A stretch of DNA of 64,000 nt from assembly GCA_016125495.1 (NCBI GenBank), contig WGLQ01000004.1:1-64000 (forward strand). The letters run 5' to 3'. The position numbers were made by a program, and so were the translations under genes. Below, piece after piece: positions 1-64,000 of this stretch. The stretch comes from Hyphomicrobiales bacterium. GTDB lineage: Bacteria > Pseudomonadota > Alphaproteobacteria > Rhizobiales > RI-29. The notes beneath the pieces were generated by a model. That model had not been told where the DNA came from, did no database searches, and was given only the letters and a program-made list of their open reading frames with translations. Within the stretch, counting starts at the first letter, position 1, and each line of letters begins with the position of its first letter.

Positions 1-118
1 AGGTGTTGTCCCAGTCCTCCTGCAGGACGAGGACCTTGATCGTCTGGGCGTCCGCTGCGCCGGCCGCCGAAAGGCTCGCCGCCGCCACGAACAGCGCTGC
101 AGTCAGTTTCTTCAGCAT
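1..118 (-). CDS. N-terminus of an exported protein (cut by window edge)
   Basis: Only the first 39 or so codons are inside the window. They encode a classical Sec signal peptide: two lysines after the start Met, a hydrophobic Ala/Leu-rich core and a small-residue cleavage region (GAADA-Q), followed by a beta-strand-like stretch (TIKVLVLQ). The start at 118 is fixed by an AGGAG site eight bases upstream. The gene is the last visible member of the minus-strand run of exported proteins that begins near 11.2 kb and lies 129 bp after the OmpA-domain gene. The family cannot be named from so short a fragment. Confidence 0.7.
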   Translation of the reverse strand, partial: MLKKLTAALFVAAASLSAAGAADAQTIKVLVLQEDWDNT

Positions 119-247
119 CGGGGGTACTCCTGGTGTTGCTGCGGGTTTGGGGTCTAGGCTTGGGGTCTAGGCTTGCGACCAATGGAAACGGCAGACGTTT
201 TTGGGTTACGTATCAGTGTCTTGAAAGACACGCCTGCCGCTTTCTGG

Positions 248-1357
248 TCAATTGTTGATGAGCGAGTTGGTGGTGTTGTCCGCATTGCCCGTGGGTGAGC
301 CGACGGCGGGCGCGCTGGCGGCGGGCTGCTGCGGCGTCGAGGAGGCCGGCGGCGTTGCGGCGGTCTCGCTCTGCTGCGGTTGCGGCTGCTGCGTGGTTGC
401 CGGCGGCGCTGCGACGGTCTCGGTCTGCTGCGGCTGCTGTGGTTGCGAGGAGGCCGGTGGGGTTGCAACGGTCTCGCTCTGTTGCGGCTGCTGCTGCGGC
501 TGGGACGCGGCCGGTGGCGCCGTCACGGTCTCGCTCTGTTGCGGCGCCGTTGTTCCCGCGCTGCCCTCGTTGGCGGCCGTGCTCGGTACGCTGACGCCGG
601 TCTCCTCGGCATTTCCCCCGCTCGCCGGCGGCGGTGCGCTGGGTGTGCTGGCGGCATTGCTGCCTGGCAATGCTTCCTCGCTCGTCGAACCTTGGCTGTA
701 GCCGCCCGCGACCGGGGCCACCAGTCCGCCATCGGGCACCACCATCGTGGGCGCCTCGTAGGTGAAGTTGGCCACGATCAGCGAGACATTGACGCGGCGA
801 TTGACCGCAGCGTTGGGCAGCGAGGGCTGCGCGAGGTACTCCTCGCCGAACCCGACCGCGACCAGCCGCTGCTGCGAGACACTCGCTGGCCCGACGAGAT
901 ACGACTGTACGCCCGCGGCCCGCTGTCTGGAGAGACCGAGGTTGTAGGCGTTGGAGCCCTTCGCGTCGGTGTGGCCACCGATGAAGTAGTCGTTCGCGAT
1001 GAGCGTGGAGGAGTTGAGCGCCGCGCCGAGGTCACTCAGCATCGACCGCGACTCTTCCGTCAATTGAAAGCTGTTGAACGCGAAATTCACCGAGAGCTGC
1101 ACCTCGGCGTTGGTGTCGATGTGGATCACCCGTCCATCCGGCAGGACGACGCGTCGGACGCCCTTGCGGTACTCGGGATCGTTGTAGCGCTCGCTCGCCG
1201 GGGGCGCGAGATCGAGGATGAATCGATTGATTCGATCGATCGTGGATTCTGCCGCCAGTGCGGGGCTCGTCACGTGCGTTGCGGCGAGGGCCATCAGCAT
1301 GGCCGCTCCCGCCATGGCGACGCAGCGAGCGTGGCGATGTGCCGATGCGATAGTCAT
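248..1357 (-). CDS. OmpA C-terminal domain protein with Pro/Gln-rich tandem repeat tail
   Basis: Exported 369-residue protein. A signal peptide covers about residues 1-36. An OmpA-like peptidoglycan-binding domain spans about 88-196, with the family marks GGHTDAKGS (Asp131 region) and NRRVNV (Arg188), the residues that in this family clamp diaminopimelate. After about residue 200 the protein becomes a low-complexity tail with 18-19-residue repeats of the type QQPQQSETVATPPAS, probably a spacer crossing or filling the periplasm. I place the start at 1357 because GGAGGTG lies just upstream; an in-frame TTG at 1369 would overlap that site. It has no beta-barrel domain, so it is an anchor protein rather than a porin. 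It is co-directional with the exported proteins on its upstream side. Confidence 0.85.
   Translation of the reverse strand: MTIASAHRHARCVAMAGAAMLMALAATHVTSPALAAESTIDRINRFILDLAPPASERYNDPEYRKGVRRVVLPDGRVIHIDTNAEVQLSVNFAFNSFQLTEESRSMLSDLGAALNSSTLIANDYFIGGHTDAKGSNAYNLGLSRQRAAGVQSYLVGPASVSQQRLVAVGFGEEYLAQPSLPNAAVNRRVNVSLIVANFTYEAPTMVVPDGGLVAPVAGGYSQGSTSEEALPGSNAASTPSAPPPASGGNAEETGVSVPSTAANEGSAGTTAPQQSETVTAPPAASQPQQQPQQSETVATPPASSQPQQPQQTETVAAPPATTQQPQPQQSETAATPPASSTPQQPAASAPAVGSPTGNADNTTNSLINN
351..548 (-). repeat. 54-57 bp in-frame tandem repeats in the OmpA-type gene
   Basis: Successive copies begin near 351, 405, 459 and 516 (spacing 54, 54 and 57 bases), each containing the core ACGGTCTCG or a close variant. 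Each unit encodes 18 or 19 residues rich in Gln, Pro, Thr and Ala. Because the unit length is a multiple of three, copy-number change would keep the frame and merely lengthen the protein's tail. Confidence 0.8.
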
Positions 1358-1650
1358 GCTCACCTCCAAAAAGGTCGTTTCTCGACGATCATCCTAGTCC
1401 GTAACCGGAGCATTGGCACCGACCGAGTGATCCCGCTTCAATTGGAACAGCGAGACGGTTCGCGGCTCCGCGCGGAAGCGGTGCCGACCATTCGAGACCC
1501 ATCGCGCCATATCGAGCTTTGCCGCTCGGCGATCGAAAGTCACGTGGACTTTCATTTTTTCGTTATTCTGGTGGGCGTTGCAACTGTTCCGTCGCCCGGT
1601 CGTGGCCGTAGGGTGGTCCCGCATGGCGTGGCTCTGGCCGACCCTCTCGA

Positions 1651-2616
1651 TCACCGCACCGACAGTCGGGCGAGCCTGGCCTCGATCTCAGCCCGCATCG
1701 GCTCGTGCTGGTGCGGCAATTTGAGGTCTGTCCCGAGGCACTCGCGTGTTTCGTCCACGAGGAACCCCGGTGTCGACGTGGCGACCTCGAAGAGGATGCC
1801 GCCTGGTGTGCGGAAATAAATCGACGTGAAGTAGTTGCGGTCGATCGCGGGCGTTACTTCGAGACCGCTGTCGACGATCGCCCTGCGAACGGCCTCCTGC
1901 TCGCCGAGCCCCGCAACGCCGAATGCCACATGATGGACCGTGCCCGCTCCCGCGGTCCCGGCATCGATCGCACCGGTCACGACATCGACCGAACCGGTAA
2001 GGGCGCCCGCCGGCAAGGCGCCGGTTGCATGAAAGCGGCGTACCAGACGCCCGTCGATGCGCTCCTCGCCGACCGGATGAAAGCCGAGCAATTCCATGAG
2101 GATGCCTTCGACACCTCCCTCTGTCCGGGGCGCCAGCGTAACGCCACCGAGGCCGAGGATCGCATGCTTTAGCCCGACGTCGCCGCCGGTCCAGGGATCG
2201 CCGTTCGCGAGGCGGTCGTCGGTTTCCTCGAGGATCATGGCGAGCCCGTCCGGGTCGGCGAACTCGAGGCGCGGGTGCCCGAGGAATTCGGATCGGGTGG
2301 GGCTTGCGACGCCCGAGCGCGCGAGGCGCTCCCACCAGAATTCGAGGCTTCCGACCGGCACGCCGAGATGCGTCGCCACGGCTTGGCTGCGGCCGATCCG
2401 TCCTCGGCGGGCGCCAGGGTAGGGAAAAAAAGTCGTGAGCGAGCCCGGCGTTCCGACCGTATCGCCGTAATAGAGGTGATAGGTTCCCGGGTCGTCGAAG
2501 TTGACCGTCGGTTTGACCAGCCGCTGGCCGAGCACGCCGCAATGGAAATCGACGTTGGCTTGCGCGTCGCTGGCGATCGCGGTGACGTGGTGCAGACCGC
2601 TGACCGGATGGCTCAT
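1651..2616 (-). CDS. Ring-cleaving dioxygenase of the glyoxalase/VOC fold (MhqO-like)
   Basis: A 321-residue cytoplasmic protein with two vicinal-oxygen-chelate modules. The first begins GLHHVTAIASDAQANVDF; the second carries VHHVAFGV about residue 225 and ends with an ILFEVAT strand. The two His-bearing strands and the late Glu are the usual 2-His-1-Glu metal site of extradiol-type enzymes and of the MhqO/MhqA hydroquinone dioxygenases, which match in length (about 310-320). Expected role: Fe(II)-dependent opening of a hydroquinone or related ring; the true substrate is unknown. AAGGAGG seven bases before the ATG fixes the start. It sits alone among envelope proteins, so the neighbours say little about its substrate. 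Confidence 0.85.
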   Translation of the reverse strand: MSHPVSGLHHVTAIASDAQANVDFHCGVLGQRLVKPTVNFDDPGTYHLYYGDTVGTPGSLTTFFPYPGARRGRIGRSQAVATHLGVPVGSLEFWWERLARSGVASPTRSEFLGHPRLEFADPDGLAMILEETDDRLANGDPWTGGDVGLKHAILGLGGVTLAPRTEGGVEGILMELLGFHPVGEERIDGRLVRRFHATGALPAGALTGSVDVVTGAIDAGTAGAGTVHHVAFGVAGLGEQEAVRRAIVDSGLEVTPAIDRNYFTSIYFRTPGGILFEVATSTPGFLVDETRECLGTDLKLPHQHEPMRAEIEARLARLSVR

Positions 2617-2769
2617 GTCGCGCCCTCCTTCTCGCCCTCCTCTTCAAATGTCCGCAGGCTGACACCCGCGAACCGTCCGACACGGTGGATGCGGCGGAGG
2701 GCGCGCTTCTCCTGGAGTTCCGGAGTGTCGCAGTCACGCGCCTTGCCCGCAAGGCTTGTCGGCGGTGGC

Positions 2770-3504
2770 TCAGCGCGTCACGGTGATCGTCGCGCGCTCG
2801 ACCTTGGGTGAGAGGCTGTCGAGTTCGTCTTCCCAGACGGCCTCGAGGCCGATGTCGAGGCTGCTCACCGGCAGCGGGCGCAGGGCCACGAGAACCTGCT
2901 GTCCCGGTGCGATCTCGAGGCCTGTGAAGAGCTGCGGATCGGCCGTGATCGCGAGCGTCGAGAAATTCTCGCCGAGCCGGATCACCAGCCGGCGCTTGTC
3001 GGAATCGTTTCGAAAGCCGACGAGGCAGAGGTTGTTCATCGAAAAGTTCAGCTGTCCGCCCGCCCGTGGTTCGAAACGCGTCGGCAGATAGGGGCGGGCA
3101 TCGAAGATCACGTTCTGGCACGTTTCCCCGTCGAGTGGCGCGGCCGCGATCACCTTGAGGTGGTCCATCGGGTTCTTGCTGACGATCCAGGCCTCGGCGC
3201 GCAGCGTCGTGCCGCCTTGCGTGCCGTCCCCCGTCGGGGGTGTGACGGCGGACCCGTCGGTGGCAGCGGCGCCCGTGCCGGGGGTCGCGACCGCGCCGCC
3301 CGGCTGCTGCGCGCCACCGGTCGCCGTTTCGCCGCCGCCCGCGGTGCCACCACCCGAAATGAGGTCGTTGATCCCGCCCTGGGCGAGAACCGGGCCGGTG
3401 CCGAGCACCGGGGTGAGCGCCAGGACGATGGCCGCCAAGCTCGTTGCCAGGTTGAGCCGCCGACGGGCTGGCGTCGCCTTCGTGTTGGAAACTGCGGGAG
3501 CCAT
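2770..3504 (-). CDS. Exported protein of unknown function, Gly/Thr-rich linker plus beta-rich domain
   Basis: 244 residues. The first 42 form a signal peptide (Arg-rich start, long Ala/Leu core, ending VLA-Q). A Gly/Ala/Thr/Pro-rich flexible segment of about 60 residues follows, then a compact domain from about residue 105 with predicted beta strands and two cysteines (ETCQNV and NLCLVGF) that could form a disulfide. I do not recognise the family. I chose the start at 3504 because AAGGA lies upstream and it gives a clean signal peptide; an earlier in-frame start would overlap the end of the preceding gene. It starts 56 bases after the Lon-like membrane protein gene. The C-terminal part of that protein is similar in size, has the same cysteine and strand style, and lies on the far side of its membrane segment, so the two may act in one periplasmic assembly. 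Confidence 0.75.
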   Translation of the reverse strand: MAPAVSNTKATPARRRLNLATSLAAIVLALTPVLGTGPVLAQGGINDLISGGGTAGGGETATGGAQQPGGAVATPGTGAAATDGSAVTPPTGDGTQGGTTLRAEAWIVSKNPMDHLKVIAAAPLDGETCQNVIFDARPYLPTRFEPRAGGQLNFSMNNLCLVGFRNDSDKRRLVIRLGENFSTLAITADPQLFTGLEIAPGQQVLVALRPLPVSSLDIGLEAVWEDELDSLSPKVERATITVTR

Positions 3505-3560
3505 CGTTTCGTTGTCCTTCTGGTGTCGGTGGGCGCCTGACTGCGGCGGCTGGGCCGCGC

Positions 3561-4820
3561 TTACTGGCCGCCTTCGGTTTTCAATGGGGAGAGTTCGATC
3601 GCGACCTGCCACTGTTTGCCGTTTCCATCGCGCACCGTGAGGGTTGCCGCGATGTCGGCGGGAGGGCGTGAAAAGACGAGGTCGACGCTGTCGTTGGCAG
3701 CGATGTCGGCTCCGCGAAAAAGCGCGTTGTCGCCCTGGATCGAGAACTGCTGCAGCTCACCGGACAACCCGATCGAGAGTTGTTCGCTCGCGCCGTTCCG
3801 CACTCTGAGGCCACACAGTCCCTCGCTGGCGGGAACCGCAAAGCGGCCCTCGTGCGCTGCGATCGGAGCCGAGTCCAACGGGGTCGACGTCATGATGCGC
3901 GATATGCAGGCATTGCGGCTTTCCGCGTGAAGTCTGCTGATCTGGACTTGCGGCATCGAATTGACCCCTCCCGTACCGCCGTTCCGTTCTCCATTCTCAT
4001 TGGAAGGATCAGACCAATATGATGCGAGGATCGCGATCGCGCCGAGTCCGAATAGCCCGAGGAGGCCGCCGGCCAGCATGTGGCGACGCCATTTCCCGGG
4101 CCGGACAGGCGCGATATCGGTGCCACTCGGCTCGGCCGTGGCAACCGCCTGCGACGCGGTCGCCACATCGGCCTCCCCCGCCGCCAGTTCGATGCCGAGC
4201 GCCGCACACACCTCCGGCAGGCTGGCCGCCGTATGGACGCGCGCCTGGACGGTCTCGCCGAGCGCATCGAGTTCACGCATGTCCGCGGCGCCGAGCCCGG
4301 CCGGTACGACGATGACGATCGGATGGCCGCGCTTGCCGAGGGCCGCGAGCAAGGGGCGAGAGAGCCGGCACTTCTGGCGGATGGCATAGTCGTCCGCCTG
4401 CGGCCCGAGATCGGGATCGACCTTGCCCGTCGCCCAGATCACGGTGGCTGGCTGGCCCGACCCGTCGTCGCCCGCCGTGTCATTTTCATCGGGGCATTCG
4501 ACCAGCAAGCCACGTGCCGCCAGCAGATGGGTGATCAGCGCCGGAAGCTCCCAGCTGCGACCGGTATCGATGTCACCGGTGAGCGAAAGCTCGAACGGGC
4601 CACCCGCTGCCTCGTCCCCGAGCACCGCCGCCAGCGGTCCGCTCACGAAGCGATGGTAGTCGGCGGAAATCTTGAGCGGCCGGAAGTCGCCCTTGAGCGC
4701 CAGATAGCTCGCCGGCAACCGCGGCCGCGCTTTGAGCGCCACCACCCGAGCGATGCCACCCGTCGTCGGCAAGAGCACGCCGACGCGCTTCCTGGTCGCA
4801 CGGTCGCTCCCAACGGTCAT
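3561..4820 (-). CDS. Membrane protein with N-terminal Lon (S16) protease-like domain
   Basis: 419 residues. About residues 70-175 follow the pattern of the Lon peptidase domain: TGDIDTGRSWELPALITHLL (Ser89) aligns with the Lon nucleophile segment GPSAG plus helix, then VIWATGKVD matches the AMTGEI strand, IRQKCRLSRPLLAALGKRG (Lys150) the GGLKEKLLAAxRAG helix with the catalytic Lys, and IVIVVPAG the IxxViIP strand. Both members of the Ser-Lys dyad are therefore present. No AAA+ domain is seen. A single membrane helix (about 248-269) follows, then a 150-residue domain predicted periplasmic with two cysteines. I assign the Lon likeness by pattern reading and it needs a profile search. It lies between the two coupled unknown genes upstream and a secreted protein downstream. 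Confidence 0.6.
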   Translation of the reverse strand: MTVGSDRATRKRVGVLLPTTGGIARVVALKARPRLPASYLALKGDFRPLKISADYHRFVSGPLAAVLGDEAAGGPFELSLTGDIDTGRSWELPALITHLLAARGLLVECPDENDTAGDDGSGQPATVIWATGKVDPDLGPQADDYAIRQKCRLSRPLLAALGKRGHPIVIVVPAGLGAADMRELDALGETVQARVHTAASLPEVCAALGIELAAGEADVATASQAVATAEPSGTDIAPVRPGKWRRHMLAGGLLGLFGLGAIAILASYWSDPSNENGERNGGTGGVNSMPQVQISRLHAESRNACISRIMTSTPLDSAPIAAHEGRFAVPASEGLCGLRVRNGASEQLSIGLSGELQQFSIQGDNALFRGADIAANDSVDLVFSRPPADIAATLTVRDGNGKQWQVAIELSPLKTEGGQ

Positions 4821-5030
4821 CTCGGCAAATCACCCGTCCACGAGGCGCCTGGCCCTGAGAGGCGCACGCCACCCCCTGCCGTGACGGCAGGTTTCAACGC
4901 TGCGCTTGATGATGTGCCGTCGATTGCGATCCGAAGCAAGAATTGCGCCTCGCTTGGTCGAGGATCGACGGGCGCAAGGTTGCGCCCCCGAGCCCGGCAT
5001 TGGCGCCGGGCTCCGTGTCCAGCGAGTTGG

Positions 5031-5570
5031 TCACTGAATGAAGATGGACGTCAAGGGATCGTTGATGAGCTGGCGGGCCATGCCGAGCGCTCCGCCGTCG
5101 TCGACGAGACCGATCTGGATGCTTTCCCCTATCGGCTCCGGCAATTCGATGGTTGCGATCCGACCGTCCTCGCCGAGCAGCGTGATGCTGGTCGGCACCT
5201 TGTCGGCGACCGGCGCGATGACGAGGAAGATCGCGTCGCTGTCCGCGACCACGTCGAGATTGAAATCGCCGACCTGGCGGTTGATCTCACCACTGGTGCT
5301 GGCCGCCCGCGCCATTGCGGAATAGCCGAGCGCACGACGCGAAAGCAGCGATCGAAAGAGCTTGAGTGCGGCGAACGGCACGACACCACTCGCGCCGGGC
5401 ATCCGCCCGCCGGCCAGCGCCGAAGCCTTGAGGTCGGCGAGACTGAGACCACCTTGCGCCACGCGCGGCGCGAGACTTTCGGCGACCAGCGCGTCACGCG
5501 CGGTCCGGTCCGCGAACAGCTCGCCAGCGGCGGTCCAGTCGACCCGGCTCTCCTCAACGATCCTCGCCAT
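5031..5570 (-). CDS. Conserved-looking protein of unknown function, coupled to the 527-aa gene
   Basis: 179 residues, no signal peptide or membrane helix. The N-terminal half is helical and Ala-rich; the C-terminal half (from about residue 100) alternates short strands (DAIFLVIAPVAD, TSITLLGEDGRIATIELP), suggesting a small beta-sandwich-type domain. The start ATG lies two bases after the stop of the upstream 527-codon gene, so the two are translationally coupled and probably form a complex. A much longer open frame in the same phase extends upstream, but its extra N-terminal 124 residues are Arg-rich antisense-type translation of the neighbour, so I reject that start. No family recognised. 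Confidence 0.75.
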   Translation of the reverse strand: MARIVEESRVDWTAAGELFADRTARDALVAESLAPRVAQGGLSLADLKASALAGGRMPGASGVVPFAALKLFRSLLSRRALGYSAMARAASTSGEINRQVGDFNLDVVADSDAIFLVIAPVADKVPTSITLLGEDGRIATIELPEPIGESIQIGLVDDGGALGMARQLINDPLTSIFIQ

Positions 5571-5572
5571 GT

Positions 5573-7156
5573 TCAGTCCTCTTCGTCGTTGGCGGCGGTG
5601 CTGTCCGCCGGGGAGCCGTCGTCTCCCGGTTGCTCGATGTAGCGGCGCCTGAACTCCACGGAGAAGGCGTCGATGTCGTCCTTGAACTGGCGTGCGAGAT
5701 CGGCGGCCCGGCTCTCGGGATAGCGCCGCTGGACACTTGCGGCGAACTCGCTGGCGAGGCTCCGCGCCCTGATCAGGGCCGGCTCCACTGCCTTGAAGGC
5801 GCGACGCAGTGCCGCGGGATCCTTCTGCAGCGACTTCGATCGCGAGCGTGCCAGAACCGCTAGACCGGACTGTCGGGCGGCTTCGGCATCTCCTTCGAGC
5901 GCCTCGCCTTCGAGTTGAAGCGCGAGAGCCACCTCGAGCCACCCCTTCGTCCGCTCCCCGACCTCGCCGAGCTCCTCGAGCACGGCTTCGTAGGGGCGCG
6001 CCTCCTCACACGTTACGCGACGTTCGAGCGGTATCTTCCACCTTCCCGTCCTCAGACCATTGGAAATACCAGACTGAACCGGGTGGAAGGCGATGAGCCG
6101 GAGACTGGCGAGCGGATGGCCGAGACCGAAACGGCCGATCTCGGTCAGCGTGGTGAGCAGCGTGATGTCACGTTGACCGAGCAATCTGAGGTCGCTGTCG
6201 CCGAGCCGTTCGGGCGCATCCGCGGCCTGTCCGGCCGCGCTACCCGCCATCTCGTCCTCGTCCGCCTCGAGGTCGTCCGCCGCCGAGGCGCTGCCGAAGT
6301 GCTCCTCCATCGCGAGCGCGGCATCGACATCGAGTTCCTCGGTGCCGGTCAGCCCCGAGACGAGAGCGCCAGCGACGCTCGGGTCGTCGACCGCGATGCC
6401 GCTGGCCTCGCCCTGCACCGATTGCGCGAGGGCGATCGATTCGATGAACGACTGGAATGCGGCAAAGCTCGCCTCGTAGGTCTTGTAGCGAGCGTTCTCG
6501 GGATCGCGCCAGAATTCGAGCACCGTCTCGTCGTCGACCTCGTAGCCGCGTGCGGCGAGCCACGTGCGCACGATCGAGAACGCCGAACCGGCGTGCCCGT
6601 CGAGGAAGTGATCCGTGCGATAGCGATAGGCGATGCGCGAGAGGGCGCGCGCCGCGTCCTTGGTGCCCGCGAAGGTGGCCTCGTCCTCGCCGGCGAGCCG
6701 GCCGAACACCGCCATCACGTCCTGGGCATGGGCGAACTCGTCCGCCGCGAGCAGGAACTCGCCGAGCTTCTTGAGCACCCGCACCCGGTGTGGGGTCAGC
6801 CGGATCACCCCATCGGGCGTGTGCATGACGAGGGCATCGCCATCGAGTTCGGTTCTGATCTCGAGCCCGGCGATGTCCTCGGGCTCGGCCTCGGCGATCT
6901 CGCCGATCACCTCGCGTGGCGCCAGCCAGACGATGTCCATGCCATCGCCGCCGCCACCGCGCGCGCGTTGCGCCGCCCCGAGCGCCGCCGCCAGCACGGC
7001 CAGCGCCCAGAACGGCTTGTCCCGATTGCCACCCCATCCGCGCACGAGCGCGTCCGCGACCGCGCGGCGGAACACCTCGGAGTAGTTGGCGTCGTCGAAC
7101 AGTGCGGCGAATTCTGAGCGCGCGCGTGCCGACCAGTAGTATTGGTTTTCCTGCAT
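5573..7156 (-). CDS. Large cytoplasmic protein of unknown function (527 aa)
   Basis: No signal peptide, no membrane helix. The sequence is mostly helical, with an acidic middle (about residues 285-325, rich in Asp, Glu and Ala) separating an N-terminal part from a C-terminal helical part that could be a coiled coil (SLASEFAASVQRRYPESRA). The segment ALVMHTPDGVIRLTPHRVRV near residue 130 looks like a short beta hairpin. I place the start at 7156 because GGGAGA precedes it and the sixteen residues added by the longer frame look untranslated. It is followed at two bases by the 179-codon gene and preceded by the DUF4384-like gene at a gap of 67 bases. I recognise no domain; as part of this run it may be a scaffold for the membrane and exported partners. 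Confidence 0.75.
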   Translation of the reverse strand: MQENQYYWSARARSEFAALFDDANYSEVFRRAVADALVRGWGGNRDKPFWALAVLAAALGAAQRARGGGGDGMDIVWLAPREVIGEIAEAEPEDIAGLEIRTELDGDALVMHTPDGVIRLTPHRVRVLKKLGEFLLAADEFAHAQDVMAVFGRLAGEDEATFAGTKDAARALSRIAYRYRTDHFLDGHAGSAFSIVRTWLAARGYEVDDETVLEFWRDPENARYKTYEASFAAFQSFIESIALAQSVQGEASGIAVDDPSVAGALVSGLTGTEELDVDAALAMEEHFGSASAADDLEADEDEMAGSAAGQAADAPERLGDSDLRLLGQRDITLLTTLTEIGRFGLGHPLASLRLIAFHPVQSGISNGLRTGRWKIPLERRVTCEEARPYEAVLEELGEVGERTKGWLEVALALQLEGEALEGDAEAARQSGLAVLARSRSKSLQKDPAALRRAFKAVEPALIRARSLASEFAASVQRRYPESRAADLARQFKDDIDAFSVEFRRRYIEQPGDDGSPADSTAANDEED

Positions 7157-7223
7157 ATGGGTCTCCCGCGCGCCCATCGTCCGACATCGTCGGAACGATC
7201 GCAAGGCTCGCCAGACGATCCCA

Positions 7224-8906
7224 CTATTCTACCACATCGATCCACACGTAGCTTTCCGATACACCCGGCAATTGCCGCAGCTGGCGCAGCACCGATTTCA
7301 CTTCGAGTGTGCTGAGCGCCTTGTGCTCACCCTTGCCCCCGGTGTTGCGCGGGTGCAGGTCGATCCACCGGTTCTCGACCGCCTCCGGCAACCGCTCGCT
7401 GCTCGAAAAGCAGCCGAAGAGTTCACGCGTTGCCTGGGGGTAGATGATCGGGCGGCCGCCGAGGCTTTCACCTGCCGGCTCATAGGTGAAGCCGCTCGGA
7501 TAGGTGATGCTCCTGTCGCGCTCGAGCGGTTTTTCGAGCTGCTCGGTGCGCCATGGATACACGACGTAGGCCTCGAGGTTCTTGTCGAGCACCCAGCAGT
7601 AGATGTGGCGGTCCGAGCGCATCGCGATCTCGATCTCGAGCGGGTCGGTGTTCACTTTGAGGCGGGGCTTGGCCATCGACAGACGTGGTCCAGCCGGCTC
7701 GCTGCGCGCCTCCTGGATGAGGCGCTCGAGCGGATCGTTCGAGAGCGCACGGCAGCCCTCGAGGTCGGCTGGCGTCGCGATCATGCGAAAGAACGTGGCA
7801 TAGCGCTGGAGGCGCCGCTCCGTGACGTCGAGGTTGACGTCGACCACGTCGTTGTAGCCCTCGAACAGCGAGAGCCTGAGCCGCATCTGTCCGCCCTTGG
7901 GCGCAGCGGCGCCTTCCGTGCCGGTGCGCGCGGCGCCTCCGGCCGTTTCGCCGTCGCGCACGAGCGGATCGTCGTCTCCGAGTCTGAGGCTCGGCCAGCG
8001 CGTGCCCTGCAATTGGACGGCGCCACCTTGTTCCCCGCCGACGGCGAAGTATTCGCTGCGGAAGGCATCGGCGGCGGTCTGCGCGAACCGGCAGGCCCCC
8101 GCCATCCTGAGGTCGAGGTCGACCTCGAGCTGCTCGAAGTCCTTGATCGCGGGTGTCGACTTGCGCAGCGCATGGCGGAACGCGAACGCCCCGTCGACGT
8201 ATTCCCCGCCGAGGAAGCGGGCATCGACCTGGGTGCGCGGGATGACGTTGAAGTTGTCGAGCCGGACGAAGAATTCCTCCGAGTTGGGGCAATCCTGCGC
8301 GCCGCTGGCCGAGCGCGAGAAAACTTCGATGCGGATCTGCGCCAGATCGCGATCCGGCCGCTTGGCGTTCAGCACGACCACGAGCGGCGCGTTACGGATG
8401 TTGGCCAGTGCCTCGCGTAGCTTGAGCTGGTCCTCGGTGTTGACGGTCGAGAGCGCCGCGATGGTGGCGAACGTCGCGCTGTCGTTGATGCTGAGCGCCA
8501 ACGGCAGGTACGTCTTGATCGAGCTCTTGGAGAACTCGTTGATCTGGCTCTTCAAAGCGTCGTTGAAATAGACGTTGTTCGGGGGAATGCCGACGAAGGC
8601 GATCGGCGTCGGCCCGACGCGCGAGCGTTCGTAGCAGGTGCCTTCCGGCATCGCGAGCAGCATCGTTTGCAGGGTTCGAAAGAACGCGAGGTCGAATGGC
8701 TCGCCCTTGGGCAGGGTACTGAGCGCCTGGCTATTGACCGGCTGCTGCGCCGCGGCACCGCAGGCATGGAGCACCGGCAGGGCAATGGCCGCAGCGAGGG
8801 TGAAAGCCGCGCCCGCATTGCGGACGAGGTCGAAAATGCCGCGCTGGCGCACTGCGACGTTGCCGGGCAGGGGAGCGGTTTCGGGCATGGAGGCGGTCGC
8901 GGACAT
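7224..8906 (-). CDS. Exported or membrane-anchored protein with C-terminal DUF4384-like domain
   Basis: 560 residues. A hydrophobic segment at about 30-52 ending near ACGAAA is a signal peptide or anchor. The central 300 residues contain three Cys-containing stretches and no recognised domain. The final part (from about residue 415) reads like DUF4384: DRHIYCWVLDKNLEAYVVYP, then a strand-rich region with EPAGESLGG and an ELFGCFSSSE loop. DUF4384 domains are usually found behind kinase or caspase-type domains or in secreted lipoprotein-like proteins, where their role is unknown. The start at 8906 removes a 20-residue extension that overlaps the upstream spacer; the ribosome site is weak, so the start is uncertain. 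It is first in the group of four or five genes ending with the Lon-like protein. Confidence 0.7.
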   Translation of the reverse strand: MSATASMPETAPLPGNVAVRQRGIFDLVRNAGAAFTLAAAIALPVLHACGAAAQQPVNSQALSTLPKGEPFDLAFFRTLQTMLLAMPEGTCYERSRVGPTPIAFVGIPPNNVYFNDALKSQINEFSKSSIKTYLPLALSINDSATFATIAALSTVNTEDQLKLREALANIRNAPLVVVLNAKRPDRDLAQIRIEVFSRSASGAQDCPNSEEFFVRLDNFNVIPRTQVDARFLGGEYVDGAFAFRHALRKSTPAIKDFEQLEVDLDLRMAGACRFAQTAADAFRSEYFAVGGEQGGAVQLQGTRWPSLRLGDDDPLVRDGETAGGAARTGTEGAAAPKGGQMRLRLSLFEGYNDVVDVNLDVTERRLQRYATFFRMIATPADLEGCRALSNDPLERLIQEARSEPAGPRLSMAKPRLKVNTDPLEIEIAMRSDRHIYCWVLDKNLEAYVVYPWRTEQLEKPLERDRSITYPSGFTYEPAGESLGGRPIIYPQATRELFGCFSSSERLPEAVENRWIDLHPRNTGGKGEHKALSTLEVKSVLRQLRQLPGVSESYVWIDVVE

Positions 8907-9088
8907 GATCGTCTCTGGGTCCCTGATTGAAATCTCGTGGCCGGTCGGGGGCGATCGACACTGCATTTGGTCTCGGCCGGGCGCAATTGCCCGTGCCGCG
9001 CGTCAGCGGACGGCTGCGCTATGCTGCCGTCCGCTCTCGGGGTTTGCCACACGCCGGCACCGCGAGGGCGTCCGGCAGGCACATCGCA

Positions 9089-11215
9089 TCAACGCACCGG
9101 GTTTCCGACCCCGGCGTCGACGATCATGTTGCCGACCTGATAGACGTTTCCGATGCCCGGCACCGGTGTCGTCGTCATCCGGCCGTCGATCTCGGAAGTG
9201 AAGGCGAGGCCGTGACCGGTCGTCGTCTGGTAGTGATCGATCAGCCCGAGCAGCACCTCGCCGACGATGGTGCCGCCGACCGGGCCGAGGATGTCGCCAC
9301 CCTCCGATCCCGTGAGCTGCTGCACCTTTTGCGCCTGCGCGGCCGAAGTCGTCACGTTCTGTGCGTAGACCTGCTCGGACTCGGCGAGCGGGCCGGCATT
9401 CGCCAGACTGAACTTGGCGGCCTCCAGTGGCCTGACGCCCTGCTGCTTGGCTTCCTGCAGAATGTAGTACCAGAGCGGTGTCTCGCGCACGCCGAGGTTG
9501 TCGACCGTGGCGCGATCGGGTGCCAGGATCAGCGAGCGCGGCAGTCCCATGGCCCGCGCGACCGCCTGGCCCGACGGGAGCTGGTAGGTGCGGCCGCGGT
9601 TGAGGTTGCGGGCCGCGAGCGAGACGACGTCGCCCGGTGGCACCACGCCGCCCTCGTGCAGCTTGAAGAGGGCGGTCGGCAGCCGCGTGTCGATCGGGCG
9701 AGACGACTGCACCAGGTTCCGGTCAGAGCCCGGCATGGTGAAGAAGAAGGCCCAATCGATCATGCGGTCGTAGTCGATCGGCGAGAAGCCGCGCATGTCC
9801 TTGGCGTTCGGGCCTTCCGCGAAGCCGAAAAGCGGTACGCCCTGGGTGTTGGTGCTGAGCTTGTAGCGCCCGCGAACCATGCTGTGCGCGAAGCGGTAGG
9901 CCGCGCCCGAGAACTCGAGCGGGATCTGCGGCTGGACGCGTTCGCCCGTCTGCCGGTCGATCCATCCCCTCGGGTAATAGAGCTTACGTCCCTTGGTGCG
10001 GATCGCCTGCACGCGGTCGAGGCCGATGATGCGCGGCAGGAAGTCCTCGACGATCATCCGGTGGTAATAGTGGATGACGTGATTGCGGGCCCGCTCGAAG
10101 ACGTTCTTCGAGATGCGGTCGAGATCGGCGAGGAGCTGCAACCGCTGTTCGCCGGTCGCCGCGTCGGCGTTGCGCCGCAACTGGGCGAGGTTGATGCCAT
10201 CCTTGGCGAGGAGATGGTCGACCACCTTGTTGTGGTAGGCGATGAATGCTGCCTGCAGCTGCGAGATGACGACGTTCTCGTCGTTCCGCGGATCGCCGAT
10301 GAGGGCCACATCGAGCTTGGCGCCCGCTGGGAAGTGCGGGTTGGCCGGCACGGGCGCCTGCGCGGGGGGCTGCTGCGGCTGCGGAGCCGGCTGTGCCGCT
10401 GGCGGCTGCTGCGGCTGCTGCGGCTGTGTGGCACCACCACCGCCACCGAAGATGGCATTGTTGATGTCGCTGGAGTCGGTCGTCTGCTGGCGCACCTGCT
10501 GTTGCTGGACCTGTGGCTGGGCTTGCCGCGCGGGCGCGGCCTGGGCGGGCGTCTGCGCCGCCGGTTTGGCGGGGGCGCTCGCCTGCCGGCTTGCTCCGCC
10601 GTTCGCGAAAGTGGTCCGGCGCAACAGGTCGCGGCGGCCCTGTGCGATCTCGGCGCCCTCGACGAGGTAGGGCAGATCGAACAGATACGGCGTGCGATCG
10701 GGACCACCACCGTAGACGCAGTCGAGATCGAGCGCTGGCGTGCGCGCGTTTTCGGTATCGCTGTCGCGGATGGGCCGGTCGAGGCTCGAGACCGTGTCGA
10801 AGGTCACGTCATGGTCGACGAACTGGCCGAAGAAGACGTACCCCGACGGAACATTGCTGTTGCGTGATTCCTGGTCGCTCTGCTCGTGCATGGGTCCATC
10901 GACACGGCCGAGCTGGCGCAGTTGCTCGACGGTGCTCTGGTGCGGCTGCATGATGAACGGCTGGCCGCTCGTCTGGTATCGCCGGTTGAGTTCGAAGAGT
11001 CTGATGAAGCGGCCGGACGAGACGCTGGTTTGCGTTTGCACGGTGTCGCCCGGATCACGGTTGAGGTTGTTGCCGCGATAGAGATCGTCGACGGCGAGCG
11101 GGCTGCCATGCCCGATCGCGCCGGCATGGGCGGGCAGGGCGCATGCCGCGAGCAGCAGCGCCGTCAGCGCCGCGAGCGGTCCTCGGGTTCTGTGGGCTTT
11201 AGGACGGGCGGTCAT
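9089..11215 (-). CDS. Exported heme peroxidase of the animal (cyclooxygenase/myeloperoxidase) superfamily with Gln/Pro insert
   Basis: 708 residues. The signal peptide ends around residue 31 and contains LAAC, so a lipoprotein (Cys25) is possible. The heme-binding marks of the superfamily are present: FFGQFVDHDVTFD (Asp134-His135, distal side), AAFIAYHNKVVDHL (about 322-335) and SGAAYRFAHSMVRGRY (His444, proximal ligand). Between the first two lies a low-complexity stretch (about 205-295) of Gln, Pro and Ala that splits the catalytic domain. The Arg normally seen before the HN pair in this family is Ala326 here, so peroxidatic activity may be altered. Start at 11215 chosen for AGAGGA seven bases upstream and an immediate signal peptide. 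Likely role: oxidative chemistry in the periplasm or outside the cell. Confidence 0.85.
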   Translation of the reverse strand: MTARPKAHRTRGPLAALTALLLAACALPAHAGAIGHGSPLAVDDLYRGNNLNRDPGDTVQTQTSVSSGRFIRLFELNRRYQTSGQPFIMQPHQSTVEQLRQLGRVDGPMHEQSDQESRNSNVPSGYVFFGQFVDHDVTFDTVSSLDRPIRDSDTENARTPALDLDCVYGGGPDRTPYLFDLPYLVEGAEIAQGRRDLLRRTTFANGGASRQASAPAKPAAQTPAQAAPARQAQPQVQQQQVRQQTTDSSDINNAIFGGGGGATQPQQPQQPPAAQPAPQPQQPPAQAPVPANPHFPAGAKLDVALIGDPRNDENVVISQLQAAFIAYHNKVVDHLLAKDGINLAQLRRNADAATGEQRLQLLADLDRISKNVFERARNHVIHYYHRMIVEDFLPRIIGLDRVQAIRTKGRKLYYPRGWIDRQTGERVQPQIPLEFSGAAYRFAHSMVRGRYKLSTNTQGVPLFGFAEGPNAKDMRGFSPIDYDRMIDWAFFFTMPGSDRNLVQSSRPIDTRLPTALFKLHEGGVVPPGDVVSLAARNLNRGRTYQLPSGQAVARAMGLPRSLILAPDRATVDNLGVRETPLWYYILQEAKQQGVRPLEAAKFSLANAGPLAESEQVYAQNVTTSAAQAQKVQQLTGSEGGDILGPVGGTIVGEVLLGLIDHYQTTTGHGLAFTSEIDGRMTTTPVPGIGNVYQVGNMIVDAGVGNPVR

Positions 11216-11468
11216 TGATGGTCCTCTCGTCTCGGTTTCTGGGCTTTGGCCTGGACGCCGGGGGCGGGCGCCGTCGCGAATTGACCGTGCCCATATTAGA
11301 CTCTTGGCGCCCCGTTCGCGACCCCGGAGCGTGACTGGATGCGCGCGACCGGCACGCGCGGCGAATTCCGCTCGCGCCTGACGGGCTTGTGTAGGGTCAC
11401 TGGAGCCGCGAGAGCGATCCGGGTCGCGCCCATTGGCGATCGGACGCGGGCGCGAGCGAATTGCGATC

Positions 11469-12818
11469 TCAACGGTGCACGACGCCGCGCCTTTGCGCGC
11501 TCGAGCCGGAGAGATGGGCGGGCGTGTAGCGGGTCTGCGCGGCAAAGAACGTGTAGAAGAGGAGGAATGTCGCCAGGTTGTTGTGCTTCATGAACGTGAA
11601 ATCGAACGCCGCGCTGATGACGAAGGCGAGCAGGATGAGCGCGAGCACCACACGCGTCGGGGCCGCAAGGGTCTCGTTGAGCATGACCATGAAGGCGAAG
11701 CACAGCATCACGACGTAGAGCGCCAGCCCGAGGATGCCGAGGGAGATCGTGACATCCATGGCCGCGTTGTGGAAGTGCGGGGTGAAGAAGTACTGCGAGC
11801 GACCCCAAAGATCCCAGACCGGTGAAAACGTGTCACGATCGAAAAAGCCATAGTAACCGTATCCGAAAATCGGTCTGACAGCGACGAAGTGCTTGCCAGC
11901 CTCCCAGATGTCGCCGCGCCCGGTCAGGCCCTCGTCGCGTCCGAGCAGCTGGGGAACGCCGCCGAGATCGATGAACGGCAGGACGACGGAAACGAGTGCC
12001 GCGATGGCCGCAACGCTGCCGATGACGAGCGGTTGCAGCCTCGGCATGCGCTCCGTCACCAACAGCAGTCCGGCCATGACGATGAGCGCGACGACGCCCG
12101 TCGCCGAGTTCGTCAGCGGCATGGTCAGGAGCGCGGCGGTCATCCCGAACAACCGCAACCGCCAGCTGATGCCGAACCAGCGACCCGCCAGCATGATGAG
12201 GAAGAGGATCGCGAAATAATATCCCGCATCGCTCTTGTGCGCGAACACGCCGCGCAGCTGGATGCCGTAGACCCAACCCCCGCCCCAGCGCACGTTCGAG
12301 GCCACGTCCGGCATCAGGTACCACATCGGATAGGACGCCATGAGGCAGAACAGAAGGGTGAGGCCGAGCAGGCGGATGAGGCGCGCGGGGTGCACCATCT
12401 GCGAGAGCGTGTAGGCCACCAGGGCATTCATGGAGAACATGAAGCCATAAAAGAGGGTCGTCTTGGGATTGACGGACCAGACCGCGGAGATCAGCACCAG
12501 CAGGACCAGCGGCAGCGCCGCGACGATGCACGGGCGGATGCCGCGGGTCAGCACGCTCCAAAGGAACATGAGCCCGCTGAGGCCGTAGAGAGCGGCCCAC
12601 ATCAGCATGTAGATCGGGTTCTGGCTCGCCGTCTTGTTGCCGAGCAGCGCCTCGCGGTCGCCGGTCACGAACAGATAGTAGAACGAACTCGACGCCATCA
12701 GGAAGACGAGCACGGTGAGGGCGGCGGTCGAAACCCGCTCCCAGCGCCGGATGAGCCGCGCGGTCGGATCGAACGACGGCGGCGCCAATGGATGCCCGAC
12801 GTATTGGTTCGCACGCAT
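11469..12818 (-). CDS. O-antigen ligase/polymerase family membrane protein (Wzy_C)
   Basis: 449 residues with roughly eleven membrane helices and a large loop between about residues 285 and 345. The family's signature region is present: LRGVFAHKSDAGYYFAI before the middle helices, then LTGRGDIWEAGKHF and IFGYGYYGFF in the periplasmic loop, as in O-antigen ligases and Wzy-type exopolysaccharide polymerases. It would join polymer repeat units or attach them to an acceptor on the periplasmic face; ligase versus polymerase cannot be told from sequence. GGAG in the GGAGACCTC spacer precedes the ATG. It is divergent from the beta-helix gene and opens the polysaccharide locus. Confidence 0.88.
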   Translation of the reverse strand: MRANQYVGHPLAPPSFDPTARLIRRWERVSTAALTVLVFLMASSSFYYLFVTGDREALLGNKTASQNPIYMLMWAALYGLSGLMFLWSVLTRGIRPCIVAALPLVLLVLISAVWSVNPKTTLFYGFMFSMNALVAYTLSQMVHPARLIRLLGLTLLFCLMASYPMWYLMPDVASNVRWGGGWVYGIQLRGVFAHKSDAGYYFAILFLIMLAGRWFGISWRLRLFGMTAALLTMPLTNSATGVVALIVMAGLLLVTERMPRLQPLVIGSVAAIAALVSVVLPFIDLGGVPQLLGRDEGLTGRGDIWEAGKHFVAVRPIFGYGYYGFFDRDTFSPVWDLWGRSQYFFTPHFHNAAMDVTISLGILGLALYVVMLCFAFMVMLNETLAAPTRVVLALILLAFVISAAFDFTFMKHNNLATFLLFYTFFAAQTRYTPAHLSGSSAQRRGVVHR

Positions 12819-13015
12819 TTTGAGGTCTCCTCGGGCAGTCGCGGGCTCGCTCCCCGCCCCGAGCCCCTCGACCCGCTGGCAAGGAATGTGCCGCTTGGCC
12901 GATCGGCCCGCGACACGCCATCGACGCTGTCTGTCGTCGCTGACCTGCGCCTTGGACCGGGCCTTGCATGGACCATGCCCGGATTGAACGGGCGGATCCC
13001 GGGAAGGAGTGGGCC

Positions 13016-15208
13016 ATGCGGAGACGAGTGGGCATCGCCTGGCGCTGGCCGGCCCTATGCGCGGGATTGCTGTTTCTCGGAGCGGCGGCGGTGACCATGC
13101 CGATCGCGTCCGGCGAGCACGGCGCCGCCGCCTCGGGTCTCGATACCGTCGTCCATGTCCTCATTGGCGCCACGATGCACGCCGACGACGTTTCGCCCGA
13201 TGCCCTCGCCGCGCCCTCGATCGGTCCCCTCGCGAGCCCTGCCGATGCCCTAGAGGTGGTTGCTCGGGTGCGCCGACGCTTCGGCCCGACCCGTGCGATC
13301 GCCGTCGACCTCGGCCCCGGACGCTGGCGTCTCGATCGCCCGCTCGTCATCGATGCCCGCCATGGTGGAACCTGGTCGAATCCGCTGATCGTTCGCGGCG
13401 CCGCGGGTCTCGCCAGCACGTTGACCGGCGCCGTCGCCCTCGAGCCGCTCGGCTCCCCGGACCGCCAGCTCACCGACACCCTGCCAGAGGCCGCCCGCAG
13501 CGCCGCCTCGTTCTTCCGTCTGCCGAAACCGCTCGCCGCTTTGGCCGGCGTTGGCATCGAGCGCTTCCATCCCATACATGCCGCTCCGCTCCCGCTGGCC
13601 CTCTACGACCGTCGCGGGGCGCTCGAGCCGGCCCGCTGGCCGAACGAGGGCTATGCCATTGCCCTGCCGCCGCCCGAGGGCGAAACGGGGCGCACCATGG
13701 CCGTGTCCGGTGCGCCCGATGGTCTGCTCGAAGGCGCTCATGACGCCTATGTCGCGGGCTATCTGCGGTATGATTGGAGTTTCGAGACCTTGCCGCTGCG
13801 GCGTGCTTCGGGCGCGGTGGTCTCGGCGGTCGGCCCCGATCGGCTGCGCTTTGCGGCGGCGATGCCGCCTCGCTATGGCCTAGGAGACGGCGCCCGGTTT
13901 TTTCTCCAGCATCTGCCGAGGGCCCTCGACCGCTCCGGCGAATGGGTCCGCCTCGCGGATGGGGCTGTCGCCGTCTTGCCGCGCCGTGGAGGCGGTCCGA
14001 TCGAGGCCGCCCTCGCCGACAGCCTCGTCGTCGTCGAACGTGCGAGCCACGTCAGGCTCGAGGGACTGGTCCTCGAACACAGCCGCGCCGAAGCCCTGCG
14101 CATGGCGGGAGCGACCGACGTCGCCTTCGTGCACGGCCTCATCCGCTGGACGGGGGGGCGCGGCGCGACCATCGAGGGCGGCACGCTCTGCGGCATAAGG
14201 TCGAGCGTGGTGGTCGACACCGGCGATGGCGGCGTCTGGCTGGTCGGCGGTGACCGGGCCGGCCTCACGGGCTCCCAGCACTACCTCGTGGACAGTGTCG
14301 TGATGCGCTTTTCGCGCCTCGGTCGAACCTTCAAGCCGGCCGCCTACCTCGACGGCGTCGGCCAGCGCCTCGTTGGCAACTACATTGCCGAGGGTGACCA
14401 TCAGGCGGTTTACTTCCAGGGCAACGATCACCTCATCTCTCTCAACGAGATCACGCGCGTCGTGCGCGACACATCCGATTCCGGCGCCATCTACACGGGC
14501 CGCGACTGGACGGCCCAGGGCACCGTGATCCGCGCCAATTATCTCCACGATATCGCGCCCGCTCGGACCGGCTTCGAGACCAAGGGAATCTATCTCGACG
14601 ATCTGGCGAGCGGCATCACGGTCACCGGCAATGTCTTTGCGGGCGTGCCACAGGCGGTGTTCATCGGCGGCGGCCGCGACAACCGCGTCGAGGGCAACGT
14701 TTTCGTCTCCTCCTCTCCCGCTCTGCATCTCGATTCGCGTGGCGAGGACTGGGCGGCCCGCTCCGTCCAGGATCCCGATGGCGATCTGCGCCGCCGGCTG
14801 TCCGCGGTTCCCTACCACTCTCCCGTCTGGCGCATGCGCTATCCGGCCCTCGCCTCGCTCCTCGACGACGAGCCGGGCGTTGCCAAGCGCAATCGCGCCG
14901 CCGCCAATCTGATGTTGGCGAGTGAACCTCTCCAATTGCACCCGCCCGTCGACCTCGCCCGCCAGCAGTTCGCGCCCGCGCGCCGTCTCGCGATGCCACG
15001 CGGTTTCGGGTCGGATGCCGCGCCCGTTGTTTTGGCCCGCGAGTTGCAACGGGTCCTGGCGCAGGCGGAATTGACCGGGGATGAGTTGACCGCGGTGGGG
15101 CTGTCCGAGCGGACCTTGACCGAGATGGATCGGGCCCGCGCGCTGGCTCCGCTCGTTGCCATCGCACGCGGTTCGTCCGACCTCACCGAGAGAACCCCAG
15201 GGGAATAG
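13016..15208 (+). CDS. Exported right-handed beta-helix protein (pectate-lyase/epimerase-like)
   Basis: 730 residues. A signal anchor or signal peptide covers about 1-35. The body contains tandem short-strand repeats typical of parallel beta-helices (PbH1): LVLEHSRAEALRMAGATDVA, then GNYIAEGDHQAVYFQGN, LISLNEITRVVRDT, IRANYLHDIAPA, GIYLDDLASGITVTGNVF and RDNRVEGNVF. Related folds are polysaccharide lyases, C5-epimerases and cell-wall glycan-binding proteins; Asp and Glu residues in the turns could be catalytic but I cannot assign a reaction. AAGGAG seven bases before the ATG supports this start over one 48 bases upstream. The next gene, a glycosyltransferase, starts five bases after the stop, so it is made with polymer assembly and could modify or degrade the exported polysaccharide. 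Confidence 0.8.
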   Translation: MRRRVGIAWRWPALCAGLLFLGAAAVTMPIASGEHGAAASGLDTVVHVLIGATMHADDVSPDALAAPSIGPLASPADALEVVARVRRRFGPTRAIAVDLGPGRWRLDRPLVIDARHGGTWSNPLIVRGAAGLASTLTGAVALEPLGSPDRQLTDTLPEAARSAASFFRLPKPLAALAGVGIERFHPIHAAPLPLALYDRRGALEPARWPNEGYAIALPPPEGETGRTMAVSGAPDGLLEGAHDAYVAGYLRYDWSFETLPLRRASGAVVSAVGPDRLRFAAAMPPRYGLGDGARFFLQHLPRALDRSGEWVRLADGAVAVLPRRGGGPIEAALADSLVVVERASHVRLEGLVLEHSRAEALRMAGATDVAFVHGLIRWTGGRGATIEGGTLCGIRSSVVVDTGDGGVWLVGGDRAGLTGSQHYLVDSVVMRFSRLGRTFKPAAYLDGVGQRLVGNYIAEGDHQAVYFQGNDHLISLNEITRVVRDTSDSGAIYTGRDWTAQGTVIRANYLHDIAPARTGFETKGIYLDDLASGITVTGNVFAGVPQAVFIGGGRDNRVEGNVFVSSSPALHLDSRGEDWAARSVQDPDGDLRRRLSAVPYHSPVWRMRYPALASLLDDEPGVAKRNRAAANLMLASEPLQLHPPVDLARQQFAPARRLAMPRGFGSDAAPVVLARELQRVLAQAELTGDELTAVGLSERTLTEMDRARALAPLVAIARGSSDLTERTPGE

Positions 15209-15213
15209 CAGAG

Positions 15214-16368
15214 ATGTCGATCGTCGTCGTCACCGGCGCCATAGCACCCTACACCAACCGCCTCTACAACGCGGTCGGGGCGGCTCTCGAGCGCCCGCTC
15301 GCCGTGCTCACCTGCAGCGCCATCGAACCGCAGCGCCAGTGGTCGATGCCACAGGCCGCGAGCTACGAACTCAAGACCCTGCCGGGGCTGCGTCTCCACC
15401 GCAGCTACACCAGCCATTTCTATTTCAATCCCTCGGTTATCGGGGAGATCGTCCGCCGTCGTCCGCAGGCCGTTCTCCTCTCCGGCTTCTCACCGACCAT
15501 GGTCCTCGCCGGCCTCTTTGCGGTTGCCCGCGGCATTCCGATCGCCATCATGACCGATGGTTCCGTCGAGACCGATCCGGGCGCCCATTCCTGGATCCAT
15601 CGCCGCATGCGCCACCTGCTCGTGCCGCGCGCCACCTTCGGCATCTGCGCCAGCAGCGACAGCGCACGCCTGCTCGAGCTCTATGGTCTGCCCCGCTCGC
15701 GCTCCACCATCGTCCCGATCGTCTCGGCATGGGATGGTCCGGCGCGCGTGCCGACCTTCGAGGAGCGGCCGTTCGACCTGCACTTCTGCGGCTCGATCGA
15801 CGAGCATCGCAAGGGCGTTCTGTTCTTCACCGAGGTCGTCGAGGAACTGGCGCGCCGCGGGCGGCCGCCGCGCGTGCGGATTTCGGGTGATGGTCCGCTG
15901 AAGGGCGAGGTCGAGCGGCGGCTCGCAGCGGCCGGGGTTGTCGCGCAGTTCGACGGCTATCTGCGTCAGGACCAACTCGCCGAGGCCTATGGGTCGGCCA
16001 AGATCTTCTGTTTTCCTTCGCGTGAGGAACCGTGGGGCCTGGTCGCCAACGAGGCGATCCTCTGCGGCACGCCGGTGATCGCATCGACGCACACGACGTC
16101 CGGCCGCGAACTCGTCGGCCCCTTCGGCGCCGGCATCGTGCGCCCCCTCGACCGCGACAGCTGGGTCAAGGATATTTCGGACCTGCTCGACAATCGCTCC
16201 CGCTGGCAGGGCTTCCAGGACCGTCATCGCGACGCCGGCCGCTGGTTCTCCCTCGAGCGCTCCCGAGCGGCCTTCCTGACGGCACTGTCCGGCGCTCTCG
16301 ACGGCGCTGGCAAGGGCCGGGCCCGCCGCACGGGGCTGCTGCCCGCGCGCCCCTCCCCCCGCACCTGA
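15214..16368 (+). CDS. Glycosyltransferase, GT4-type GT-B fold
   Basis: 384 residues, cytoplasmic or peripheral. The C-terminal Rossmann domain carries the GT4 pattern: DLHFCGSIDEHRKGVLFF (about 190-207), VRISGDGPLKGEVERRL, and the donor-binding motif FPSREEPWGLVANEAILCG (about 269-287) with the EPWG-x5-EA glutamate pair that contacts the nucleotide sugar. It would add one sugar to a lipid-linked repeat unit with retention of configuration; the donor and acceptor are unknown. It begins five bases after the beta-helix gene, so the two are one transcript. It converges with the acyltransferase gene, with a strong hairpin between them. Confidence 0.88.
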   Translation: MSIVVVTGAIAPYTNRLYNAVGAALERPLAVLTCSAIEPQRQWSMPQAASYELKTLPGLRLHRSYTSHFYFNPSVIGEIVRRRPQAVLLSGFSPTMVLAGLFAVARGIPIAIMTDGSVETDPGAHSWIHRRMRHLLVPRATFGICASSDSARLLELYGLPRSRSTIVPIVSAWDGPARVPTFEERPFDLHFCGSIDEHRKGVLFFTEVVEELARRGRPPRVRISGDGPLKGEVERRLAAAGVVAQFDGYLRQDQLAEAYGSAKIFCFPSREEPWGLVANEAILCGTPVIASTHTTSGRELVGPFGAGIVRPLDRDSWVKDISDLLDNRSRWQGFQDRHRDAGRWFSLERSRAAFLTALSGALDGAGKGRARRTGLLPARPSPRT

Positions 16369-16398
16369 TTTTCCATTCGGCAGAGCCAGATCGGACGA

Positions 16399-16432
16399 AG
16401 CGAGCGCACCGGCCATCGCCGGCGTGCTCGCT
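16399..16432. terminator. Hairpin between convergent genes, likely bidirectional terminator
   Basis: Fifteen-base arms (16399-16413 and 16418-16432) pair except for one mismatch and one G-T wobble, around the loop CATC. It lies in the 189-base gap between the convergent glycosyltransferase and acyltransferase genes. There is no clear T run, as is common for terminators in high-GC genomes. Confidence 0.6.
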
Positions 16433-16557
16433 GACGCTGTTATGGCCAGCCTGGCGAGAGCGCTCGCGCCGTCGCCGGTCCAAGTTCCGGATCTTGATGT
16501 CGGCTGGGGTACCGGTCGGCCAACGAGTTCGTCGATGGCGGCGGGCTCGATGGCGCG

Positions 16558-17895
16558 TCAGTTGGCGCCGTTGTCCCGTGTGGCTTCGCGAGCGGAGGCG
16601 TCGGCATGGCCGCCGGGGCGGCGCGAACGGATCAAGCTGCGGATCCGGCGCGCGGCGTTCGCCAGCCGGCGGCGCTTGCGCACGGCGTTCTTTGCGAAGG
16701 TCTTGAGGACGCTGTAGCTCGTCAGCAGCAGGCCGTGCGGACGCAGGCTGAGATGCGTTTCGAAGAGCGCGATCTCGCTCGACCGCCACATCTCCTTGTG
16801 GCGACCCCGCCCCGGCCCGAGATCGATCCGCCGCGGGCCCGCTTCGATCTGGTGGACGATCACATCGTGCATGAGGAGCAGCCCAGGAGAGTGGCGGGCC
16901 AGTTCCTGCGAAGTCATCGAGATGGCGTGTACGAAGAACGTATCCTGGAACCGTTGACCGATCAGGACTGCGACCGGGGCCCCGGCGACCTCGAGCGAAT
17001 GGAACTCGACCTCACCACTACCGTCCGGCACGCCCGCGCCCGGAGAGGTCTGTTGCGCGAGGTTGCGCAGGAAGCGCTGCTGTATCGCGTTCTCGAATAC
17101 GTTTCGCTCGCCCCGCTCGGCAAGCTGGATCGCCTTTTGACCGAGGAACGTCTCGAGCGTCGTCAGCCGTTCGGCACCATCGCGTGCGACCCGATGCTCG
17201 AGCGTGCCACACTCGGCCAGCTTGCGTCGCTTGGCCTTGAGCAGCTTGCGCTGGTGCGCGCTGAGCGCGCAGCGTAGGAACCCCTCCGCCGGCAGGCTGG
17301 CGTCGACCTCGAATGCGAGGACGCCCGAGCACGCCGTCGCCAGTGCCGAAAAGGGATTTGCCTGCCCACCCCAGTGCCGCGGCTGGCTGAGCAGTTTGAC
17401 GGCCGCGATCGACGGATGCCGGGCCCGCACGGCCCGCAAGACCTGTCTCACCGTGGCCGCGTCGAAACCGCCGACGATGTCGTGGCGAAAGAGCCCCATG
17501 TTGTAGGCCGAGCGGCACTGTTCGAGCCACCTGAGGGAGGTTATCCCGAGCCGGCGGTGCAGGGCCATTGGCAGGATGAACGCGATCTCGCCTCTGGTGT
17601 CGCGACCGACGACGATGAGCGGGCGCTCGTTGGACTGGCCACGTGCCGCCACGACGAGGGACATGCACCAGGCGAACGACTGGAAGGCACTCCCGAGCGC
17701 CTTACTCTCGAAGGCACGCCATTCCGTCTCGATTTCCCCCGGACAGTCGTAAAGCGCGATTGTCAGGATGCGCCCGGCAACCGTGATCTGAGCATGCTGT
17801 CCGGGCTGGGTCGCGATGGCGCCGCCCGTCCCCATAGGGCGCGACTGTGTGCCGATCTGATCGTCGAGCATCCGGACGTCGAGCGTATCACGCAT
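16558..17895 (-). CDS. GNAT-fold acyltransferase of the CelD/BcsL type (Acetyltransf_6)
   Basis: 445 residues. The C-terminal half has the CelD/BcsL pattern: AHQRKLLKAKRRKLAECG, a basic helix typical of these exopolysaccharide-associated enzymes, then a GNAT-like core with EFHSLEVAGAPVAVLIGQRF, SPGLLLMHDVIVHQIEAG and IDLGPGRGRHKEMW. The C-terminal tail is strongly basic. Family members are thought to acylate polysaccharide or lipid-linked sugars using acyl-CoA; the substrate is not proven for this subgroup. The start at 17895 is a compromise: a longer in-frame extension would overlap the deacetylase gene, and an AGG lies about ten bases upstream. It follows the deacetylase by 130 bases on the same strand. 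Confidence 0.75.
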   Translation of the reverse strand: MRDTLDVRMLDDQIGTQSRPMGTGGAIATQPGQHAQITVAGRILTIALYDCPGEIETEWRAFESKALGSAFQSFAWCMSLVVAARGQSNERPLIVVGRDTRGEIAFILPMALHRRLGITSLRWLEQCRSAYNMGLFRHDIVGGFDAATVRQVLRAVRARHPSIAAVKLLSQPRHWGGQANPFSALATACSGVLAFEVDASLPAEGFLRCALSAHQRKLLKAKRRKLAECGTLEHRVARDGAERLTTLETFLGQKAIQLAERGERNVFENAIQQRFLRNLAQQTSPGAGVPDGSGEVEFHSLEVAGAPVAVLIGQRFQDTFFVHAISMTSQELARHSPGLLLMHDVIVHQIEAGPRRIDLGPGRGRHKEMWRSSEIALFETHLSLRPHGLLLTSYSVLKTFAKNAVRKRRRLANAARRIRSLIRSRRPGGHADASAREATRDNGAN

Positions 17896-18025
17896 CGCAA
17901 CTTGCCTGAAAAAGGTCCCCACGTTCTCGAAGTCCTTGCGTTGCAAGTTCCGTGCACGTTCGATCGATAGGGCTCGCGATTTCGTGATCGCTCGGCTGGC
18001 GGGACCTGCCGGGCCCGGAACGCGG

Positions 18026-18826
18026 TCAACCGACGGCGCTTCGCCCGGTGATGGATTCGAACAGCCGCCCGTCCACCCGCACATCGACGAGGTTGTGCTC
18101 GAGCGGCTTGTCGAGCAGCCACCGGGTCCGCGGAATGTTGAGCGGATCGATGGCCGTCGTGTGCAGCAGTCCGGGTGTCGACGCCGCGATGCGCTTCAGT
18201 CCGATGGAAGCACAGTAGGCGCGCAGGTCTTCGTTGAAATTGCGTCGCATGCCATAGGGCCAGGAGAAGTCGACCACCTCCTCACCGATGATGTTTTCGA
18301 GCATGGTCTTGTTCTGCGCGATTTCCGAGTCCCACATGATCTGCGGCAATCGTCCGAGATCGAAATGCGAATGCGTGTGGCAGCCGATGACATGGCCGCT
18401 CGCGCGGATTTCGACGAGCTCGCGCCTGGTCAGCGGCACGCGGTCTCGCTGGAAGGCGTTGCGGTCGTAATAGGCCGTGATGGTTTCTGCGTCGGCAAGG
18501 TCCCGGAATGGGAGCGTATTGACATAGAAGGTCGCCTGTACGTCGAGTTCATCGAGCAGCGGCAGCGCCTGGTGCCAGCACCGATAGTTGTCGTCGAACG
18601 TGACGAGCAGGAGCCGGTCGCCGGCCTCCTCGTCGCAATCGTCGACCAATTCGGCAGGTGTCACACAGCGGTAGCCGTGCGCCTTGAGATACTGGATGGC
18701 GGCCCGGAACTGCGGGTACTGATCCGGTTCGAGTTCGTGAAAGCACAGGCCGAGCCGGCGCGGCAGCGAGCGCATCGCGAGCAGCGTGTGTGATGCCCTG
18801 ACGAGGTTGAATATCGCGCTTTTCAA
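18026..18826 (-). CDS. Polysaccharide deacetylase (NodB-type carbohydrate esterase family 4)
   Basis: 266 residues. The NodB motifs are present: LLLVTFDDNYRCW (catalytic Asp and metal Asp, about 74-86) and IGCHTHSHFDLG (metal His pair, about 148-159), followed by DFSWPYGMR, the loop bearing the Arg-type residue. It removes an N-acetyl group from a sugar, probably from the amino sugar made by the aminotransferase trio upstream. The start codon is TTG at 18826: GGAGG sits seven bases before it and the upstream stop lies one base away, so the coupling decides the start. The N-terminus has only a short hydrophobic stretch, so it may be cytoplasmic and act on lipid-linked intermediates. Confidence 0.85.
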   Translation of the reverse strand: MKSAIFNLVRASHTLLAMRSLPRRLGLCFHELEPDQYPQFRAAIQYLKAHGYRCVTPAELVDDCDEEAGDRLLLVTFDDNYRCWHQALPLLDELDVQATFYVNTLPFRDLADAETITAYYDRNAFQRDRVPLTRRELVEIRASGHVIGCHTHSHFDLGRLPQIMWDSEIAQNKTMLENIIGEEVVDFSWPYGMRRNFNEDLRAYCASIGLKRIAASTPGLLHTTAIDPLNIPRTRWLLDKPLEHNLVDVRVDGRLFESITGRSAVG

Positions 18827-18827
18827 A

Positions 18828-19988
18828 TCAAACCTCCAAGTCTCTGATGATTTCGATCACGGTGTTCGCGATGATCTCGGCATCCCGCGCCATCAGCAGC
18901 GGATGGATCGGCAAGCTTATGACGCGCCGAGAAAATTCTTCAGTCAAGTCGAGATCGCTCGCCGCCTTGCCCGCGAAACCCGAAAAGAGGTGAATGGGCG
19001 GATAATGCAGGCTGGTCTGGATGCGGCGGGTGGTGAGCGCCGCCCGGACGCCGTCGCGCCGGTCCTGCGGAACGATGAGCGCGGCGATATGGCCGGCTCC
19101 TTCGTCCGGTCGGTCGCCGAAGACGAAATGCACGCCCTCGATCGCCGCCTCGCGGAAGCACCGGGCGTAGGTGGCGGCGACCTCGCGTCGGCGGGCATTC
19201 GCGCCGTCGAGCTTCTTCAGTTGCTCGATGCCGATGGCCGAGGCGATCTCGTTGGTGCGGTAGTTGAAGCCATGCTCGAGCACGTCATAGGTGCTCGCCC
19301 GGCCGCGGTGCCGATCCCAAGACAGCGTCGTCATGCCGTGCGAGCGCAGCAGTCTGACGCGCGCGGCGACCTCGTCGTCGTCGCTGACGACCATGCCACC
19401 CTCACCCGTCGTCATGTTCTTGTTGGCAAAGAACGAGAACGTGCCGACCGCGCCGAACGTGCCGAGCGCGCGCCCGCCGAGCGAAGGCACCCTCTGGGCC
19501 GGACCGTGGCAGGCGTCCTCGATGAGCGCGATCCCGCGCTCGCGGCAGATCGCGAGGAGTTCGCCGAGCCGTGCCGGATAGCCGCCGAAGTGCATGGCGA
19601 CGACGGCCTTCGTTCGCGGCGTGATGCGCCGGATGACGTCCTGCGGATCGATGGTCGGTTCGTCGAGGGAGACGATATCGGCAAAGATCGGCGCGGCGCC
19701 GGCCGCGATCGTGATGTTGGCGCTCGCAACGAAGGTCAGCGACGGCTGGATGACCTCGTCGCCCGGGCCGATGCCGAGCGCCAGCGTTGCGACATGCAAT
19801 GCGGCGGTGCCGTTCGAGACCGCGATCGCGTGGCGAGCGCCGAGCTTCTCGGCGAAAGCTTTCTCGAAGGCCTGCGTCCTCGGACCCGTCGAGAGCCAGG
19901 CGCTCTCGACCGTGGCGCGCGCGGCCTCGGCCTCTTCGGCCCCGAGGGTCGTCTCGCAGAGTGTGTAGAGCCAGGGCTGGTCGTTCAT
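18828..19988 (-). CDS. DegT/DnrJ/EryC1-type sugar aminotransferase (PLP)
   Basis: 386 residues, the usual family length. SFFANKNMTTGEGG contains the PLP-binding lysine; other family marks are AVSNGTAALHVATLALGIG near residue 55, PSLTFVASANITIAAGAAP, and IEDACHGPAQRV with the PLP-contacting Asp. These enzymes transfer an amino group from glutamate to a keto sugar nucleotide. With the SDR and nucleotidyltransferase genes directly upstream it forms a three-step NDP-amino-sugar route. The start at 19988 is four bases after the upstream stop; a 71-residue Ser/Thr/Arg-rich extension in frame is an artefact of reading through the neighbour. Confidence 0.9.
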   Translation of the reverse strand: MNDQPWLYTLCETTLGAEEAEAARATVESAWLSTGPRTQAFEKAFAEKLGARHAIAVSNGTAALHVATLALGIGPGDEVIQPSLTFVASANITIAAGAAPIFADIVSLDEPTIDPQDVIRRITPRTKAVVAMHFGGYPARLGELLAICRERGIALIEDACHGPAQRVPSLGGRALGTFGAVGTFSFFANKNMTTGEGGMVVSDDDEVAARVRLLRSHGMTTLSWDRHRGRASTYDVLEHGFNYRTNEIASAIGIEQLKKLDGANARRREVAATYARCFREAAIEGVHFVFGDRPDEGAGHIAALIVPQDRRDGVRAALTTRRIQTSLHYPPIHLFSGFAGKAASDLDLTEEFSRRVISLPIHPLLMARDAEIIANTVIEIIRDLEV

Positions 19989-19992
19989 CTCG

Positions 19993-20817
19993 TCAGCTCC
20001 TCGTGATGCCGAAGCGTTCGGGTTCGCGCTCGAAGATGTCCTGTGCCTCCGCGTAGTCGGCCGGCCGGCCGATATCGAGCCAGAAGGCATCGTTGCGGTA
20101 GAGATTGACGTGCTCGCCCGCCTCGAGGAGCTTGTGCACGAGAGAGGGAAAATCGAGGTACTTGTCGTCCTCGATGTGCTCGAGCACGCGCGGCTCGTAC
20201 ACATAGACTCCCATGCTGACCTCGTGCGTGTAGGAGGGCTTTTCGAGGTATCCGGTCAGCACTCCCTCCCCATTGCTGACCAGCACGCCGAGGTCGATGC
20301 ACACCTCCTTGCGGTGCACCGCGATGGTCAGGATCGCCCCCGACGCTTTGTGCGCGCGAACGAGGTCCGCGTAGTCGAGGTTGGTCAGCACGTCCCCGTT
20401 CATGGCGAGGAATGTGCGGTCGAGGTCGGGCACCCGCTTCAGCGAGCCGGCGGTGCCGGACGGCCGGTCCTCGTCGATCGTCGCGATGTCGAGGCTCGCC
20501 TGCAGCCAGGGTCGCGCTCCGACGTAGGCCCGGATCAGTTCTGCGAGATGGCCGAGCGAGAGAGTGATGTGACGAAAGCCCTTTCCGGCGAGCTGGCGCA
20601 GCACCACCTCGAGGATCGGCATATCGCCGAGCGGCACTAGCGGTTTTGGAAAGGATGCCGTGAAGGGGCGCAGGCGCGTGCCCTTGCCACCCGCCAGGAT
20701 CACCACGGGCACGTCGGCCATCGCCAGAGTGCCCTGCATGGCCGGCCGGCCCCGTTCGGGGCTTGCCGCTGCGGCCGCCCCGGGGGAAAGCATACCGCTG
20801 TCGAGGGACGTGGACAT
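19993..20817 (-). CDS. Sugar-1-phosphate nucleotidyltransferase (RmlA/GMP-type)
   Basis: 274 residues. The N-terminal signature VVILAGGKGTRLRPFT then FPKPLVPLGDMPIL is the nucleotidyltransferase P-loop and sugar-binding lysine; FLAMNGDVLTNLD supplies the metal-binding Asp, and FWLDIGRPADYAEA closes the family pattern. It converts an NTP and a sugar-1-phosphate to NDP-sugar and pyrophosphate. The nucleotide (GDP, CDP or dTDP) is not readable; short COG1208-type enzymes without a left-handed helix are often heptose or mannose enzymes. Start and upstream stop share a base (TGATG), so translation is coupled to the SDR. An Ala/Pro-rich 33-residue N-terminal tail precedes the catalytic fold. Confidence 0.85.
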   Translation of the reverse strand: MSTSLDSGMLSPGAAAAASPERGRPAMQGTLAMADVPVVILAGGKGTRLRPFTASFPKPLVPLGDMPILEVVLRQLAGKGFRHITLSLGHLAELIRAYVGARPWLQASLDIATIDEDRPSGTAGSLKRVPDLDRTFLAMNGDVLTNLDYADLVRAHKASGAILTIAVHRKEVCIDLGVLVSNGEGVLTGYLEKPSYTHEVSMGVYVYEPRVLEHIEDDKYLDFPSLVHKLLEAGEHVNLYRNDAFWLDIGRPADYAEAQDIFEREPERFGITRS

Positions 20818-21989
20818 CAAGCGACCTCCCTCATCTGGGTGCGGCCACCGCCGTCGGCGCCGACCGTGCCGTCGAGCCGCGCGAGCGCGTGGTTGCCGTA
20901 GAAATTCCGCCGGTCATCGACATCGTCGAGAAGGTGGCTCGCCATGGCGGCAAGCACTTCGTCGATCCCGTCACCCACCGAATAGGCCGGTGTGAACTGC
21001 AGAACGCGGCGGACCTTCTCGAAGCTGACGCGATAGTTGCGCGGATCGCTCGAGTTCTCGCGGTAGGCGACGCGCCCTGCCGGCAGCCGTTCGAGCACTA
21101 GGTCGACGATGCTCTGCTTGGTGTGGTTGTTGGCGTCGCCCCCGGCGTTGAAGACCTCGAATGCGACATCCTCGATCGGGAAATCGAGCACCCGGTCGAT
21201 CAGCCGCGCGAAATCGCGGACGTGGCAGTAAGGCCGCCACGTGTGCGCATCGAAGACGACCAGTTCACGCCCGAGGCCGAGTTCCCGCACGAATTCGTTG
21301 ACGGTGAGATCGAAGCGCATGCGTGGCGCAAGTCCGAAGGCCGTCGCAAAGCGCAGCACTGTCACCGCATAGTCGACTTTTCCCTCCAGCCCGAGCAGAT
21401 GCTGCTCGGCCGCGACCTTCGATTTGGCATAGAGCGAGAGAGGGTTCAGCTCGTGGTTCTCGTCGGCCAGCACGTTCCCCTGGATGAGACCGTAGTTCGA
21501 GCACGTGGAGACGAAAATGACCTTGTTGAGCCCGCGCCCGTCGAGCGCATCGATGAGGCGCCGCATCGCGATGTCGTTGATCACGTGGGCCTCGGCTGGG
21601 AATGCCTTGGTGATCGGGTCGCCGACGAGACCGGCGAGGATGACGACGTCGGTGACATCCGCGAGGGCCCGCTCGAGTGTTTCGGCATCGCCCATGTCGC
21701 CATGGAGGAATTCATAGCGCGGATGCAGCAAGAAGCCCGAGATCGCGCCGGCGTGCCCGTAGGTGAGCAGATCGAGGCAGCGCACGTGATGGCCTGCCGC
21801 GAGCAGCCGGGCCGTCACGGGGCCGCCGATATAGCCGGCTCCTCCCACCACGAGCACGCGTCGCTCGGTTTGCGCTCCGATACGCGTTCCGAGGCGGCGA
21901 TCCTCCGCGGCGAGACGCGAAAGCATCTCGTCGGAGATTTCACCCGCCCATTTTTCGACGACACCGACCTTGCCTTCCACGACTGTCAT
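20817..21989 (-). CDS. NAD(P)-dependent epimerase/dehydratase (extended SDR)
   Basis: 390 residues. A Rossmann signature VLVVGGAGYIGG lies at 45-56, after an unusual 44-residue N-terminal extension, and the catalytic YAKSK motif (Tyr187, Lys191) follows STCSNYG. RPYCHVRDFARLI and VFNAGGDANNHTKQSIVDLV are the usual substrate-side segments of nucleotide-sugar SDRs. It would oxidise, dehydrate or epimerise the NDP-sugar then used by the aminotransferase. The start at 21989 has GGAG ten bases upstream. It is the first gene of a block running on through the nucleotidyltransferase, aminotransferase and deacetylase with overlaps of one base or gaps of a few bases. Confidence 0.87.
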   Translation of the reverse strand: MTVVEGKVGVVEKWAGEISDEMLSRLAAEDRRLGTRIGAQTERRVLVVGGAGYIGGPVTARLLAAGHHVRCLDLLTYGHAGAISGFLLHPRYEFLHGDMGDAETLERALADVTDVVILAGLVGDPITKAFPAEAHVINDIAMRRLIDALDGRGLNKVIFVSTCSNYGLIQGNVLADENHELNPLSLYAKSKVAAEQHLLGLEGKVDYAVTVLRFATAFGLAPRMRFDLTVNEFVRELGLGRELVVFDAHTWRPYCHVRDFARLIDRVLDFPIEDVAFEVFNAGGDANNHTKQSIVDLVLERLPAGRVAYRENSSDPRNYRVSFEKVRRVLQFTPAYSVGDGIDEVLAAMASHLLDDVDDRRNFYGNHALARLDGTVGADGGGRTQMREVA

Positions 21990-22075
21990 GTTCTTGTTTC
22001 TCCGTAGGTTGGCCGCGCCAGACTGCAATAGCCTCTCTTTTGGAGAATGACCTGTGCAAGTTCCCGGCCAAATCT

Positions 22076-23281
22076 TCAGAGCTCGCTCGTCGCGGCCGCC
22101 GTTTCCTTCCCGGATGCTTCACGACTCGTTACGGGACGTGCATTGATGATGCGGGTGACACCGGCCTCGAAGGCGGCTGGCGAGAACCGCTCGAGGTAGC
22201 GCGCCCGGGCCCGGCGGCTGTCCCGGCGCAGCGCCGCGCGGTCGATCGCATAGCTCACGGCCCGCTCGGTCATCGCCTCGCGCACCAGGTCCCTGGCCAT
22301 GCGGTGGCTGAGGACGTTGATCGCGAGTTCGTCCCCCATCAGGGAGCTGATGCCGCCGGCATCGAGCGTCAGCGGCACCGCGCCGCCCGCCATCGCCTCG
22401 AGCAGCACGAGCGGTGCATGGTCGTGCCGTGTCGGATAAATGAAGAGATCGGCCTCGCACATCAGCGCCATCTTTTCCTCTTGCGAGAGGAATCCGACGA
22501 GATCGACGACCTCCTCGAGACCGCACCGCGTCACCTCCAAGGCGAGGTCCTGGCGGCTGAGCGCGGCCGTCTCGCCGCCGGCAAGCGTTGCGCGAACGGC
22601 GATGCCCCGATCACGCAGGGCCGCGATCACCGAAATGAAATCGAGCACACCCTTTCGCTCGTCGTAGTTCCCGAGATAGGCGCAGTGGAGGGGCGAATCG
22701 TCCGGCCGTGCCGCGCGTGGCATCAGGCATTCCTCACCGGGATCCTCGGCCATGTTCGGCAACCGGTTCACCCGCGCGAAGATGCCCGAGCCCTCCGCGA
22801 GGCGCGCCGTCTCCTCCGTTATGGCGATGAGTTCCGAGCCCTTGAGCAGGCGGCGCAGGGCGCGCTCACGAAGACCCCGGCCGATGACGACGCCGGCGAG
22901 CCCTTCGGTGTGGAGATGGACCAGCACCCGCCGCGCACTGAGCCCGGCCAGCCAGGCGAGCGCCCCGTCGCGCAGCGCCGCGTGCGACCACGGCGTGAAG
23001 GTGAGATAGGCGATGTCGGTGCGCGGTCCGATGAGCGCGCGCGCGACCAGTGTTCCTGCGAGACTCGTCAGTTCCAGAACCTTCGAAATGCTCTTGGAGC
23101 CGATGTCGGCGAGCGAGCGCGCTCCGCCGCGCCAGAGATGCTCGACCGTCGTGTCGGGTTGGGCGCTCAGGATGTCGCTGACCCGTTTCGAGACGACGGT
23201 GACACCATGCACGGGCGGCGGCAGCTGCGCGAGGAAGAGGACACTGGTCGTGGCATCGCTGTTGCAGGATCGGCTCGTCAT
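22076..23281 (-). CDS. Glycosyltransferase, GT4-type
   Basis: 401 residues. The start region SVLFLAQLPPPVHGVTVVS is the N-terminal acceptor loop of GT4 enzymes. The C-terminal domain has LHCAYLGNYDERKGVLDFI and FIYPTRHDHAPLVLLEAMAGG, the donor-binding site with the terminal E of the EX7E-like pair. It would transfer a sugar to the growing lipid-linked unit. Start at 23281: GGGAG seven bases upstream. A far longer in-phase open frame extends to 24352, but that part is the antisense of the GDP-mannose epimerase-like gene and I reject it. It lies 86 bases before the SDR gene on the same strand and is divergent from the epimerase. Confidence 0.87.
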   Translation of the reverse strand: MTSRSCNSDATTSVLFLAQLPPPVHGVTVVSKRVSDILSAQPDTTVEHLWRGGARSLADIGSKSISKVLELTSLAGTLVARALIGPRTDIAYLTFTPWSHAALRDGALAWLAGLSARRVLVHLHTEGLAGVVIGRGLRERALRRLLKGSELIAITEETARLAEGSGIFARVNRLPNMAEDPGEECLMPRAARPDDSPLHCAYLGNYDERKGVLDFISVIAALRDRGIAVRATLAGGETAALSRQDLALEVTRCGLEEVVDLVGFLSQEEKMALMCEADLFIYPTRHDHAPLVLLEAMAGGAVPLTLDAGGISSLMGDELAINVLSHRMARDLVREAMTERAVSYAIDRAALRRDSRRARARYLERFSPAAFEAGVTRIINARPVTSREASGKETAAATSEL

Positions 23282-23494
23282 CGCTGGCTCCCATTGCGAA
23301 GGGTCTGGGGAGACCGAAGCCAGGATCATGCCAACCGGCCCTGCGTCACCATGGGACGCGGAAGCTGAGCGCAAGCAGACCGGCGGGAATGGCATGGGAA
23401 TTGCTCGAAACCCGACGAACTCGACCGAGCGGTCGGCGCATCGCGAGCGGGGGACGGCCCGGCGGCGCGTCAAAGCAGAAAGAAAGGCAACTCC

Positions 23495-24484
23495 ATGAAA
23501 ACGGCACTGGTTTGCGGCGCGGGCGGCTTCATCGGCTCCCATCTCGTCAAGCGTTTGAAGCGCGAGGGTTTCTGGGTGCGCGGTGCGGACCTGAAGTTCC
23601 CGGAGTTCGCCGAGACCGAGGCCGATGATTTCGTCATCGCCGACCTGCGCGAGCCGGACAATTGCCGTGGCATCGTCGATCGCCGTTTCGACGAGGTCTA
23701 CCAGCTCGCCGCCGACATGGGCGGCGCCGGCTACATCTTCACCGGTGAGCACGACGCCGCGATCATGCACAACTCGGCGATGATCAACCTCAACATGCTC
23801 GAGGCTTGCAAGAACCGCAACGTCAAGCGCGTGTTCTATTCCTCCTCCGCCTGCATGTACCCCGAGCACAACCAGACCGATCCGCTCGCCCCCGTGACCC
23901 GTGAGGACAGCGCCTATCCGGCCAATCCCGACAGCGAGTACGGCTGGGAAAAGCTCTTCTCCGAGCGCCTCTACCTCGCCTACAGCCGCAACTACGGCAT
24001 GCAGACCCGCGTTGCCCGCTATCACAACATTTTCGGTCCCGAAGGCACCTGGACCGGTGGCAAGGAAAAGGCCCCGGCCGCGTTCTGCCGCAAGATCGCC
24101 GAGATCGAGGAGGGCGGAACGATCCAGATGTGGGGCGACGGCGAGCAGACCCGCTCGTTCCTCTACATCGACGAGTGTCTCGAGGGCACGATCCGGCTGA
24201 CGCGCTCCGAATGCCGAGTGCCCGTCAATATCGGCTCCGAGGAGATGGTCTCGATCAACCAGCTTGCCATGATGGTCGCCGACGTCGCCGGCAAGCGGAT
24301 CGATATCGAGCACATCCCTGGCCCGCTCGGCGTGCGCGGGCGCAACTCGCACAACGAGTTGATCGGAAAAATGCTCGGCTGGAAGCCGTCCGAGAGCTTG
24401 CTGGCCGGCATCCAGAAGACCTACCCCTGGATCGCCAAGCAGGTGGCGGCCCAGCGCGGCAGCAACTATCGCGTCGCCGCCTGA
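23495..24484 (+). CDS. GDP-mannose 3,5-epimerase-like extended SDR
   Basis: 329 residues. After the Rossmann GAGGFIGSH (8-16) it reproduces the conserved segments I know from plant GDP-mannose 3,5-epimerase: AADMGGAGYI (72-81), SSSACMYPE (Cys120, acid/base), YGWEK (Tyr149-Lys153, hydride transfer), GPEGTWTGGKEKAPAAFCRK (181-200, Lys192), MWGDGEQTRSFLYIDECLEG (212-231), NIGSEEMVSINQLA and GPLGVRGRNS. That enzyme turns GDP-D-mannose into GDP-L-galactose and GDP-L-gulose. Every catalytic residue is kept, so this activity is plausible and the mannose-1-phosphate guanylyltransferase at 28.9 kb would supply the substrate. The ATG has AAAGG seven bases upstream. A general nucleotide-sugar epimerase is the alternative. 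Confidence 0.8.
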   Translation: MKTALVCGAGGFIGSHLVKRLKREGFWVRGADLKFPEFAETEADDFVIADLREPDNCRGIVDRRFDEVYQLAADMGGAGYIFTGEHDAAIMHNSAMINLNMLEACKNRNVKRVFYSSSACMYPEHNQTDPLAPVTREDSAYPANPDSEYGWEKLFSERLYLAYSRNYGMQTRVARYHNIFGPEGTWTGGKEKAPAAFCRKIAEIEEGGTIQMWGDGEQTRSFLYIDECLEGTIRLTRSECRVPVNIGSEEMVSINQLAMMVADVAGKRIDIEHIPGPLGVRGRNSHNELIGKMLGWKPSESLLAGIQKTYPWIAKQVAAQRGSNYRVAA

Positions 24485-24534
24485 CCTGAACGAGCACTGC
24501 GAACCACCCGACTGCGAAAACGGGACGACCGCGG

Positions 24535-24558
24535 GCGGCGCCGGACCATCGGCGCCGC
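24535..24558. terminator. Perfect GC hairpin between convergent genes
   Basis: Nine-base perfect arms (GCGGCGCCG and CGGCGCCGC, 24535-24543 and 24550-24558) around a six-base loop, in the 109-base gap between the convergent epimerase and cyclopropane synthase genes. A short TGTTGCGTTTG follows on the plus strand. It is likely to end transcription in both directions. Confidence 0.6.
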
Positions 24559-24593
24559 TGTTGCGTTTGCGACTGTCATCCGGGGCCCTGCCA

Positions 24594-25829
24594 CTAGGCT
24601 GCCATGTCCCCGTCGAGTTTGGCCAGCCGACGCTCCTCCTCGAACATGTAGTCGCGCGTTATGGGCGCGGCGCCTGGCGAGCCGAGCAACTGGATCTGCA
24701 TGACCACGAGATCCTGTTGTCTGAATGCGGCTTCCGATCCGGCCAGGTAGAACTCCCACATGCGGCAGAAGACCTCGCCTCTGCGTGCCACCGCTTCCCC
24801 GCGCCTTTCCATGAAACGCTGGCGCCAGGCCCGCAGGGTCTCGGCATAGTGCAGCCGGAGCACTTCGACATCGCCGAGGATGAGCCCGCTCGCCTCGATC
24901 GCCGACATGATCTCCGACAGCGCCGGGAAATAGCCTCCCGGAAAAATGTATTTGCGTATGAACGGGTTCGTGTAGCCGGGGCCGGCCGTCCGCGCGATGG
25001 AGTGGAGGAGCGCGACGCCGTCGGCGGTCAGCAGCCGGCGCACCTGATCGAAGAACTCCTTGTAGTGACCGACGCCGACATGTTCGAACATGCCGACCGA
25101 CACGATACGCTCGTACGACGGGCGCACCTTGCGATAGTCCGACTTCTCGAAGCGCACGCGCCCGCCGAAGCCCTCGCGCATCGCCCTCTCGCGCGCGCCG
25201 GCGAGCTGGTTGTCGCTGAGCGTGATGCCGAGCGTCTCGACCGGATAGCGTTCGGCCAGGTAGCGGCACATGCCGCCCCAGCCGCACCCGATGTCGAGCA
25301 CCTTCTGTCCGGGTTCGAGCCGCAGCTTGGCCGCGATGTGGCGCATCTTGGCACGCTGTGCGGCGTCGATGTCGGCGACCCCGTCGCCAAAGTAGGCGCA
25401 CGAGTATTGTTGCTCGCCGTCGAGGAAGAGATCGTAGATCGACTGGTCGATGTCGTAGTGGTGTTTGACGTTTCGCTCCGCACGCGTCGCGGGGTTGTGC
25501 TGGTGGACCCGGCGCAGCGCGTACCTTGCCCTTTCCGCCGCCAGGAGCGGCCACGTCAGAACACCGGGCTCCGCGCCGCTCATGAGGATCGAGATCAGCT
25601 CGTACACGTCGCCCTCGAGCACCTCGAGCCGGCCGTCCATGTAGGCCTCTCCGAGTGCAAGCGAGGGATCGGCAGCGAGTGCCCTTTCGCTCGCTTCGTC
25701 CGCAATCCGCACCTTGACCACTGGTCCGCTACTGTCGCCGAAGCGGTGCTCCATTCCGTCCGCGGTGATGACGGTCAGTTCGCCGTGCCGCGCGACCTGC
25801 TCGAGCAGTACCTGCAATGCGTTGCGCAT
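24594..25829 (-). CDS. cfa: Cyclopropane-fatty-acyl-phospholipid synthase
   Basis: 411 residues, the usual family length. The SAM-binding motif VLDIGCGWGGMCRYLAERY lies at 177-195, preceded by NVKHHYDIDQSIYDLFL (120-136), the phospholipid and bicarbonate side segment of CFA synthases, and followed by ERIVSVGMFEHVGVGHYKEF with the conserved Glu and His. It methylenates double bonds of membrane acyl chains using S-adenosylmethionine. The start at 25829 has GGAA upstream; a 40-residue Arg-rich extension in frame is discarded because it runs back across the end of the TerC gene. The gene follows the TerC gene on the same strand by 64 bases and seems unrelated to the polysaccharide genes around it. 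Confidence 0.92.
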   Translation of the reverse strand: MRNALQVLLEQVARHGELTVITADGMEHRFGDSSGPVVKVRIADEASERALAADPSLALGEAYMDGRLEVLEGDVYELISILMSGAEPGVLTWPLLAAERARYALRRVHQHNPATRAERNVKHHYDIDQSIYDLFLDGEQQYSCAYFGDGVADIDAAQRAKMRHIAAKLRLEPGQKVLDIGCGWGGMCRYLAERYPVETLGITLSDNQLAGARERAMREGFGGRVRFEKSDYRKVRPSYERIVSVGMFEHVGVGHYKEFFDQVRRLLTADGVALLHSIARTAGPGYTNPFIRKYIFPGGYFPALSEIMSAIEASGLILGDVEVLRLHYAETLRAWRQRFMERRGEAVARRGEVFCRMWEFYLAGSEAAFRQQDLVVMQIQLLGSPGAAPITRDYMFEEERRLAKLDGDMAA

Positions 25830-25893
25830 CTGGTTCCGGTGGCGGCGCGACCGCCACCCTCCCGAATTGTGCCGGTCCCCCTCGCCAGCAGGT

Positions 25894-26676
25894 TCACCTC
25901 TCCTCCCCCGTTTCACCTCGCGCGCTGGTGGTCCCGGCCCGTCGCGCATTCCGCGCCATAAGGTTCAGCGCTTCCACCATCGCCGAGAATGCCATAGCGG
26001 TATAAATGTAGCCCTTGGGTACGTGCACGCCGAAGCCATCGGCGATGAGCACCATGCCGATCATCAGCAGAAATCCGAGAGCTAGCATAACGATCGTCGG
26101 ATTTCCGTTGATGAATTCCGACAGTGGCCGCGCGGCGAGCAGCATCACGACCACCGCCACCACCACCGCGACCACCATGATCGGAAAATGCTCGGTCATG
26201 CCGACCGCCGTTATGATGCTGTCGATCGAGAAGATGATATCGAGCAGCGCGATCTGCACGATCGCGGCCGTCATGGTGAGCGAGGCGACCGACGTCTTCG
26301 TCATGGAATGCGGATCGACCCGTTCATGGATCTCCCGCGTCGCCTTCCAGACGAGGAAGAGCCCGCCGGCGATGAGGATGATGTCTCGCCAGGAAAAGCT
26401 CTGTCCCGCGAGCGTGACGACGGGCGCGGTCAGCTTGACGATGATTGCCACCGTGAAGAGCAGCCCCAGTCTCAGCACGAGGGCGAGCGTCAGGCCGAAC
26501 CGCCGGCCCCAGGCGCGTTGGCTCTCGGGCAGCCGGTTGGTGACGATCGCAATGAAGATGAGATTGTCGATCCCGAGCACCACCTCGAGTACGATGAGGG
26601 TAAAAAGTGCGGCCCAGGCGGCCGGATCGCTCGCGAGCGCCAACAGCTGTGCGCCAAGCTCGACCAATACTGCCAT
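25894..26676 (-). CDS. TerC-family integral membrane protein
   Basis: 260 residues with about seven membrane helices. The TerC hallmarks are visible: [16 protein letters not shown] (about 29-44) and [18 protein letters not shown] (about 145-162), two intramembrane Asp-containing GIDN/SIDS motifs thought to bind or pass metal ions. [20 protein letters not shown] closes the family pattern. TerC relatives export manganese or assist metalation of secreted proteins. GGAGG seven bases before the ATG confirms the start. It is followed by cfa and divergent from the DUF2189 membrane gene. Confidence 0.9.
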
Positions 26677-26939
26677 CGCCAGTCCTCCGCTCCGACAGGT
26701 CGTTGTGTCGAGGCGCCGGAAACGTGCTCACGCGAACCGGCCACCACCCGGCCGACGAAGGGGCCGCGCTGTCCCACAGCTTACCTCATTCGATCCGTCG
26801 AACGAAGCCTTGCCATTGGCCTCCTGCCGAATGGCGATCATTTCCTTGTCGTGCCATTGCCGCGCCCGATCTTTGACCTGGGTCAATGCACCGCGCGCCC
26901 GTTGCAGGTCCACTTCCGGCAAGGTCGTGTCTGGTGACC

Positions 26940-27767
26940 ATGGCAGCGAGGTCGGGCGTGTCGGGGCAGGGAACGGTGGCCAAGTCGGATTGGCCGGGTG
27001 TGCGTAAGATCACCGTGTCGGATCTCGTCGAGGTCATCGGCGCGGGCCTCGCCGATTTCCGCCGCGCCCCGGTTTATGGCCTTGCGCTGGGCGGCCTGTT
27101 TGCCGCGGCCGGTTGGCTGATCCTCGCACTTCTGGTGCGCTACGAACTGCCCTACCTGGCCTACCCGTTGGCGATGGGCTTTGCGCTCGTCGCCCCGTTC
27201 GCCGCCGTCGGATTTTATGCGGTGAGCGAGCATCTGGAGCGGGACCGTTCCCTTTCCTGGTCGAGTGTCCTCGGCTCGGTCTGGTCCGCGGCGGCGCGCG
27301 ACCTGCGGTGGATGGCGCTCGTCACCGGTTTCGCGCTGGTCATCTGGATGGATATCGCGGCCTTCCTGTTCTTCGGCCTGATGGGTTTCAACGGCTTCGG
27401 TCCCGATTTCCTCGACCGGCTCTTCACGACACCGACCGGGATCGCATTCGTCCTTCTCGGCAACGTCTCCGGTGCGCTCATCGCGATGGCGGTCTTTTCG
27501 ATCTCCGCCGTCTCCTTTCCGATGCTCTACGACCGAGATGTCGATTTCGTCACCGCGATGGTGACCAGTGTGCGCCTCGTCGTCGCCAATCCCATCCCCA
27601 TGATCGCCTGGTGCGTCCTGATCGCGATCCTCATGTTGCTTTCGATTCTTTCCGTTTTCGTCGGTCTGTTCATGACGCTGCCGCTGGTCGGGCACGCCAC
27701 CTGGCATCTCTACCGGCGCGCCGTGGAGCCGGCAGCCGCCCCGACAACGGGGCAAGCCGTCGCCTGA
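26940..27767 (+). CDS. DUF2189 integral membrane protein
   Basis: 275 residues with about six membrane helices. The core matches DUF2189: a cytoplasmic N-terminal stretch (ITVSDLVEVIGAGLADFRRA), LGGLFAAAGWLILALL, then ALVAPFAAVGFYAVSEHLER and FGLMGFNGFGPDFLDRLF, and a late VFSISAVSFPMLYDRDVDF segment. The function is unknown; relatives occur near cytochrome oxidase genes in some proteobacteria, not here. The exact start is uncertain: ATG at 26940 is preceded only by GGTGACC, and GTG codons a little downstream are possible. It is divergent from terC and converges with the wecG-like gene, leaving 39 bases between the ends. Confidence 0.8.
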   Translation: MAARSGVSGQGTVAKSDWPGVRKITVSDLVEVIGAGLADFRRAPVYGLALGGLFAAAGWLILALLVRYELPYLAYPLAMGFALVAPFAAVGFYAVSEHLERDRSLSWSSVLGSVWSAAARDLRWMALVTGFALVIWMDIAAFLFFGLMGFNGFGPDFLDRLFTTPTGIAFVLLGNVSGALIAMAVFSISAVSFPMLYDRDVDFVTAMVTSVRLVVANPIPMIAWCVLIAILMLLSILSVFVGLFMTLPLVGHATWHLYRRAVEPAAAPTTGQAVA

Positions 27768-27806
27768 CGACGCCATCACACGGGAGCGCTCACGCCCGTC
27801 GACCGC

Positions 27807-28625
27807 TCAGGCCGCCGCGTCCCGCTTCTGTCCATCGCCCCGCGCCAGACCGCCGCCGAAGCTCTCGCGTAGGGCAAGGAACACGAACCGCGGCGCATAG
27901 ACGAGGTAGCGGCGCCAGAGTCGCCGGGGTTCCGACGCCAGGCGGAACGCCCACTCGAGGCCGGCATCGCGCATCCAGCGCGGCGCCCGCTTGACCCGCC
28001 CGGTATGGAAGTCGAAGGCGGCGCCGACGCCGATGAGCACGGCGCCCGGGATGCGCTCGACGTGCTCGGCGATCCAGAGTTCCTGCTTGGGGCAGCCGAG
28101 GCCGACCCAGACGATGCCTGCGCCCGAGCTTTCGATGCGGGCGACGACAGCGTCCTTTTCCGCCTCGCTGAGGGCGCGGAACGGTGGGCATTCCGTGCCC
28201 GCGACCTGCAACCCCGGAAAGCGGGTCTGGAGACCGCGCGCGAGGTTCTCCGCGACACCCGGCGCGCCGCCGTAGAAGTAGTGCGACACCCCGTCGCGGA
28301 TCGATTGCGCGCAGACCGCCGGCATCAGCTCGGGACCGCAAACCTGGCGGATGCGGCGGTTGCCCCTGAGACGTCCGACCCAAGAGAGCGGCTTACCGTC
28401 CGGTGTCACCATGTCGGCCCCAACGAGCGCGGCGAGGTGGTCCGGATCCTCTTGCGCGCGCGTCACGTTGTAGACGTCGCAGACGCACACGTAACGCGCC
28501 TCCCGCCGCTTCGCCCACCCGAGGATCGTCGCGACGGCGAGCCCCATGTCGATGGCGCTGACCGGAACGCCGAGGATCGCGATGCGTTCGTGATTGGCCG
28601 TGTCGGTCCGGGCTGGTCTGCTCAT
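27807..28625 (-). CDS. WecG/TagA/CpsF-family glycosyltransferase (GT26)
   Basis: 272 residues. Family signatures: CVCDVYNVTRAQEDPDHLAA near residue 50, ADMVTPDGKPLSWVGRL with the conserved Asp proposed as the catalytic base, SHYFYGGAPGVAENLARGL, and VWVGLGCPKQELWIAEH. GT26 enzymes add ManNAcA, ManNAc or related sugars to an undecaprenyl-linked acceptor in the inverting mode. The GGAG seven bases before the ATG fixes the start; an 80-residue N-terminal extension in the same phase overlaps the next gene's upstream region and is rejected. Its second-sugar role agrees with the WcaJ-type priming enzyme nearby. Confidence 0.9.
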   Translation of the reverse strand: MSRPARTDTANHERIAILGVPVSAIDMGLAVATILGWAKRREARYVCVCDVYNVTRAQEDPDHLAALVGADMVTPDGKPLSWVGRLRGNRRIRQVCGPELMPAVCAQSIRDGVSHYFYGGAPGVAENLARGLQTRFPGLQVAGTECPPFRALSEAEKDAVVARIESSGAGIVWVGLGCPKQELWIAEHVERIPGAVLIGVGAAFDFHTGRVKRAPRWMRDAGLEWAFRLASEPRRLWRRYLVYAPRFVFLALRESFGGGLARGDGQKRDAAA

Positions 28626-28863
28626 GGCATGCTCCGCTTTTTCCTGCCTAGCCCGGAACTTGCAAGACCGGCGCCAACCCTGCGGGCGGCTTGCTCGGAG
28701 CGTGCTGGCAGCTTCCCGGCTTGTCGATGGCATGAGCATTGCAGGTTCCGCGCCGAAGCCGGCCGCATCCCGGCGGGTCACCGGGATCGACCGCCGGTCG
28801 ACCCGAGCGCGATGACCTGCCGGTGCATCGGCGAATTTCCAACCGTTCCAGCAAGGAGTGGTC

Positions 28864-30351
28864 ATGACAGAGCGTTCACGTCCAACCGTCTACCCGGTGG
28901 TGCTCTCGGGGGGCTCCGGCACCAGGCTGTGGCCGCTGTCCCGCCAGATGTACCCCAAGCAGTTCCTGCGCCTCGCCGAGGACCAGGAACTCACCTTCCT
29001 GCAGGCGAGTTGCCGTCGTCTCGCCGATCCGGCGCGCTATCGTCCGGTCACCGTCGTCGGCAATGTCGATCACCGCTTCCTCGTCAGCGAGCAATTGGCC
29101 GAGGCGTCTCTCGTCGCCCGCCGCATCCTCCTCGAGCCGGTCGCCCGCAACACCGGCCCCGCAATTGCCGCCGCGGCCCTCGAGATCGGCGCGAACGACC
29201 CGGATGCCGTGCTGGTTGTGATGCCGTCCGACCACGTGATCGCCGACGAGGTGGCCTTTGCCGGTGCCGTCGATCGTGCGGTGGCGTCAGCCAGGACCGG
29301 CCGCATCGTGCTTTTCGGCATCCGTCCCGAGCGGCCGGAGACGGGCTACGGCTACATCGAGGCCGGCATGGCGCTGGCGGGCGAGGAGACCGGTCTGCCG
29401 AGGACCTACGCCGCCTACGCGCCCTACGACGTCGTGAGCTTCCGCGAGAAGCCCGACGCCGAGACGGCGCGGCGCTTCGTCTCGGAAGGACGCTTCTTCT
29501 GGAACAGCGGGATTTTCGTCTTCCGCGCCTCCGACTTCCTCGCCGAGCTGATGCTGCACGCCCCAGAGGTTGTCGAGGCCGCACGTCGTGCCCTCGAAGC
29601 CGCGCGACAGGAAGAGAAATATCTGCACCTCGACCCGGTTGCATTCGCCTCCGCGCCGTCGATATCGGTCGACTATTGCCTCCTCGAGCACACGCTCGGC
29701 ACGGTCGTGATTCCGGTCGATGTCGGCTGGAGCGATGTCGGCGCCTGGTCGGCGGTCTGGGACATCGGCCGCCGCGACGACCATGGCAATGTCGTCAACG
29801 GCACCGCATTCCTCGAGGATGCCGAGAATTGCTACGTCCACAGCGAGACGGCCATCGTCGCGGCGGTCGGCGTGCGTGACCTCGTCATCGTCGACACGCC
29901 CGACGCCATTCTCGTCACCGACCGCAGCCGTTCGCAGGATGTGAGCCGCATCGTCAAGCGCATCGCCAGTTCCAACCGGCGCGAGCACGAGCAGCATCTG
30001 AAGGCCCACCGCCCGTGGGGTTTTTTCCAGCAGATTTCGAACGGTGGCCGCTTTCAGGTCAAATTGCTCCACGTCAATCCCGGTGGCCGCCTCTCCATGC
30101 AGATGCACCACCACCGCTCCGAGCATTGGGTCGTCGTCAAGGGCACGGCGCGTGTGACCTGCGGCGATTCCGTCCGCCTCGTTCGCGAGAACGAGTCCGT
30201 CTACATCAACGCCACCGAATGGCACCGCCTCGAGAACCCCGGCAAGGTTCCCCTCGAGTTGATCGAGGTCCAGATCGGGAGCTACCTCGGTGAGGACGAT
30301 ATCATCCGCGGCGACGACGTCTACAACCGGACACCGGAAGAGACGAAATAG
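28864..30351 (+). CDS. manC: Mannose-1-phosphate guanylyltransferase/mannose-6-phosphate isomerase (bifunctional)
   Basis: 495 residues, the standard length of type II PMI-GMP enzymes. The nucleotidyltransferase half starts VVLSGGSGTRLWPLSR with YPKQFLRL (pyrophosphorylase signature and active-site Lys). The C-terminal cupin half contains HRPWGFFQQI, HVNPGGRLSMQMHHHRSEHW (zinc ligands of the isomerase) and GDSVRLVRENESVYI. It makes GDP-mannose from fructose-6-phosphate-derived mannose. AAGGAG lies five bases before the ATG at 28864; the upstream GTG would overlap it. The product should feed the GDP-mannose 3,5-epimerase-like enzyme and any mannosyltransferases of the locus. Confidence 0.93.
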   Translation: MTERSRPTVYPVVLSGGSGTRLWPLSRQMYPKQFLRLAEDQELTFLQASCRRLADPARYRPVTVVGNVDHRFLVSEQLAEASLVARRILLEPVARNTGPAIAAAALEIGANDPDAVLVVMPSDHVIADEVAFAGAVDRAVASARTGRIVLFGIRPERPETGYGYIEAGMALAGEETGLPRTYAAYAPYDVVSFREKPDAETARRFVSEGRFFWNSGIFVFRASDFLAELMLHAPEVVEAARRALEAARQEEKYLHLDPVAFASAPSISVDYCLLEHTLGTVVIPVDVGWSDVGAWSAVWDIGRRDDHGNVVNGTAFLEDAENCYVHSETAIVAAVGVRDLVIVDTPDAILVTDRSRSQDVSRIVKRIASSNRREHEQHLKAHRPWGFFQQISNGGRFQVKLLHVNPGGRLSMQMHHHRSEHWVVVKGTARVTCGDSVRLVRENESVYINATEWHRLENPGKVPLELIEVQIGSYLGEDDIIRGDDVYNRTPEETK

Positions 30352-30370
30352 CACGGCCGCGCATCCGTTC

Positions 30371-30400
30371 GCCGCGCCATCGGGGATGCCCCGTCGCGGC
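30371..30400 (+). terminator. Compound hairpin between manC and the priming transferase
   Basis: Outer arms GCCGCG and CGCGGC and inner arms CGGGG and CCCCG can pair across the spacer between manC and the next gene, with a short internal loop. It could be an attenuator setting the ratio of the two genes or a partial terminator; there is no strong T run. Confidence 0.35.
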
Positions 30401-30433
30401 GTTGCTCCGTTCGAGTAGAGTAAAGGGGCTGAA

Positions 30434-31924
30434 ATGTCGATCAGTGAATACGGCTCCTCGAGATCCGAGGGAATTGTCGTCCACCCGCGCGGCGGCCACC
30501 CGGTAGGCCGAAAGGGAGACGGGGCGACTCAACGTCGCGCCCCGGTCCTCTCCGAGCGCGTCCTGATGGACATGGCGGTCGTGGTCGAACTGGCGCTGGT
30601 CGTTCTGGCTGGACTCCTCGCGCGCCAGATCTACATCGTCGGTCATCTCGAGCTTGCAACACCACTCTTCGACTATCTACCTCCTCTCGTTGCTGTCGTG
30701 CCGCTGATGTACTGGGTGTTCCGAGAGTACCGGCTGTTTCCGCCGACCAGCGGTGAGGCGCTCACCCGTTCTGTCGCCGCCATTGCCGGGGCCTTGATCC
30801 TGACATTCGCCCTCCTGGTCGTCGCGGGTTACCTGGTTGGTATCGTCGATTATTACTCCCGGGCCTGGGCCGTGCTCTGGCTCGTCCTCTCGATCGTCGC
30901 CGTGTCCGTGTCCCGGGCCCTGCTCTGTCAGGTCATCTCAATGCTCGCCGAGGAAGGTCACATGGCCCGCCGCGTCGCCGTGATCGGTGCGGGCGACCGG
31001 CTGGGCGGTGTGGAACGCCAACTCCTCGAGGGGGGCCGTCCGGCGCGTCAGAACGTCGTGGCCCGCTGTGATCTCGACGCCGATGGCGCATCGCAAGCGG
31101 ACGTCGTCGGGGAACTTATTGCCTTCGGTCAGCGCGAACGCATGGATCGGATCGTCGTTGCGACCGACGGCCTTGCGCGCGAGCGGATCACCGAGGTGGT
31201 GGATCGGCTCTCGGTTCTGCCGGTCGAGATCGTGCTGGCCTCCGGCAACATCGCGCCGGGCATGCCGGTTCGCGCGGCGACCCAGAACGGTGATTTGACG
31301 CTCCTCGAGGTCCAGCGCCGGCCGCTGGCCGATCACGGTGTCTGGCTGAAGGCGCTCGAGGATTATGTTCTCGGTGCGCTCGCGTGCCTCGTCTTCGCAC
31401 CGGTCATGGCCCTATGCGCACTTGCCATCCGCCTTGAAAGCCCCGGCCCGATCTTCTTCAAGCAGCGGCGGCACGGCTACAACCACGCCCTCATCACGGT
31501 CTGGAAGTTCCGCACCATGCGCGTCATGGAGGATGGCCCGGTGATCCGCCAGGCCAGCAAGGACGACGACCGCGTCACCCGCGTCGGGCGCTTCCTGCGG
31601 CGCACGAGCCTCGATGAATTGCCCCAGCTCATCAACGTCATGCGCGGCGAGATGTCGCTTGTCGGCCCGCGCCCCCACGCCATCGCCCACAACGAACTCT
31701 ACAGCCGCATGCTGCGCCGCTATGCGAACCGCCACAGGGTGAAACCGGGCATCACCGGATTGGCCCAGATCAACGGCTTTCGCGGGCCGACCGACGATCC
31801 CGAGCTGATGAGGATGCGCGTCCTCTACGATCTCGAATACATCGACAATTGGTCGATCTGGCTCGACCTGCGCATCCTGATCGCGACGCCCTTCGTCGGT
31901 TTCGTCAACCGCAACGCCTTCTGA
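30434..31924 (+). CDS. Undecaprenyl-phosphate sugar-1-phosphate transferase (WcaJ/WbaP type)
   Basis: 496 residues. Four N-terminal membrane helices (about 45-165) are followed by a Rossmann-like CoA_binding_3 domain (RVAVIGAGDRLGG near 180) and then, after another membrane segment (about 310-335), the catalytic bacterial sugar transferase domain: KQRRHGYNHALITVWKFRTM, RRTSLDELPQLINVMRGEM and LVGPRPHA, then RHRVKPGITGLAQINGFRG. It starts the repeat unit by moving a hexose-1-phosphate from a UDP-sugar to undecaprenyl phosphate. The ATG at 30434 has GGGG upstream and the protein has a 40-residue cytoplasmic N-terminal tail. Expected to be one transcript with manC unless the intervening hairpin interrupts. 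Confidence 0.92.
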   Translation: MSISEYGSSRSEGIVVHPRGGHPVGRKGDGATQRRAPVLSERVLMDMAVVVELALVVLAGLLARQIYIVGHLELATPLFDYLPPLVAVVPLMYWVFREYRLFPPTSGEALTRSVAAIAGALILTFALLVVAGYLVGIVDYYSRAWAVLWLVLSIVAVSVSRALLCQVISMLAEEGHMARRVAVIGAGDRLGGVERQLLEGGRPARQNVVARCDLDADGASQADVVGELIAFGQRERMDRIVVATDGLARERITEVVDRLSVLPVEIVLASGNIAPGMPVRAATQNGDLTLLEVQRRPLADHGVWLKALEDYVLGALACLVFAPVMALCALAIRLESPGPIFFKQRRHGYNHALITVWKFRTMRVMEDGPVIRQASKDDDRVTRVGRFLRRTSLDELPQLINVMRGEMSLVGPRPHAIAHNELYSRMLRRYANRHRVKPGITGLAQINGFRGPTDDPELMRMRVLYDLEYIDNWSIWLDLRILIATPFVGFVNRNAF

Positions 31925-32031
31925 AGCGTGGGACGTCGCACCTGGCGGGCGCGCCCGTCCCTGCGCCGGCTCACGATGGCCGGTGTGTTCTGCTAGTCTC
32001 GGGCGGGACCGGTTGATCAGCCCGAGCCGAA

Positions 32032-33219
32032 ATGACCTACGCCATCTGCCGCAATTGCCTCGCCCACCCCGAGCCGGACGACGCCGCCTGCTTCGAATGC
32101 GGCAGCCCGCGCCTGTTGCGTCATCCCGAGGCCGAACGGCTGCACATCGCCCACCTCGACTGCGACGCCTTCTATGCGTCCATCGAAAAGCGTGACGACC
32201 CTGGCCTCGCGGACAAGCCGCTCCTCGTCGGCCATCCCGGCGGGCGGGGCGTGGTGACCACCGCCTGCTATATCGCCCGCCGCTTCGGCCCGCGCTCGGC
32301 CATGCCGATGTTCAAGGCCCTCCAGCTCTGTCCCGATGCCGTCGTCGTGCGCCCCGACATGGCCAAGTACAAGGCCGTGAGCGCGGCGATCCGCGAGCTG
32401 ATGCACGACTGCACCGACGTCGTCGAGCCGGTCTCCCTCGACGAGGCCTACCTCGACCTCTCGCCAGCGAACCGCAAGGCGCCCGCTCCCGCCGTCGAGC
32501 TTCTCGTCGCGCTCGCCCGCCGTATCGAGGGTGAAATCGGCATCACCGTCTCGATCGGTCTCAGCTACAACAAGTTCCTCGCCAAGCTCGCGTCCGATCT
32601 CGAGAAGCCTCGTGGGTTTTCCATCCTCGGACGCGCCGAGGCGCGCGGGTTCCTTGCCGCCCTGCCGGTCGGGCGCATCCACGGCGTCGGCGCAGCGACC
32701 GAGCGCCGCATGGCTCGCCTCGGACTGACGACCATTGCCGAGCTCCAGGCGCTGCCGGAGGCAGAGCTCGTTGCCCGTTTCGGCAAATTCGGCCGGCGCC
32801 TCGCGGGCTTCGTGAACGGCGAGGACGATCGCCCGGTGACGCCCTCGCGCCCCGCCAAGAGCATCTCCGTCGAGACCACGTTCGCCAGCGACCTCCGGGC
32901 CCCGGCCCGTCTTGAGGCGGAACTCGCCCCCCTTGCCAATCGCGTTGCCGAGCGCCTCGCGCGCTCTGGGCTGGCTGGTCGTACCATAGTCCTCAAATTG
33001 AAGACGGCCGATTTCCGCATTCTGACCCGCAACCGTCAGCTCGCCCGCCCGACGCAGCGCTCCGAGGTGATTCTCGCAGCGGCCGGCGAACTGCTGGCAC
33101 GCGAGGCGGACGGCCGCGCCTTCCGCCTCCTTGGCGTCGGCCTCACCGACCTCGAGGATGCCGCCGCCGCCGACCCGCCGGATCTCTTCTCCGCGATCGG
33201 GCCGGTCGACCTGTCTTGA
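32032..33219 (+). CDS. dinB: DNA polymerase IV (DinB, Y-family) with N-terminal zinc ribbon
   Basis: 395 residues. Residues 1-35 carry CxxC and CxxC pairs (CRNC and CFEC) that would bind zinc; such a leader is common in alphaproteobacterial DinB. The palm and finger motifs follow: IAHLDCDAFYASIEKRDDP (first catalytic Asp and steric gate Tyr/Phe), GVVTTACYIARRFGPRSAM, and VVEPVSLDEAYLDL (Asp-Glu pair). SIGLSYNKFLAKLASDLEKP and the helix-hairpin-helix VGRIHGVGAATERRMARLG precede the little-finger domain. It performs error-prone translesion synthesis. No adjacent SOS box is obvious to me. The gene is unrelated to the polysaccharide genes before it. Confidence 0.95.
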   Translation: MTYAICRNCLAHPEPDDAACFECGSPRLLRHPEAERLHIAHLDCDAFYASIEKRDDPGLADKPLLVGHPGGRGVVTTACYIARRFGPRSAMPMFKALQLCPDAVVVRPDMAKYKAVSAAIRELMHDCTDVVEPVSLDEAYLDLSPANRKAPAPAVELLVALARRIEGEIGITVSIGLSYNKFLAKLASDLEKPRGFSILGRAEARGFLAALPVGRIHGVGAATERRMARLGLTTIAELQALPEAELVARFGKFGRRLAGFVNGEDDRPVTPSRPAKSISVETTFASDLRAPARLEAELAPLANRVAERLARSGLAGRTIVLKLKTADFRILTRNRQLARPTQRSEVILAAAGELLAREADGRAFRLLGVGLTDLEDAAAADPPDLFSAIGPVDLS

Positions 33220-33271
33220 GGTCCCCTCCCGAGGGTTCGCCCAGCGCGAGCATCGGGCCGCTCCCGGATTT

Positions 33272-34240
33272 TCACCCCTCGCCGTCTTCGGCTCGCGGCA
33301 CTTGCCGGCGCTTTCGCTCGATGAGCACACCGAGCGCAAGGAAGATCGCCGCGACCGATGCCCACACCCAGATGCTCGGGCGCTCGCCGAACAGCAGATA
33401 GCCCCACGCGAATCCGGCGAGGATCGTGAAATAGCTCGCAAAGGAGACGAATATGCCGCCGCGCGAGCGCACCACGTGAAAGAAGAGATAGACCCCTCCG
33501 ATCATGACGAGCGCAAGCCCAGCCAACGCCAGGAGTACTTGCGGCGCTGCCGCCGTGAGCGTCGTGAAGTCGCCGAAGGCGAGCGCGAACGGAAGGATGA
33601 GCAACGTCGCCACGATCACCTCGCCCGTCGAGGCCTGGAGCACGTCGATACGGTCCGGCCAGGCGTGTGCCACATAGAGATTGTCGATGGCGTAAAAGAG
33701 CGGGATGGCAACGGCCACAGCCGCCCAGCTGGCCATCTCCGGCGTTGGCAACGCGGCCTCCGGAACGAGGATCAGCAGCGTCGCGGCCGCCCCCAGCAGA
33801 ACCGCCGCTCCGGTCCGGCCGGTCACCGGCTCGAGGCCGAGCAGTGCCGCACCCGCCACGGTCAGGAGTGGTGTCGTCGAGGTGACGAGGGTGAGGAGGC
33901 CGGCATCGACATGGTCGGCGACCAGGAAGAAAATCACGAGCGGTCCGAGATAGCCGAGCGACCCACTGGTGAGGAAGAAGCGCACCGTGCGCGGTGTGAA
34001 AGGCACGGTCCGGCCGGCGGCCACGGTGATCGCAATGAAGCCGACCGCGATTGCCGCGAGCGTCACGGTGAGGGCGGCCAGTTCGTTCAATCCTGCCTCG
34101 ACGGCGGTCTTGACGAGCGCCGCCTCGAGCCCCCAGCCGAGTCCGAGCGCAACGAGCGCCAGGCCGTCCCCGATCCCGATCGGCCTAGCACTGCGAAGGG
34201 CGCCGGTTGACCCCTCGGGCCGCTGCTCCACTTCCACCAT
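33272..34240 (-). CDS. EamA/DMT-family transporter
   Basis: 322 residues with ten predicted membrane helices in two five-helix repeats: the first begins GIGDGLALVALGLGWGLEAAL, the second WAAVAVAIPLFYAIDNLYVA. The C-terminal helix pair with FVSFASYFTILAGFAWGYLL and GERPSIWVWA is the typical EamA ending. It would move an amino acid, amine or similar small metabolite. Start at 34240 shares a base with the upstream ureohydrolase stop (TGATG), so the transporter is coupled to that enzyme and may carry its substrate or product. A 350-residue in-phase upstream extension is antisense-type reading and is rejected. Confidence 0.88.
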   Translation of the reverse strand: MVEVEQRPEGSTGALRSARPIGIGDGLALVALGLGWGLEAALVKTAVEAGLNELAALTVTLAAIAVGFIAITVAAGRTVPFTPRTVRFFLTSGSLGYLGPLVIFFLVADHVDAGLLTLVTSTTPLLTVAGAALLGLEPVTGRTGAAVLLGAAATLLILVPEAALPTPEMASWAAVAVAIPLFYAIDNLYVAHAWPDRIDVLQASTGEVIVATLLILPFALAFGDFTTLTAAAPQVLLALAGLALVMIGGVYLFFHVVRSRGGIFVSFASYFTILAGFAWGYLLFGERPSIWVWASVAAIFLALGVLIERKRRQVPRAEDGEG

Positions 34241-35205
34241 CACGATCGGACCGGTTGGCGCCGACGGATCGCCTGAAGCGCCACCATGTCGAGCACCAGC
34301 GTCGCCGCCGCGAGTGCCGTGATCTCGGCGTGGTCGAAGGGCGGCGAGACCTCCACGAGGTCCATGCCGACGATGTCGAGGCCGGTAAGTCCTGCCAAGA
34401 GCTTGCGGGCCTGGTGCGTCGTCAGCCCGCCGCAGACCGGCGTTCCGGTGCCGGGCGCATGCGCCGGGTCGAGGCAATCGATGTCGAAGCTGAGGTAGGC
34501 CGGGCCGCCAGCGACCACGGCTCGGATTTCGGCGATGGTCTCGGCGAGGGGACGCTCGTGGACGCGATCGGCATCGATCACCGTGAGGCCATGCGTCTCG
34601 GGGTTGCCCGAGCGGATGCCGACCTGCACCGAGCGCGCGGCATCGATCAATCCCTCCTCGACCGCGTGAAAGAACATGGTGCCGTGGTCGATCCGTTTGC
34701 TCTCCTCCCGCCACGTGTCGGAATGGGCATCGAACTGGATGAGCGACAGCGGTCCGTGTCGTTCGGTGTGCGCCTTCAAGAGACCGTAGGTGACGAAATG
34801 ATCGCCGCCGAGCGAGATGAGCGTCGTGTCCGCCGCGATCAGCGCCGCCGCATGGGCGCGGATTTGCTCGCCGATCGTGTCGGGTCGCCCGAACTCGACC
34901 GCGAGATCGCCGGCATCGACCACCTCGAGTTGCTCGAACGGATCGAACGACCACGGCCACATGCCCCCGGGCCAGGCGAGGTGCGCGCTGGCGGCGCGGA
35001 TGGCCCGTGGCCCGAGCCGCGTGCCTGGCCGGTTGGTGACGGCGAGATCGTAGGGAATGCCGGTGAAGGCGACGTCCGCGCCCCCCGGCTCGGTGCGATA
35101 GGGCCTGCGGAACATGCTGAGCACGCCCGAGAAGGTGTTCTCCGCCCCGATGCCTCGCGCGCTGGCGCCCCGCACGGCACGGTCGACCAGGAACTCCTCG
35201 TCCAT
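34240..35205 (-). CDS. Ureohydrolase of the agmatinase/guanidinobutyrase family
   Basis: 321 residues. The binuclear manganese site motifs are complete: SLGGDHFVTYG (His), QFDAHSDTW (Asp-Ala-His-Ser-Asp) and SFDIDCLDPAHAPGTGTP (Asp-x-Asp). The GTGTP loop after the last motif is typical of agmatinase and guanidinobutyrase rather than arginase. It hydrolyses a guanidino compound to urea and an amine. GGAGG six bases before the ATG settles the start. It is coupled to the EamA transporter and divergent from a class III aminotransferase, which could take the resulting amine or omega-amino acid onward. Confidence 0.88.
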   Translation of the reverse strand: MDEEFLVDRAVRGASARGIGAENTFSGVLSMFRRPYRTEPGGADVAFTGIPYDLAVTNRPGTRLGPRAIRAASAHLAWPGGMWPWSFDPFEQLEVVDAGDLAVEFGRPDTIGEQIRAHAAALIAADTTLISLGGDHFVTYGLLKAHTERHGPLSLIQFDAHSDTWREESKRIDHGTMFFHAVEEGLIDAARSVQVGIRSGNPETHGLTVIDADRVHERPLAETIAEIRAVVAGGPAYLSFDIDCLDPAHAPGTGTPVCGGLTTHQARKLLAGLTGLDIVGMDLVEVSPPFDHAEITALAAATLVLDMVALQAIRRRQPVRS

Positions 35206-35419
35206 CGCTCGCCTCCGATCCACACGGTCCGTCGTCGCCCCGGAGCCGCCCTTTGCGCGACGCCCGATCCTGTCGAACCGCCATTCGAATGAACTAACGC
35301 TGCCGCCCGGCGTTGTCGAGCGCCAGCAGTGAACGCCCCGAAGTGCCACATGCGCGCAGTTGTTCCGATGGGCTTCGCCGCCGGATCTGGCAGGTCCGGC
35401 GATCATCGCCGCGCGCGGG

Positions 35420-35448
35420 TTGTCAGGTTCGGGTGCTTATCATACAAT
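35420..35448 (+). promoter_or_regulatory. Near-consensus sigma-70 promoter for the class III aminotransferase
   Basis: TTGTCA (35420-35425) and TACAAT (35443-35448) are separated by exactly 17 bases, close to the housekeeping consensus and unusual in this GC-rich sequence. Transcription would start near 35455, about 45 bases before the aminotransferase ATG. Confidence 0.65.
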
Positions 35449-35461
35449 CATTCGACAATGA
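35448..35461. promoter_or_regulatory. Small inverted repeat overlapping the predicted transcription start
   Basis: TCATT-CGAC-AATGA is a perfect five-base inverted repeat directly after the minus-10 box, where a repressor operator would block transcription. Such short palindromes also arise by chance, so this is a candidate only. Confidence 0.3.
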
Positions 35462-35499
35462 GCTGAACGATCCGAAGTGAACAGTGCAGGGAGCCGACC

Positions 35500-36894
35500 A
35501 TGAAGCCGCAGCCGCTGGGGCGCACCCCGATCGCAGAGCCCCTCGGAACCGCCGAGATCCGGCGTCTCGACAACCTCGTGATCCATCCCTGGGAAGACCT
35601 TGCGACGCTTGGCGGCAAGCAGCGCCTCGTCATCGAACGGGGCGAGGGCATCTACATCGTCACCAGCGACGGCGAACGGCTGATCGATGGGCCCGGCGGG
35701 ATGTGGTGCGTCAATGTCGGCCATGGCCGCCGCGAGGTGGCCGATGCGATCGCCGAGCAGGCCATGAAGCTCGGCTACTGCTCACCCTGGTCGGTCGCCG
35801 CCCCCGGACCGGCGCTGCTCGCCGCGCGCCTCGCCGCCTACGCGCCCGGAGACCTCAAGCACGTCTTCTTTTCGACCGGTGGCTCGACCGCTGTCGATGC
35901 GGCGCTGCGCTTCGTCCAGTTCTACAACAACGCGCTCGGGCGACCGGCCAAGAAGCGCATCATCGCCCGCGTCGGCGGCTACCACGGCTCGACCTATCTG
36001 ACGGCCACCTGCTCGGGCAAGATGCTGGAGAAGGCCAACATGGACATGGCCGAAGGGGTTCGCCTGTTGCCGGTGCCCAAACCGCTGCTGCGCCCCGCCG
36101 GCATGAGCATCGAGGCGTTCTGCGACGAAAAGGTCGCCGACCTCGAGCGCGCCATTCTGGAGGAGGGGCCGGAAAACGTCGCGGCCTTCATCGCCGAGCC
36201 GATCCTCGCCTCCGGTGGCGTCATCATCCCACCGCCCGGCTATCACCAGCGGACGCTCGAGGTCTGCCGGCGCCACGATGTGCTCTACATCTCCGACGAG
36301 GTCGTCACGTCGTTCGGCAGGCTCGGCGCGATGTTCGCGTCGCATGAGATTTTCGGCATCGTGCCGGACATCATCACGACCGCCAAGGGACTGACCTCCG
36401 GCTATGTGCCCATGGGCGCGATGCTCGTTTCCGATCGCCTTCTCGAGAACGTCAAGTCGGCCAACGCGTCATCCAAGAGCTTCTTCAGCGGCTACACCTA
36501 TTCCGGTCACCCGGTTGCCGCGGCCGCCGCCTTGAAGTGCCTCGACATCATGGAGGACGAGCACCTCCTCGAGCACGTCCGGGCCGTCAGCCCGCATTTC
36601 GCCGCCCGCTTGCGCGCCCTCGAAGCGCTGCCCGTCGTCTCCGAGGTCCGTGTCATGGGGCTCATGGCCGGCGTCGAGTGCACGCTCGACCGCAGCCACC
36701 CCGACGAAGCGCGCGACGTCGCCTTCACGACGCGGGTGGACCGCCACTGCCTCGAGCGCGGCCTCCTCGTGCGGCCGGTCTATGCCAACTGCGTCATGTC
36801 GCCGCCCTTGACCATCACCGTTCCCGAGATCGACCGCATGGTCGACATCCTCGAGGCGGGCATCCGCGCCGCGATGGTCGACTTCGGCCTCTGA
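35500..36894 (+). CDS. Class III PLP aminotransferase (omega-amino acid/polyamine type)
   Basis: 464 residues. Subgroup marks: [37 protein letters not shown] (phosphate loop), [46 protein letters not shown] and [13 protein letters not shown] with the PLP lysine. It transfers the terminal amino group of an omega-amino acid or diamine to pyruvate or a 2-oxo acid. It resembles the second class III enzyme at 52.2 kb in organisation but is clearly a separate copy. The gene is divergent from the ureohydrolase gene and has its own promoter; together they look like a guanidino-acid or polyamine branch. A ribosome site (GGGAG) lies upstream. Confidence 0.9.
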
Positions 36895-37034
36895 CCGCCG
36901 TCGCCCTGCAGGTCCGGCTGGCGCCACTCGCCGGCCGCCTCGCGCACGGCGCACCGGAGTTGGACCCGGCGCTGAACTGGTGTAGCCAGTCCCGAGCGTC
37001 GACGATCGAAGGCGCGGTGTCCGACGGACGGTGG

Positions 37035-38063
37035 ATGACCAAGCGAGCAAAGCCGATCAACCTCGCGCTCCAGGGCGGCGGGGCCCATGGAGCCTTCACC
37101 TGGGGCGTGCTCGACCGCCTGATCGAGGACGGGCGCGTCAGCTTCGATGCCATCAGCGCAACGAGCGCGGGCGCGATGAACGCGGTCGCCTGTATTTATG
37201 GCGCGGCGATCGGGGGACCGGACGAAGCCCGCCGCCTGCTGCACGATTTCTGGAAGACCTCCGCTGAATTCGGCGGCACGCAAGGGCCCGTCGTCGCCGA
37301 GGTCTGGAACCGGCTCACCGCGCCCTTTGGCGCGCTCGACCAGGGTCCGGCCTACCACATGTTCGATTCCCTCGTGCGCACTTTCTCGCCCTATCAGCTC
37401 AATCCGCTCAATATAAACCCCCTTCGCGACATCCTGGAGCGGCTGATCGACTTCGACGAACTCCACCGGCGCGGTTGCGGCACCCGCCTCTATTTGAGCG
37501 CCACGAACGTGCGCACGGGAAAGATCAAGGTCTTCGAGAACTCCGAGATCGGTGTCGAGCACGTGCTGGCCTCGGCCTGCCTTCCCTATATCTTCCACGC
37601 CGTCGAGATCGACGGCGAACACTACTGGGACGGCGGCTACATGGGCAATCCGGCGATTTTTCCTCTTATTTATGGGGCCACATCACGGGATGTGCTGATC
37701 GTCCACATCAATCCCCTGGAGCGCCTCGACGTTCCGCGGACGGCGCCGGAAATTTTCAATCGGATCAATGAAATAAGCTTCAACTCATCTCTCATGCGCG
37801 AGATGCGGGCGATTGCCTTCGTCACCCGCCTGATCGATGATGGCGCCCTCTCCTCGGACCGCTATAGCCGGATGCTCATCCACGCCATCCATGGTGACGA
37901 GTTCATGCGCGACCTCAGCATCGCCACCAAGCTCTCGCCGAGCTGGAGCTTTCTTTGCGAATTGCGCGACCTTGGGCGGCGGATTGCCGAAGAGTGGTTG
38001 GAGGCGAATTTCGACGCCATCGGCGAGCGCTCTTCGGTCGACATCGAGGAGATGTATCTTTGA
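37035..38063 (+). CDS. Patatin-like phospholipase
   Basis: 342 residues. The oxyanion-hole motif LALQGGGAHGAFTWG sits at 10-24, the nucleophile elbow SATSAGAMNA at 41-50 (Ser44) and the catalytic Asp in YWDGGYMGNP (Asp199). The elbow reads A-x-S-x-G rather than the usual G-x-S-x-G. The protein has no signal peptide, so it acts in the cytoplasm, most likely hydrolysing acyl esters of lipids or storage polymer. I take the ATG at 37035 because it lies directly before the family's N-terminus; a 166-residue in-phase upstream extension overlaps the aminotransferase gene and is rejected. It follows the aminotransferase by 140 bases on the same strand. Confidence 0.88.
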   Translation: MTKRAKPINLALQGGGAHGAFTWGVLDRLIEDGRVSFDAISATSAGAMNAVACIYGAAIGGPDEARRLLHDFWKTSAEFGGTQGPVVAEVWNRLTAPFGALDQGPAYHMFDSLVRTFSPYQLNPLNINPLRDILERLIDFDELHRRGCGTRLYLSATNVRTGKIKVFENSEIGVEHVLASACLPYIFHAVEIDGEHYWDGGYMGNPAIFPLIYGATSRDVLIVHINPLERLDVPRTAPEIFNRINEISFNSSLMREMRAIAFVTRLIDDGALSSDRYSRMLIHAIHGDEFMRDLSIATKLSPSWSFLCELRDLGRRIAEEWLEANFDAIGERSSVDIEEMYL

Positions 38064-38148
38064 TGCCTCGCGCCTGCCCGGCGCCGGCGCGGAGCGGTCT
38101 GATGCACGGATCGGAATGCGGATTGAGGGAACGGCAAAGGAGTTGACC

Positions 38149-38709
38149 ATGACGCACGACGCAAGTCCGGCGACGCCCGCGGAGGTGCTCGGTTTCTGGT
38201 TCGGCGAGTTGACGCCCGAGAACTGGTTTCGCGGCGGGCCCGCGATCGACGCTTTGGTCCGTGAGCGCCATCTCGGCACGTACGAGTACGTGGCGCGCGT
38301 GCTGCCGCACGGCTGGTTCGCCGATCCCGATGGCCTGCTCGCAGCCATCCTCGTTCTCGACCAGTTCCCGAGAAACCTCTTTCGTGGCAATCCGCGCTCC
38401 TTCGAGAGCGACCGCATCGCCCTCACCCTCGCCAAGCTCGCCGTGGCGCGCGGCGAGCACGAGGCATACGACACCGTGCGGCGAAAATTCCTGCTGATGC
38501 CTTTCCAGCACAGCGAGGTGATCGAGGATCAGGAACTCGCCGTGCGCCTCTTTGCCGACATCGGTGATGCCGATGCCTTGAAGTTCGCCGAAATGCACCG
38601 TGACATCGTGCGCCGCTTCGGCCGTTTTCCGCACCGCAATGCCGTGCTCGGCCGCGTCTCGACGCCCGAGGAGAAAGCGCTTCTCGCCGGACCGGCCCTC
38701 TTTTGGTGA
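38149..38709 (+). CDS. DUF924 family protein
   Basis: 186 residues, all-helical, no membrane segment. DUF924 marks: EVLGFWFGELTPENWFRGGP at the start, AAILVLDQFPRNLFRGN (about 62-78) with the conserved DQFPRN, and KFLLMPFQHSE with RFGRFPHRNAVLGR. The family has a TPR-like fold and no established biochemical role. AAGGAG seven bases upstream supports the start. It follows the patatin gene by 85 bases. Confidence 0.9.
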   Translation: MTHDASPATPAEVLGFWFGELTPENWFRGGPAIDALVRERHLGTYEYVARVLPHGWFADPDGLLAAILVLDQFPRNLFRGNPRSFESDRIALTLAKLAVARGEHEAYDTVRRKFLLMPFQHSEVIEDQELAVRLFADIGDADALKFAEMHRDIVRRFGRFPHRNAVLGRVSTPEEKALLAGPALFW

Positions 38710-38754
38710 GGCGTGCCGGCCCACTGGAAGGAGGCGCCTCGCCCGCCGGCCGGA

Positions 38755-39402
38755 TCAATCCTCCTTCGAGCGCCGCGCCAGCAGCGCCGCCTCGACTCGG
38801 TTGCGCACCTGGAGCTTCTGGAAGATGTTCGTCATGTAGTGCTTGATGGTCTTCTCGCTGAGCTCGAGGCGGGCGGCGATTTCCTTGTTGCTAAGGCCAT
38901 CGGCGAGCAGCGAAAGGATCTGCTCCTCGCGCACGGTGAGGAGGGGCGGCGTGGTCGGCTCGCGGCTCGCCTCCGGCTGCGCCTTCAGCGCCGTGAGGAG
39001 ACGCGCGGCGAGGTCCGGGGAGACATAGTTCTCGCCGTTGTGGATCGCGCGAACGGAGCGCTGGAATTCGGGTCCGCTGACACCCTTAAGAATATAGCCC
39101 CGCGCGCCGGCCTTCAGCGAAGCGCTCACATCGCGTTCGTCCTCCGAGACGGTCAGCATCACGACCTTGACGATCGGGCAGGTCTCGGCGATCGCCTCGG
39201 CCGCGCGAATTCCTCCTCCCGGCATGCTGACATCGATCAGCATGATGTCCGGAAGCTGTTCCTGGGCGATGCGCAGCGCCTCCTGCGCGTTCGCTCCCTC
39301 GCCGACGACGTCGAACGCCGCGTCCGCCTTAAGGATGTGTATGATGCCCTCGCGCATGAGTGGGTGGTCGTCGACCACGGCAACGCGGATCCGGTCAGTC
39401 AT
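38755..39402 (-). CDS. LuxR/NarL-type response regulator
   Basis: 215 residues. The receiver domain has VAVVDDHPLMREGI (Asp11, Asp12), the phosphorylated Asp57 in MLIDVSMPGGG, and VVMLTVSEDE with the switch Thr. The output domain ends LTVREEQILSLLADGLSNKE and SEKTIKHYMTNIFQKLQ, the LuxR-type helix-turn-helix. The start at 39402 overlaps the histidine kinase stop by eight bases (ATGACTGA), so it is made with the kinase. Target genes are not visible; the divergent PepSY and cytochrome b561 genes are the obvious candidates. Confidence 0.93.
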   Translation of the reverse strand: MTDRIRVAVVDDHPLMREGIIHILKADAAFDVVGEGANAQEALRIAQEQLPDIMLIDVSMPGGGIRAAEAIAETCPIVKVVMLTVSEDERDVSASLKAGARGYILKGVSGPEFQRSVRAIHNGENYVSPDLAARLLTALKAQPEASREPTTPPLLTVREEQILSLLADGLSNKEIAARLELSEKTIKHYMTNIFQKLQVRNRVEAALLARRSKED

Positions 39403-40807
39403 CCCAACCCTCCATGGCATGTGACGAAAAGCGCGCGATGAGCCGCGTGCCTTCGCCTTCCCGGCTGCGCACTTCGATGGAGCCACCGAGCGTGGTCACC
39501 CGGTCGCGCAGCGCCGTCAGTCCGAGCCCGCTGCCGTTCACCGTCGTCTCGTCGAAGCCCGGCCCGTTGTCGCGAACCTCGACCCGTATACGCCGCGCAT
39601 CGGCCCGCACCTCGACGCGCGCCTCGGCAGCGGCGGCATGGCGGAAGGAATTGTTCAAGCCCTCCTGTACGAAGCGGTAGATGCACACCTTGACGTCGTT
39701 GGGAATGCTCATGTTGATGTGCTCGAGCCGTGTCGCGACCTTGGTCCCCGTCCTCTTCTCGTGGTTGCCGATGGCCATTCGCACCGCCTGATTCACATCC
39801 GCCTGCTCCAGGGCAGGGCTCGTGAGCCCGCTCGAGATGGAGCGGAGTTCCTTGAGGGCATCGCCGAGCGCATCGCGGATTTTTTCGAGATTTGCGTCTC
39901 GTTTTCCCTCGCTTCGTGCCTTGTCGCATTCCAGTGTGTCGAGCCGCAGGAGAGAAAGTCCGATCAGCTGCGCCGGCCCGTCGTGGAGATCGGCTCCGAC
40001 CCGGCGCAGGAAGCGTTCGTTGAGATCGGACGTGCGACGGTAAGCGCGCTCGACGCGCTGGCGCAGTTGTTCGTTCTGGGCCACCAGGTTCTGCAACTGT
40101 TCGACCTTGTCCTCGAGCGAGCGTCGTTGCTGGCCGATCGTTCGGCTGCCGCGCGCGACGATTCCGAACAGCGCTGCCAGCATCGAGAGCGTGGTTCCGG
40201 CGACCACGAGGATGCTTTGGCGCGTCGCCGCCGCGAGTTCCTCCATGAGCTGCTCGGCGCGCGAATAGAATTCGGCGACGGCGATCACCTCTTCGCTGCC
40301 GCGGCTGCGGATCGGTATGTACATCTCGAGCATGGGAAAGCCGAGGCCGCTCTCCTTGAGGTTCTCGTCGTCGATGAGTTCGTCGAGTTCGGAGGAGACC
40401 ACGCCCTCCCAGGCGCGTTTCAGGCTGTCGGTCGGCGGAAAGGTCCGGCCGATGAGATCGGAAACATTGCTGTAGGCGATGACACCGCCACGCTTCCAGA
40501 CTTTCACCACGACGATCTGCTCGTGCAGCTTGGTGCTCTGGAGCAACTGCTCGAGTTGGTGGGCGTCTCGCGGCGTGAGGCGATCGCTGGTCGCCAGTTG
40601 CTGGAGATAGGGCTCGAGGATGCTCTCGACATAGAGCGCCGTCGCCGCCGCCGAGTACTGAACGACCCCGACCCGGATCTTGTCGGAAACCCACGTGCCG
40701 ACCGCGCTCATGCCGAGCACCAGCACGATGCTGCCGGCCAGCGAGAACTGCTTGGCCAGCGAGAGCGAACTCCATGTTTTCGAGAGCCGGTTCAGCATCG
40801 ATGACAT
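39395..40807 (-). CDS. NarL-type (HisKA_3) sensor histidine kinase
   Basis: 470 residues. Membrane helices at about 22-42 and 200-217 flank a periplasmic sensor of about 155 residues, which contains IVVVKVWKRGGVIAYSNVSD and resembles a single-Cache sensor fold. A coiled coil (QQRRSLEDKVEQLQNLVAQN) links to the phospho-acceptor helix with GADLHDGPAQLIGLSLLRLD and the ATPase domain: QEGLNNSFRHAAAA (N box), VRDNGPGFD (G1) and GSGLGLTALRDRV (G2). It phosphorylates the downstream regulator on an unknown envelope signal. The kinase is first in the operon and divergent from the PepSY gene. Confidence 0.92.
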   Translation of the reverse strand: MSSMLNRLSKTWSSLSLAKQFSLAGSIVLVLGMSAVGTWVSDKIRVGVVQYSAAATALYVESILEPYLQQLATSDRLTPRDAHQLEQLLQSTKLHEQIVVVKVWKRGGVIAYSNVSDLIGRTFPPTDSLKRAWEGVVSSELDELIDDENLKESGLGFPMLEMYIPIRSRGSEEVIAVAEFYSRAEQLMEELAAATRQSILVVAGTTLSMLAALFGIVARGSRTIGQQRRSLEDKVEQLQNLVAQNEQLRQRVERAYRRTSDLNERFLRRVGADLHDGPAQLIGLSLLRLDTLECDKARSEGKRDANLEKIRDALGDALKELRSISSGLTSPALEQADVNQAVRMAIGNHEKRTGTKVATRLEHINMSIPNDVKVCIYRFVQEGLNNSFRHAAAAEARVEVRADARRIRVEVRDNGPGFDETTVNGSGLGLTALRDRVTTLGGSIEVRSREGEGTRLIARFSSHAMEGWDD

Positions 40808-41040
40808 CGGGCCTCAGGGGTGGCGCCATCCTGACGCCGCGACAACAAATGGCGCCAATCCGGTCGTGTCGCAATCGACTTAGGTCTGAGCGACTGCGGC
40901 CAAGGTTGAGCGAGATCGGCCGACCTTGGTGAATATCGTTTGCGCGCCGCCGCCATTAAGCCTGCCAACGACCGGTGCCTTTGTCGCTGGCGGTGGACGC
41001 TCGGGGCAGGGCGGGTCGGTTTGGTAAAAGGAACGAAGAG

Positions 41041-41316
41041 ATGAAGAGAGCACTGATCGCCTGCGCGGCCCTTTCGCTCATGTCGGGTGCCGCCCTTGCC
41101 GATGGCTTCAAGAATTGCACCACCGCGGCAGAGTCCGAGTGGAAGACCATGGAAGAGATCAAGGCGATGGCCGAGACGGCGGGCTACGAGGTCCGCAAGA
41201 TCGAGAAGGAAGGCAGCTGCTACGAGGTCTACGGCATTGCATCCGATGGCGCGCTCATGGAGCTGTTCTTCAACCCGACGAACGGCGAAATCATGAAGTC
41301 CGAGAAGAAGTCCTGA
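41041..41316 (+). CDS. Small periplasmic PepSY-domain protein
   Basis: 91 residues. A signal peptide of about 21 residues ends ALA-D. The mature part contains KTMEEIKAMAETAGYEVRKI and SCYEVYGIASDGALMELFFN, matching the PepSY_2 fold, and two cysteines (NCTT and GSCYE) able to form a disulfide. Such small PepSY proteins are common next to sensor kinases and cytochrome b561, and are presumed to inhibit or sense in the periplasm. AAGGA lies about ten bases before the ATG. It is divergent from the histidine kinase and followed by the cytochrome b561 gene, a frequent trio. Confidence 0.85.
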   Translation: MKRALIACAALSLMSGAALADGFKNCTTAAESEWKTMEEIKAMAETAGYEVRKIEKEGSCYEVYGIASDGALMELFFNPTNGEIMKSEKKS

Positions 41317-41352
41317 GAACGTCGCCTCGCCGACGTCTCGGATACTGCCGCC

Positions 41353-41391
41353 CCGTCCACCGTTCGTCGCGTGCCGCGCTTCGGTGGACGG
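41353..41391 (+). terminator. Hairpin after the PepSY gene
   Basis: Nine-base perfect arms CCGTCCACC and GGTGGACGG (41353-41361 and 41383-41391) around a 21-base loop, 36 bases after the PepSY stop. It may end or weaken transcription before the cytochrome gene. Confidence 0.4.
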
Positions 41392-41557
41392 GCGGTTGTC
41401 GATCGATGGTCGAGGCGCTAGTTTTGGTCAGTGTAAAGAACCCGACCGATCGCGGGTGCGACATGTGCCTCGATGGGCTGATGTGTCCATCGTGGCACGG
41501 GCAATGAACGCCGGTTCGCGTGATCGCGAATGCCGCGCTGCCGGCAACGAAGGTGCC

Positions 41558-42796
41558 ATGAGGCTGATCCAAAAACTGGACGCCATCGAGGAACCGGCCA
41601 CGATTGGAACCGGGCAAGAAGTGCCGGCCGGCCAGGAGAAGGCGGGCACCGATGGTGCGGCGGATGTGGGTGGCGCTGGCCGGTATGCCGCGGGCCCGGT
41701 CCGCCACGCGGGCGTGCGCGGTCCCAATGTCGCCGCTGCCCTGGCCCCGCACACGGTACGCGTTTGGGATCTGCCGGTTCGCCTCTTCCACTGGATGCTC
41801 GTCGCCAGCGTGACACTCGCCTGGTTCACGGCCGATTTCGGCGGCAGTCTTCATGCGCGGATCGGCTATGTCGTTCTCGGCCTCGTGGTCTTTCGACTGA
41901 TCTGGGGCCTCATCGGCTCGCGGCACGCACGCTTTTCCGACTTCGTTCCCTCACCCGGCATACTGATCGGCTATCTGGGGGCGGTCGGGGCGGGTCATCC
42001 ACCGCGCCATCTCGGACACAATCCGGCGGGCGCGGCGATGATCGTGCTGCTCTTGGCCCTGTTGGCGGTTGTCTGCGCCAGTGGGTGGATGATGCTGACC
42101 CGCCAGTACTTCGGTGTGTCCTGGGTTGCGAACGTTCACGATGTCGCCGCTCACGCGATCGTCTGGTTGATACCGCTCCATGTGGCGGGCGCTCTCTTTT
42201 CAGGCTGGATTCATCGCGAAAACCTCGTTCTGGCGATGGTGACGGGGCGCAAGCGCGCGCCCGATCCGGACGAACTCTCCGAGGTTCCCGCGACCGTTGG
42301 CGGCCGCCCCACCATCCTGGACCATTTGCGCGAGACCTTCCGCTCGGTCGAGCAGCTCGCCTTCGTCGTCGCCCTGGTGTCCGCGGGAGCCGTCGCCTGG
42401 ATGGTCTACACCGGCCCCGAAGCCATCGTACCGCAACGCACCATCGTCGCGGTGCCGCCCGCCGATGCCGAGCCGATCAGGCCGGCCGATATGCTGGGCG
42501 CCAACGCCATCGCCACGCTCGCGACGCAGCTTTCCGGCCTCGAGGAGCGCGAGCAGGCCCGCCGCATGGCACAGCTCGTCTGCAGCGCCATGCGCGGTAG
42601 CGGTGGCGAGATCGACAATCTCCTGGCCTTCGTGCGTAGCCTCGGCCGCCCGACCTTGCGGGAGCTCCAGGCCATGCTGATCGACGCCGGCCTCTATCGC
42701 GGCGGAATCGACGGCGAGGTCGGCCGCCGAACGGAACAGGCGTTGCGCGACCTTGCGACCTTCGACGTCGAGGACCCCTGTCAGGCGCGCGGCTGA
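41558..42796 (+). CDS. Cytochrome b561 with C-terminal peptidoglycan-binding-like tail
   Basis: 412 residues. After a polar 65-residue N-terminus, VRVWDLPVRLFHWMLVASVT (His78), GGSLHARIGYVVLG (His99) and WLIPLHVAGALFSGW (His208) give the four-helix b-type cytochrome with heme-ligand histidines. A fifth helix (about 266-284) places the remaining 125 residues in the periplasm, where LRELQAMLIDAGLYRGGIDG and a following RTEQALRDL resemble a PG_binding_1 repeat. It would pass electrons across the membrane, usually to a periplasmic acceptor or from quinol; the tail could hold it to the wall. The start at 41558 has GAAGG upstream; an ATG at 41504 is an alternative. Confidence 0.8.
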   Translation: MRLIQKLDAIEEPATIGTGQEVPAGQEKAGTDGAADVGGAGRYAAGPVRHAGVRGPNVAAALAPHTVRVWDLPVRLFHWMLVASVTLAWFTADFGGSLHARIGYVVLGLVVFRLIWGLIGSRHARFSDFVPSPGILIGYLGAVGAGHPPRHLGHNPAGAAMIVLLLALLAVVCASGWMMLTRQYFGVSWVANVHDVAAHAIVWLIPLHVAGALFSGWIHRENLVLAMVTGRKRAPDPDELSEVPATVGGRPTILDHLRETFRSVEQLAFVVALVSAGAVAWMVYTGPEAIVPQRTIVAVPPADAEPIRPADMLGANAIATLATQLSGLEEREQARRMAQLVCSAMRGSGGEIDNLLAFVRSLGRPTLRELQAMLIDAGLYRGGIDGEVGRRTEQALRDLATFDVEDPCQARG

Positions 42797-42996
42797 TCCG
42801 GACAGGTTCGGCTCGCCGCCCCCGACCGTGCGCGTCGATTTCGCCACAGCCGCGCGGCGCGTCGCCCTCCGCGTTTGGTTTTCCACCCTTCCGGCATCCC
42901 GTTCATCCTCGGTTCAGGCGTGCCGCCATCATTGTTTCAACCAGCGGTAATGGCTGCGCAAAACCGAGCTGGTCAGAGACGAAGGAGTTCCGTGTT

Positions 42997-43821
42997 GTGA
43001 GCAGAATGATTTTATCTCTTGGGGCATTTGGCTTCCTCGCGGCGACCACCGGCGCCCCGGTCACGACCCCGGCTGCGGCCGAGTACTACGCCTCGGGCTA
43101 CTACCGGGTGGTCGATGTTCCCGGTGAGGCTCAAATCGATCTCCTCGCGCGCCCGAACCCCTATGCCCGCGTTCGGGCCTCGCTTCCGTTCAACGCCGAG
43201 CGCTTGCGCGCGACGGGCCGCGAGCGTGGGGGTTGGGTGGAATTGGCCCATCGCGGCGTGACCGGCTGGATCGATGCACGGTTCATCGCCGAGCACGAGG
43301 TCGACAAGCCGACCACCTATCGCGTTGCCGGGCTCGAGCAGTACGGCAGCCTCAACATCCGCGCCTCCGGCAGCGCCCAGTCACGCATCGTCGGCCAGAT
43401 CCCCTACGATGCCCGCGACGTTCTCAATTGCGGTCCCTGTGTCGCCAGCTGGTGTCCGATCCGCCATGAAGGCACCGACGGCTGGGTCCACCGCCGCTAT
43501 CTCGTCGCCGACCGGGGCGACGACGAAACGCTATATGATTCCACGCCTTACCTCGGCTCGGGCCTGGAGGAGCCACGCTACAACGACCGTAGGACCTACG
43601 ACCAGCGCTTCGGCGCACGGCGTGGTGATGGCAGGTCGTACGACGACGTGGACCTCGATGCGGACAGCGAGTTCGATGATGATCTGGCCTACGACGAGGA
43701 AAACAGTTCGGAAGACTATTACGACCGCCGCTATACGCAGCCCAGCTACGAGCGTTCCGTGACGCCGCGCTACGCCCGTCGTCTCTCGCGCGACCGCTCA
43801 CGCTGGCGCTACGGGTATTGA
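42997..43821 (+). CDS. Exported SH3-domain protein
   Basis: 274 residues. A signal peptide ends around residue 28 (TPAAA). Two bacterial SH3 units follow: one at about 40-88 (EAQIDLLARPNPYARVRASL and RGGWVELAHRGVTGWIDARF), the second at about 105-170 (YGSLNIRASGSAQSRIVGQI and CPIRHEGTDGWVHRRYL) with a CGPCVASWC cysteine cluster. The C-terminal 90 residues are rich in Asp, Tyr and Arg and look disordered. Such proteins bind wall glycan. Start is GTG at 42997 with AAGGAG nine bases upstream; ATG three codons later is possible. A very strong hairpin follows the stop. Confidence 0.87.
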   Translation: MSRMILSLGAFGFLAATTGAPVTTPAAAEYYASGYYRVVDVPGEAQIDLLARPNPYARVRASLPFNAERLRATGRERGGWVELAHRGVTGWIDARFIAEHEVDKPTTYRVAGLEQYGSLNIRASGSAQSRIVGQIPYDARDVLNCGPCVASWCPIRHEGTDGWVHRRYLVADRGDDETLYDSTPYLGSGLEEPRYNDRRTYDQRFGARRGDGRSYDDVDLDADSEFDDDLAYDEENSSEDYYDRRYTQPSYERSVTPRYARRLSRDRSRWRYGY

Positions 43822-43838
43822 GCGACCGCCGCCGCATC

Positions 43839-43882
43839 GGATGGCCCGGCCGGCCCCTCTCGACGGGGCGGCCGGGCCATCC
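43839..43882. terminator. Strong bidirectional hairpin terminator
   Basis: Arms 43839-43857 and 43865-43882 pair over 18 bases with a single bulged G, around a seven-base loop, directly between the convergent SH3 gene and the TetR-Rieske gene (stops at 43821 and 43889). This is the strongest stem I see in the window. Confidence 0.75.
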
Positions 43883-43888
43883 ACGACT

Positions 43889-45784
43889 CTAGAGGCTGGC
43901 CGGTCGCTCGAGGTTGGCCGCGACCGGCATGTCTGCCCGTACCCATCGCTGGAAAGCCGCCACGGCACTCTCCTTGGTGGGGTTGAGGAGGCCTGCGGAG
44001 TAGGCGCCGCTCGCCAGCCCTTTCTGCACTTGCGCGATCAGGGCCAGATCCTCGCCGTGCACCGCGAGGTTGATGCGGCGATTGAGCCAGCGAGCCGCCT
44101 TCATTCTGCGGTCGTCGCTCGGGTGTCCGTAGTTCCGGAACCGGATGCGCGATCGGCCGGGCCCGAGCGGCAGCACGTGCATGTAGTTGACCCCATCGGG
44201 ATAGATATTGAAGGCGACGCCCGGATAGAGGAAAAAATAGGTCCAGCGCCGCCGCATGTCTTCCGGCAGGTGCTCGACGGTCGGGAGCAGGTTCGCATAG
44301 GCCTTGACCGACCAGCCGCCCTTGGGTTGCTTTCGCATGGCATGGCTGAGCCGGATCACCCGCGTGGCGTCGTCCGACTTGCGCTCGTAGGCGAGGCTCA
44401 TCAGGGCGAAGAGCCCCGGGTGGCCGGTCGGGAAGTGGTAGTCCTCGAGGTAGTTGTCCCAGACGTTCTTCCAGTCCGCCTCCATCTCGTCGTCGAACGT
44501 TTCGTCCAGCGCCACCATCTCCTCGATGCGGTAGCGCGAGAGTTCCTCGGCATGCGGCGCGAGCCGGGCGGAAAGGCTCGCCCCCCCGCCCGGTCCTGGC
44601 GACCTCGGGCGCACGAAAACGAAACCGAACGCGATTTCGCATTCGACGGGCTTCAGGGAGAACGCGCCGCTATCGAAGGGAGGAAATGCCTTCTCGCCCG
44701 CCACGGCCCTGAGCTGGCCGTGATGGTCGAAACCCCATGCGTGATAGGGACAGCGGATGAGCCCTTCGCAATGTCCTGCGCCGCGAACCAACGGATGCGC
44801 GCGATGGGTGCAGACGTTGTGGAAGCCGCGCACCTCACCGTCCTCGCCACGGATGACGAAAACTCGCTCGCCGATGAGGTCGAGGCTGGCGTGTGCGCCC
44901 GGGCCGGCGATGTCGCTGACATGGCAGACCGGATGCCAGGCTGAAAGGTGGATTTCCCTGCGCTCGGCCTCGGCGAAGGTGCTCGAGCAATAGGTCCAGG
45001 CCGGAAGCGTGCGGGCTTCGACGAGCGCGTCGGGTTCACGTCCGCTGTCACCGGAGTGCGCAAGTGCCGCGGTGCCTTGCCTCGCTTCGGCCGATGTCGC
45101 TGAAAACGCATCCGGGAAAAAATTCCTGAGGTAGCGATGGCAGAGGGAGATCGCCTCGCCTCGCTCGAAGCTCGCGCGCTCGAGCAGAATGCGCTGCCAG
45201 AGGCTGTCGATCAGCCCGTCGAGCCCACGTGCCACGCTCTCGGCATCGAATGCCAGGTTGTCGCGCCGTATCAAGGCCTCGCACTGCTTCAGCATGATGT
45301 CGAATGCGAGTTTCTCACCACTCCCGCAGAGCGCCTGATACTCCTCGCGCGCTTGTGTTTCGGACCAGAAGGCATAGGTTGCCGCGACCTTTTCCGGGCT
45401 CGATAGCCGGCTGGAGAAGTTCACGTCGATCAGTGCCTTGAGCACATCCGCCGGATCACCGCTGGAGGCGGCGGCGGCTTCCTCGATGCCGCGCTGATAT
45501 TCCTCCGCCAATTCACGGAGCGCGGCCGTCAGCAGCGACTGTTTGGTCGCGAAGTGGAAGTTGACCATGCCCGCCGTCAGCCCGGCGAGCCCCGCCACCT
45601 TGGCGAGCGTGACGTCGGCTAGTCCGTGCGTGGCGATGACCTGGATCGTCGCGGCGATGAGTTCCTGACGCCGGTGATCGCCATGCCGGCGGTCTTGACG
45701 GGTGGGCGGTGCGGCGCGGCCGGCGCGGGCCGGTCCTGCGCTCTCGCTGGCGCCACCGGGTGCGCTGGCTGGTCGGTCGGGCAT
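43889..45784 (-). CDS. TetR (BetI-like) repressor fused to Rieske non-heme iron oxygenase
   Basis: One 631-residue open frame. Residues about 36-225 form a complete TetR regulator: HTH region (ATIQVIATHGLADVTLAKVA, AGLTAGMVNFHFATKQSLL) and a BetI-like ligand domain with DGLIDSLWQRILLE. About 35 linker residues follow, then a full Rieske oxygenase alpha subunit: TLPAWTY N-terminus, 2Fe-2S ligands Cys325, His327, Cys345, His348 (CTHRAH and CPYHAWG), and the mononuclear iron site NYLEDYHFPTGH (His450, His455) with Asp579. The bridging residue is Glu447, as in carnitine monooxygenase CntA, not the usual Asp, which points to quaternary amines. The linker has no ATG, GTG or TTG in frame, so the oxygenase cannot start separately. 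AGAGG lies six bases before the ATG. No reductase partner is nearby. Confidence 0.88.
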   Translation of the reverse strand: MPDRPASAPGGASESAGPARAGRAAPPTRQDRRHGDHRRQELIAATIQVIATHGLADVTLAKVAGLAGLTAGMVNFHFATKQSLLTAALRELAEEYQRGIEEAAAASSGDPADVLKALIDVNFSSRLSSPEKVAATYAFWSETQAREEYQALCGSGEKLAFDIMLKQCEALIRRDNLAFDAESVARGLDGLIDSLWQRILLERASFERGEAISLCHRYLRNFFPDAFSATSAEARQGTAALAHSGDSGREPDALVEARTLPAWTYCSSTFAEAERREIHLSAWHPVCHVSDIAGPGAHASLDLIGERVFVIRGEDGEVRGFHNVCTHRAHPLVRGAGHCEGLIRCPYHAWGFDHHGQLRAVAGEKAFPPFDSGAFSLKPVECEIAFGFVFVRPRSPGPGGGASLSARLAPHAEELSRYRIEEMVALDETFDDEMEADWKNVWDNYLEDYHFPTGHPGLFALMSLAYERKSDDATRVIRLSHAMRKQPKGGWSVKAYANLLPTVEHLPEDMRRRWTYFFLYPGVAFNIYPDGVNYMHVLPLGPGRSRIRFRNYGHPSDDRRMKAARWLNRRINLAVHGEDLALIAQVQKGLASGAYSAGLLNPTKESAVAAFQRWVRADMPVAANLERPASL

Positions 45785-45847
45785 CGGCTACCTCTGGTGC
45801 TGGGCACGCGGGTCTCGTCTCGGGCGAGCTTACGCACCGCGCGCCTC

Positions 45848-45863
45848 TCGAACAAGCATTCGA
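45848..45863. promoter_or_regulatory. Inverted repeat upstream of the TetR-Rieske gene, candidate operator
   Basis: TCGAA-CAAGCA-TTCGA forms perfect five-base arms 63 bases upstream of the start codon, in the 132-base gap after the EamA gene. TetR regulators usually bind such palindromes in their own promoter, so it could be the autoregulatory site of the fusion protein. The arms are short, hence low confidence. Confidence 0.35.
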
Positions 45864-45916
45864 TTATCGTCCCGACATCCTGCCGACGCCGGACGACGGA
45901 GGAGCCCGCCTGGGCG

Positions 45917-46951
45917 TCAGCTGGTCACCGCGTTCTGGCGCGTCAGCGCGTGCTGCAGCAACAGCACCGAGGCGACCACTACGACGGCGCCGGCAAGGCG
46001 CGCGCCGTTGAGTGGCTCGGCGAGGAACACCGCCGCCATCGCCAACGTGATCAGCGGCTCGAGGTTCAGCATCCCGGCGGTCAGCGCGGCCTTCCCGGAT
46101 TCGATGCCACGGAACATGGCGACGTAGGCAATGAGATAGGCGATGACGGCGGCGGCGCCTGCGATGACGAGGGTCGGGTTCACCTCCACCGGCAGCGGGT
46201 TTGCCAGCATCGCGCTGTAGACGAGCATCAGGATCAATCCGCTCGCCTTCATGTGCAGCGTCACTTGCGTCGTCGGCACACCGGCCAGCCAGCGCGCGTT
46301 GACGAAGAAATTGGCGGCAAAGCAGACCGAAGCGGCGCTGGCATAGAGGATGCCATCGAGCGCGAGGTCCGCCTTCCAGACCTCGAGGGCGAGACCGAGA
46401 CCGGCGAACGCGCCGAATGCAGCGAGCATTGCCATGGTCGGAGGAAGGCGGCGATCCGCCACCGCATCCAGGATCATGAGGAGGATTGGAAAAGTATAGA
46501 GGGTCAGGATCGCCAGACTGATTTCCATGCGCACGAACGAGCCGAGCAGCCCGATCATGCCGCATGCATAGATGAGTCCGCTTCCGAGCGCCCTGAGGAG
46601 ATGCTTGCGCTCTCCGAAGAGCGGCCGGCCCGAGGCCAGCAGCACCAGGCTCGCCAGGACGACGTAGGCCACGTAGCGCACGACCAGCATCGCCGCCACG
46701 GTGCCTCCAGCGGCGTAGTAGAAGCCCTGTGCCGTGTTGTTGACGCTGAGGAAAAAGGCCGCGACCAGACCCATGACGATGGCGATGGCGCCGGTTCTCT
46801 GGGTGACGCCCGCTGGGGAGCCTGCGGGCGTCATCGAACGATCATGCTCGCTCGCATCCCCGATTGCACCCGTCGCCGCAGCGAGCCGGCCGAGGCCGGC
46901 TGCCCCTGAGCCCTCGACAAGAACTCGTTTCGGAGCCGATCTGCCGTCCAT
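45917..46951 (-). CDS. EamA/DMT-family transporter
   Basis: 344 residues with ten membrane helices beginning at about residue 57 (IAIVMGLVAAFFLSVNNTAQ) and ending with FLAEPLNGARLAGAVVVVAS. The paired EamA repeats are plain: YVAYVVLASLVLLASGRPLF in the first, and LEPLITLAMAAVFLAEPLNG in the second. The substrate is unknown; its position just upstream of, and on the same strand as, the TetR-Rieske gene suggests an amine, amino acid or betaine-like compound. The start at 46951 is the best choice, with GGAAAGG upstream; a further start at 46834 lacks a ribosome site. Confidence 0.85.
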   Translation of the reverse strand: MDGRSAPKRVLVEGSGAAGLGRLAAATGAIGDASEHDRSMTPAGSPAGVTQRTGAIAIVMGLVAAFFLSVNNTAQGFYYAAGGTVAAMLVVRYVAYVVLASLVLLASGRPLFGERKHLLRALGSGLIYACGMIGLLGSFVRMEISLAILTLYTFPILLMILDAVADRRLPPTMAMLAAFGAFAGLGLALEVWKADLALDGILYASAASVCFAANFFVNARWLAGVPTTQVTLHMKASGLILMLVYSAMLANPLPVEVNPTLVIAGAAAVIAYLIAYVAMFRGIESGKAALTAGMLNLEPLITLAMAAVFLAEPLNGARLAGAVVVVASVLLLQHALTRQNAVTS

Positions 46952-47182
46952 CCTCGCGCCCTTTCCGGAGAGTGCGCACAAGAGCCTCACGGCGAGCCGT
47001 TCAGTCAAGCGAAAGAGCGGCGGCCGGCTGCGGACCAGCCATGCACCCGCCGACATGGCTCGGCTTCGTCTGGTGGTTCGCTGTGCGCGTGGTCCAGACG
47101 ATGGACAGCGGGGCGCTGGTTATGGCAATCGCTCGACCTGGGCTTCGTCGTGCCCGCGACGTTACGGCTGTGAGGGGATGGC

Positions 47183-48055
47183 ATGTCGCCGCGACCCAAC
47201 GTCCACGAGCCACCGGCAGCCACACTGGTGCGTGTGCGTGAGGGGCTCGACAGGAACGAACTGACCGACCGGATCTTCTCCGGCGATCTCGTGGCTTTCG
47301 AGGGCCTCCCCTCGGCCGCTCGCATCGTCGCACTCGCGCGCGACGTTCTCGCCCGCGAGTTCGCCCCGCTCGATTGCATGACGGCGCACGAAAACCTCGA
47401 TCCGGCGGCGCTCAAGTCCCGCTTGCTCGCGGCACGGCGACGCTTTGCCAGCGACCCCGAAGTGGCCGCGCGCTATGCAGCCATGCTGATCGAGGCCGGC
47501 TGCGATCCGCGCGAGACCTACCGCGACCGCTTCGTTCTGCGCGGCGTCCCGCCGGTGCGCGCTCTCGACGCAGACACACGTGTGGTGTTGCCCGCCCACC
47601 GGGATACGTGGGGTTCCGGTTTTCCTGCCCAGATCAACTGGTGGATGCCCGTGCACCCGCTGGTCGACGGGCGCACCATGGTGATCTACCCGGATGCGTT
47701 CCGCGCGAAGGTTGCCAACGACAGCGAGGGCTGGGATTGGCGGCGTGCCCGCCAGCCGGGCTATCCGGCGCTTCCCACGGCGCCCGCATCCATGCTCGCA
47801 GGATTGTCGGCCCGCCCCGTCCTGCTCGAGCCGGGCACATTGCTCGCCCTTTCGGGCGCGCATCTCCATGCGACACAGGTGAACCGCACGCCTCTGCCGC
47901 GCTTTTCGACCGACACGCGCACTGTCGACCGACGCGATCTCCTCGCCGGTCGCGGCGCCCCCGACGTCGATCATGGCCGCGTTCCGTTCGCCTGCGAGTG
48001 GTTCCGCCGCCTCGGCGATGGTAGCCCGCTGGCGATCAACGACTTGGGCGCTTGA
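47183..48055 (+). CDS. Fe(II)/2-oxoglutarate oxygenase-like protein (jelly-roll fold)
   Basis: 290 residues, cytoplasmic. VVLPAHRDTWGSGFPAQINW (134-153) provides the HxD pair (His139, Asp141), and LEPGTLLALSGAHLHATQVN (215-234) the distal His (227 or 229) on the typical PGTL-x-FSG strand; RFSTDTRTV (240-248) supplies an Arg for the 2-oxoglutarate carboxylate. Together this is the 2-His-1-carboxylate site of the phytanoyl-CoA-hydroxylase-like branch. The length is close to PhnY, which hydroxylates aminoethylphosphonate, but I cannot claim orthology. GAGGGG and a short spacer precede the ATG. It is followed, at 198 bases on the same strand, by an HD-domain gene of the kind that cleaves hydroxylated phosphonates. 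Confidence 0.72.
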   Translation: MSPRPNVHEPPAATLVRVREGLDRNELTDRIFSGDLVAFEGLPSAARIVALARDVLAREFAPLDCMTAHENLDPAALKSRLLAARRRFASDPEVAARYAAMLIEAGCDPRETYRDRFVLRGVPPVRALDADTRVVLPAHRDTWGSGFPAQINWWMPVHPLVDGRTMVIYPDAFRAKVANDSEGWDWRRARQPGYPALPTAPASMLAGLSARPVLLEPGTLLALSGAHLHATQVNRTPLPRFSTDTRTVDRRDLLAGRGAPDVDHGRVPFACEWFRRLGDGSPLAINDLGA

Positions 48056-48253
48056 GGGAACCGACAAAGGTCCGCCGCTGTCTATATCCGCCGCTCGATC
48101 GCGCGCGTTCACTCTTGCCCGCCGGTGCGGTGCTGCTAGTGTCCGCGTTCGGAGCCCAGTGGCGCCGCGACGATGGTTGAAGGTCTGGATCGTGGTTCGG
48201 GGGACGCGGCGGACGCGACCGTTCCATCGTCCGAAATCCGAAGGGTGAGAGCG

Positions 48254-48865
48254 ATGGCGAATGCGCGAGTGGTCGGTTTCCGCCAGATGAAGGACGGCAC
48301 GCGGGAGGATTATGCCCTGCTCGAGGAGTTGGAGCATGATTTTGCGGCCGGCCTGCCCTCGCGAATCATGCGCGCCATGGCCGAACTCGACGAATCGCTC
48401 TCCGGCTATCAGGTCACCCGCCTCGAGCACTCGCTGATCTCGGCCACCATGGCCGAGCGCGATGGCGCCGACGCCGACTGGGTGGTCGCCGCGCTCATCC
48501 ACGACATCGGCGACGGCCTCGCTCCCTACAACCACGACAGTCTCGCCGCCGCGATCGCAGCCCCTTATGTCCGCGACGAATGCACGTGGGTCCTTCGCAC
48601 CCACGGCATCTTCCAGCTCTTCTACTATGGTCACCACGTCGGCGCCGACCAGCACGCCCGCAACAAGTACCGCGACCATCCGTTCTACGAGTCGGGCGCG
48701 CTCTTCACGGAGCGCTGGGATCAGTCCGCATTCGATCCCGATTACCCCTTCCAGCCGCTCGAGCATTTTCGCCCGGTCGTCGAGGAGGTCTTCACCCGCA
48801 AGGCCTGGGACGAGCGCAATATCCGCACCGGTGTGCGTGTTCCGATGGTGCCGGGCCGCGCCTGA
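48254..48865 (+). CDS. HD-domain protein of the PhnZ/TmpB-like diiron oxygenase type
   Basis: 203 residues. The HD metal ligands can be followed in order: VTRLEHSLISATMAERDGAD (His59), VVAALIHDIGDGL (His83, Asp84), PYNHDSLAA (His94), VLRTHGIFQLFYY (His117) and ERWDQSAFDPDY (Asp156). This six-ligand pattern with EHS and HDIG is that of the mixed-valent diiron oxygenases PhnZ and TmpB rather than of hydrolytic phosphohydrolases, and the size (about 190-200) fits. PhnZ and TmpB oxidatively cleave alpha-hydroxyphosphonates made by a partner Fe/2-oxoglutarate oxygenase, which the preceding gene resembles. Databases tend to label this family phosphohydrolase. GGTGAGAG precedes the ATG. The substrate is unproven. 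Confidence 0.72.
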   Translation: MANARVVGFRQMKDGTREDYALLEELEHDFAAGLPSRIMRAMAELDESLSGYQVTRLEHSLISATMAERDGADADWVVAALIHDIGDGLAPYNHDSLAAAIAAPYVRDECTWVLRTHGIFQLFYYGHHVGADQHARNKYRDHPFYESGALFTERWDQSAFDPDYPFQPLEHFRPVVEEVFTRKAWDERNIRTGVRVPMVPGRA

Positions 48866-48935
48866 ATTCGCCACCAGGCCCGCCGTCGCGTCGCGGTGGA
48901 CACGGTGGTCGCCCGGTCGTGCCGCCGGCCGACGC

Positions 48936-49781
48936 TCAGGCCTTCAGTGCCTTCGCATGGTGCGCGATGTGCTCGCCGATGAACGAGGCGATGAAGAAAT
49001 AGCTGTGGTCGTAGCCCTTGCGCATCCGTAGGCGGAGCGGATGGCCGCTGCGCTCGCAGGCCTCGGCGAGGAGATGCGGCTTTAGCTGGCTCTCGAGGAA
49101 ATTGTCCGCATCACCCTGATCGATCAGCAATTCGAGCCGTTCCGGCGCATCGGCGATGAGCGCCACCGTATCGTGCGCCCGCCATCCCGCGCGGTCCGAT
49201 CCGAGGTATCCCGAGAGGGCTTTTTCCCCCCACGGACATTGCGTCGGCGCGACGATCGGGGCGAACGCCGAGACGGAGCGAAACCGGCCGGGGTTCCGCA
49301 GCGCGATGGTCAGCGCGCCATGTCCGCCCATGGAGTGGCCCGAGATCGCCTCCCGCCCGGCATCGAGTGGAAAATGCCCTGCCACGTGCTCCGGCAAGTC
49401 GCGCGTCACGTAGTCGTACATGCGGTAGTGTCGTGACCAGGGCGCCTCCGTTGCGTTGACGTAGAACCCCGCGCCGAGACCGAAGTCGTAAGCAGCGTCC
49501 GGATCGTCGGGCACGTCCTCGCCCCGCGGGCTGGTGTCCGGCGCAACGATCGCGATGCCGTGCTCGGCGGCATAGCGCTGGGCGCCGGCCTTAGTGACGA
49601 AATTCTCGTCCGTGCATGTCAGTCCCGACAGCCAATAGAGCACCGGCACCGGCTGGTGCTCGGCAACGGGCGGCAGATAGATGGCGTAGATCATGTCGAC
49701 GCCGCAGCTTACGGACCGATGGCGCACACGAATCTGGCGGCCCTCGAAGCAGCGCACGTCCGAGATGATGTCGGCGCTCAT
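48936..49781 (-). CDS. fghA: S-formylglutathione hydrolase
   Basis: 281 residues of alpha/beta-hydrolase fold, the normal length. SGHSMGGHGALTIAL holds the nucleophile Ser, GDADNFLESQL the Asp and GYDHSYFFIASF the His; PVLYWLSGLTCTDENF, GIAIVAPDTSPRG and VNATEAPWSRHYRMYDYV are the esterase-D-type signatures that identify the enzyme. It hydrolyses S-formylglutathione to formate and glutathione in formaldehyde detoxification. ATG at 49781 suits the GGGGAG site better than the ATG two codons earlier. It starts 15 bases after the ornithine-cyclodeaminase-like gene. Formaldehyde would be released by the Rieske enzyme or the dimethylglycine-dehydrogenase-like protein. Confidence 0.92.
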   Translation of the reverse strand: MSADIISDVRCFEGRQIRVRHRSVSCGVDMIYAIYLPPVAEHQPVPVLYWLSGLTCTDENFVTKAGAQRYAAEHGIAIVAPDTSPRGEDVPDDPDAAYDFGLGAGFYVNATEAPWSRHYRMYDYVTRDLPEHVAGHFPLDAGREAISGHSMGGHGALTIALRNPGRFRSVSAFAPIVAPTQCPWGEKALSGYLGSDRAGWRAHDTVALIADAPERLELLIDQGDADNFLESQLKPHLLAEACERSGHPLRLRMRKGYDHSYFFIASFIGEHIAHHAKALKA

Positions 49782-49796
49782 GGTCATTCTCCCCGG

Positions 49797-50753
49797 TTAT
49801 CTTGCGATGGATGGCTCCGACCGCTCGAGTGCGAGCCGGCCGGCGACGAGATCCTCCAGCGCGCAGCCACAGGACTTGAAGACGGTGATTTCTTCCGCCC
49901 CCCGCCGTCCAGGGTGCGCGCCCGCGCAGAGGCCGGCAAGGTCGCTCGCAACACTCGCCCGTGTGATGGAACCGGATGCGATCGCCTGGATGATGTCGCC
50001 CGCCTCCTCGTCGGCCCCTTCGTGGGTGTCGGTGACGATCACGGCGGCCCGCCGCATGACTTCGTCGTCGCTTTCGCGCATCCGTGGCGTATAGGCGCCG
50101 ATGAGGTCCACGTGCGTGCCTGCCTCGAGGTCGCGTCCGAGGATGAGCGGCGCGGTCGCATTCGTTGCCGCGCTGACGATGTCGGCGGTTTTCAATCCCT
50201 CCGCGACGCTCGCCACGGCCGACGCATCGAGACCGAGTGCCCGCAATTCGGCGGCCCGGGCCTCCGCCTCCTGCCGCCTGCGGCCCCAAACCAGGAATCG
50301 CTCGATCGGACGCACGGCCGCCATCGCCAGCGGCACGTTGAGCGACAGTCGCCCGGTGCCGAGCATGAGATGCACGCGCGCGTCGGACCGCGCGAGGTAG
50401 TCGGCCGCGAGCGCCGAGGCTGCTGCCGTGCGGCGCGCCGTCAATTCCGCCCCGTCCATCGCCGCCCGCGCCTGTCCCGTCTTGCCGTCGAACACAACAT
50501 AAAGTCCGTCGATCCCCGGAAGCCCGCGTTGCGAGTTGCGGGCAAAGAGCGTCACCAGTTTGACGCCGATGGTGTCCTCGGCGCGCCACGCCGGCATCAT
50601 GAGCAGCGCGGCGCTGTCGCCACCGTCGAGTTCGATGGTGTGCACGCTGCGCGGCGGCGCCGTCACGGGGTCGCCGAAGCCGCACCGCAGTGCCTCGATC
50701 AACTCGCGCCAGTCGAGGGCCTTTCGAACCTGCTCGCCGTCGAGTATGCGCAT
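49797..50753 (-). CDS. Ornithine cyclodeaminase/mu-crystallin family protein
   Basis: 318 residues. A Rossmann domain holds LMLGTGRLSLNVPLAMAAV, with the family's GxG-type dinucleotide loop, and ADIVSAATNATAPLILGRDL; VHTIELDGGDSAALLMMPAW and IGVKLVTLFARNSQRGLPG form the substrate cradle with the conserved Lys. RHVD-type motifs are replaced by THVDLIGAYTPRMRESDDEV. Members deaminate ornithine to proline, or act as delta-1-pyrroline-2-carboxylate or N-substituted amino acid reductases, so the reaction cannot be fixed by family alone. GGAGG lies five bases before the ATG. It lies between the PuuB-like oxidase and S-formylglutathione hydrolase, all on the minus strand. Confidence 0.85.
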   Translation of the reverse strand: MRILDGEQVRKALDWRELIEALRCGFGDPVTAPPRSVHTIELDGGDSAALLMMPAWRAEDTIGVKLVTLFARNSQRGLPGIDGLYVVFDGKTGQARAAMDGAELTARRTAAASALAADYLARSDARVHLMLGTGRLSLNVPLAMAAVRPIERFLVWGRRRQEAEARAAELRALGLDASAVASVAEGLKTADIVSAATNATAPLILGRDLEAGTHVDLIGAYTPRMRESDDEVMRRAAVIVTDTHEGADEEAGDIIQAIASGSITRASVASDLAGLCAGAHPGRRGAEEITVFKSCGCALEDLVAGRLALERSEPSIAR

Positions 50754-50841
50754 GTCGACCTCCTTTGATCTCCCCAAAGGCACTTCCGGTCCCGTGCCTC
50801 CATCCGTTCGATGCGATCCCAGTCCGCTTTGCCGCTTACAG

Positions 50842-52134
50842 TCAGATTCGCTCCCAGAGGTGGACCGCCTGAAAGGCCGCCTCGTACATGCGCGCCCGCA
50901 GGCTCGGCAGCGGTTCCGGTCTGAGCGGGCCGGGTGCGAGCGGTAGCGCCCCCTCGTCGTCGTGGACGACCGCCTCGGCGATCGCCTTGCCGAACACCGT
51001 CCCCGGACCGATGCCGCGACCATTGTAGCCGATCACCGCCCAGATTCCCTCCGCCGGCGCCACGATACGCGGCAGATGGTCGCCCGTCATCGCGACCTGC
51101 CCGGTCCAGGCATGGGTCCAGGCGTTCTCCCCGAGCTGGGGAAAGAGGCGGGTTTTCATCCTCTCCGCCCAACCGGCGAACGCCAAGGGATCGTGCGTGG
51201 TCAATCCGCCCATGGATCCGAAGATGAGCCGGCCCGCCGCATCGCGTCGGAATGTGGTCATCACCTTGCGCGTGTCCCAGGTGCCCTCTCCGCCAGCCAG
51301 GATCGTGCGTCCGACGTTCTCGCCGAGCGGAGCCGTCGCAAGAACGAGGAAGCTGACGGGCGTGAAGCCCGTGGCGAGCCCCGGCACCAAATCGTCCGTG
51401 TAGGCATTGGTCGCGAGCACGACGCGCCGTGCCCGCACCGCGCCGCCATCCGCCTCGATCCGCCAGCCGTCACCCACCCGCTCGAGGCGGCGCGCCGGCG
51501 AAGGAGCATGAATGCGGGCGCCGGCCGCGAGCGCCGCCCGCGCGAGACCGCGCACGTACCCGAGCGGCTGGATGGTTCCGGCCCGAGGATCGAATAGCGC
51601 TCCCTCGTAGGCGCCGGTTCCCGTGCGTCGCGCGGTCTCCGCCTTGTCGAGCAGGCTGACCGGGGCGCCGCGAGACCGAAGGTCGGCGACCTTCGCGGCC
51701 AGACCTTCGAGGGCTTTTCGTCCCTTCGCGAGGTGCATCGTGCCGGCTCGCGTTGCCTCGCAGTCGATGCCGTGACGATCGATGAGGTCGAAGACGAGGT
51801 CGGGGGAATTGAAGAGCGCGCCATTGAGCCGCTCGCCGTCCGCCTTGCCGATGATCCGCTCGATCTCGGCTTGCGCTAGCCAGAGACCGGCGTTGACGAG
51901 GCCCATGTTGCGCCCCGATCCGCCGTGGCCGATCCGCTGGCCTTCGAGAACGACGGCATCGACGCCCGCCTCGGCGAGGTGGAGCGCGGCCGAAAGCCCC
52001 GTAAATCCTCCCCCGACGATCGCGACTTCGGCCGTCACCTCACCCGCGAGACGCGTGACGGCCGGCTCTCCGGCCGCCGTCGCGGTCCACAGATTGTCGC
52101 GGTTCGCCGAAATGGCATTGGCCGGTCCGCCCAA
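50842..52134 (-). CDS. FAD-dependent amine oxidase, DadA/PuuB-like
   Basis: 430 residues. The FAD-binding VAIVGGGFTGLSAALHLAEAG lies at about 34-54 with GHGGSGRNMGLVN, the segment typical of gamma-glutamylputrescine oxidase and related D-amino-acid-oxidase folds. Further marks are AGTIQPLGYVRGL, VVLATNAYTDDLVPG and VIGYNGRGIGPGTVFGKAIAE at the end. It would oxidise a secondary or primary amine, with FADH2 reoxidised by oxygen. The start codon is TTG at 52134, preceded by GGGAGG at the right distance. It follows the aminotransferase by 36 bases, so glutamine synthetase-like ligase, aminotransferase and oxidase form one operon resembling a gamma-glutamyl polyamine pathway. Confidence 0.87.
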   Translation of the reverse strand: MGGPANAISANRDNLWTATAAGEPAVTRLAGEVTAEVAIVGGGFTGLSAALHLAEAGVDAVVLEGQRIGHGGSGRNMGLVNAGLWLAQAEIERIIGKADGERLNGALFNSPDLVFDLIDRHGIDCEATRAGTMHLAKGRKALEGLAAKVADLRSRGAPVSLLDKAETARRTGTGAYEGALFDPRAGTIQPLGYVRGLARAALAAGARIHAPSPARRLERVGDGWRIEADGGAVRARRVVLATNAYTDDLVPGLATGFTPVSFLVLATAPLGENVGRTILAGGEGTWDTRKVMTTFRRDAAGRLIFGSMGGLTTHDPLAFAGWAERMKTRLFPQLGENAWTHAWTGQVAMTGDHLPRIVAPAEGIWAVIGYNGRGIGPGTVFGKAIAEAVVHDDEGALPLAPGPLRPEPLPSLRARMYEAAFQAVHLWERI

Positions 52135-52170
52135 GTGGTCCTCCCTTCGCGCGACAACTCGTACGCGCCC

Positions 52171-53559
52171 TCAGCACAGCCCCATGCCGCGGATCTTGTC
52201 GTGCGCCATGTCGAGCGTGCGCCACGCCTTTTCGATCAGTTCGTCGATCTCCCCGCGCGTGATGACGAGCGGCGGCGAGATGATCATCCGGTCCCAGACC
52301 GAGCGCATCACCAGCCCGTTCTCGAAGCTGAAGTCGCGCGTGATGAGCCCGACCTCTCCGGGGTTCTTGAAGGGCGCGCGTGTCGCCTTGTTCGGCGTCA
52401 GCTCGATCGCGCCGACGAGGCCCAGCATCCGCGCCTCCCCGACCAGCGGGTGCTCGGCCAGCCCCTTCCATTTCTCCTGGAGATAGGGACCCGCCACCGT
52501 GCGCACGTGCCCGAGAACGTTTTCTTCCCGCATCAGCCGCAGATTCTCGACCGCTGCCGCGCAGCAGGCGGGATGGCCGGAGTACGTGTAGCCGTGGAAG
52601 AATTCCCCGCCCTTCTGCTCGAGCACCTCGACGATCCTGTCGGAAACCAGGACGGCGCCGATCGGCAGATAGCCGGACGAAAGCCCCTTGGCCGTCGACA
52701 TCAGGTCCGGCCGCAGGCCGTAGTGATCGCTCCCGAACCACGTGCCGAGCCGTCCGAACCCGTTTATGACTTCGTCGGCGACGAGGAGGATGTCCCGCTC
52801 GCGGCAGATGCGGGAGATTTCGGGCCAATAGGTGTCCGGCGGGATGATGACGCCGCCCGCCCCCTGCACGGGTTCAGCGATGAAGGCTGCGACATTGTTC
52901 TCCCCGAGGCGGTCGATCGCCTCCTCGAGCTGGCGCGCCCGGGCGAGGCCGAACTCGGCCGGGCTCATGTCGCCGCCCTCGCCGTACCAGTAGGGTTGGT
53001 CGATGTGGGCGATGCCGGGAATGGGAATTCCGCCCTGCGCGTGCATCGCCGCCATGCCGCCGAGGCTGGCACCGGCCATGGTGGAGCCATGATAGGCGTT
53101 GCGCCGCGAAATGAAGATCTGCTTTTCCGGCTTTCCCTGGCAGGCCCAGAAGTGGCGCACCATGCGGACCACGGTATCGTTCGATTCGGAGCCGCTGCCC
53201 GTGAAGAAAGCCCGGTTGATGTGCGAGGGCGTGATCGAGGCGAGGCTTTCCGCGAGCGCGATCGCCGGCGGATGCGTGGTCTGGAAGAAGGTGTTGTAAT
53301 AGGCGAGGTCGGTCATCTGCCGGCGCACCGCCTCGATGATCTCCTGGCGCCCGTGGCCCATGTTGACGCACCAGAGGCCGGCCATCCCGTCGAGGATCTT
53401 CTTGCCGTCGGAATCCCAGAGATAGACCCCCTTGCCGCGGGTGATGACACGCGCGCCCTTTTTGTTGAGGCCGGCGGTGTCGGTGAACGGGTGGAGATGA
53501 TGCGCGGCATCCAGCGCTTTCATCTCGGCTGTGGTCGGCAGGTTGCCGAGGTTCATCAT
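52171..53559 (-). CDS. Class III PLP aminotransferase (SpuC/putrescine-pyruvate type)
   Basis: 462 residues. HLHPFTDTAGLNKKGARVIT at the start and LWDSDGKKILDGMAGLWCVN are the marks of polyamine:pyruvate and related omega-transaminases. Catalytic features: FFTGSGSESNDTVVRMVRHF (phosphate loop), AFIAEPVQGAGGVIIPP, LLVADEVINGFGRLGTWFG and LMSTAKGLSSGYLPIG with the PLP lysine. It would transaminate a diamine or a gamma-glutamyl amine. The ATG doublet at 53559/53556 has GGGAGG upstream. An in-phase open frame reaching 54027 overlaps the ligase gene and is rejected. It is flanked by the PuuA-like ligase and PuuB-like oxidase in the same orientation. Confidence 0.92.
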   Translation of the reverse strand: MMNLGNLPTTAEMKALDAAHHLHPFTDTAGLNKKGARVITRGKGVYLWDSDGKKILDGMAGLWCVNMGHGRQEIIEAVRRQMTDLAYYNTFFQTTHPPAIALAESLASITPSHINRAFFTGSGSESNDTVVRMVRHFWACQGKPEKQIFISRRNAYHGSTMAGASLGGMAAMHAQGGIPIPGIAHIDQPYWYGEGGDMSPAEFGLARARQLEEAIDRLGENNVAAFIAEPVQGAGGVIIPPDTYWPEISRICRERDILLVADEVINGFGRLGTWFGSDHYGLRPDLMSTAKGLSSGYLPIGAVLVSDRIVEVLEQKGGEFFHGYTYSGHPACCAAAVENLRLMREENVLGHVRTVAGPYLQEKWKGLAEHPLVGEARMLGLVGAIELTPNKATRAPFKNPGEVGLITRDFSFENGLVMRSVWDRMIISPPLVITRGEIDELIEKAWRTLDMAHDKIRGMGLC

Positions 53560-53648
53560 TGCAGTCCTCCCTTGTCGTGATCCCGCATGCCTGCCGGACA
53601 CGGGCTTTTTGATCCATTGATCGCGATCGCCGCCGCGGACCTCATGCG

Positions 53649-55091
53649 TCAGACCGCCAGCAGGAGATGCTCGCGCTCCCACGGGCTGATCACCCTCATG
53701 AAGGCCGAGAATTCCTCGCGCTTGACGGCGAGATAGAGGCGGCTGAAGTCGACGCCGAGCAGCTCCTGCAACGGCTCGCATGCCTCGAAGGCCGCCAGGC
53801 CCTCGAGCAATCCGGCCGGCAGGTCGTGCCGGTTCTTGTAGGCATTGCCGGCACACACCTCTCTCGGCTGCAACCGCTCCTTGATGCCGAGGTAGCCGCA
53901 GGCCAGGCTGGCCGCGATGGCGAGATAGGGGTTCGTATCCGCGCCGCAGACCCGGTTCTCCACCCGTCGCGCCTCCGGCGAGGAGACCGGAATCCGCAAC
54001 CCCGTCGAGCGGTTGTCGATGCCCCACTCGAGGTTGATCGGGGCGGCATCGTCGGGCACCAGCCGGCGGTAGGAGTTGACGTATGGTGCCATGAGGCAGG
54101 TGGCCGCGCCGAGATAGGTCTGCTGACCGGCGAGGAACTGATAGAAATGTTCCGTCGGGCGGCGCTCGCTGTCCGTGAAAATGTTCCTGCCGTTCGCGAC
54201 CTCGACGACGCTCTGGTGGATGTGCGCGGCGCTGCCCGGCTGGTTTTCCATGGGCTTGGCCATGAAGGTCGCGTAGTAGCCGTGCTTGATCGCCGCCTCG
54301 CGGATGGTCCGCTTGAAGAGGAACGTCTGGTCGGCGAGTTCCAGCGGCTCACCGTGCAGCAGATTGATCTCGAGCTGCGAGGCGCCGGCTTCCTGGATGA
54401 TCGTGTCGATCGCCAGTTCCTGGGCTTCCGCGAAGTCGTACATGTCGTCGACGAACTTGTCGTATTCGTCGACCGCCGAGATCGAATAGGACTGCCGCCC
54501 GGCCCCCTGGCGTCCGGAGCGCCCGACCGGCGGCTCGAGCGGATAATCGGGGTCCGGATTGGGCTTTGTCAGGTAGAACTCGAGCTCTGGTGCCACGACC
54601 GGTTGCCAGCCTTCCTTGGCGTAGTAGGACAGCACCCGTTTCAGCACCTCGCGTGGAGCATATTCGACCGGTCCGCCCTCGTTCCAGATCACGTCGTGGA
54701 TGACCTGTGCCGTCGGGCTGGATGCCCAAGGCACGAGCCGCAGCGTGGAAAGGTCCGGAACCAGGAGCGTGTCGGCCTCGGTATATGCCTCCTCGTCGCC
54801 GAAATCGGCATAATCGCCGGTGATCGTCTGCCAGAAGATCGAGACCGGCAGATGCGTCGGCTTGAGCTGGGCGAACTTGTAGGCCGGCATCACCTTGCCG
54901 CGCCCGACCCCCGCGATGTCGGGCACGACGCATTCGACCTCCTCGATATTGTTTTCCTTGAGCCATTTCGTGACGTCGCCGAGTCGGCCGTGGTCGCGCG
55001 GCCGCACCTGGCTTTCGGTCATTTCCACGGCGTGCTGGGCCTGCATCGGGGGTATGGTCGGCTTCGACTTGTGTTCCTTGGCCATTTTCAT
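53649..55091 (-). CDS. Glutamine-synthetase-family gamma-glutamylamine ligase (PuuA-like)
   Basis: 480 residues; PuuA is about the same length. The ATP and ammonium-site signatures are VVAPELEFYLTKPNPD, GSAAHIHQS, and NRSTGLRIPVSSPEARRVEN; the N-terminal beta-grasp contains VECVVPDIAGVGRGKVMPA, where PuuA-like members have this GKxMP motif. It joins glutamate to an amine such as putrescine at the cost of ATP. The N-terminus begins with a polar 34-residue leader. It heads the operon continuing through the aminotransferase, oxidase and ornithine-cyclodeaminase homologue. Aldehyde dehydrogenase and gamma-glutamyl hydrolase partners are absent from the window. Confidence 0.88.
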   Translation of the reverse strand: MKMAKEHKSKPTIPPMQAQHAVEMTESQVRPRDHGRLGDVTKWLKENNIEEVECVVPDIAGVGRGKVMPAYKFAQLKPTHLPVSIFWQTITGDYADFGDEEAYTEADTLLVPDLSTLRLVPWASSPTAQVIHDVIWNEGGPVEYAPREVLKRVLSYYAKEGWQPVVAPELEFYLTKPNPDPDYPLEPPVGRSGRQGAGRQSYSISAVDEYDKFVDDMYDFAEAQELAIDTIIQEAGASQLEINLLHGEPLELADQTFLFKRTIREAAIKHGYYATFMAKPMENQPGSAAHIHQSVVEVANGRNIFTDSERRPTEHFYQFLAGQQTYLGAATCLMAPYVNSYRRLVPDDAAPINLEWGIDNRSTGLRIPVSSPEARRVENRVCGADTNPYLAIAASLACGYLGIKERLQPREVCAGNAYKNRHDLPAGLLEGLAAFEACEPLQELLGVDFSRLYLAVKREEFSAFMRVISPWEREHLLLAV

Positions 55092-55232
55092 CCTGCCTCG
55101 ACCGGGCGTCTCGGGCTTTGACTTGGCTTACCGGTCCGCGTGGGTCGTCGTCATTGACTCGGGTGTGGCTGAACCACCTTCGGCTGGTCCCGCAACCAGC
55201 GGCGGTTCGTGTCCTGCCGGTGCGTTTCTTTC

Positions 55233-55243
55233 GGGGGGGGGGG
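55233..55243 (+). repeat. Run of eleven G
   Basis: A homopolymer of eleven G lies in the 163-base gap between the multicopper oxidase stop and the ligase start (minus-strand orientation of both). Such runs slip during replication and in sequencing, so the exact length is doubtful, but no coding frame is affected. It lies about 140 bases upstream of the ligase start. Confidence 0.7.
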
Positions 55244-55254
55244 AATTATCCTGG

Positions 55255-56706
55255 CTAGGTCACTCTGATCACCGCCATCATTCCTGCCGCCTGATGCTCG
55301 AGCACGTGGCAGTGGAACATCCAGTCGCCCGGGTTGTCCGCGACGAACGCGATCTCGACCGTCTCGAGCGGGCCGACCAGCACCGTGTCCTGCCAGGGCC
55401 GGTGCGGCTCCTCCCGACCGTTCCGCGACAGCACGCGGAAGTGGTGGCCGTGCAGATGGATCGGATGGTGCCACCGGCTCTCGTTGACGAGCGCCATGCG
55501 CACCGACTGGCCCCGCTCGAAAGTCGCCATCGGCTCCATCCGGTGGCCGTCGTGGTGCGCCACCGCCGCGACCCCGTTGATGGTCCAGGCCACCCCGTGT
55601 GCCGTCACCATCTCGCGAAGGCCCATGCGCTGGCCGTTGACCATGCCCGTCACGTCGCCGCCCATCGCGCCGCCCGCGAAGATCACGTCGTTCCGCTCCG
55701 CGCGCTCGAGATCGGGCTCGGCGAGCGGGTTCGGCGCCAGGGCGATCGGGGCATCGAGCGGCTCGTCGCGCACCGGCGCGCCCTCGATCACGACATCGAC
55801 GAGCCCGTAGGCATTTCGCGGATAGAAATCATCGACGATGCTGATCGGCCCGCGCGCATCGAGCGGGATGTCGAGCACGACGTCGGCCCGCATCGCGGGG
55901 CCGAGCACGATGCGCCCTCCGGCCGGCTTGTGCGGTGCCACCGGCTGTCCATCGATCGCGATCACCCGGGGTGACAGCGCCGCGAGCCCGAGGGCGAAAA
56001 TCCTGGCATTGGCGACATTGATGAGCCGCAGCCGCAGCCGTTCCCCTGGCCGCACGGCGAACCGATCGGGGATCAGGCCGTTTATCGTCACGGTGTTTCC
56101 GATCCGCCCGGCATGCGTCATGTCGTGGCGGTTGTCGAACCGCGCATCGATCTGGGCCGCGCGATCCAGCCGCCAGTCGTCGATCACCCAGACGACCTCG
56201 CGGTCGACGGCGGGCGGCTCGGGCTCCTCCACGATGAGCGCGCCATAGAGGCCCCGTCCGACCTGCTCGCTGCTGGAATAGTGCGGGTGGTACCAGAAGG
56301 TCCCGGCGTCCGGCACATCGAAGGCGTAGTGGAATGTCTCGGCGGGGGCGACGGGATCCTGCGTCAGTCCGGGCACGCCGTCCATGGCATTCACCAGCCG
56401 TATGCCATGCCAGTGAACGGTGCTCGGTTCGTCGAGCCCGTTGTGGAACGCGACCTCGACCCGCTCGCCCTGGCGGACACGAATCTCCGGCCCGGGCACG
56501 GTGCCCGAAAAACACCAGACGCCGGTTTCCGGGTGGCCCCCGCCGACGAGCGGCACCTTGCCGGGCGCCGCCGTCAGCCCGAAGGCATCGGCTGGCGCGT
56601 TGGCGGCTCGGGCGGGCCACCGCCAGGAGGCACCCGCGATCGTCGTGGCGAACGCGCCCGCGACGACGCTCCTGCGTGTCGGTTGCCGGCACGGCCACGC
56701 CGCCAT
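55255..56706 (-). CDS. Exported multicopper oxidase (Tat signal)
   Basis: 483 residues. RQPTRRSVVAGAFATTIAGA near the start is a twin-arginine signal, so the protein folds in the cytoplasm and is exported. All four copper motifs are present: VHWHGIRLVN, FWYHPHYSS, HHPIHLHGHHFRVL and MFHCHVLEHQAAGMM, giving type 1, type 2 and type 3 copper centres; the last Met is the type 1 axial ligand. It would oxidise a metal ion or phenolic with oxygen reduced to water. The start at 56706 has GAGG nine bases upstream. It is divergent from the TPR-trypsin gene and separate from the amine operon in function. Confidence 0.9.
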   Translation of the reverse strand: MAAWPCRQPTRRSVVAGAFATTIAGASWRWPARAANAPADAFGLTAAPGKVPLVGGGHPETGVWCFSGTVPGPEIRVRQGERVEVAFHNGLDEPSTVHWHGIRLVNAMDGVPGLTQDPVAPAETFHYAFDVPDAGTFWYHPHYSSSEQVGRGLYGALIVEEPEPPAVDREVVWVIDDWRLDRAAQIDARFDNRHDMTHAGRIGNTVTINGLIPDRFAVRPGERLRLRLINVANARIFALGLAALSPRVIAIDGQPVAPHKPAGGRIVLGPAMRADVVLDIPLDARGPISIVDDFYPRNAYGLVDVVIEGAPVRDEPLDAPIALAPNPLAEPDLERAERNDVIFAGGAMGGDVTGMVNGQRMGLREMVTAHGVAWTINGVAAVAHHDGHRMEPMATFERGQSVRMALVNESRWHHPIHLHGHHFRVLSRNGREEPHRPWQDTVLVGPLETVEIAFVADNPGDWMFHCHVLEHQAAGMMAVIRVT

Positions 56707-57024
56707 AGGAAAACCTCGTTCGCTTGCTTTCTGTTCCGGCCGCCGCGCGGGTCCGCTCGCTGCGCGCGTGAGCGGTGCCACCTGCAGTCTCGCTCAGATT
56801 TCGCGCGAATTGCAGGGTGGCGCAAGTCCACCCGGCACGCCAGGGTGCGTCCGAGTTCGCGGGCTTCGCCCGAACCGGCCGTCGGGCCCACCGTTTCGCG
56901 AGCGCGGGCGTCGTGTTTCGGGTATGGGCCCTTGCCTTTGTGGCTGGCGCCCGCATGATCGGGCCTTGCGAACGTGGCGGGTAGTGCGGACCGGCTGAGG
57001 CACTTGTGGGCGGGGACCACGGCG
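56707..57024. other. Intergenic spacer between divergent genes
   Basis: This 318-base stretch separates the multicopper oxidase (minus) from the TPR-trypsin gene (plus) and should hold both promoters. I see a small imperfect hairpin at 56855-56873 (TTCGCGGGC with GCCCGAA) but no sigma-70-like box pair and no open frame with a credible start. Confidence 0.5.
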
Positions 57025-58746
57025 ATGAACGACATGGCGAGGCTCGACCAAGAAGCCGTTCTGCGGCATGCCCGTACCTGGATCGCGAACCTTTCGTCGG
57101 GCGTGCCCGAAGGCGCCACCACGGATGCCGAGCTGCTCGCGTACGCGCTGCGGAACATGCGCGATTTCAAGGGGCTCGGCGAATTCGTCTCGGACGCGGC
57201 AAGGCATGGCGTGCGCAGCCCCATGCTCGTTCGCCTCGAGGCGCAGGCCATGATCGAGACGGGCGACGTCGTTGCCGCCATCGCCTTGCTGAGCGACCTC
57301 GGTCAGAGGATCCCCGACACCGATCCCGAGGCCCGTCAGGCCCTCGGCCTCATCGGCCGCTGTTACAAGCAGGTCTTCCTCGATCGGGCCGCCAGTGCGC
57401 CGCACGAAGCCGCGGCTGCGGCCCTGAGGATGGCCATCCGCTACTATTCCGGCGGCCTCGTTCTGGCGACCATCGAGCATCCCGACTACCTCTGGCTGGC
57501 CATGAATGTCGCCGCCCTCGCCCACCGTGCCGAGTTCGAGGGCATCGAGCCACCGTTTCCGGTCGATTGGCGCGCCTTGGCGGAGCAGATCGACAAGGTC
57601 GTGGCGGCCGAGCGCGACGCCGGGCGGGTCACCGCATGGAACTGCGCCACGGCGGGCGAGGCGTGTCTGGCGCTCGGCGATGCCGCGCGTGCTGCCGCTT
57701 GGTTCGAACTTTATGCCGCCCGCAGCGATTCGAGCGCTTTTGCGCTCCACAGCACGTTGCGCCAACTCCGCGACGTCTGGAGGATCGATCCCGACAGGGG
57801 CCGCATCGGCCGGCTTTATTCGCTGTTGCAGGCGCGCCTCATCATGGTCGAGCAGGGCGAGGTCGACCTCGACCCGAAGACGGTCGCCGCCTTCCTGGCC
57901 GAGCGCGACGTCGATAGCGATCAGTTGGCCCGCCTGCTCGCCCCGCCGCGCAACCGGCGCTCGGCCACCGCCGAGGCGTCCGGTGGGGCTCAGGTGCCCG
58001 AGCGCGTCTTCAACGATGGCGCCTTCGAGGAATTTTCATCTCTGATGATCGGCGTGCAGCGCGCCCGCTCGATCGCGCGCATCGGCCGGGACGCAAGGCG
58101 CGGCACGGGAACGGGCTTTCTCGTACGCGGTGGTGATTTCATCCCGGCCCTCGGCAACGAGCGGGTGCTGCTGACCAACGCCCATGTGCTGACGCACGAT
58201 TTCAGCCACGAGGCGCACCACCATGCCCTCTCTCGCGGCGAGGCGCTCGTCACGTTCACGGCCGCCGACGAGCATCGCCACTACCGCATCCGGCAGATCC
58301 TCTGGACGTCCCCGTTCGATGCCTTGGATGCCACCCTCGCCCGTCTCGATCCCGAGCCGCCGCCAGAGTTGGTGCCGTTGCCGGTCGCGCCGGTTCTGCC
58401 TCGCGCACGCCTCACCATGGCCGAGCGTCACCGGGTCTACATCTTCGGCCATCCGGGTGGTGGCGCGCTCCAGCTTTCGCTGCACGAGAACGACCTCCTC
58501 GAGCACAACTGTCCGGACGAGCACGAGCGGGCCCCCGCCCTCGTGCAGTTGCGCTACCTGACCCCGACCATGGGCGGCTCGTCGGGCAGCCCCGTATTCT
58601 TCGGGCGCGATTGGCAGGTCATCGGGCTCCATCACGCCGCTGGCGTTTTTGCCCCTCTCCTCGGCCAGGGGCCGGACTATGAGGCGAACCAGGCGATCTG
58701 GGTGCAGTCAATCGCACATGCGGCGCGCCGCGAGACCGCTCGCTGA
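57025..58746 (+). CDS. TPR-like helical domain fused to trypsin-like serine protease
   Basis: 573 residues, no signal peptide. The first 330 residues are alpha-helical with TPR-like spacing (AQAMIETGDVVAAIALLSDL, ATAGEACLALGDAARAAAWF), as in regulatory repeats of signalling peptidases. The C-terminal half is a trypsin/V8-type protease: GTGTGFLVRG, VLLTNAHVLTHDF (catalytic His), DALDATLARL (Asp) and TPTMGGSSGSPVFF (Ser), with DWQVIGLHHA as the family ending. All three triad residues are visible. A cytoplasmic TPR-trypsin pairing is typical of bacterial conflict or programmed-death style proteins, but the partner is not evident here. The start is uncertain; ATG at 57025 is chosen for its position before the first helix. 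Confidence 0.78.
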   Translation: MNDMARLDQEAVLRHARTWIANLSSGVPEGATTDAELLAYALRNMRDFKGLGEFVSDAARHGVRSPMLVRLEAQAMIETGDVVAAIALLSDLGQRIPDTDPEARQALGLIGRCYKQVFLDRAASAPHEAAAAALRMAIRYYSGGLVLATIEHPDYLWLAMNVAALAHRAEFEGIEPPFPVDWRALAEQIDKVVAAERDAGRVTAWNCATAGEACLALGDAARAAAWFELYAARSDSSAFALHSTLRQLRDVWRIDPDRGRIGRLYSLLQARLIMVEQGEVDLDPKTVAAFLAERDVDSDQLARLLAPPRNRRSATAEASGGAQVPERVFNDGAFEEFSSLMIGVQRARSIARIGRDARRGTGTGFLVRGGDFIPALGNERVLLTNAHVLTHDFSHEAHHHALSRGEALVTFTAADEHRHYRIRQILWTSPFDALDATLARLDPEPPPELVPLPVAPVLPRARLTMAERHRVYIFGHPGGGALQLSLHENDLLEHNCPDEHERAPALVQLRYLTPTMGGSSGSPVFFGRDWQVIGLHHAAGVFAPLLGQGPDYEANQAIWVQSIAHAARRETAR

Positions 58747-58839
58747 GGAGCCGCCCGATCGCACGTCGCGGCCCGTGCCGTCAGCGCGATTGCCCGGCAA
58801 ACGCGGCAATGGGCGCGGGCGCGCCGTATCTGGCTCCCG

Positions 58840-61314
58840 TCAGGCCCGCACGCGCGCCGATGTCGGATCGTACATCGGCTTGAGGCTCGCCTCGGCGGCA
58901 ACGCGACGTCCCGCGACGTCCACCTCGTAGCGCGAGGCGAGCACCTGAGCATCGCTCTCGCCCCGTTCGCAGCTGACGTAGCCCATCGCGATGGCTCCCC
59001 CGAGGTGGTGGCCATAGTTGCCGGACGTCACGTAGCCGGCGAGCGCGCCGTCTCTGTAGATCGGCTCGAAGTGGTAGACGAGCGGCTCGGGATCGGTGAG
59101 ACGGAACTGGAGCATTCGCCGCGTGAGCCCCTCCTGGCGCCGGCGTAGCACCGCCTCGCGGCCGATGAAGTCGCCGAACCGTGAGGCCTTCTTGTCCGCC
59201 TTGACGGCAAAGCCGAGCCCTGCCTCGAGCACGTGATCCTCATCCGACATGTCGTGACCGAAGTGCCGATAGGCCTTCTCGATCCGGCACGAGTCGAGGG
59301 CATGCAGCCCGGCCGGACGCAGGCCGAGACCGACGCCCTTCTCGAGGAGGCAGTCGAGCACGTGGCGCGCCTGATCGGCGCTCGCATAGAGTTCCCAGCC
59401 GAGCTCGCCGACGTAGCTGATGCGGTGTGCCCGAACAAGTCCCATGCCGAGTTCGATCTCGCGTGCCGTGCCGAACGGGAAGGCCGCATTGGAGAGGTCG
59501 GCCGGCGTGCACTGGCTGAGCACTTCGCGAGATTTCGGTCCCATCACCGCGATGACGCCCTCCCCCGCCGTCACGTCCGTTGCGATGCAGTGGGCCTCGT
59601 CCGGGATGTGCCGCTTCAGCCAATCGAGGTCACGCCGCACCGTCGCGGCCGGCGTGACGACGATGTACAGGGTCTCGCTGAGCCGGGTAACGGTGACATC
59701 GGCCTCGACGCCGCCGCGCCGGTTGAGCCATTGCGTATAGACGATGCGCCCGGGCTCGACGGCCATGTCGTTCGCCGAAACCCGTTGCAGAACGGCCTCC
59801 GCGTCCCGCCCCTCGACCCGGATCTTTCCGAACGAGGAGAGATCGAACAGCCCCGCTGCTTCCCGCACCGCCTTGTGCTCATCGCCCGAGTGCGCGAACC
59901 AGTTCTGCCGCCCCCACGAGTATTCGTAGGCCGGCTTTTCTCCGCTCGCCGCGCGCCCCGGCGGCAGGAACCAGTTCGCCCGCTCCCAGCCCGCCGTCTC
60001 CCCGAAACACGCGCCGAGCCCTTCGAGCCGGTCGTGCAGCGGGGTGCGGCGCACGCCGCGCGCGGAGGCGAATTGCCGGTAGGGGAAATGATCCGCATAG
60101 AGCAGCCCCAGCGTCTCGGTCACGCGGGCTTCGAGATATGTCCGGTTGGCCTGGAACCCCTGTATCCGCCGGATGTCGAAATCCCAGAGGTCGAATGGCG
60201 CTTCGCCCGCATCCATCCACTCGGCGAGCGCCTTGCCGGCGCCACCCGACGAGACGATACCGATGGAATTGAATCCACAAAGCATCCAGAAGCCGCCGAC
60301 CCCCGGCGCCTCCCCCATCAGCCAGCGGTCGTCCGGTGTGAAGCTCTCCGGCCCGTTGAAGAAGGTGTGGATGCCGGCCGTCGCGAGCACGGGCAGGCGC
60401 TTGACCGCCATCTCGAGGATCGGCTCGAAATGCTCGAAGTCCTCCGGCAGTTGGTCGAAGCAGAAATCCTCCGGTATGCCCTTCATGCCCCAGGGCTTGG
60501 CCACCGGCTCGAAGGCACCGAGCAGGATTTTTCCGGCGTCCTCCTTGTAGTAGGCGCATTCCTCCGGCGCGCGCAGCACCGGCAGGTTGCGTGGCAGATC
60601 CGCGATCGGCTCGGTCACGATGTAGAAGTGCTCGCAGGCCTGCAACGGCGTTGCGACGCCCGCCATCGCGCCGACCTCCCGTCCCCACATGCCGCCGCAG
60701 TTGACGACGATATCGGTCTCGATCGCTCCCTGGTCGGTGGTCACGCCCCGGACGCGGCCCTTTTCCACCTTGATACCCGTAACCTTGACGCCCTCGATGA
60801 GGCGCGCGCCGGCCTGCCGGGCCCCCTTTGCCATGGCGAGGGCGACGTTGGCCGGGTCGGCCTGCCCGTCGCGCACGATGAACATTCCGCACCTGAGGTC
60901 GGTGACGTTGAGGAGCGGATATTTGTCGAGGCACTCTTTGGGCGAGAGCATGTGCGTCTCGAGCCCGTTCATGTTGACGGCCGCCGCCAGCCGGCGCACC
61001 TCGTCCTCGCGCTCGGCCGACTTGACGGCGAGCAGGGAGCCGTTGCGCTTCATGCCGGTCGATATTCCGGTCTCGGCCTCGAGGCTCTCGTAAAGGTCGG
61101 CCGAGTACATCGAGAGGCGCTGTACGTTGGGGCTCATGCGCCCCTGCGAGATGAGACCGGCGGCATGCCAGGTCGTGCCCGAGGTGAGCTGCTTGCGCTC
61201 GAGCAGAACGACGTCCTTCCAGCCCAGCTTGGCGAGGTGGTAGGCGACCGAGCATCCGGCGACGCCGCCGCCGATGATCACGCAGCGCGCCGACTTGGGG
61301 AGCTCCGTTGCCAT
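58840..61314 (-). CDS. Dimethylglycine/sarcosine-dehydrogenase-like FAD protein with GCV_T domains
   Basis: 824 residues, standard for this family. CVIIGGGVAGCSVAYHLAKL (about 11-30) binds FAD; SGTTWHAAGLISQGR (about 45-59) contains the His that carries covalent FAD in dimethylglycine dehydrogenase. The FAO_M segment follows (NGPESFTPDDRWLMGEAPGV), then the GCV_T aminomethyltransferase-like half (about 430-800: RVSYVGELGWELYAS-type segment, GLRPAGLHALDSCRIEKAYR). It removes a methyl group from a methylated glycine, passing it to tetrahydrofolate or releasing formaldehyde. GGAG eight bases before the ATG fixes the start. The gene is directly downstream of an ABC transporter for a small anionic or zwitterionic compound, likely its supply. 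Confidence 0.88.
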   Translation of the reverse strand: MATELPKSARCVIIGGGVAGCSVAYHLAKLGWKDVVLLERKQLTSGTTWHAAGLISQGRMSPNVQRLSMYSADLYESLEAETGISTGMKRNGSLLAVKSAEREDEVRRLAAAVNMNGLETHMLSPKECLDKYPLLNVTDLRCGMFIVRDGQADPANVALAMAKGARQAGARLIEGVKVTGIKVEKGRVRGVTTDQGAIETDIVVNCGGMWGREVGAMAGVATPLQACEHFYIVTEPIADLPRNLPVLRAPEECAYYKEDAGKILLGAFEPVAKPWGMKGIPEDFCFDQLPEDFEHFEPILEMAVKRLPVLATAGIHTFFNGPESFTPDDRWLMGEAPGVGGFWMLCGFNSIGIVSSGGAGKALAEWMDAGEAPFDLWDFDIRRIQGFQANRTYLEARVTETLGLLYADHFPYRQFASARGVRRTPLHDRLEGLGACFGETAGWERANWFLPPGRAASGEKPAYEYSWGRQNWFAHSGDEHKAVREAAGLFDLSSFGKIRVEGRDAEAVLQRVSANDMAVEPGRIVYTQWLNRRGGVEADVTVTRLSETLYIVVTPAATVRRDLDWLKRHIPDEAHCIATDVTAGEGVIAVMGPKSREVLSQCTPADLSNAAFPFGTAREIELGMGLVRAHRISYVGELGWELYASADQARHVLDCLLEKGVGLGLRPAGLHALDSCRIEKAYRHFGHDMSDEDHVLEAGLGFAVKADKKASRFGDFIGREAVLRRRQEGLTRRMLQFRLTDPEPLVYHFEPIYRDGALAGYVTSGNYGHHLGGAIAMGYVSCERGESDAQVLASRYEVDVAGRRVAAEASLKPMYDPTSARVRA

Positions 61315-61392
61315 GATTTACACTCCGTGATGTCCGAACAGTCCGAACCTTCGAGCCTGACACTATGTCCCTTCACTCGGCCCCGCGCCCGC

Positions 61393-62607
61393 TCAGTCCT
61401 TGCCCCGCCAAGGCACCAGCCAGCGCTCGATCACCCGCATCGCCACGTCGATCGTATAGCCGATGACGCCGATGATGATGATGCCCATGATGACGATGTC
61501 GGTGAGCTGGAATTTCGAGGCCACCATGATCATCATGCCGGAGCCCTTCTCGGCCGCGACGAGTTCGGCCGCGACCACCGTCGACCAGCAGACGCCCATG
61601 GCGACGCGCGCGGCAGTGAAAATTTCCGGCAGCGCGTTGGGGAAGATGACCCGCGAGAGAATCTGCCAGCGCGAGGCCCCGAGGCTGTAGGCCGCATGCA
61701 CCTTCTGGATGCCGACCCCCGAAACGCCCGCCCGTGCGCCGATCGCCATGATCCAGAGCGCGGCGAGGAAGAGGAGGATGATCTTGGCGACTTCCCCGAT
61801 TCCCGCCCAGATGATGACCAGTGGAATGAGCGCGAGCGGCGGCACCGGGCGCATGAACTCGACGATCGGATCGAACCAGCCGCGCACCCAGCCGTTGAGC
61901 CCCATCGCAAAGCCGAGCGGAATGCCGATCAGGCTGCCGAGAATGAAACCGACGAAGACGCGAAAGAGCGAATAGCCGACATGCTCGCTGAGCGTCGAAT
62001 TCCGATAGCCGGAATTCCATATCTCGATGAAGCGGCTGACGACTCCCTCGGGCGGCGGCAGATAGACGGGATCGGTTTGCCAGCCGAGATAGGGCTTGAA
62101 GAAGAGGCGGTTGCCGGGGGCGAGGATGACCTCACCGCCGTCGACGGGTACACTCTCGGAAACCTTGATGGCCTGCCCCGCGACGCTGGTTATCGTCAGC
62201 CCCTTGCCCTTGTCGCGGTCGTTCGCGAGCACGCTGACAGAGGCCCCGATGCGCGCGTTGGTGTAGGCGAAATCATCCGTCGCCGGCCCGTCGGACGCCA
62301 GCTCCGTGGGCCTGGCGGGGGGGCTTTCGCCCCGCTCGATGACGACGATCGTCACCTTCGCCTCGCCCTTGGCACCATCCTCGCCCACCACCGTGTAGGA
62401 TACGTTCGTGGTTCCAAGGAACGGCGCCGGAGCGTGGAACGGCACCAGCCGCGAGCCTGTGAAGACACCCCAGAAGAGGAATATCGCAAAGACCGAGAGG
62501 ATGGAGGCGATGCGGTTGGCGGTGATCGCGCTCTCGTCGCCGAATGTAACGGTCTTGCGCTCGACGAAGCTGGACTTGCGCAGTCCGAGCATTGAGAGCA
62601 GGTCCAT
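61393..62607 (-). CDS. NitT/TauT-type ABC permease with Ig/cadherin-like periplasmic insert
   Basis: 404 residues, about 120 more than usual for this family. A first membrane helix lies near 31-51. Then, about 65-178, comes an inserted region with the pattern of bacterial Ig/cadherin-like repeats: SYTVVGEDGAKGEAKVTIVV (a strand ending of a repeat) and ASVSVLANDRDKGKGLTITS (the VLANDxDxxGxxLT start of another). The rest, from about 205, is a normal permease with EGVVSRFIEIWNSG, the EAA loop VHAAYSLGASRWQILSRVIF and five further helices. ATG at 62607 has AGGAGG seven bases upstream; the ATPase stop is two bases away. It works with the ATPase and the binding protein upstream. Confidence 0.85.
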   Translation of the reverse strand: MDLLSMLGLRKSSFVERKTVTFGDESAITANRIASILSVFAIFLFWGVFTGSRLVPFHAPAPFLGTTNVSYTVVGEDGAKGEAKVTIVVIERGESPPARPTELASDGPATDDFAYTNARIGASVSVLANDRDKGKGLTITSVAGQAIKVSESVPVDGGEVILAPGNRLFFKPYLGWQTDPVYLPPPEGVVSRFIEIWNSGYRNSTLSEHVGYSLFRVFVGFILGSLIGIPLGFAMGLNGWVRGWFDPIVEFMRPVPPLALIPLVIIWAGIGEVAKIILLFLAALWIMAIGARAGVSGVGIQKVHAAYSLGASRWQILSRVIFPNALPEIFTAARVAMGVCWSTVVAAELVAAEKGSGMMIMVASKFQLTDIVIMGIIIIGVIGYTIDVAMRVIERWLVPWRGKD

Positions 62608-62609
62608 CG

Positions 62610-63410
62610 TCAAGCCTCCTGCCGGCCCATGATTTCTTCTTCCATGTCCCAGATCATCTCGAGGATTTCCTCGCGCCTTTGGGCGAACTCGGGGTGCTTC
62701 TTGATCTGGCGCAGGTCCGTTGCCACGCCGAGTTCGGCGAACGGCAGGCGGTATTCCTTGTGGATGCGCCCGGGTCGCGGCGCCATCACCAGCAGCCGTT
62801 CGCCGAGCAGCAGCGCTTCCTCGACGGAATGTGTGATGAGGATGATGGTCTTGCCGGTTTCCTTCCAGAGCCTCAGTACGAGCCCTTGCATCTTCTCGCG
62901 TGTCAGCGCGTCCAGGGCTCCGAGCGGTTCGTCCATGAGGATGAGGTCGGGATCGTTGGCCAGACAGCGCGCGAGCGCGACGCGCTGCTGCATGCCTCCC
63001 GAGAGTTCGTAGATCATCTTATCGCCGAAGTCCTTGAGCCCCACGGTGATCAGGAGATGATCGACGATGTCGTTGATCTCCGCCCGTGGCACCCCCTTCA
63101 TCTCGGGCCCGAACCCGATGTTCCGGCGCACGCTCATCCATTCGAAGAGCGCTCCCTTCTGGAACACCATGCCGCGTTCGGGATGTGGGCCTCGAATCTC
63201 GTGGTCACCGAGGATGGCGCGCCCGCTGGTCGGTGCGAGGAACCCGGCGACGATGTTGAGCAGCGTCGTCTTGCCGCAGCCGGATGGGCCGAGCACCGAG
63301 AGCAGCTCGCCCTGCTTCAGCGTGAGATTGATGTTCTTGAGCGCTTCGATCGCCGAACCGTTCGGCAGCCGGAAGGTCATCGAGAGGTTTTCGATTGTGA
63401 GGTCCGACAT
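62610..63410 (-). CDS. NitT/TauT-type ABC transporter ATP-binding protein
   Basis: 266 residues. Walker A is LGPSGCGKTTLL (about 40-51), the signature motif LSGGMQQRVALARCLANDP (about 135-153), Walker B DLILMDEPLGALD with the D loop, and the H loop ITHSVEEALLLG. RPGRIHKEYRLPF and the short C-terminus are typical of the nitrate/taurine/sulfonate subfamily. It powers import by the downstream permease of a small compound delivered by the binding protein. Translation is tightly coupled to the permease. Confidence 0.93.
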   Translation of the reverse strand: MSDLTIENLSMTFRLPNGSAIEALKNINLTLKQGELLSVLGPSGCGKTTLLNIVAGFLAPTSGRAILGDHEIRGPHPERGMVFQKGALFEWMSVRRNIGFGPEMKGVPRAEINDIVDHLLITVGLKDFGDKMIYELSGGMQQRVALARCLANDPDLILMDEPLGALDALTREKMQGLVLRLWKETGKTIILITHSVEEALLLGERLLVMAPRPGRIHKEYRLPFAELGVATDLRQIKKHPEFAQRREEILEMIWDMEEEIMGRQEA

Positions 63411-63584
63411 GCTCGCCCGTGTTGGCCTCCCGTTGGCGCTCGTCTCGGTTGGCAGTGCCCCCGATTCATGTCTCCCGTGGCGAGTTGTCGGCGGCCGCTG
63501 CGGTCAGTCCTCGCCTCTTGCCGTCGCGGCCGGGGTTGCAGCCCGGCCGCGACGCTGTTCGTCATACCGTTCGAGGCGCTGGCA

Positions 63585-64000
63585 TCACATGCCCTTGGCG
63601 GCCTGCAACGGACCGGTGTTGATCGCGCTCTCGTAGGAGTCGCGCGCCGAGGGGATGTTGCCGGTGGAGACGAAGAAGTCGGCCACGCCCTTCACGAAGG
63701 TCGGCGTGCCGCCGCCGAACCACTTCTCGCCGAGCTGCTCGTCGACGGTCGGGAAGTGGAAGTTGTCGAGCGTCGCCTTCGTGGCGACTTCGTCCATGCC
63801 CGCGTCCTTGGCGATCACGGGGATCATCTCGGCGGCCTTGGAGAGATACATCTGGTTGGCGTCCGCGGTGACGCGCAGGAACTTGGCGACGAGATCCGGG
63901 TTCTCGGCGACGAACGTGGAAGGCGCGCTCGTCACGTCGAAGACGAAAATCCCGAGGGCTTCCTTTTCGGCTCCGGTCAGCAGCACGTTGCCGTGCTCCT
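63585..64000 (-). CDS. C-terminal part of an ABC substrate-binding protein (NitT/TauT type)
   Basis: The stop is at 63585 and the gene continues past the window edge, leaving about 138 C-terminal residues. The visible part fits the helical-and-strand end of the NitT/TauT binding proteins: GIFVFDVTSAPSTFVAENPD, LVAKFLRVTADANQMYLSK, ATLDNFHFPTVDEQLGEKWF, then ending PLQAAKGM. It is the periplasmic ligand carrier for the permease and ATPase 174 bases downstream. The ligand cannot be read from this fragment; the neighbouring dimethylglycine-dehydrogenase-like gene suggests a betaine-type or methylated amine compound. Confidence 0.85.
   Translation of the reverse strand, partial: EHGNVLLTGAEKEALGIFVFDVTSAPSTFVAENPDLVAKFLRVTADANQMYLSKAAEMIPVIAKDAGMDEVATKATLDNFHFPTVDEQLGEKWFGGGTPTFVKGVADFFVSTGNIPSARDSYESAINTGPLQAAKGM

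Follow-up and report, generated by a model that had tools for sequence, protein, structure and literature searches.

A single gene in the window (the whole stretch of 64,000 nucleotides analysed here) encodes a TetR-type transcriptional repressor and a Rieske oxygenase as one polypeptide of 631 residues. The gene (43889..45784, reverse strand) starts with ATG, contains no internal stop codon, and carries both sets of domains in one frame. Near-full-length homologues are found elsewhere. The first-pass annotation of this DNA had proposed such a one-piece protein, and the proposal is upheld, both by the four domains in one frame and by the recurrence of the arrangement in other genomes.

Domains and active site of the fusion protein

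All four Pfam domains exceed their gathering scores. The N-terminal half consists of a TetR_N helix-turn-helix (residues 42-87; 45524..45661, reverse strand; PF00440, 30.4 bits, cut-off 24) and a TetR_C_6 domain, the BetI-type C-terminal domain (residues 111-223; 45116..45454, reverse strand; PF13977, 40.3 bits, cut-off 27). The C-terminal half comprises the Rieske [2Fe-2S] domain (residues 283-366; 44687..44938, reverse strand; PF00355, 68.7 bits, cut-off 20.3) and the catalytic mononuclear iron domain, Ring_hydroxyl_A (residues 432-618; 43931..44491, reverse strand; PF00848, 127.3 bits, cut-off 24.9). The two halves are connected by a linker (residues 230-259; 45008..45097, reverse strand) that is predicted to be disordered (pLDDT <50). 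In an AlphaFold2 model, the TetR helix bundle and the oxygenase fold appear as two complete folds, with low confidence for residues 230-259. The model was built from seven sequences (mean pLDDT 74.3, pTM 0.56), and the relative placement of the TetR and oxygenase halves therefore carries no meaning. When the modelled oxygenase fold was compared with solved structures by Foldseek, the best match was CntA (4.9e-19).

As the first-pass annotation had noted, the linker is devoid of in-frame ATG, GTG or TTG codons; there are none between residues 200 and 317 of the window fusion, and the first start-type codon after the linker is a GTG at residue 318 (44831-44833), within the Rieske domain. The further claim that the oxygenase cannot be separately translated holds for these three codons in the window, but not for the 13 other fusions checked, each of which has at least one ATG, GTG or TTG between residues 224 and 282 (window numbering); the argument from a missing start is thus limited to the window fusion. 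The run of six T near the end of the TetR part, also pointed out earlier, is real in the window sequence but is not shared by the nine other fusions checked, in which the longest T run at this position is 1-3. Programmed slippage at this run is ruled out, since the run is not conserved.

With TetR_N above its cut-off, the protein is a TetR-family repressor. Like BetI, it combines TetR_N with TetR_C_6, and its best NCBIfam matches are two BetI models (NF001978, 112.5 bits, cut-off 118; TIGR03384, 112.0 bits, cut-off 201.3). Unlike BetI, it scores below both of these cut-offs and is joined to an enzyme. The GbcA model NF058607 is likewise matched below cut-off (103.6 bits against 670), so the fusion is related to both families without belonging to either. 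The earlier label 'BetI-like' is therefore apt for the domain type and the closest models, but does not extend to membership of the BetI family. The 13 neighbouring window proteins that were scanned include neither a bet gene product nor a reductase.

The oxygenase half has the hallmarks of the α-subunits of Rieske non-heme iron oxygenases (CxH...CxxH and a 2-His-1-carboxylate site). The cluster ligands are C325, H327, C345 and H348, and the iron site consists of H450, H455 and D579 with the bridging residue E447, together with Y445 and D448. Except for D448, all of these residues are kept in 15 of the 16 fusions compared (see below). CntA is also the best PDB match of the fusion by sequence (3e-35); the alignment equates E447 with E205, H450/H455/D579 with H208/H213/D323, and Y445 with Y203, where the CntA numbers follow from the alignment and a 20-residue offset (own arithmetic). 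According to PMC7948474, Y203 of CntA binds the quaternary ammonium group via a π-cation contact, E205 is named as the bridging Glu, and a Tyr or Phe at position 203 defines clade Va of the group V Rieske oxygenases. Both marks of this clade, the aromatic residue at 203 and the bridging Glu at 205, are present in the fusion, which thus shares with CntA and group V the bridging Glu, the 2-His-Asp iron site and the aromatic Y445. Glu447 as a bridging residue, as in CntA, is accordingly confirmed by the alignment, and the suggested kinship with quaternary-amine enzymes agrees with CntA being closest in the PDB and with the group V aromatic residue.

There are also differences to CntA, besides the fusion of the oxygenase to a TetR domain. 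The cysteine pair C206/C209 of CntA corresponds to D448/F451 in the fusion. In CntA, C206 is ~4.4 Å from the substrate, whose ammonium group points to it (PMC10952381). The combination of D448 with F451 is found in 13 of 16 fusions, whereas none of the set's 71 standalone homologues has D448, which makes it a distinguishing mark of the active site in the fused group. With D448, this group gains a negative charge next to the site that binds the cation, and we take this to suit a polyamine or guanidine substrate.

The partner that would supply electrons was sought more widely. A crude scan for motifs among the ORFs of the fusion loci revealed no adjacent reductase, and no CntB/GbcB-like reductase was found in the genome from which the window derives (G000), where PF00970 has one match only; both are weak evidence. 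This sole match sits in a protein which, by eye, we take to be BoxA-like. The same genome harbours eight Rieske-oxygenase-like places, the fusion included, versus this one PF00970 reductase match.

Recurrence, selection and origin

A search across genomes for TetR and Rieske domains in one protein had been suggested along with the original proposal; queries with the protein itself did recover fusions, and 16 distinct ones remain after removal of repeats. With the window protein as query, fusions were found in 5 of 61 related genomes. Where the best three candidates per genome were scored, so that a lower-ranked fusion would be missed, fusions are present in at least 8 of 397 genomes of the order, at least 3 of 385 of the class, and at least 1 of 398 of the phylum (solely that of the window itself); the four genome sets overlap. 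One scan of genome contigs yielded nine loci with fusions at seven, among them three Inquilinus limosus records (two strains and one MAG) with ~50% identity to the window protein. Another of the seven, in a record deposited as Mycobacterium sp. KBS0706, is close to the fusions of Inquilinus limosus. Identity to the window protein is 48-51% in 11 of the 15 other fusions, 41% in L043 and G222, 37% in G397 and 34% in G004. L128 (G850) has the same protein as L044 and is counted once, and the partial copies L103, L117 and L118 are left out of the oxygenase tree and of the residue counts. Among 72,556 plasmid records, 12 match at 1e-30, none of them spanning 80% of the protein.

Both halves are under selection. 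In six pairs formed by four Inquilinus-type sequences, dN/dS ranges from 0.06 to 0.15 for the TetR half, from 0.13 to 0.23 for the oxygenase half, and from 0.14 to 0.98 for a 24-codon linker. The low values for both halves indicate that purifying selection keeps the two. An origin of the fusion as an artefact (frameshift, chimeric assembly or pseudogene) could be suspected, as the draft genome is in 36 contigs and the T run lies near the end of the TetR part. The probability of this is negligible: colinear one-frame homologues occur in many assemblies, strain records included, and the T run is absent from the nine other fusions checked. These homologues rule out a frameshift, an assembly artefact or chance.

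Two of the variants deserve a separate description. The G004 fusion (L013 1501-3183; G004:C1:206043-207725; P0002) is an open frame of 561 aa whose identity to the window protein is 48% in the TetR half and 27% in the oxygenase half. Nine of the 11 key positions examined are changed, including Rieske and iron ligands; H327 and H455 are kept. This dead form, present in one of four genomes of its family, is possibly an enzyme turned regulator by loss, or it may reflect decay. In G222 (L079 8140-11315), the fusion shares its final 4 nt with an intact ORF for a standalone Rieske oxygenase.

In the oxygenase tree (a quick tree with SH-aLRT support only, L127 and L129 not included), a main group contains 11 fusions with the standalone G130 inside (SH-aLRT 89). 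A second group unites G222 and G397 beside the overlapping standalone oxygenase of G222 (SH-aLRT 91), and G004 forms a long branch outside the fusion groups. In the TetR tree, which covers all 16 fusions, 14 of them, G004 included, fall into one group (SH-aLRT 94) that also holds two non-Rieske TetRs, L045 and L046. Its TetR half thus places the dead G004 protein in the main fusion group. A single clade of fusions is rejected by AU tests on both trees: for the 13 live fusions on the oxygenase tree (p 0.0003), and for the TetR tree by the position of G222 and G397 outside the main group (p 8e-15, with long branches present). The trees would fit two separate joinings, or else a single old one that was followed by splits.

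L046 (7995-8999) is a different case and is left out of the fusion counts; there, a TetR of the main-group kind is joined in frame to a non-Rieske tail. Judging by a motif, this tail may resemble an IS3 OrfA-type helical segment.

Operator-like palindromes and neighbouring genes

An 18-bp palindrome with the consensus ATCGAATG-NN-CATTCGAT lies upstream of the fusion gene in 13 of 16 cases (L001, L009, L010, L011, L038, L039, L040, L042, L043, L044, L047, L127 and L129). It was not found upstream of L049 and L013, i.e. the G397 and G004 fusions, and the record of L041, also counted among the 16, lacks the upstream DNA. The presence of such an operator-like element before 13 of 16 fusion genes makes self-control likely; in other words, the fusion likely controls its own production.

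In the window, the palindrome before the fusion gene (45847..45864) is located 63-80 nt before the ATG and scores 17.5 bits, the second-best value. The best site (35439..35456; 19.0 bits) precedes a class III aminotransferase gene, and the third-best (35272..35289; 14.3 bits), an exact TCGAATGNNNNTTCGA match, lies 67 nt before an agmatinase start. On the reversed 64-kb sequence, the best site reaches 8.1 bits. The site at 45847..45864 is one match with three mismatches to the consensus versus 0.29 expected in shuffles. The site matrix was built without the tested site, with all Inquilinus sites left out together; L127 and L129 were never part of it.

Across the 13 loci, the fusion promoter (either copy) carries the best site of the locus in ten and the second-best in three (the window, G038 and L040), where a better site is found at another gene. 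In L042, the tandem copy ranks best and the primary site third. The best score on reversed sequence comes close to that of the promoter in L039 (17.0 versus 17.1) and is high in L040 (15.3), L042 (13.0) and L043 (12.4). In ten of the 13, the palindrome lies inside promoter-like boxes (TTGnnn or TTTACA, 17-18 nt, TAnnnT); this arrangement is absent at the window's own site, L043 and L047. A second copy follows 20-21 nt on in L009, L010, L011, L038, L039, L040, L042 and L129, and is weak in L043 and L044; the window's own site has no tandem copy.

A strict pattern, TYRAAYGNNCRTTYRA, was applied to nine genomes. It has one match each in G013 and G222, both at the fusion promoter, but misses the fusion promoter in G000, G037, G038, G795, G796 and G797, where the sites are less regular; there are no matches at all in the G004 and G797 genomes. 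In G037 and in G038, one further match each coincides with the start of a standalone Rieske gene, and in G795 one lies at an aminotransferase-type gene, whose Inquilinus counterpart (L040) belongs to a BLAST cluster with class III aminotransferases. As the back-to-front control gives 1-3 matches in G037, G038, G795 and G796, single strict matches in these genomes may be due to chance. With up to one mismatch, TCGAATGNNNNTTCGA has 33 matches in the own genome (both strands) versus three for the control. Where standalone BetI-like repressors are present, the palindromes could serve these instead. A perfect 18-bp palindrome at G000:C4:119890 (L109 5890) may mark a further regulon member; the flanking genes are, as far as we can tell by eye, paired FAD oxidoreductases and a methyltransferase-like gene. 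In the same genome, a strict-pattern site at C18:22177 is situated inside a gene, and a weaker site is found near C7:126109.

Two possible regulon members are the genes on either side of the sites at 35272 and 35439, ~10 kb from the fusion. One is of the agmatinase family (34240..35205, reverse strand; PRK02190, 424.8 bits, cut-off 302; TIGR01230, 238.9 bits, cut-off 174.3), with its start taken at Met68 of a longer ORF (34240-35406); the other encodes a class III aminotransferase (PRK07036; 35500..36894, forward strand; NF005447, 630 bits, cut-off 618). The window also contains a gene resembling those for glutamine/gamma-glutamylputrescine synthetase (scores below the cut-offs), genes for another aminotransferase and for a protein of the ornithine cyclodeaminase family, and one for S-formylglutathione hydrolase; this last enzyme could deal with formaldehyde released by a demethylation. 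In other genomes, an agmatinase gene lies just upstream of the fusion (G037), a lysA-like PLP decarboxylase gene adjoins it (G013, below model cut-off) or is two genes away (L043), and the standalone relative in G130 lies beside aminotransferase and transporter genes (names partly by eye). No single partner gene is common to the fusion neighbourhoods; the lists derive from our own gene caller, which miscalls antisense frames in high-GC loci, and are therefore incomplete. Taken together, the operator-like sites and the neighbours point to agmatine/polyamine-type genes, and the common theme of the neighbourhoods is amine or polyamine catabolism.

Other parts of the window are less readily named. 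Two neighbouring ORFs (47183-48052 and 48173-48862, both forward strand) have no Pfam or NCBIfam matches at the thresholds used; the latter presumably contains an HD-like motif, as seen by eye. An 824-aa protein (58840-61314, reverse strand) matches NCBIfam models of the GcvT and sarcosine oxidase types, though with scores under the cut-offs, and adjoins genes that we take, by eye, for those of an ABC transporter.

Possible modes of action

The reading that we consider modestly probable is that of an autogenous repressor-enzyme, with the TetR half on its operator, a pathway amine as inducer, and the oxygenase consuming this amine. The TetR half would dimerise and bind the 18-bp palindromes, both in the promoter of the fusion gene and near genes of amine catabolism, which in the own genome would be the agmatinase/aminotransferase pair. 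The C-terminal half would be catalytically active as a Rieske oxygenase of the CntA kind, with an amine cation from that pathway as its substrate. By binding in the TetR pocket, at the oxygenase site or in both, the amine would cause the protein to leave the DNA, allowing expression of its own gene and of the pathway; removal of the inducer by the oxygenase would then restore repression. From the sequences, we infer DNA binding, catalysis and switching of the fusion, and an inducer that is the substrate or a pathway metabolite.

Autogenous repressor-enzymes are already known, namely trifunctional PutA (proline utilization A; PMC5293562), and the fusion is therefore a new build of this kind rather than the new form of trigger enzyme announced in the first-pass annotation. 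The accompanying idea of a protein able to sense and demethylate one and the same quaternary amine is not supported as it was put: the operator-like sites and neighbouring genes suggest agmatine or polyamines, and D448 takes the place of C206 of CntA. Like PutA, it has a DNA-binding domain and an enzyme in one reading frame, and the proposed logic is similar, although the fusion is known here from sequence. By build it is not a PutA. PutA combines a ribbon-helix-helix with flavoenzyme domains and switches to the membrane, whereas the fusion combines a TetR with its own C-terminal domain and a Rieske non-heme iron oxygenase. No TetR-Rieske fusion was found in the literature with open licences, which is weak evidence of absence. 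If the autogenous reading is true, the fusion is a further natural design, beside PutA, of a catabolic enzyme that carries its own repressor.

Alternatively, the oxygenase half may be a sensor of substrate, oxygen or redox state that gates DNA binding via its iron centres, with turnover secondary or absent. We regard this as unlikely, but it accommodates several observations. Such a development would have reached its end in G004, with an enzyme half devoid of metal ligands: nine of 11 key positions are changed, and 48% identity is retained in the TetR half, by which G004 groups with the main fusions. A dedicated reductase was not found by the motif search of the loci or by PF00970 in the own genome, and in G222 the overlapping standalone oxygenase could do the chemistry. 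There is a precedent in BzdR, a catabolic repressor with a DNA-binding and a shikimate kinase-like domain that derives from shikimate kinase (PMC3602430). The enzyme domain of BzdR is inactive, whereas 15 of 16 fusions keep every ligand, the bridging Glu and Y445, all of which would be dispensable if the half were no more than a ligand pocket, and G004 alone resembles BzdR. The low dN/dS of the oxygenase half also speaks against a mere sensor, and the dead form, found in one of four genomes of its family, may be decay. Live fusions, a standalone relative within the fusion group and the dead G004 form a series that raises the question of how enzymes become regulators; the fusion poses another, whether the DNA binding of a TetR repressor can be under direct redox control.

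It is also conceivable, if distinctly improbable, that an ordinary repressor and an ordinary enzyme are simply joined for co-expression, with the linker as a mere tether, or are cut at the linker as a processed polyprotein. The predicted disorder of the linker and its fast evolution in some pairs would be compatible with this, as would the start-type codons that all 13 other fusions checked carry in this region. The linker of the window fusion has no start codon, however, and the fusion is kept in the genomes of several families, in two groups on both trees; these points speak against a simple joining.

A further question is how repressor and enzyme, which differ in symmetry, combine into one assembly. 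TetR repressors pair with two-fold symmetry. Oxygenases of the CntA type assemble head to tail into trimers with three-fold symmetry (PMC7948474), and the whole protein could therefore close as a D3 hexamer. In CntA, electrons pass efficiently from one subunit to its neighbour only when substrate is bound. It is rather doubtful, but attractive, that such a catalysis-gated hexamer with three DNA-reading heads holds tandem and distant operators (35272/35439 and 45847) in one complex. The tandem operators 20-21 bp apart in eight of 13 fusions would then be held by the three heads. Given the substrate-dependent electron transfer in CntA, the assembly would read substrate together with oxygen or reductant, and would release several promoters simultaneously. 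Its tuning to a polyamine- or guanidine-type cation, not betaine, would come from the D448/F451 pair, which is confined to the main fusion group.
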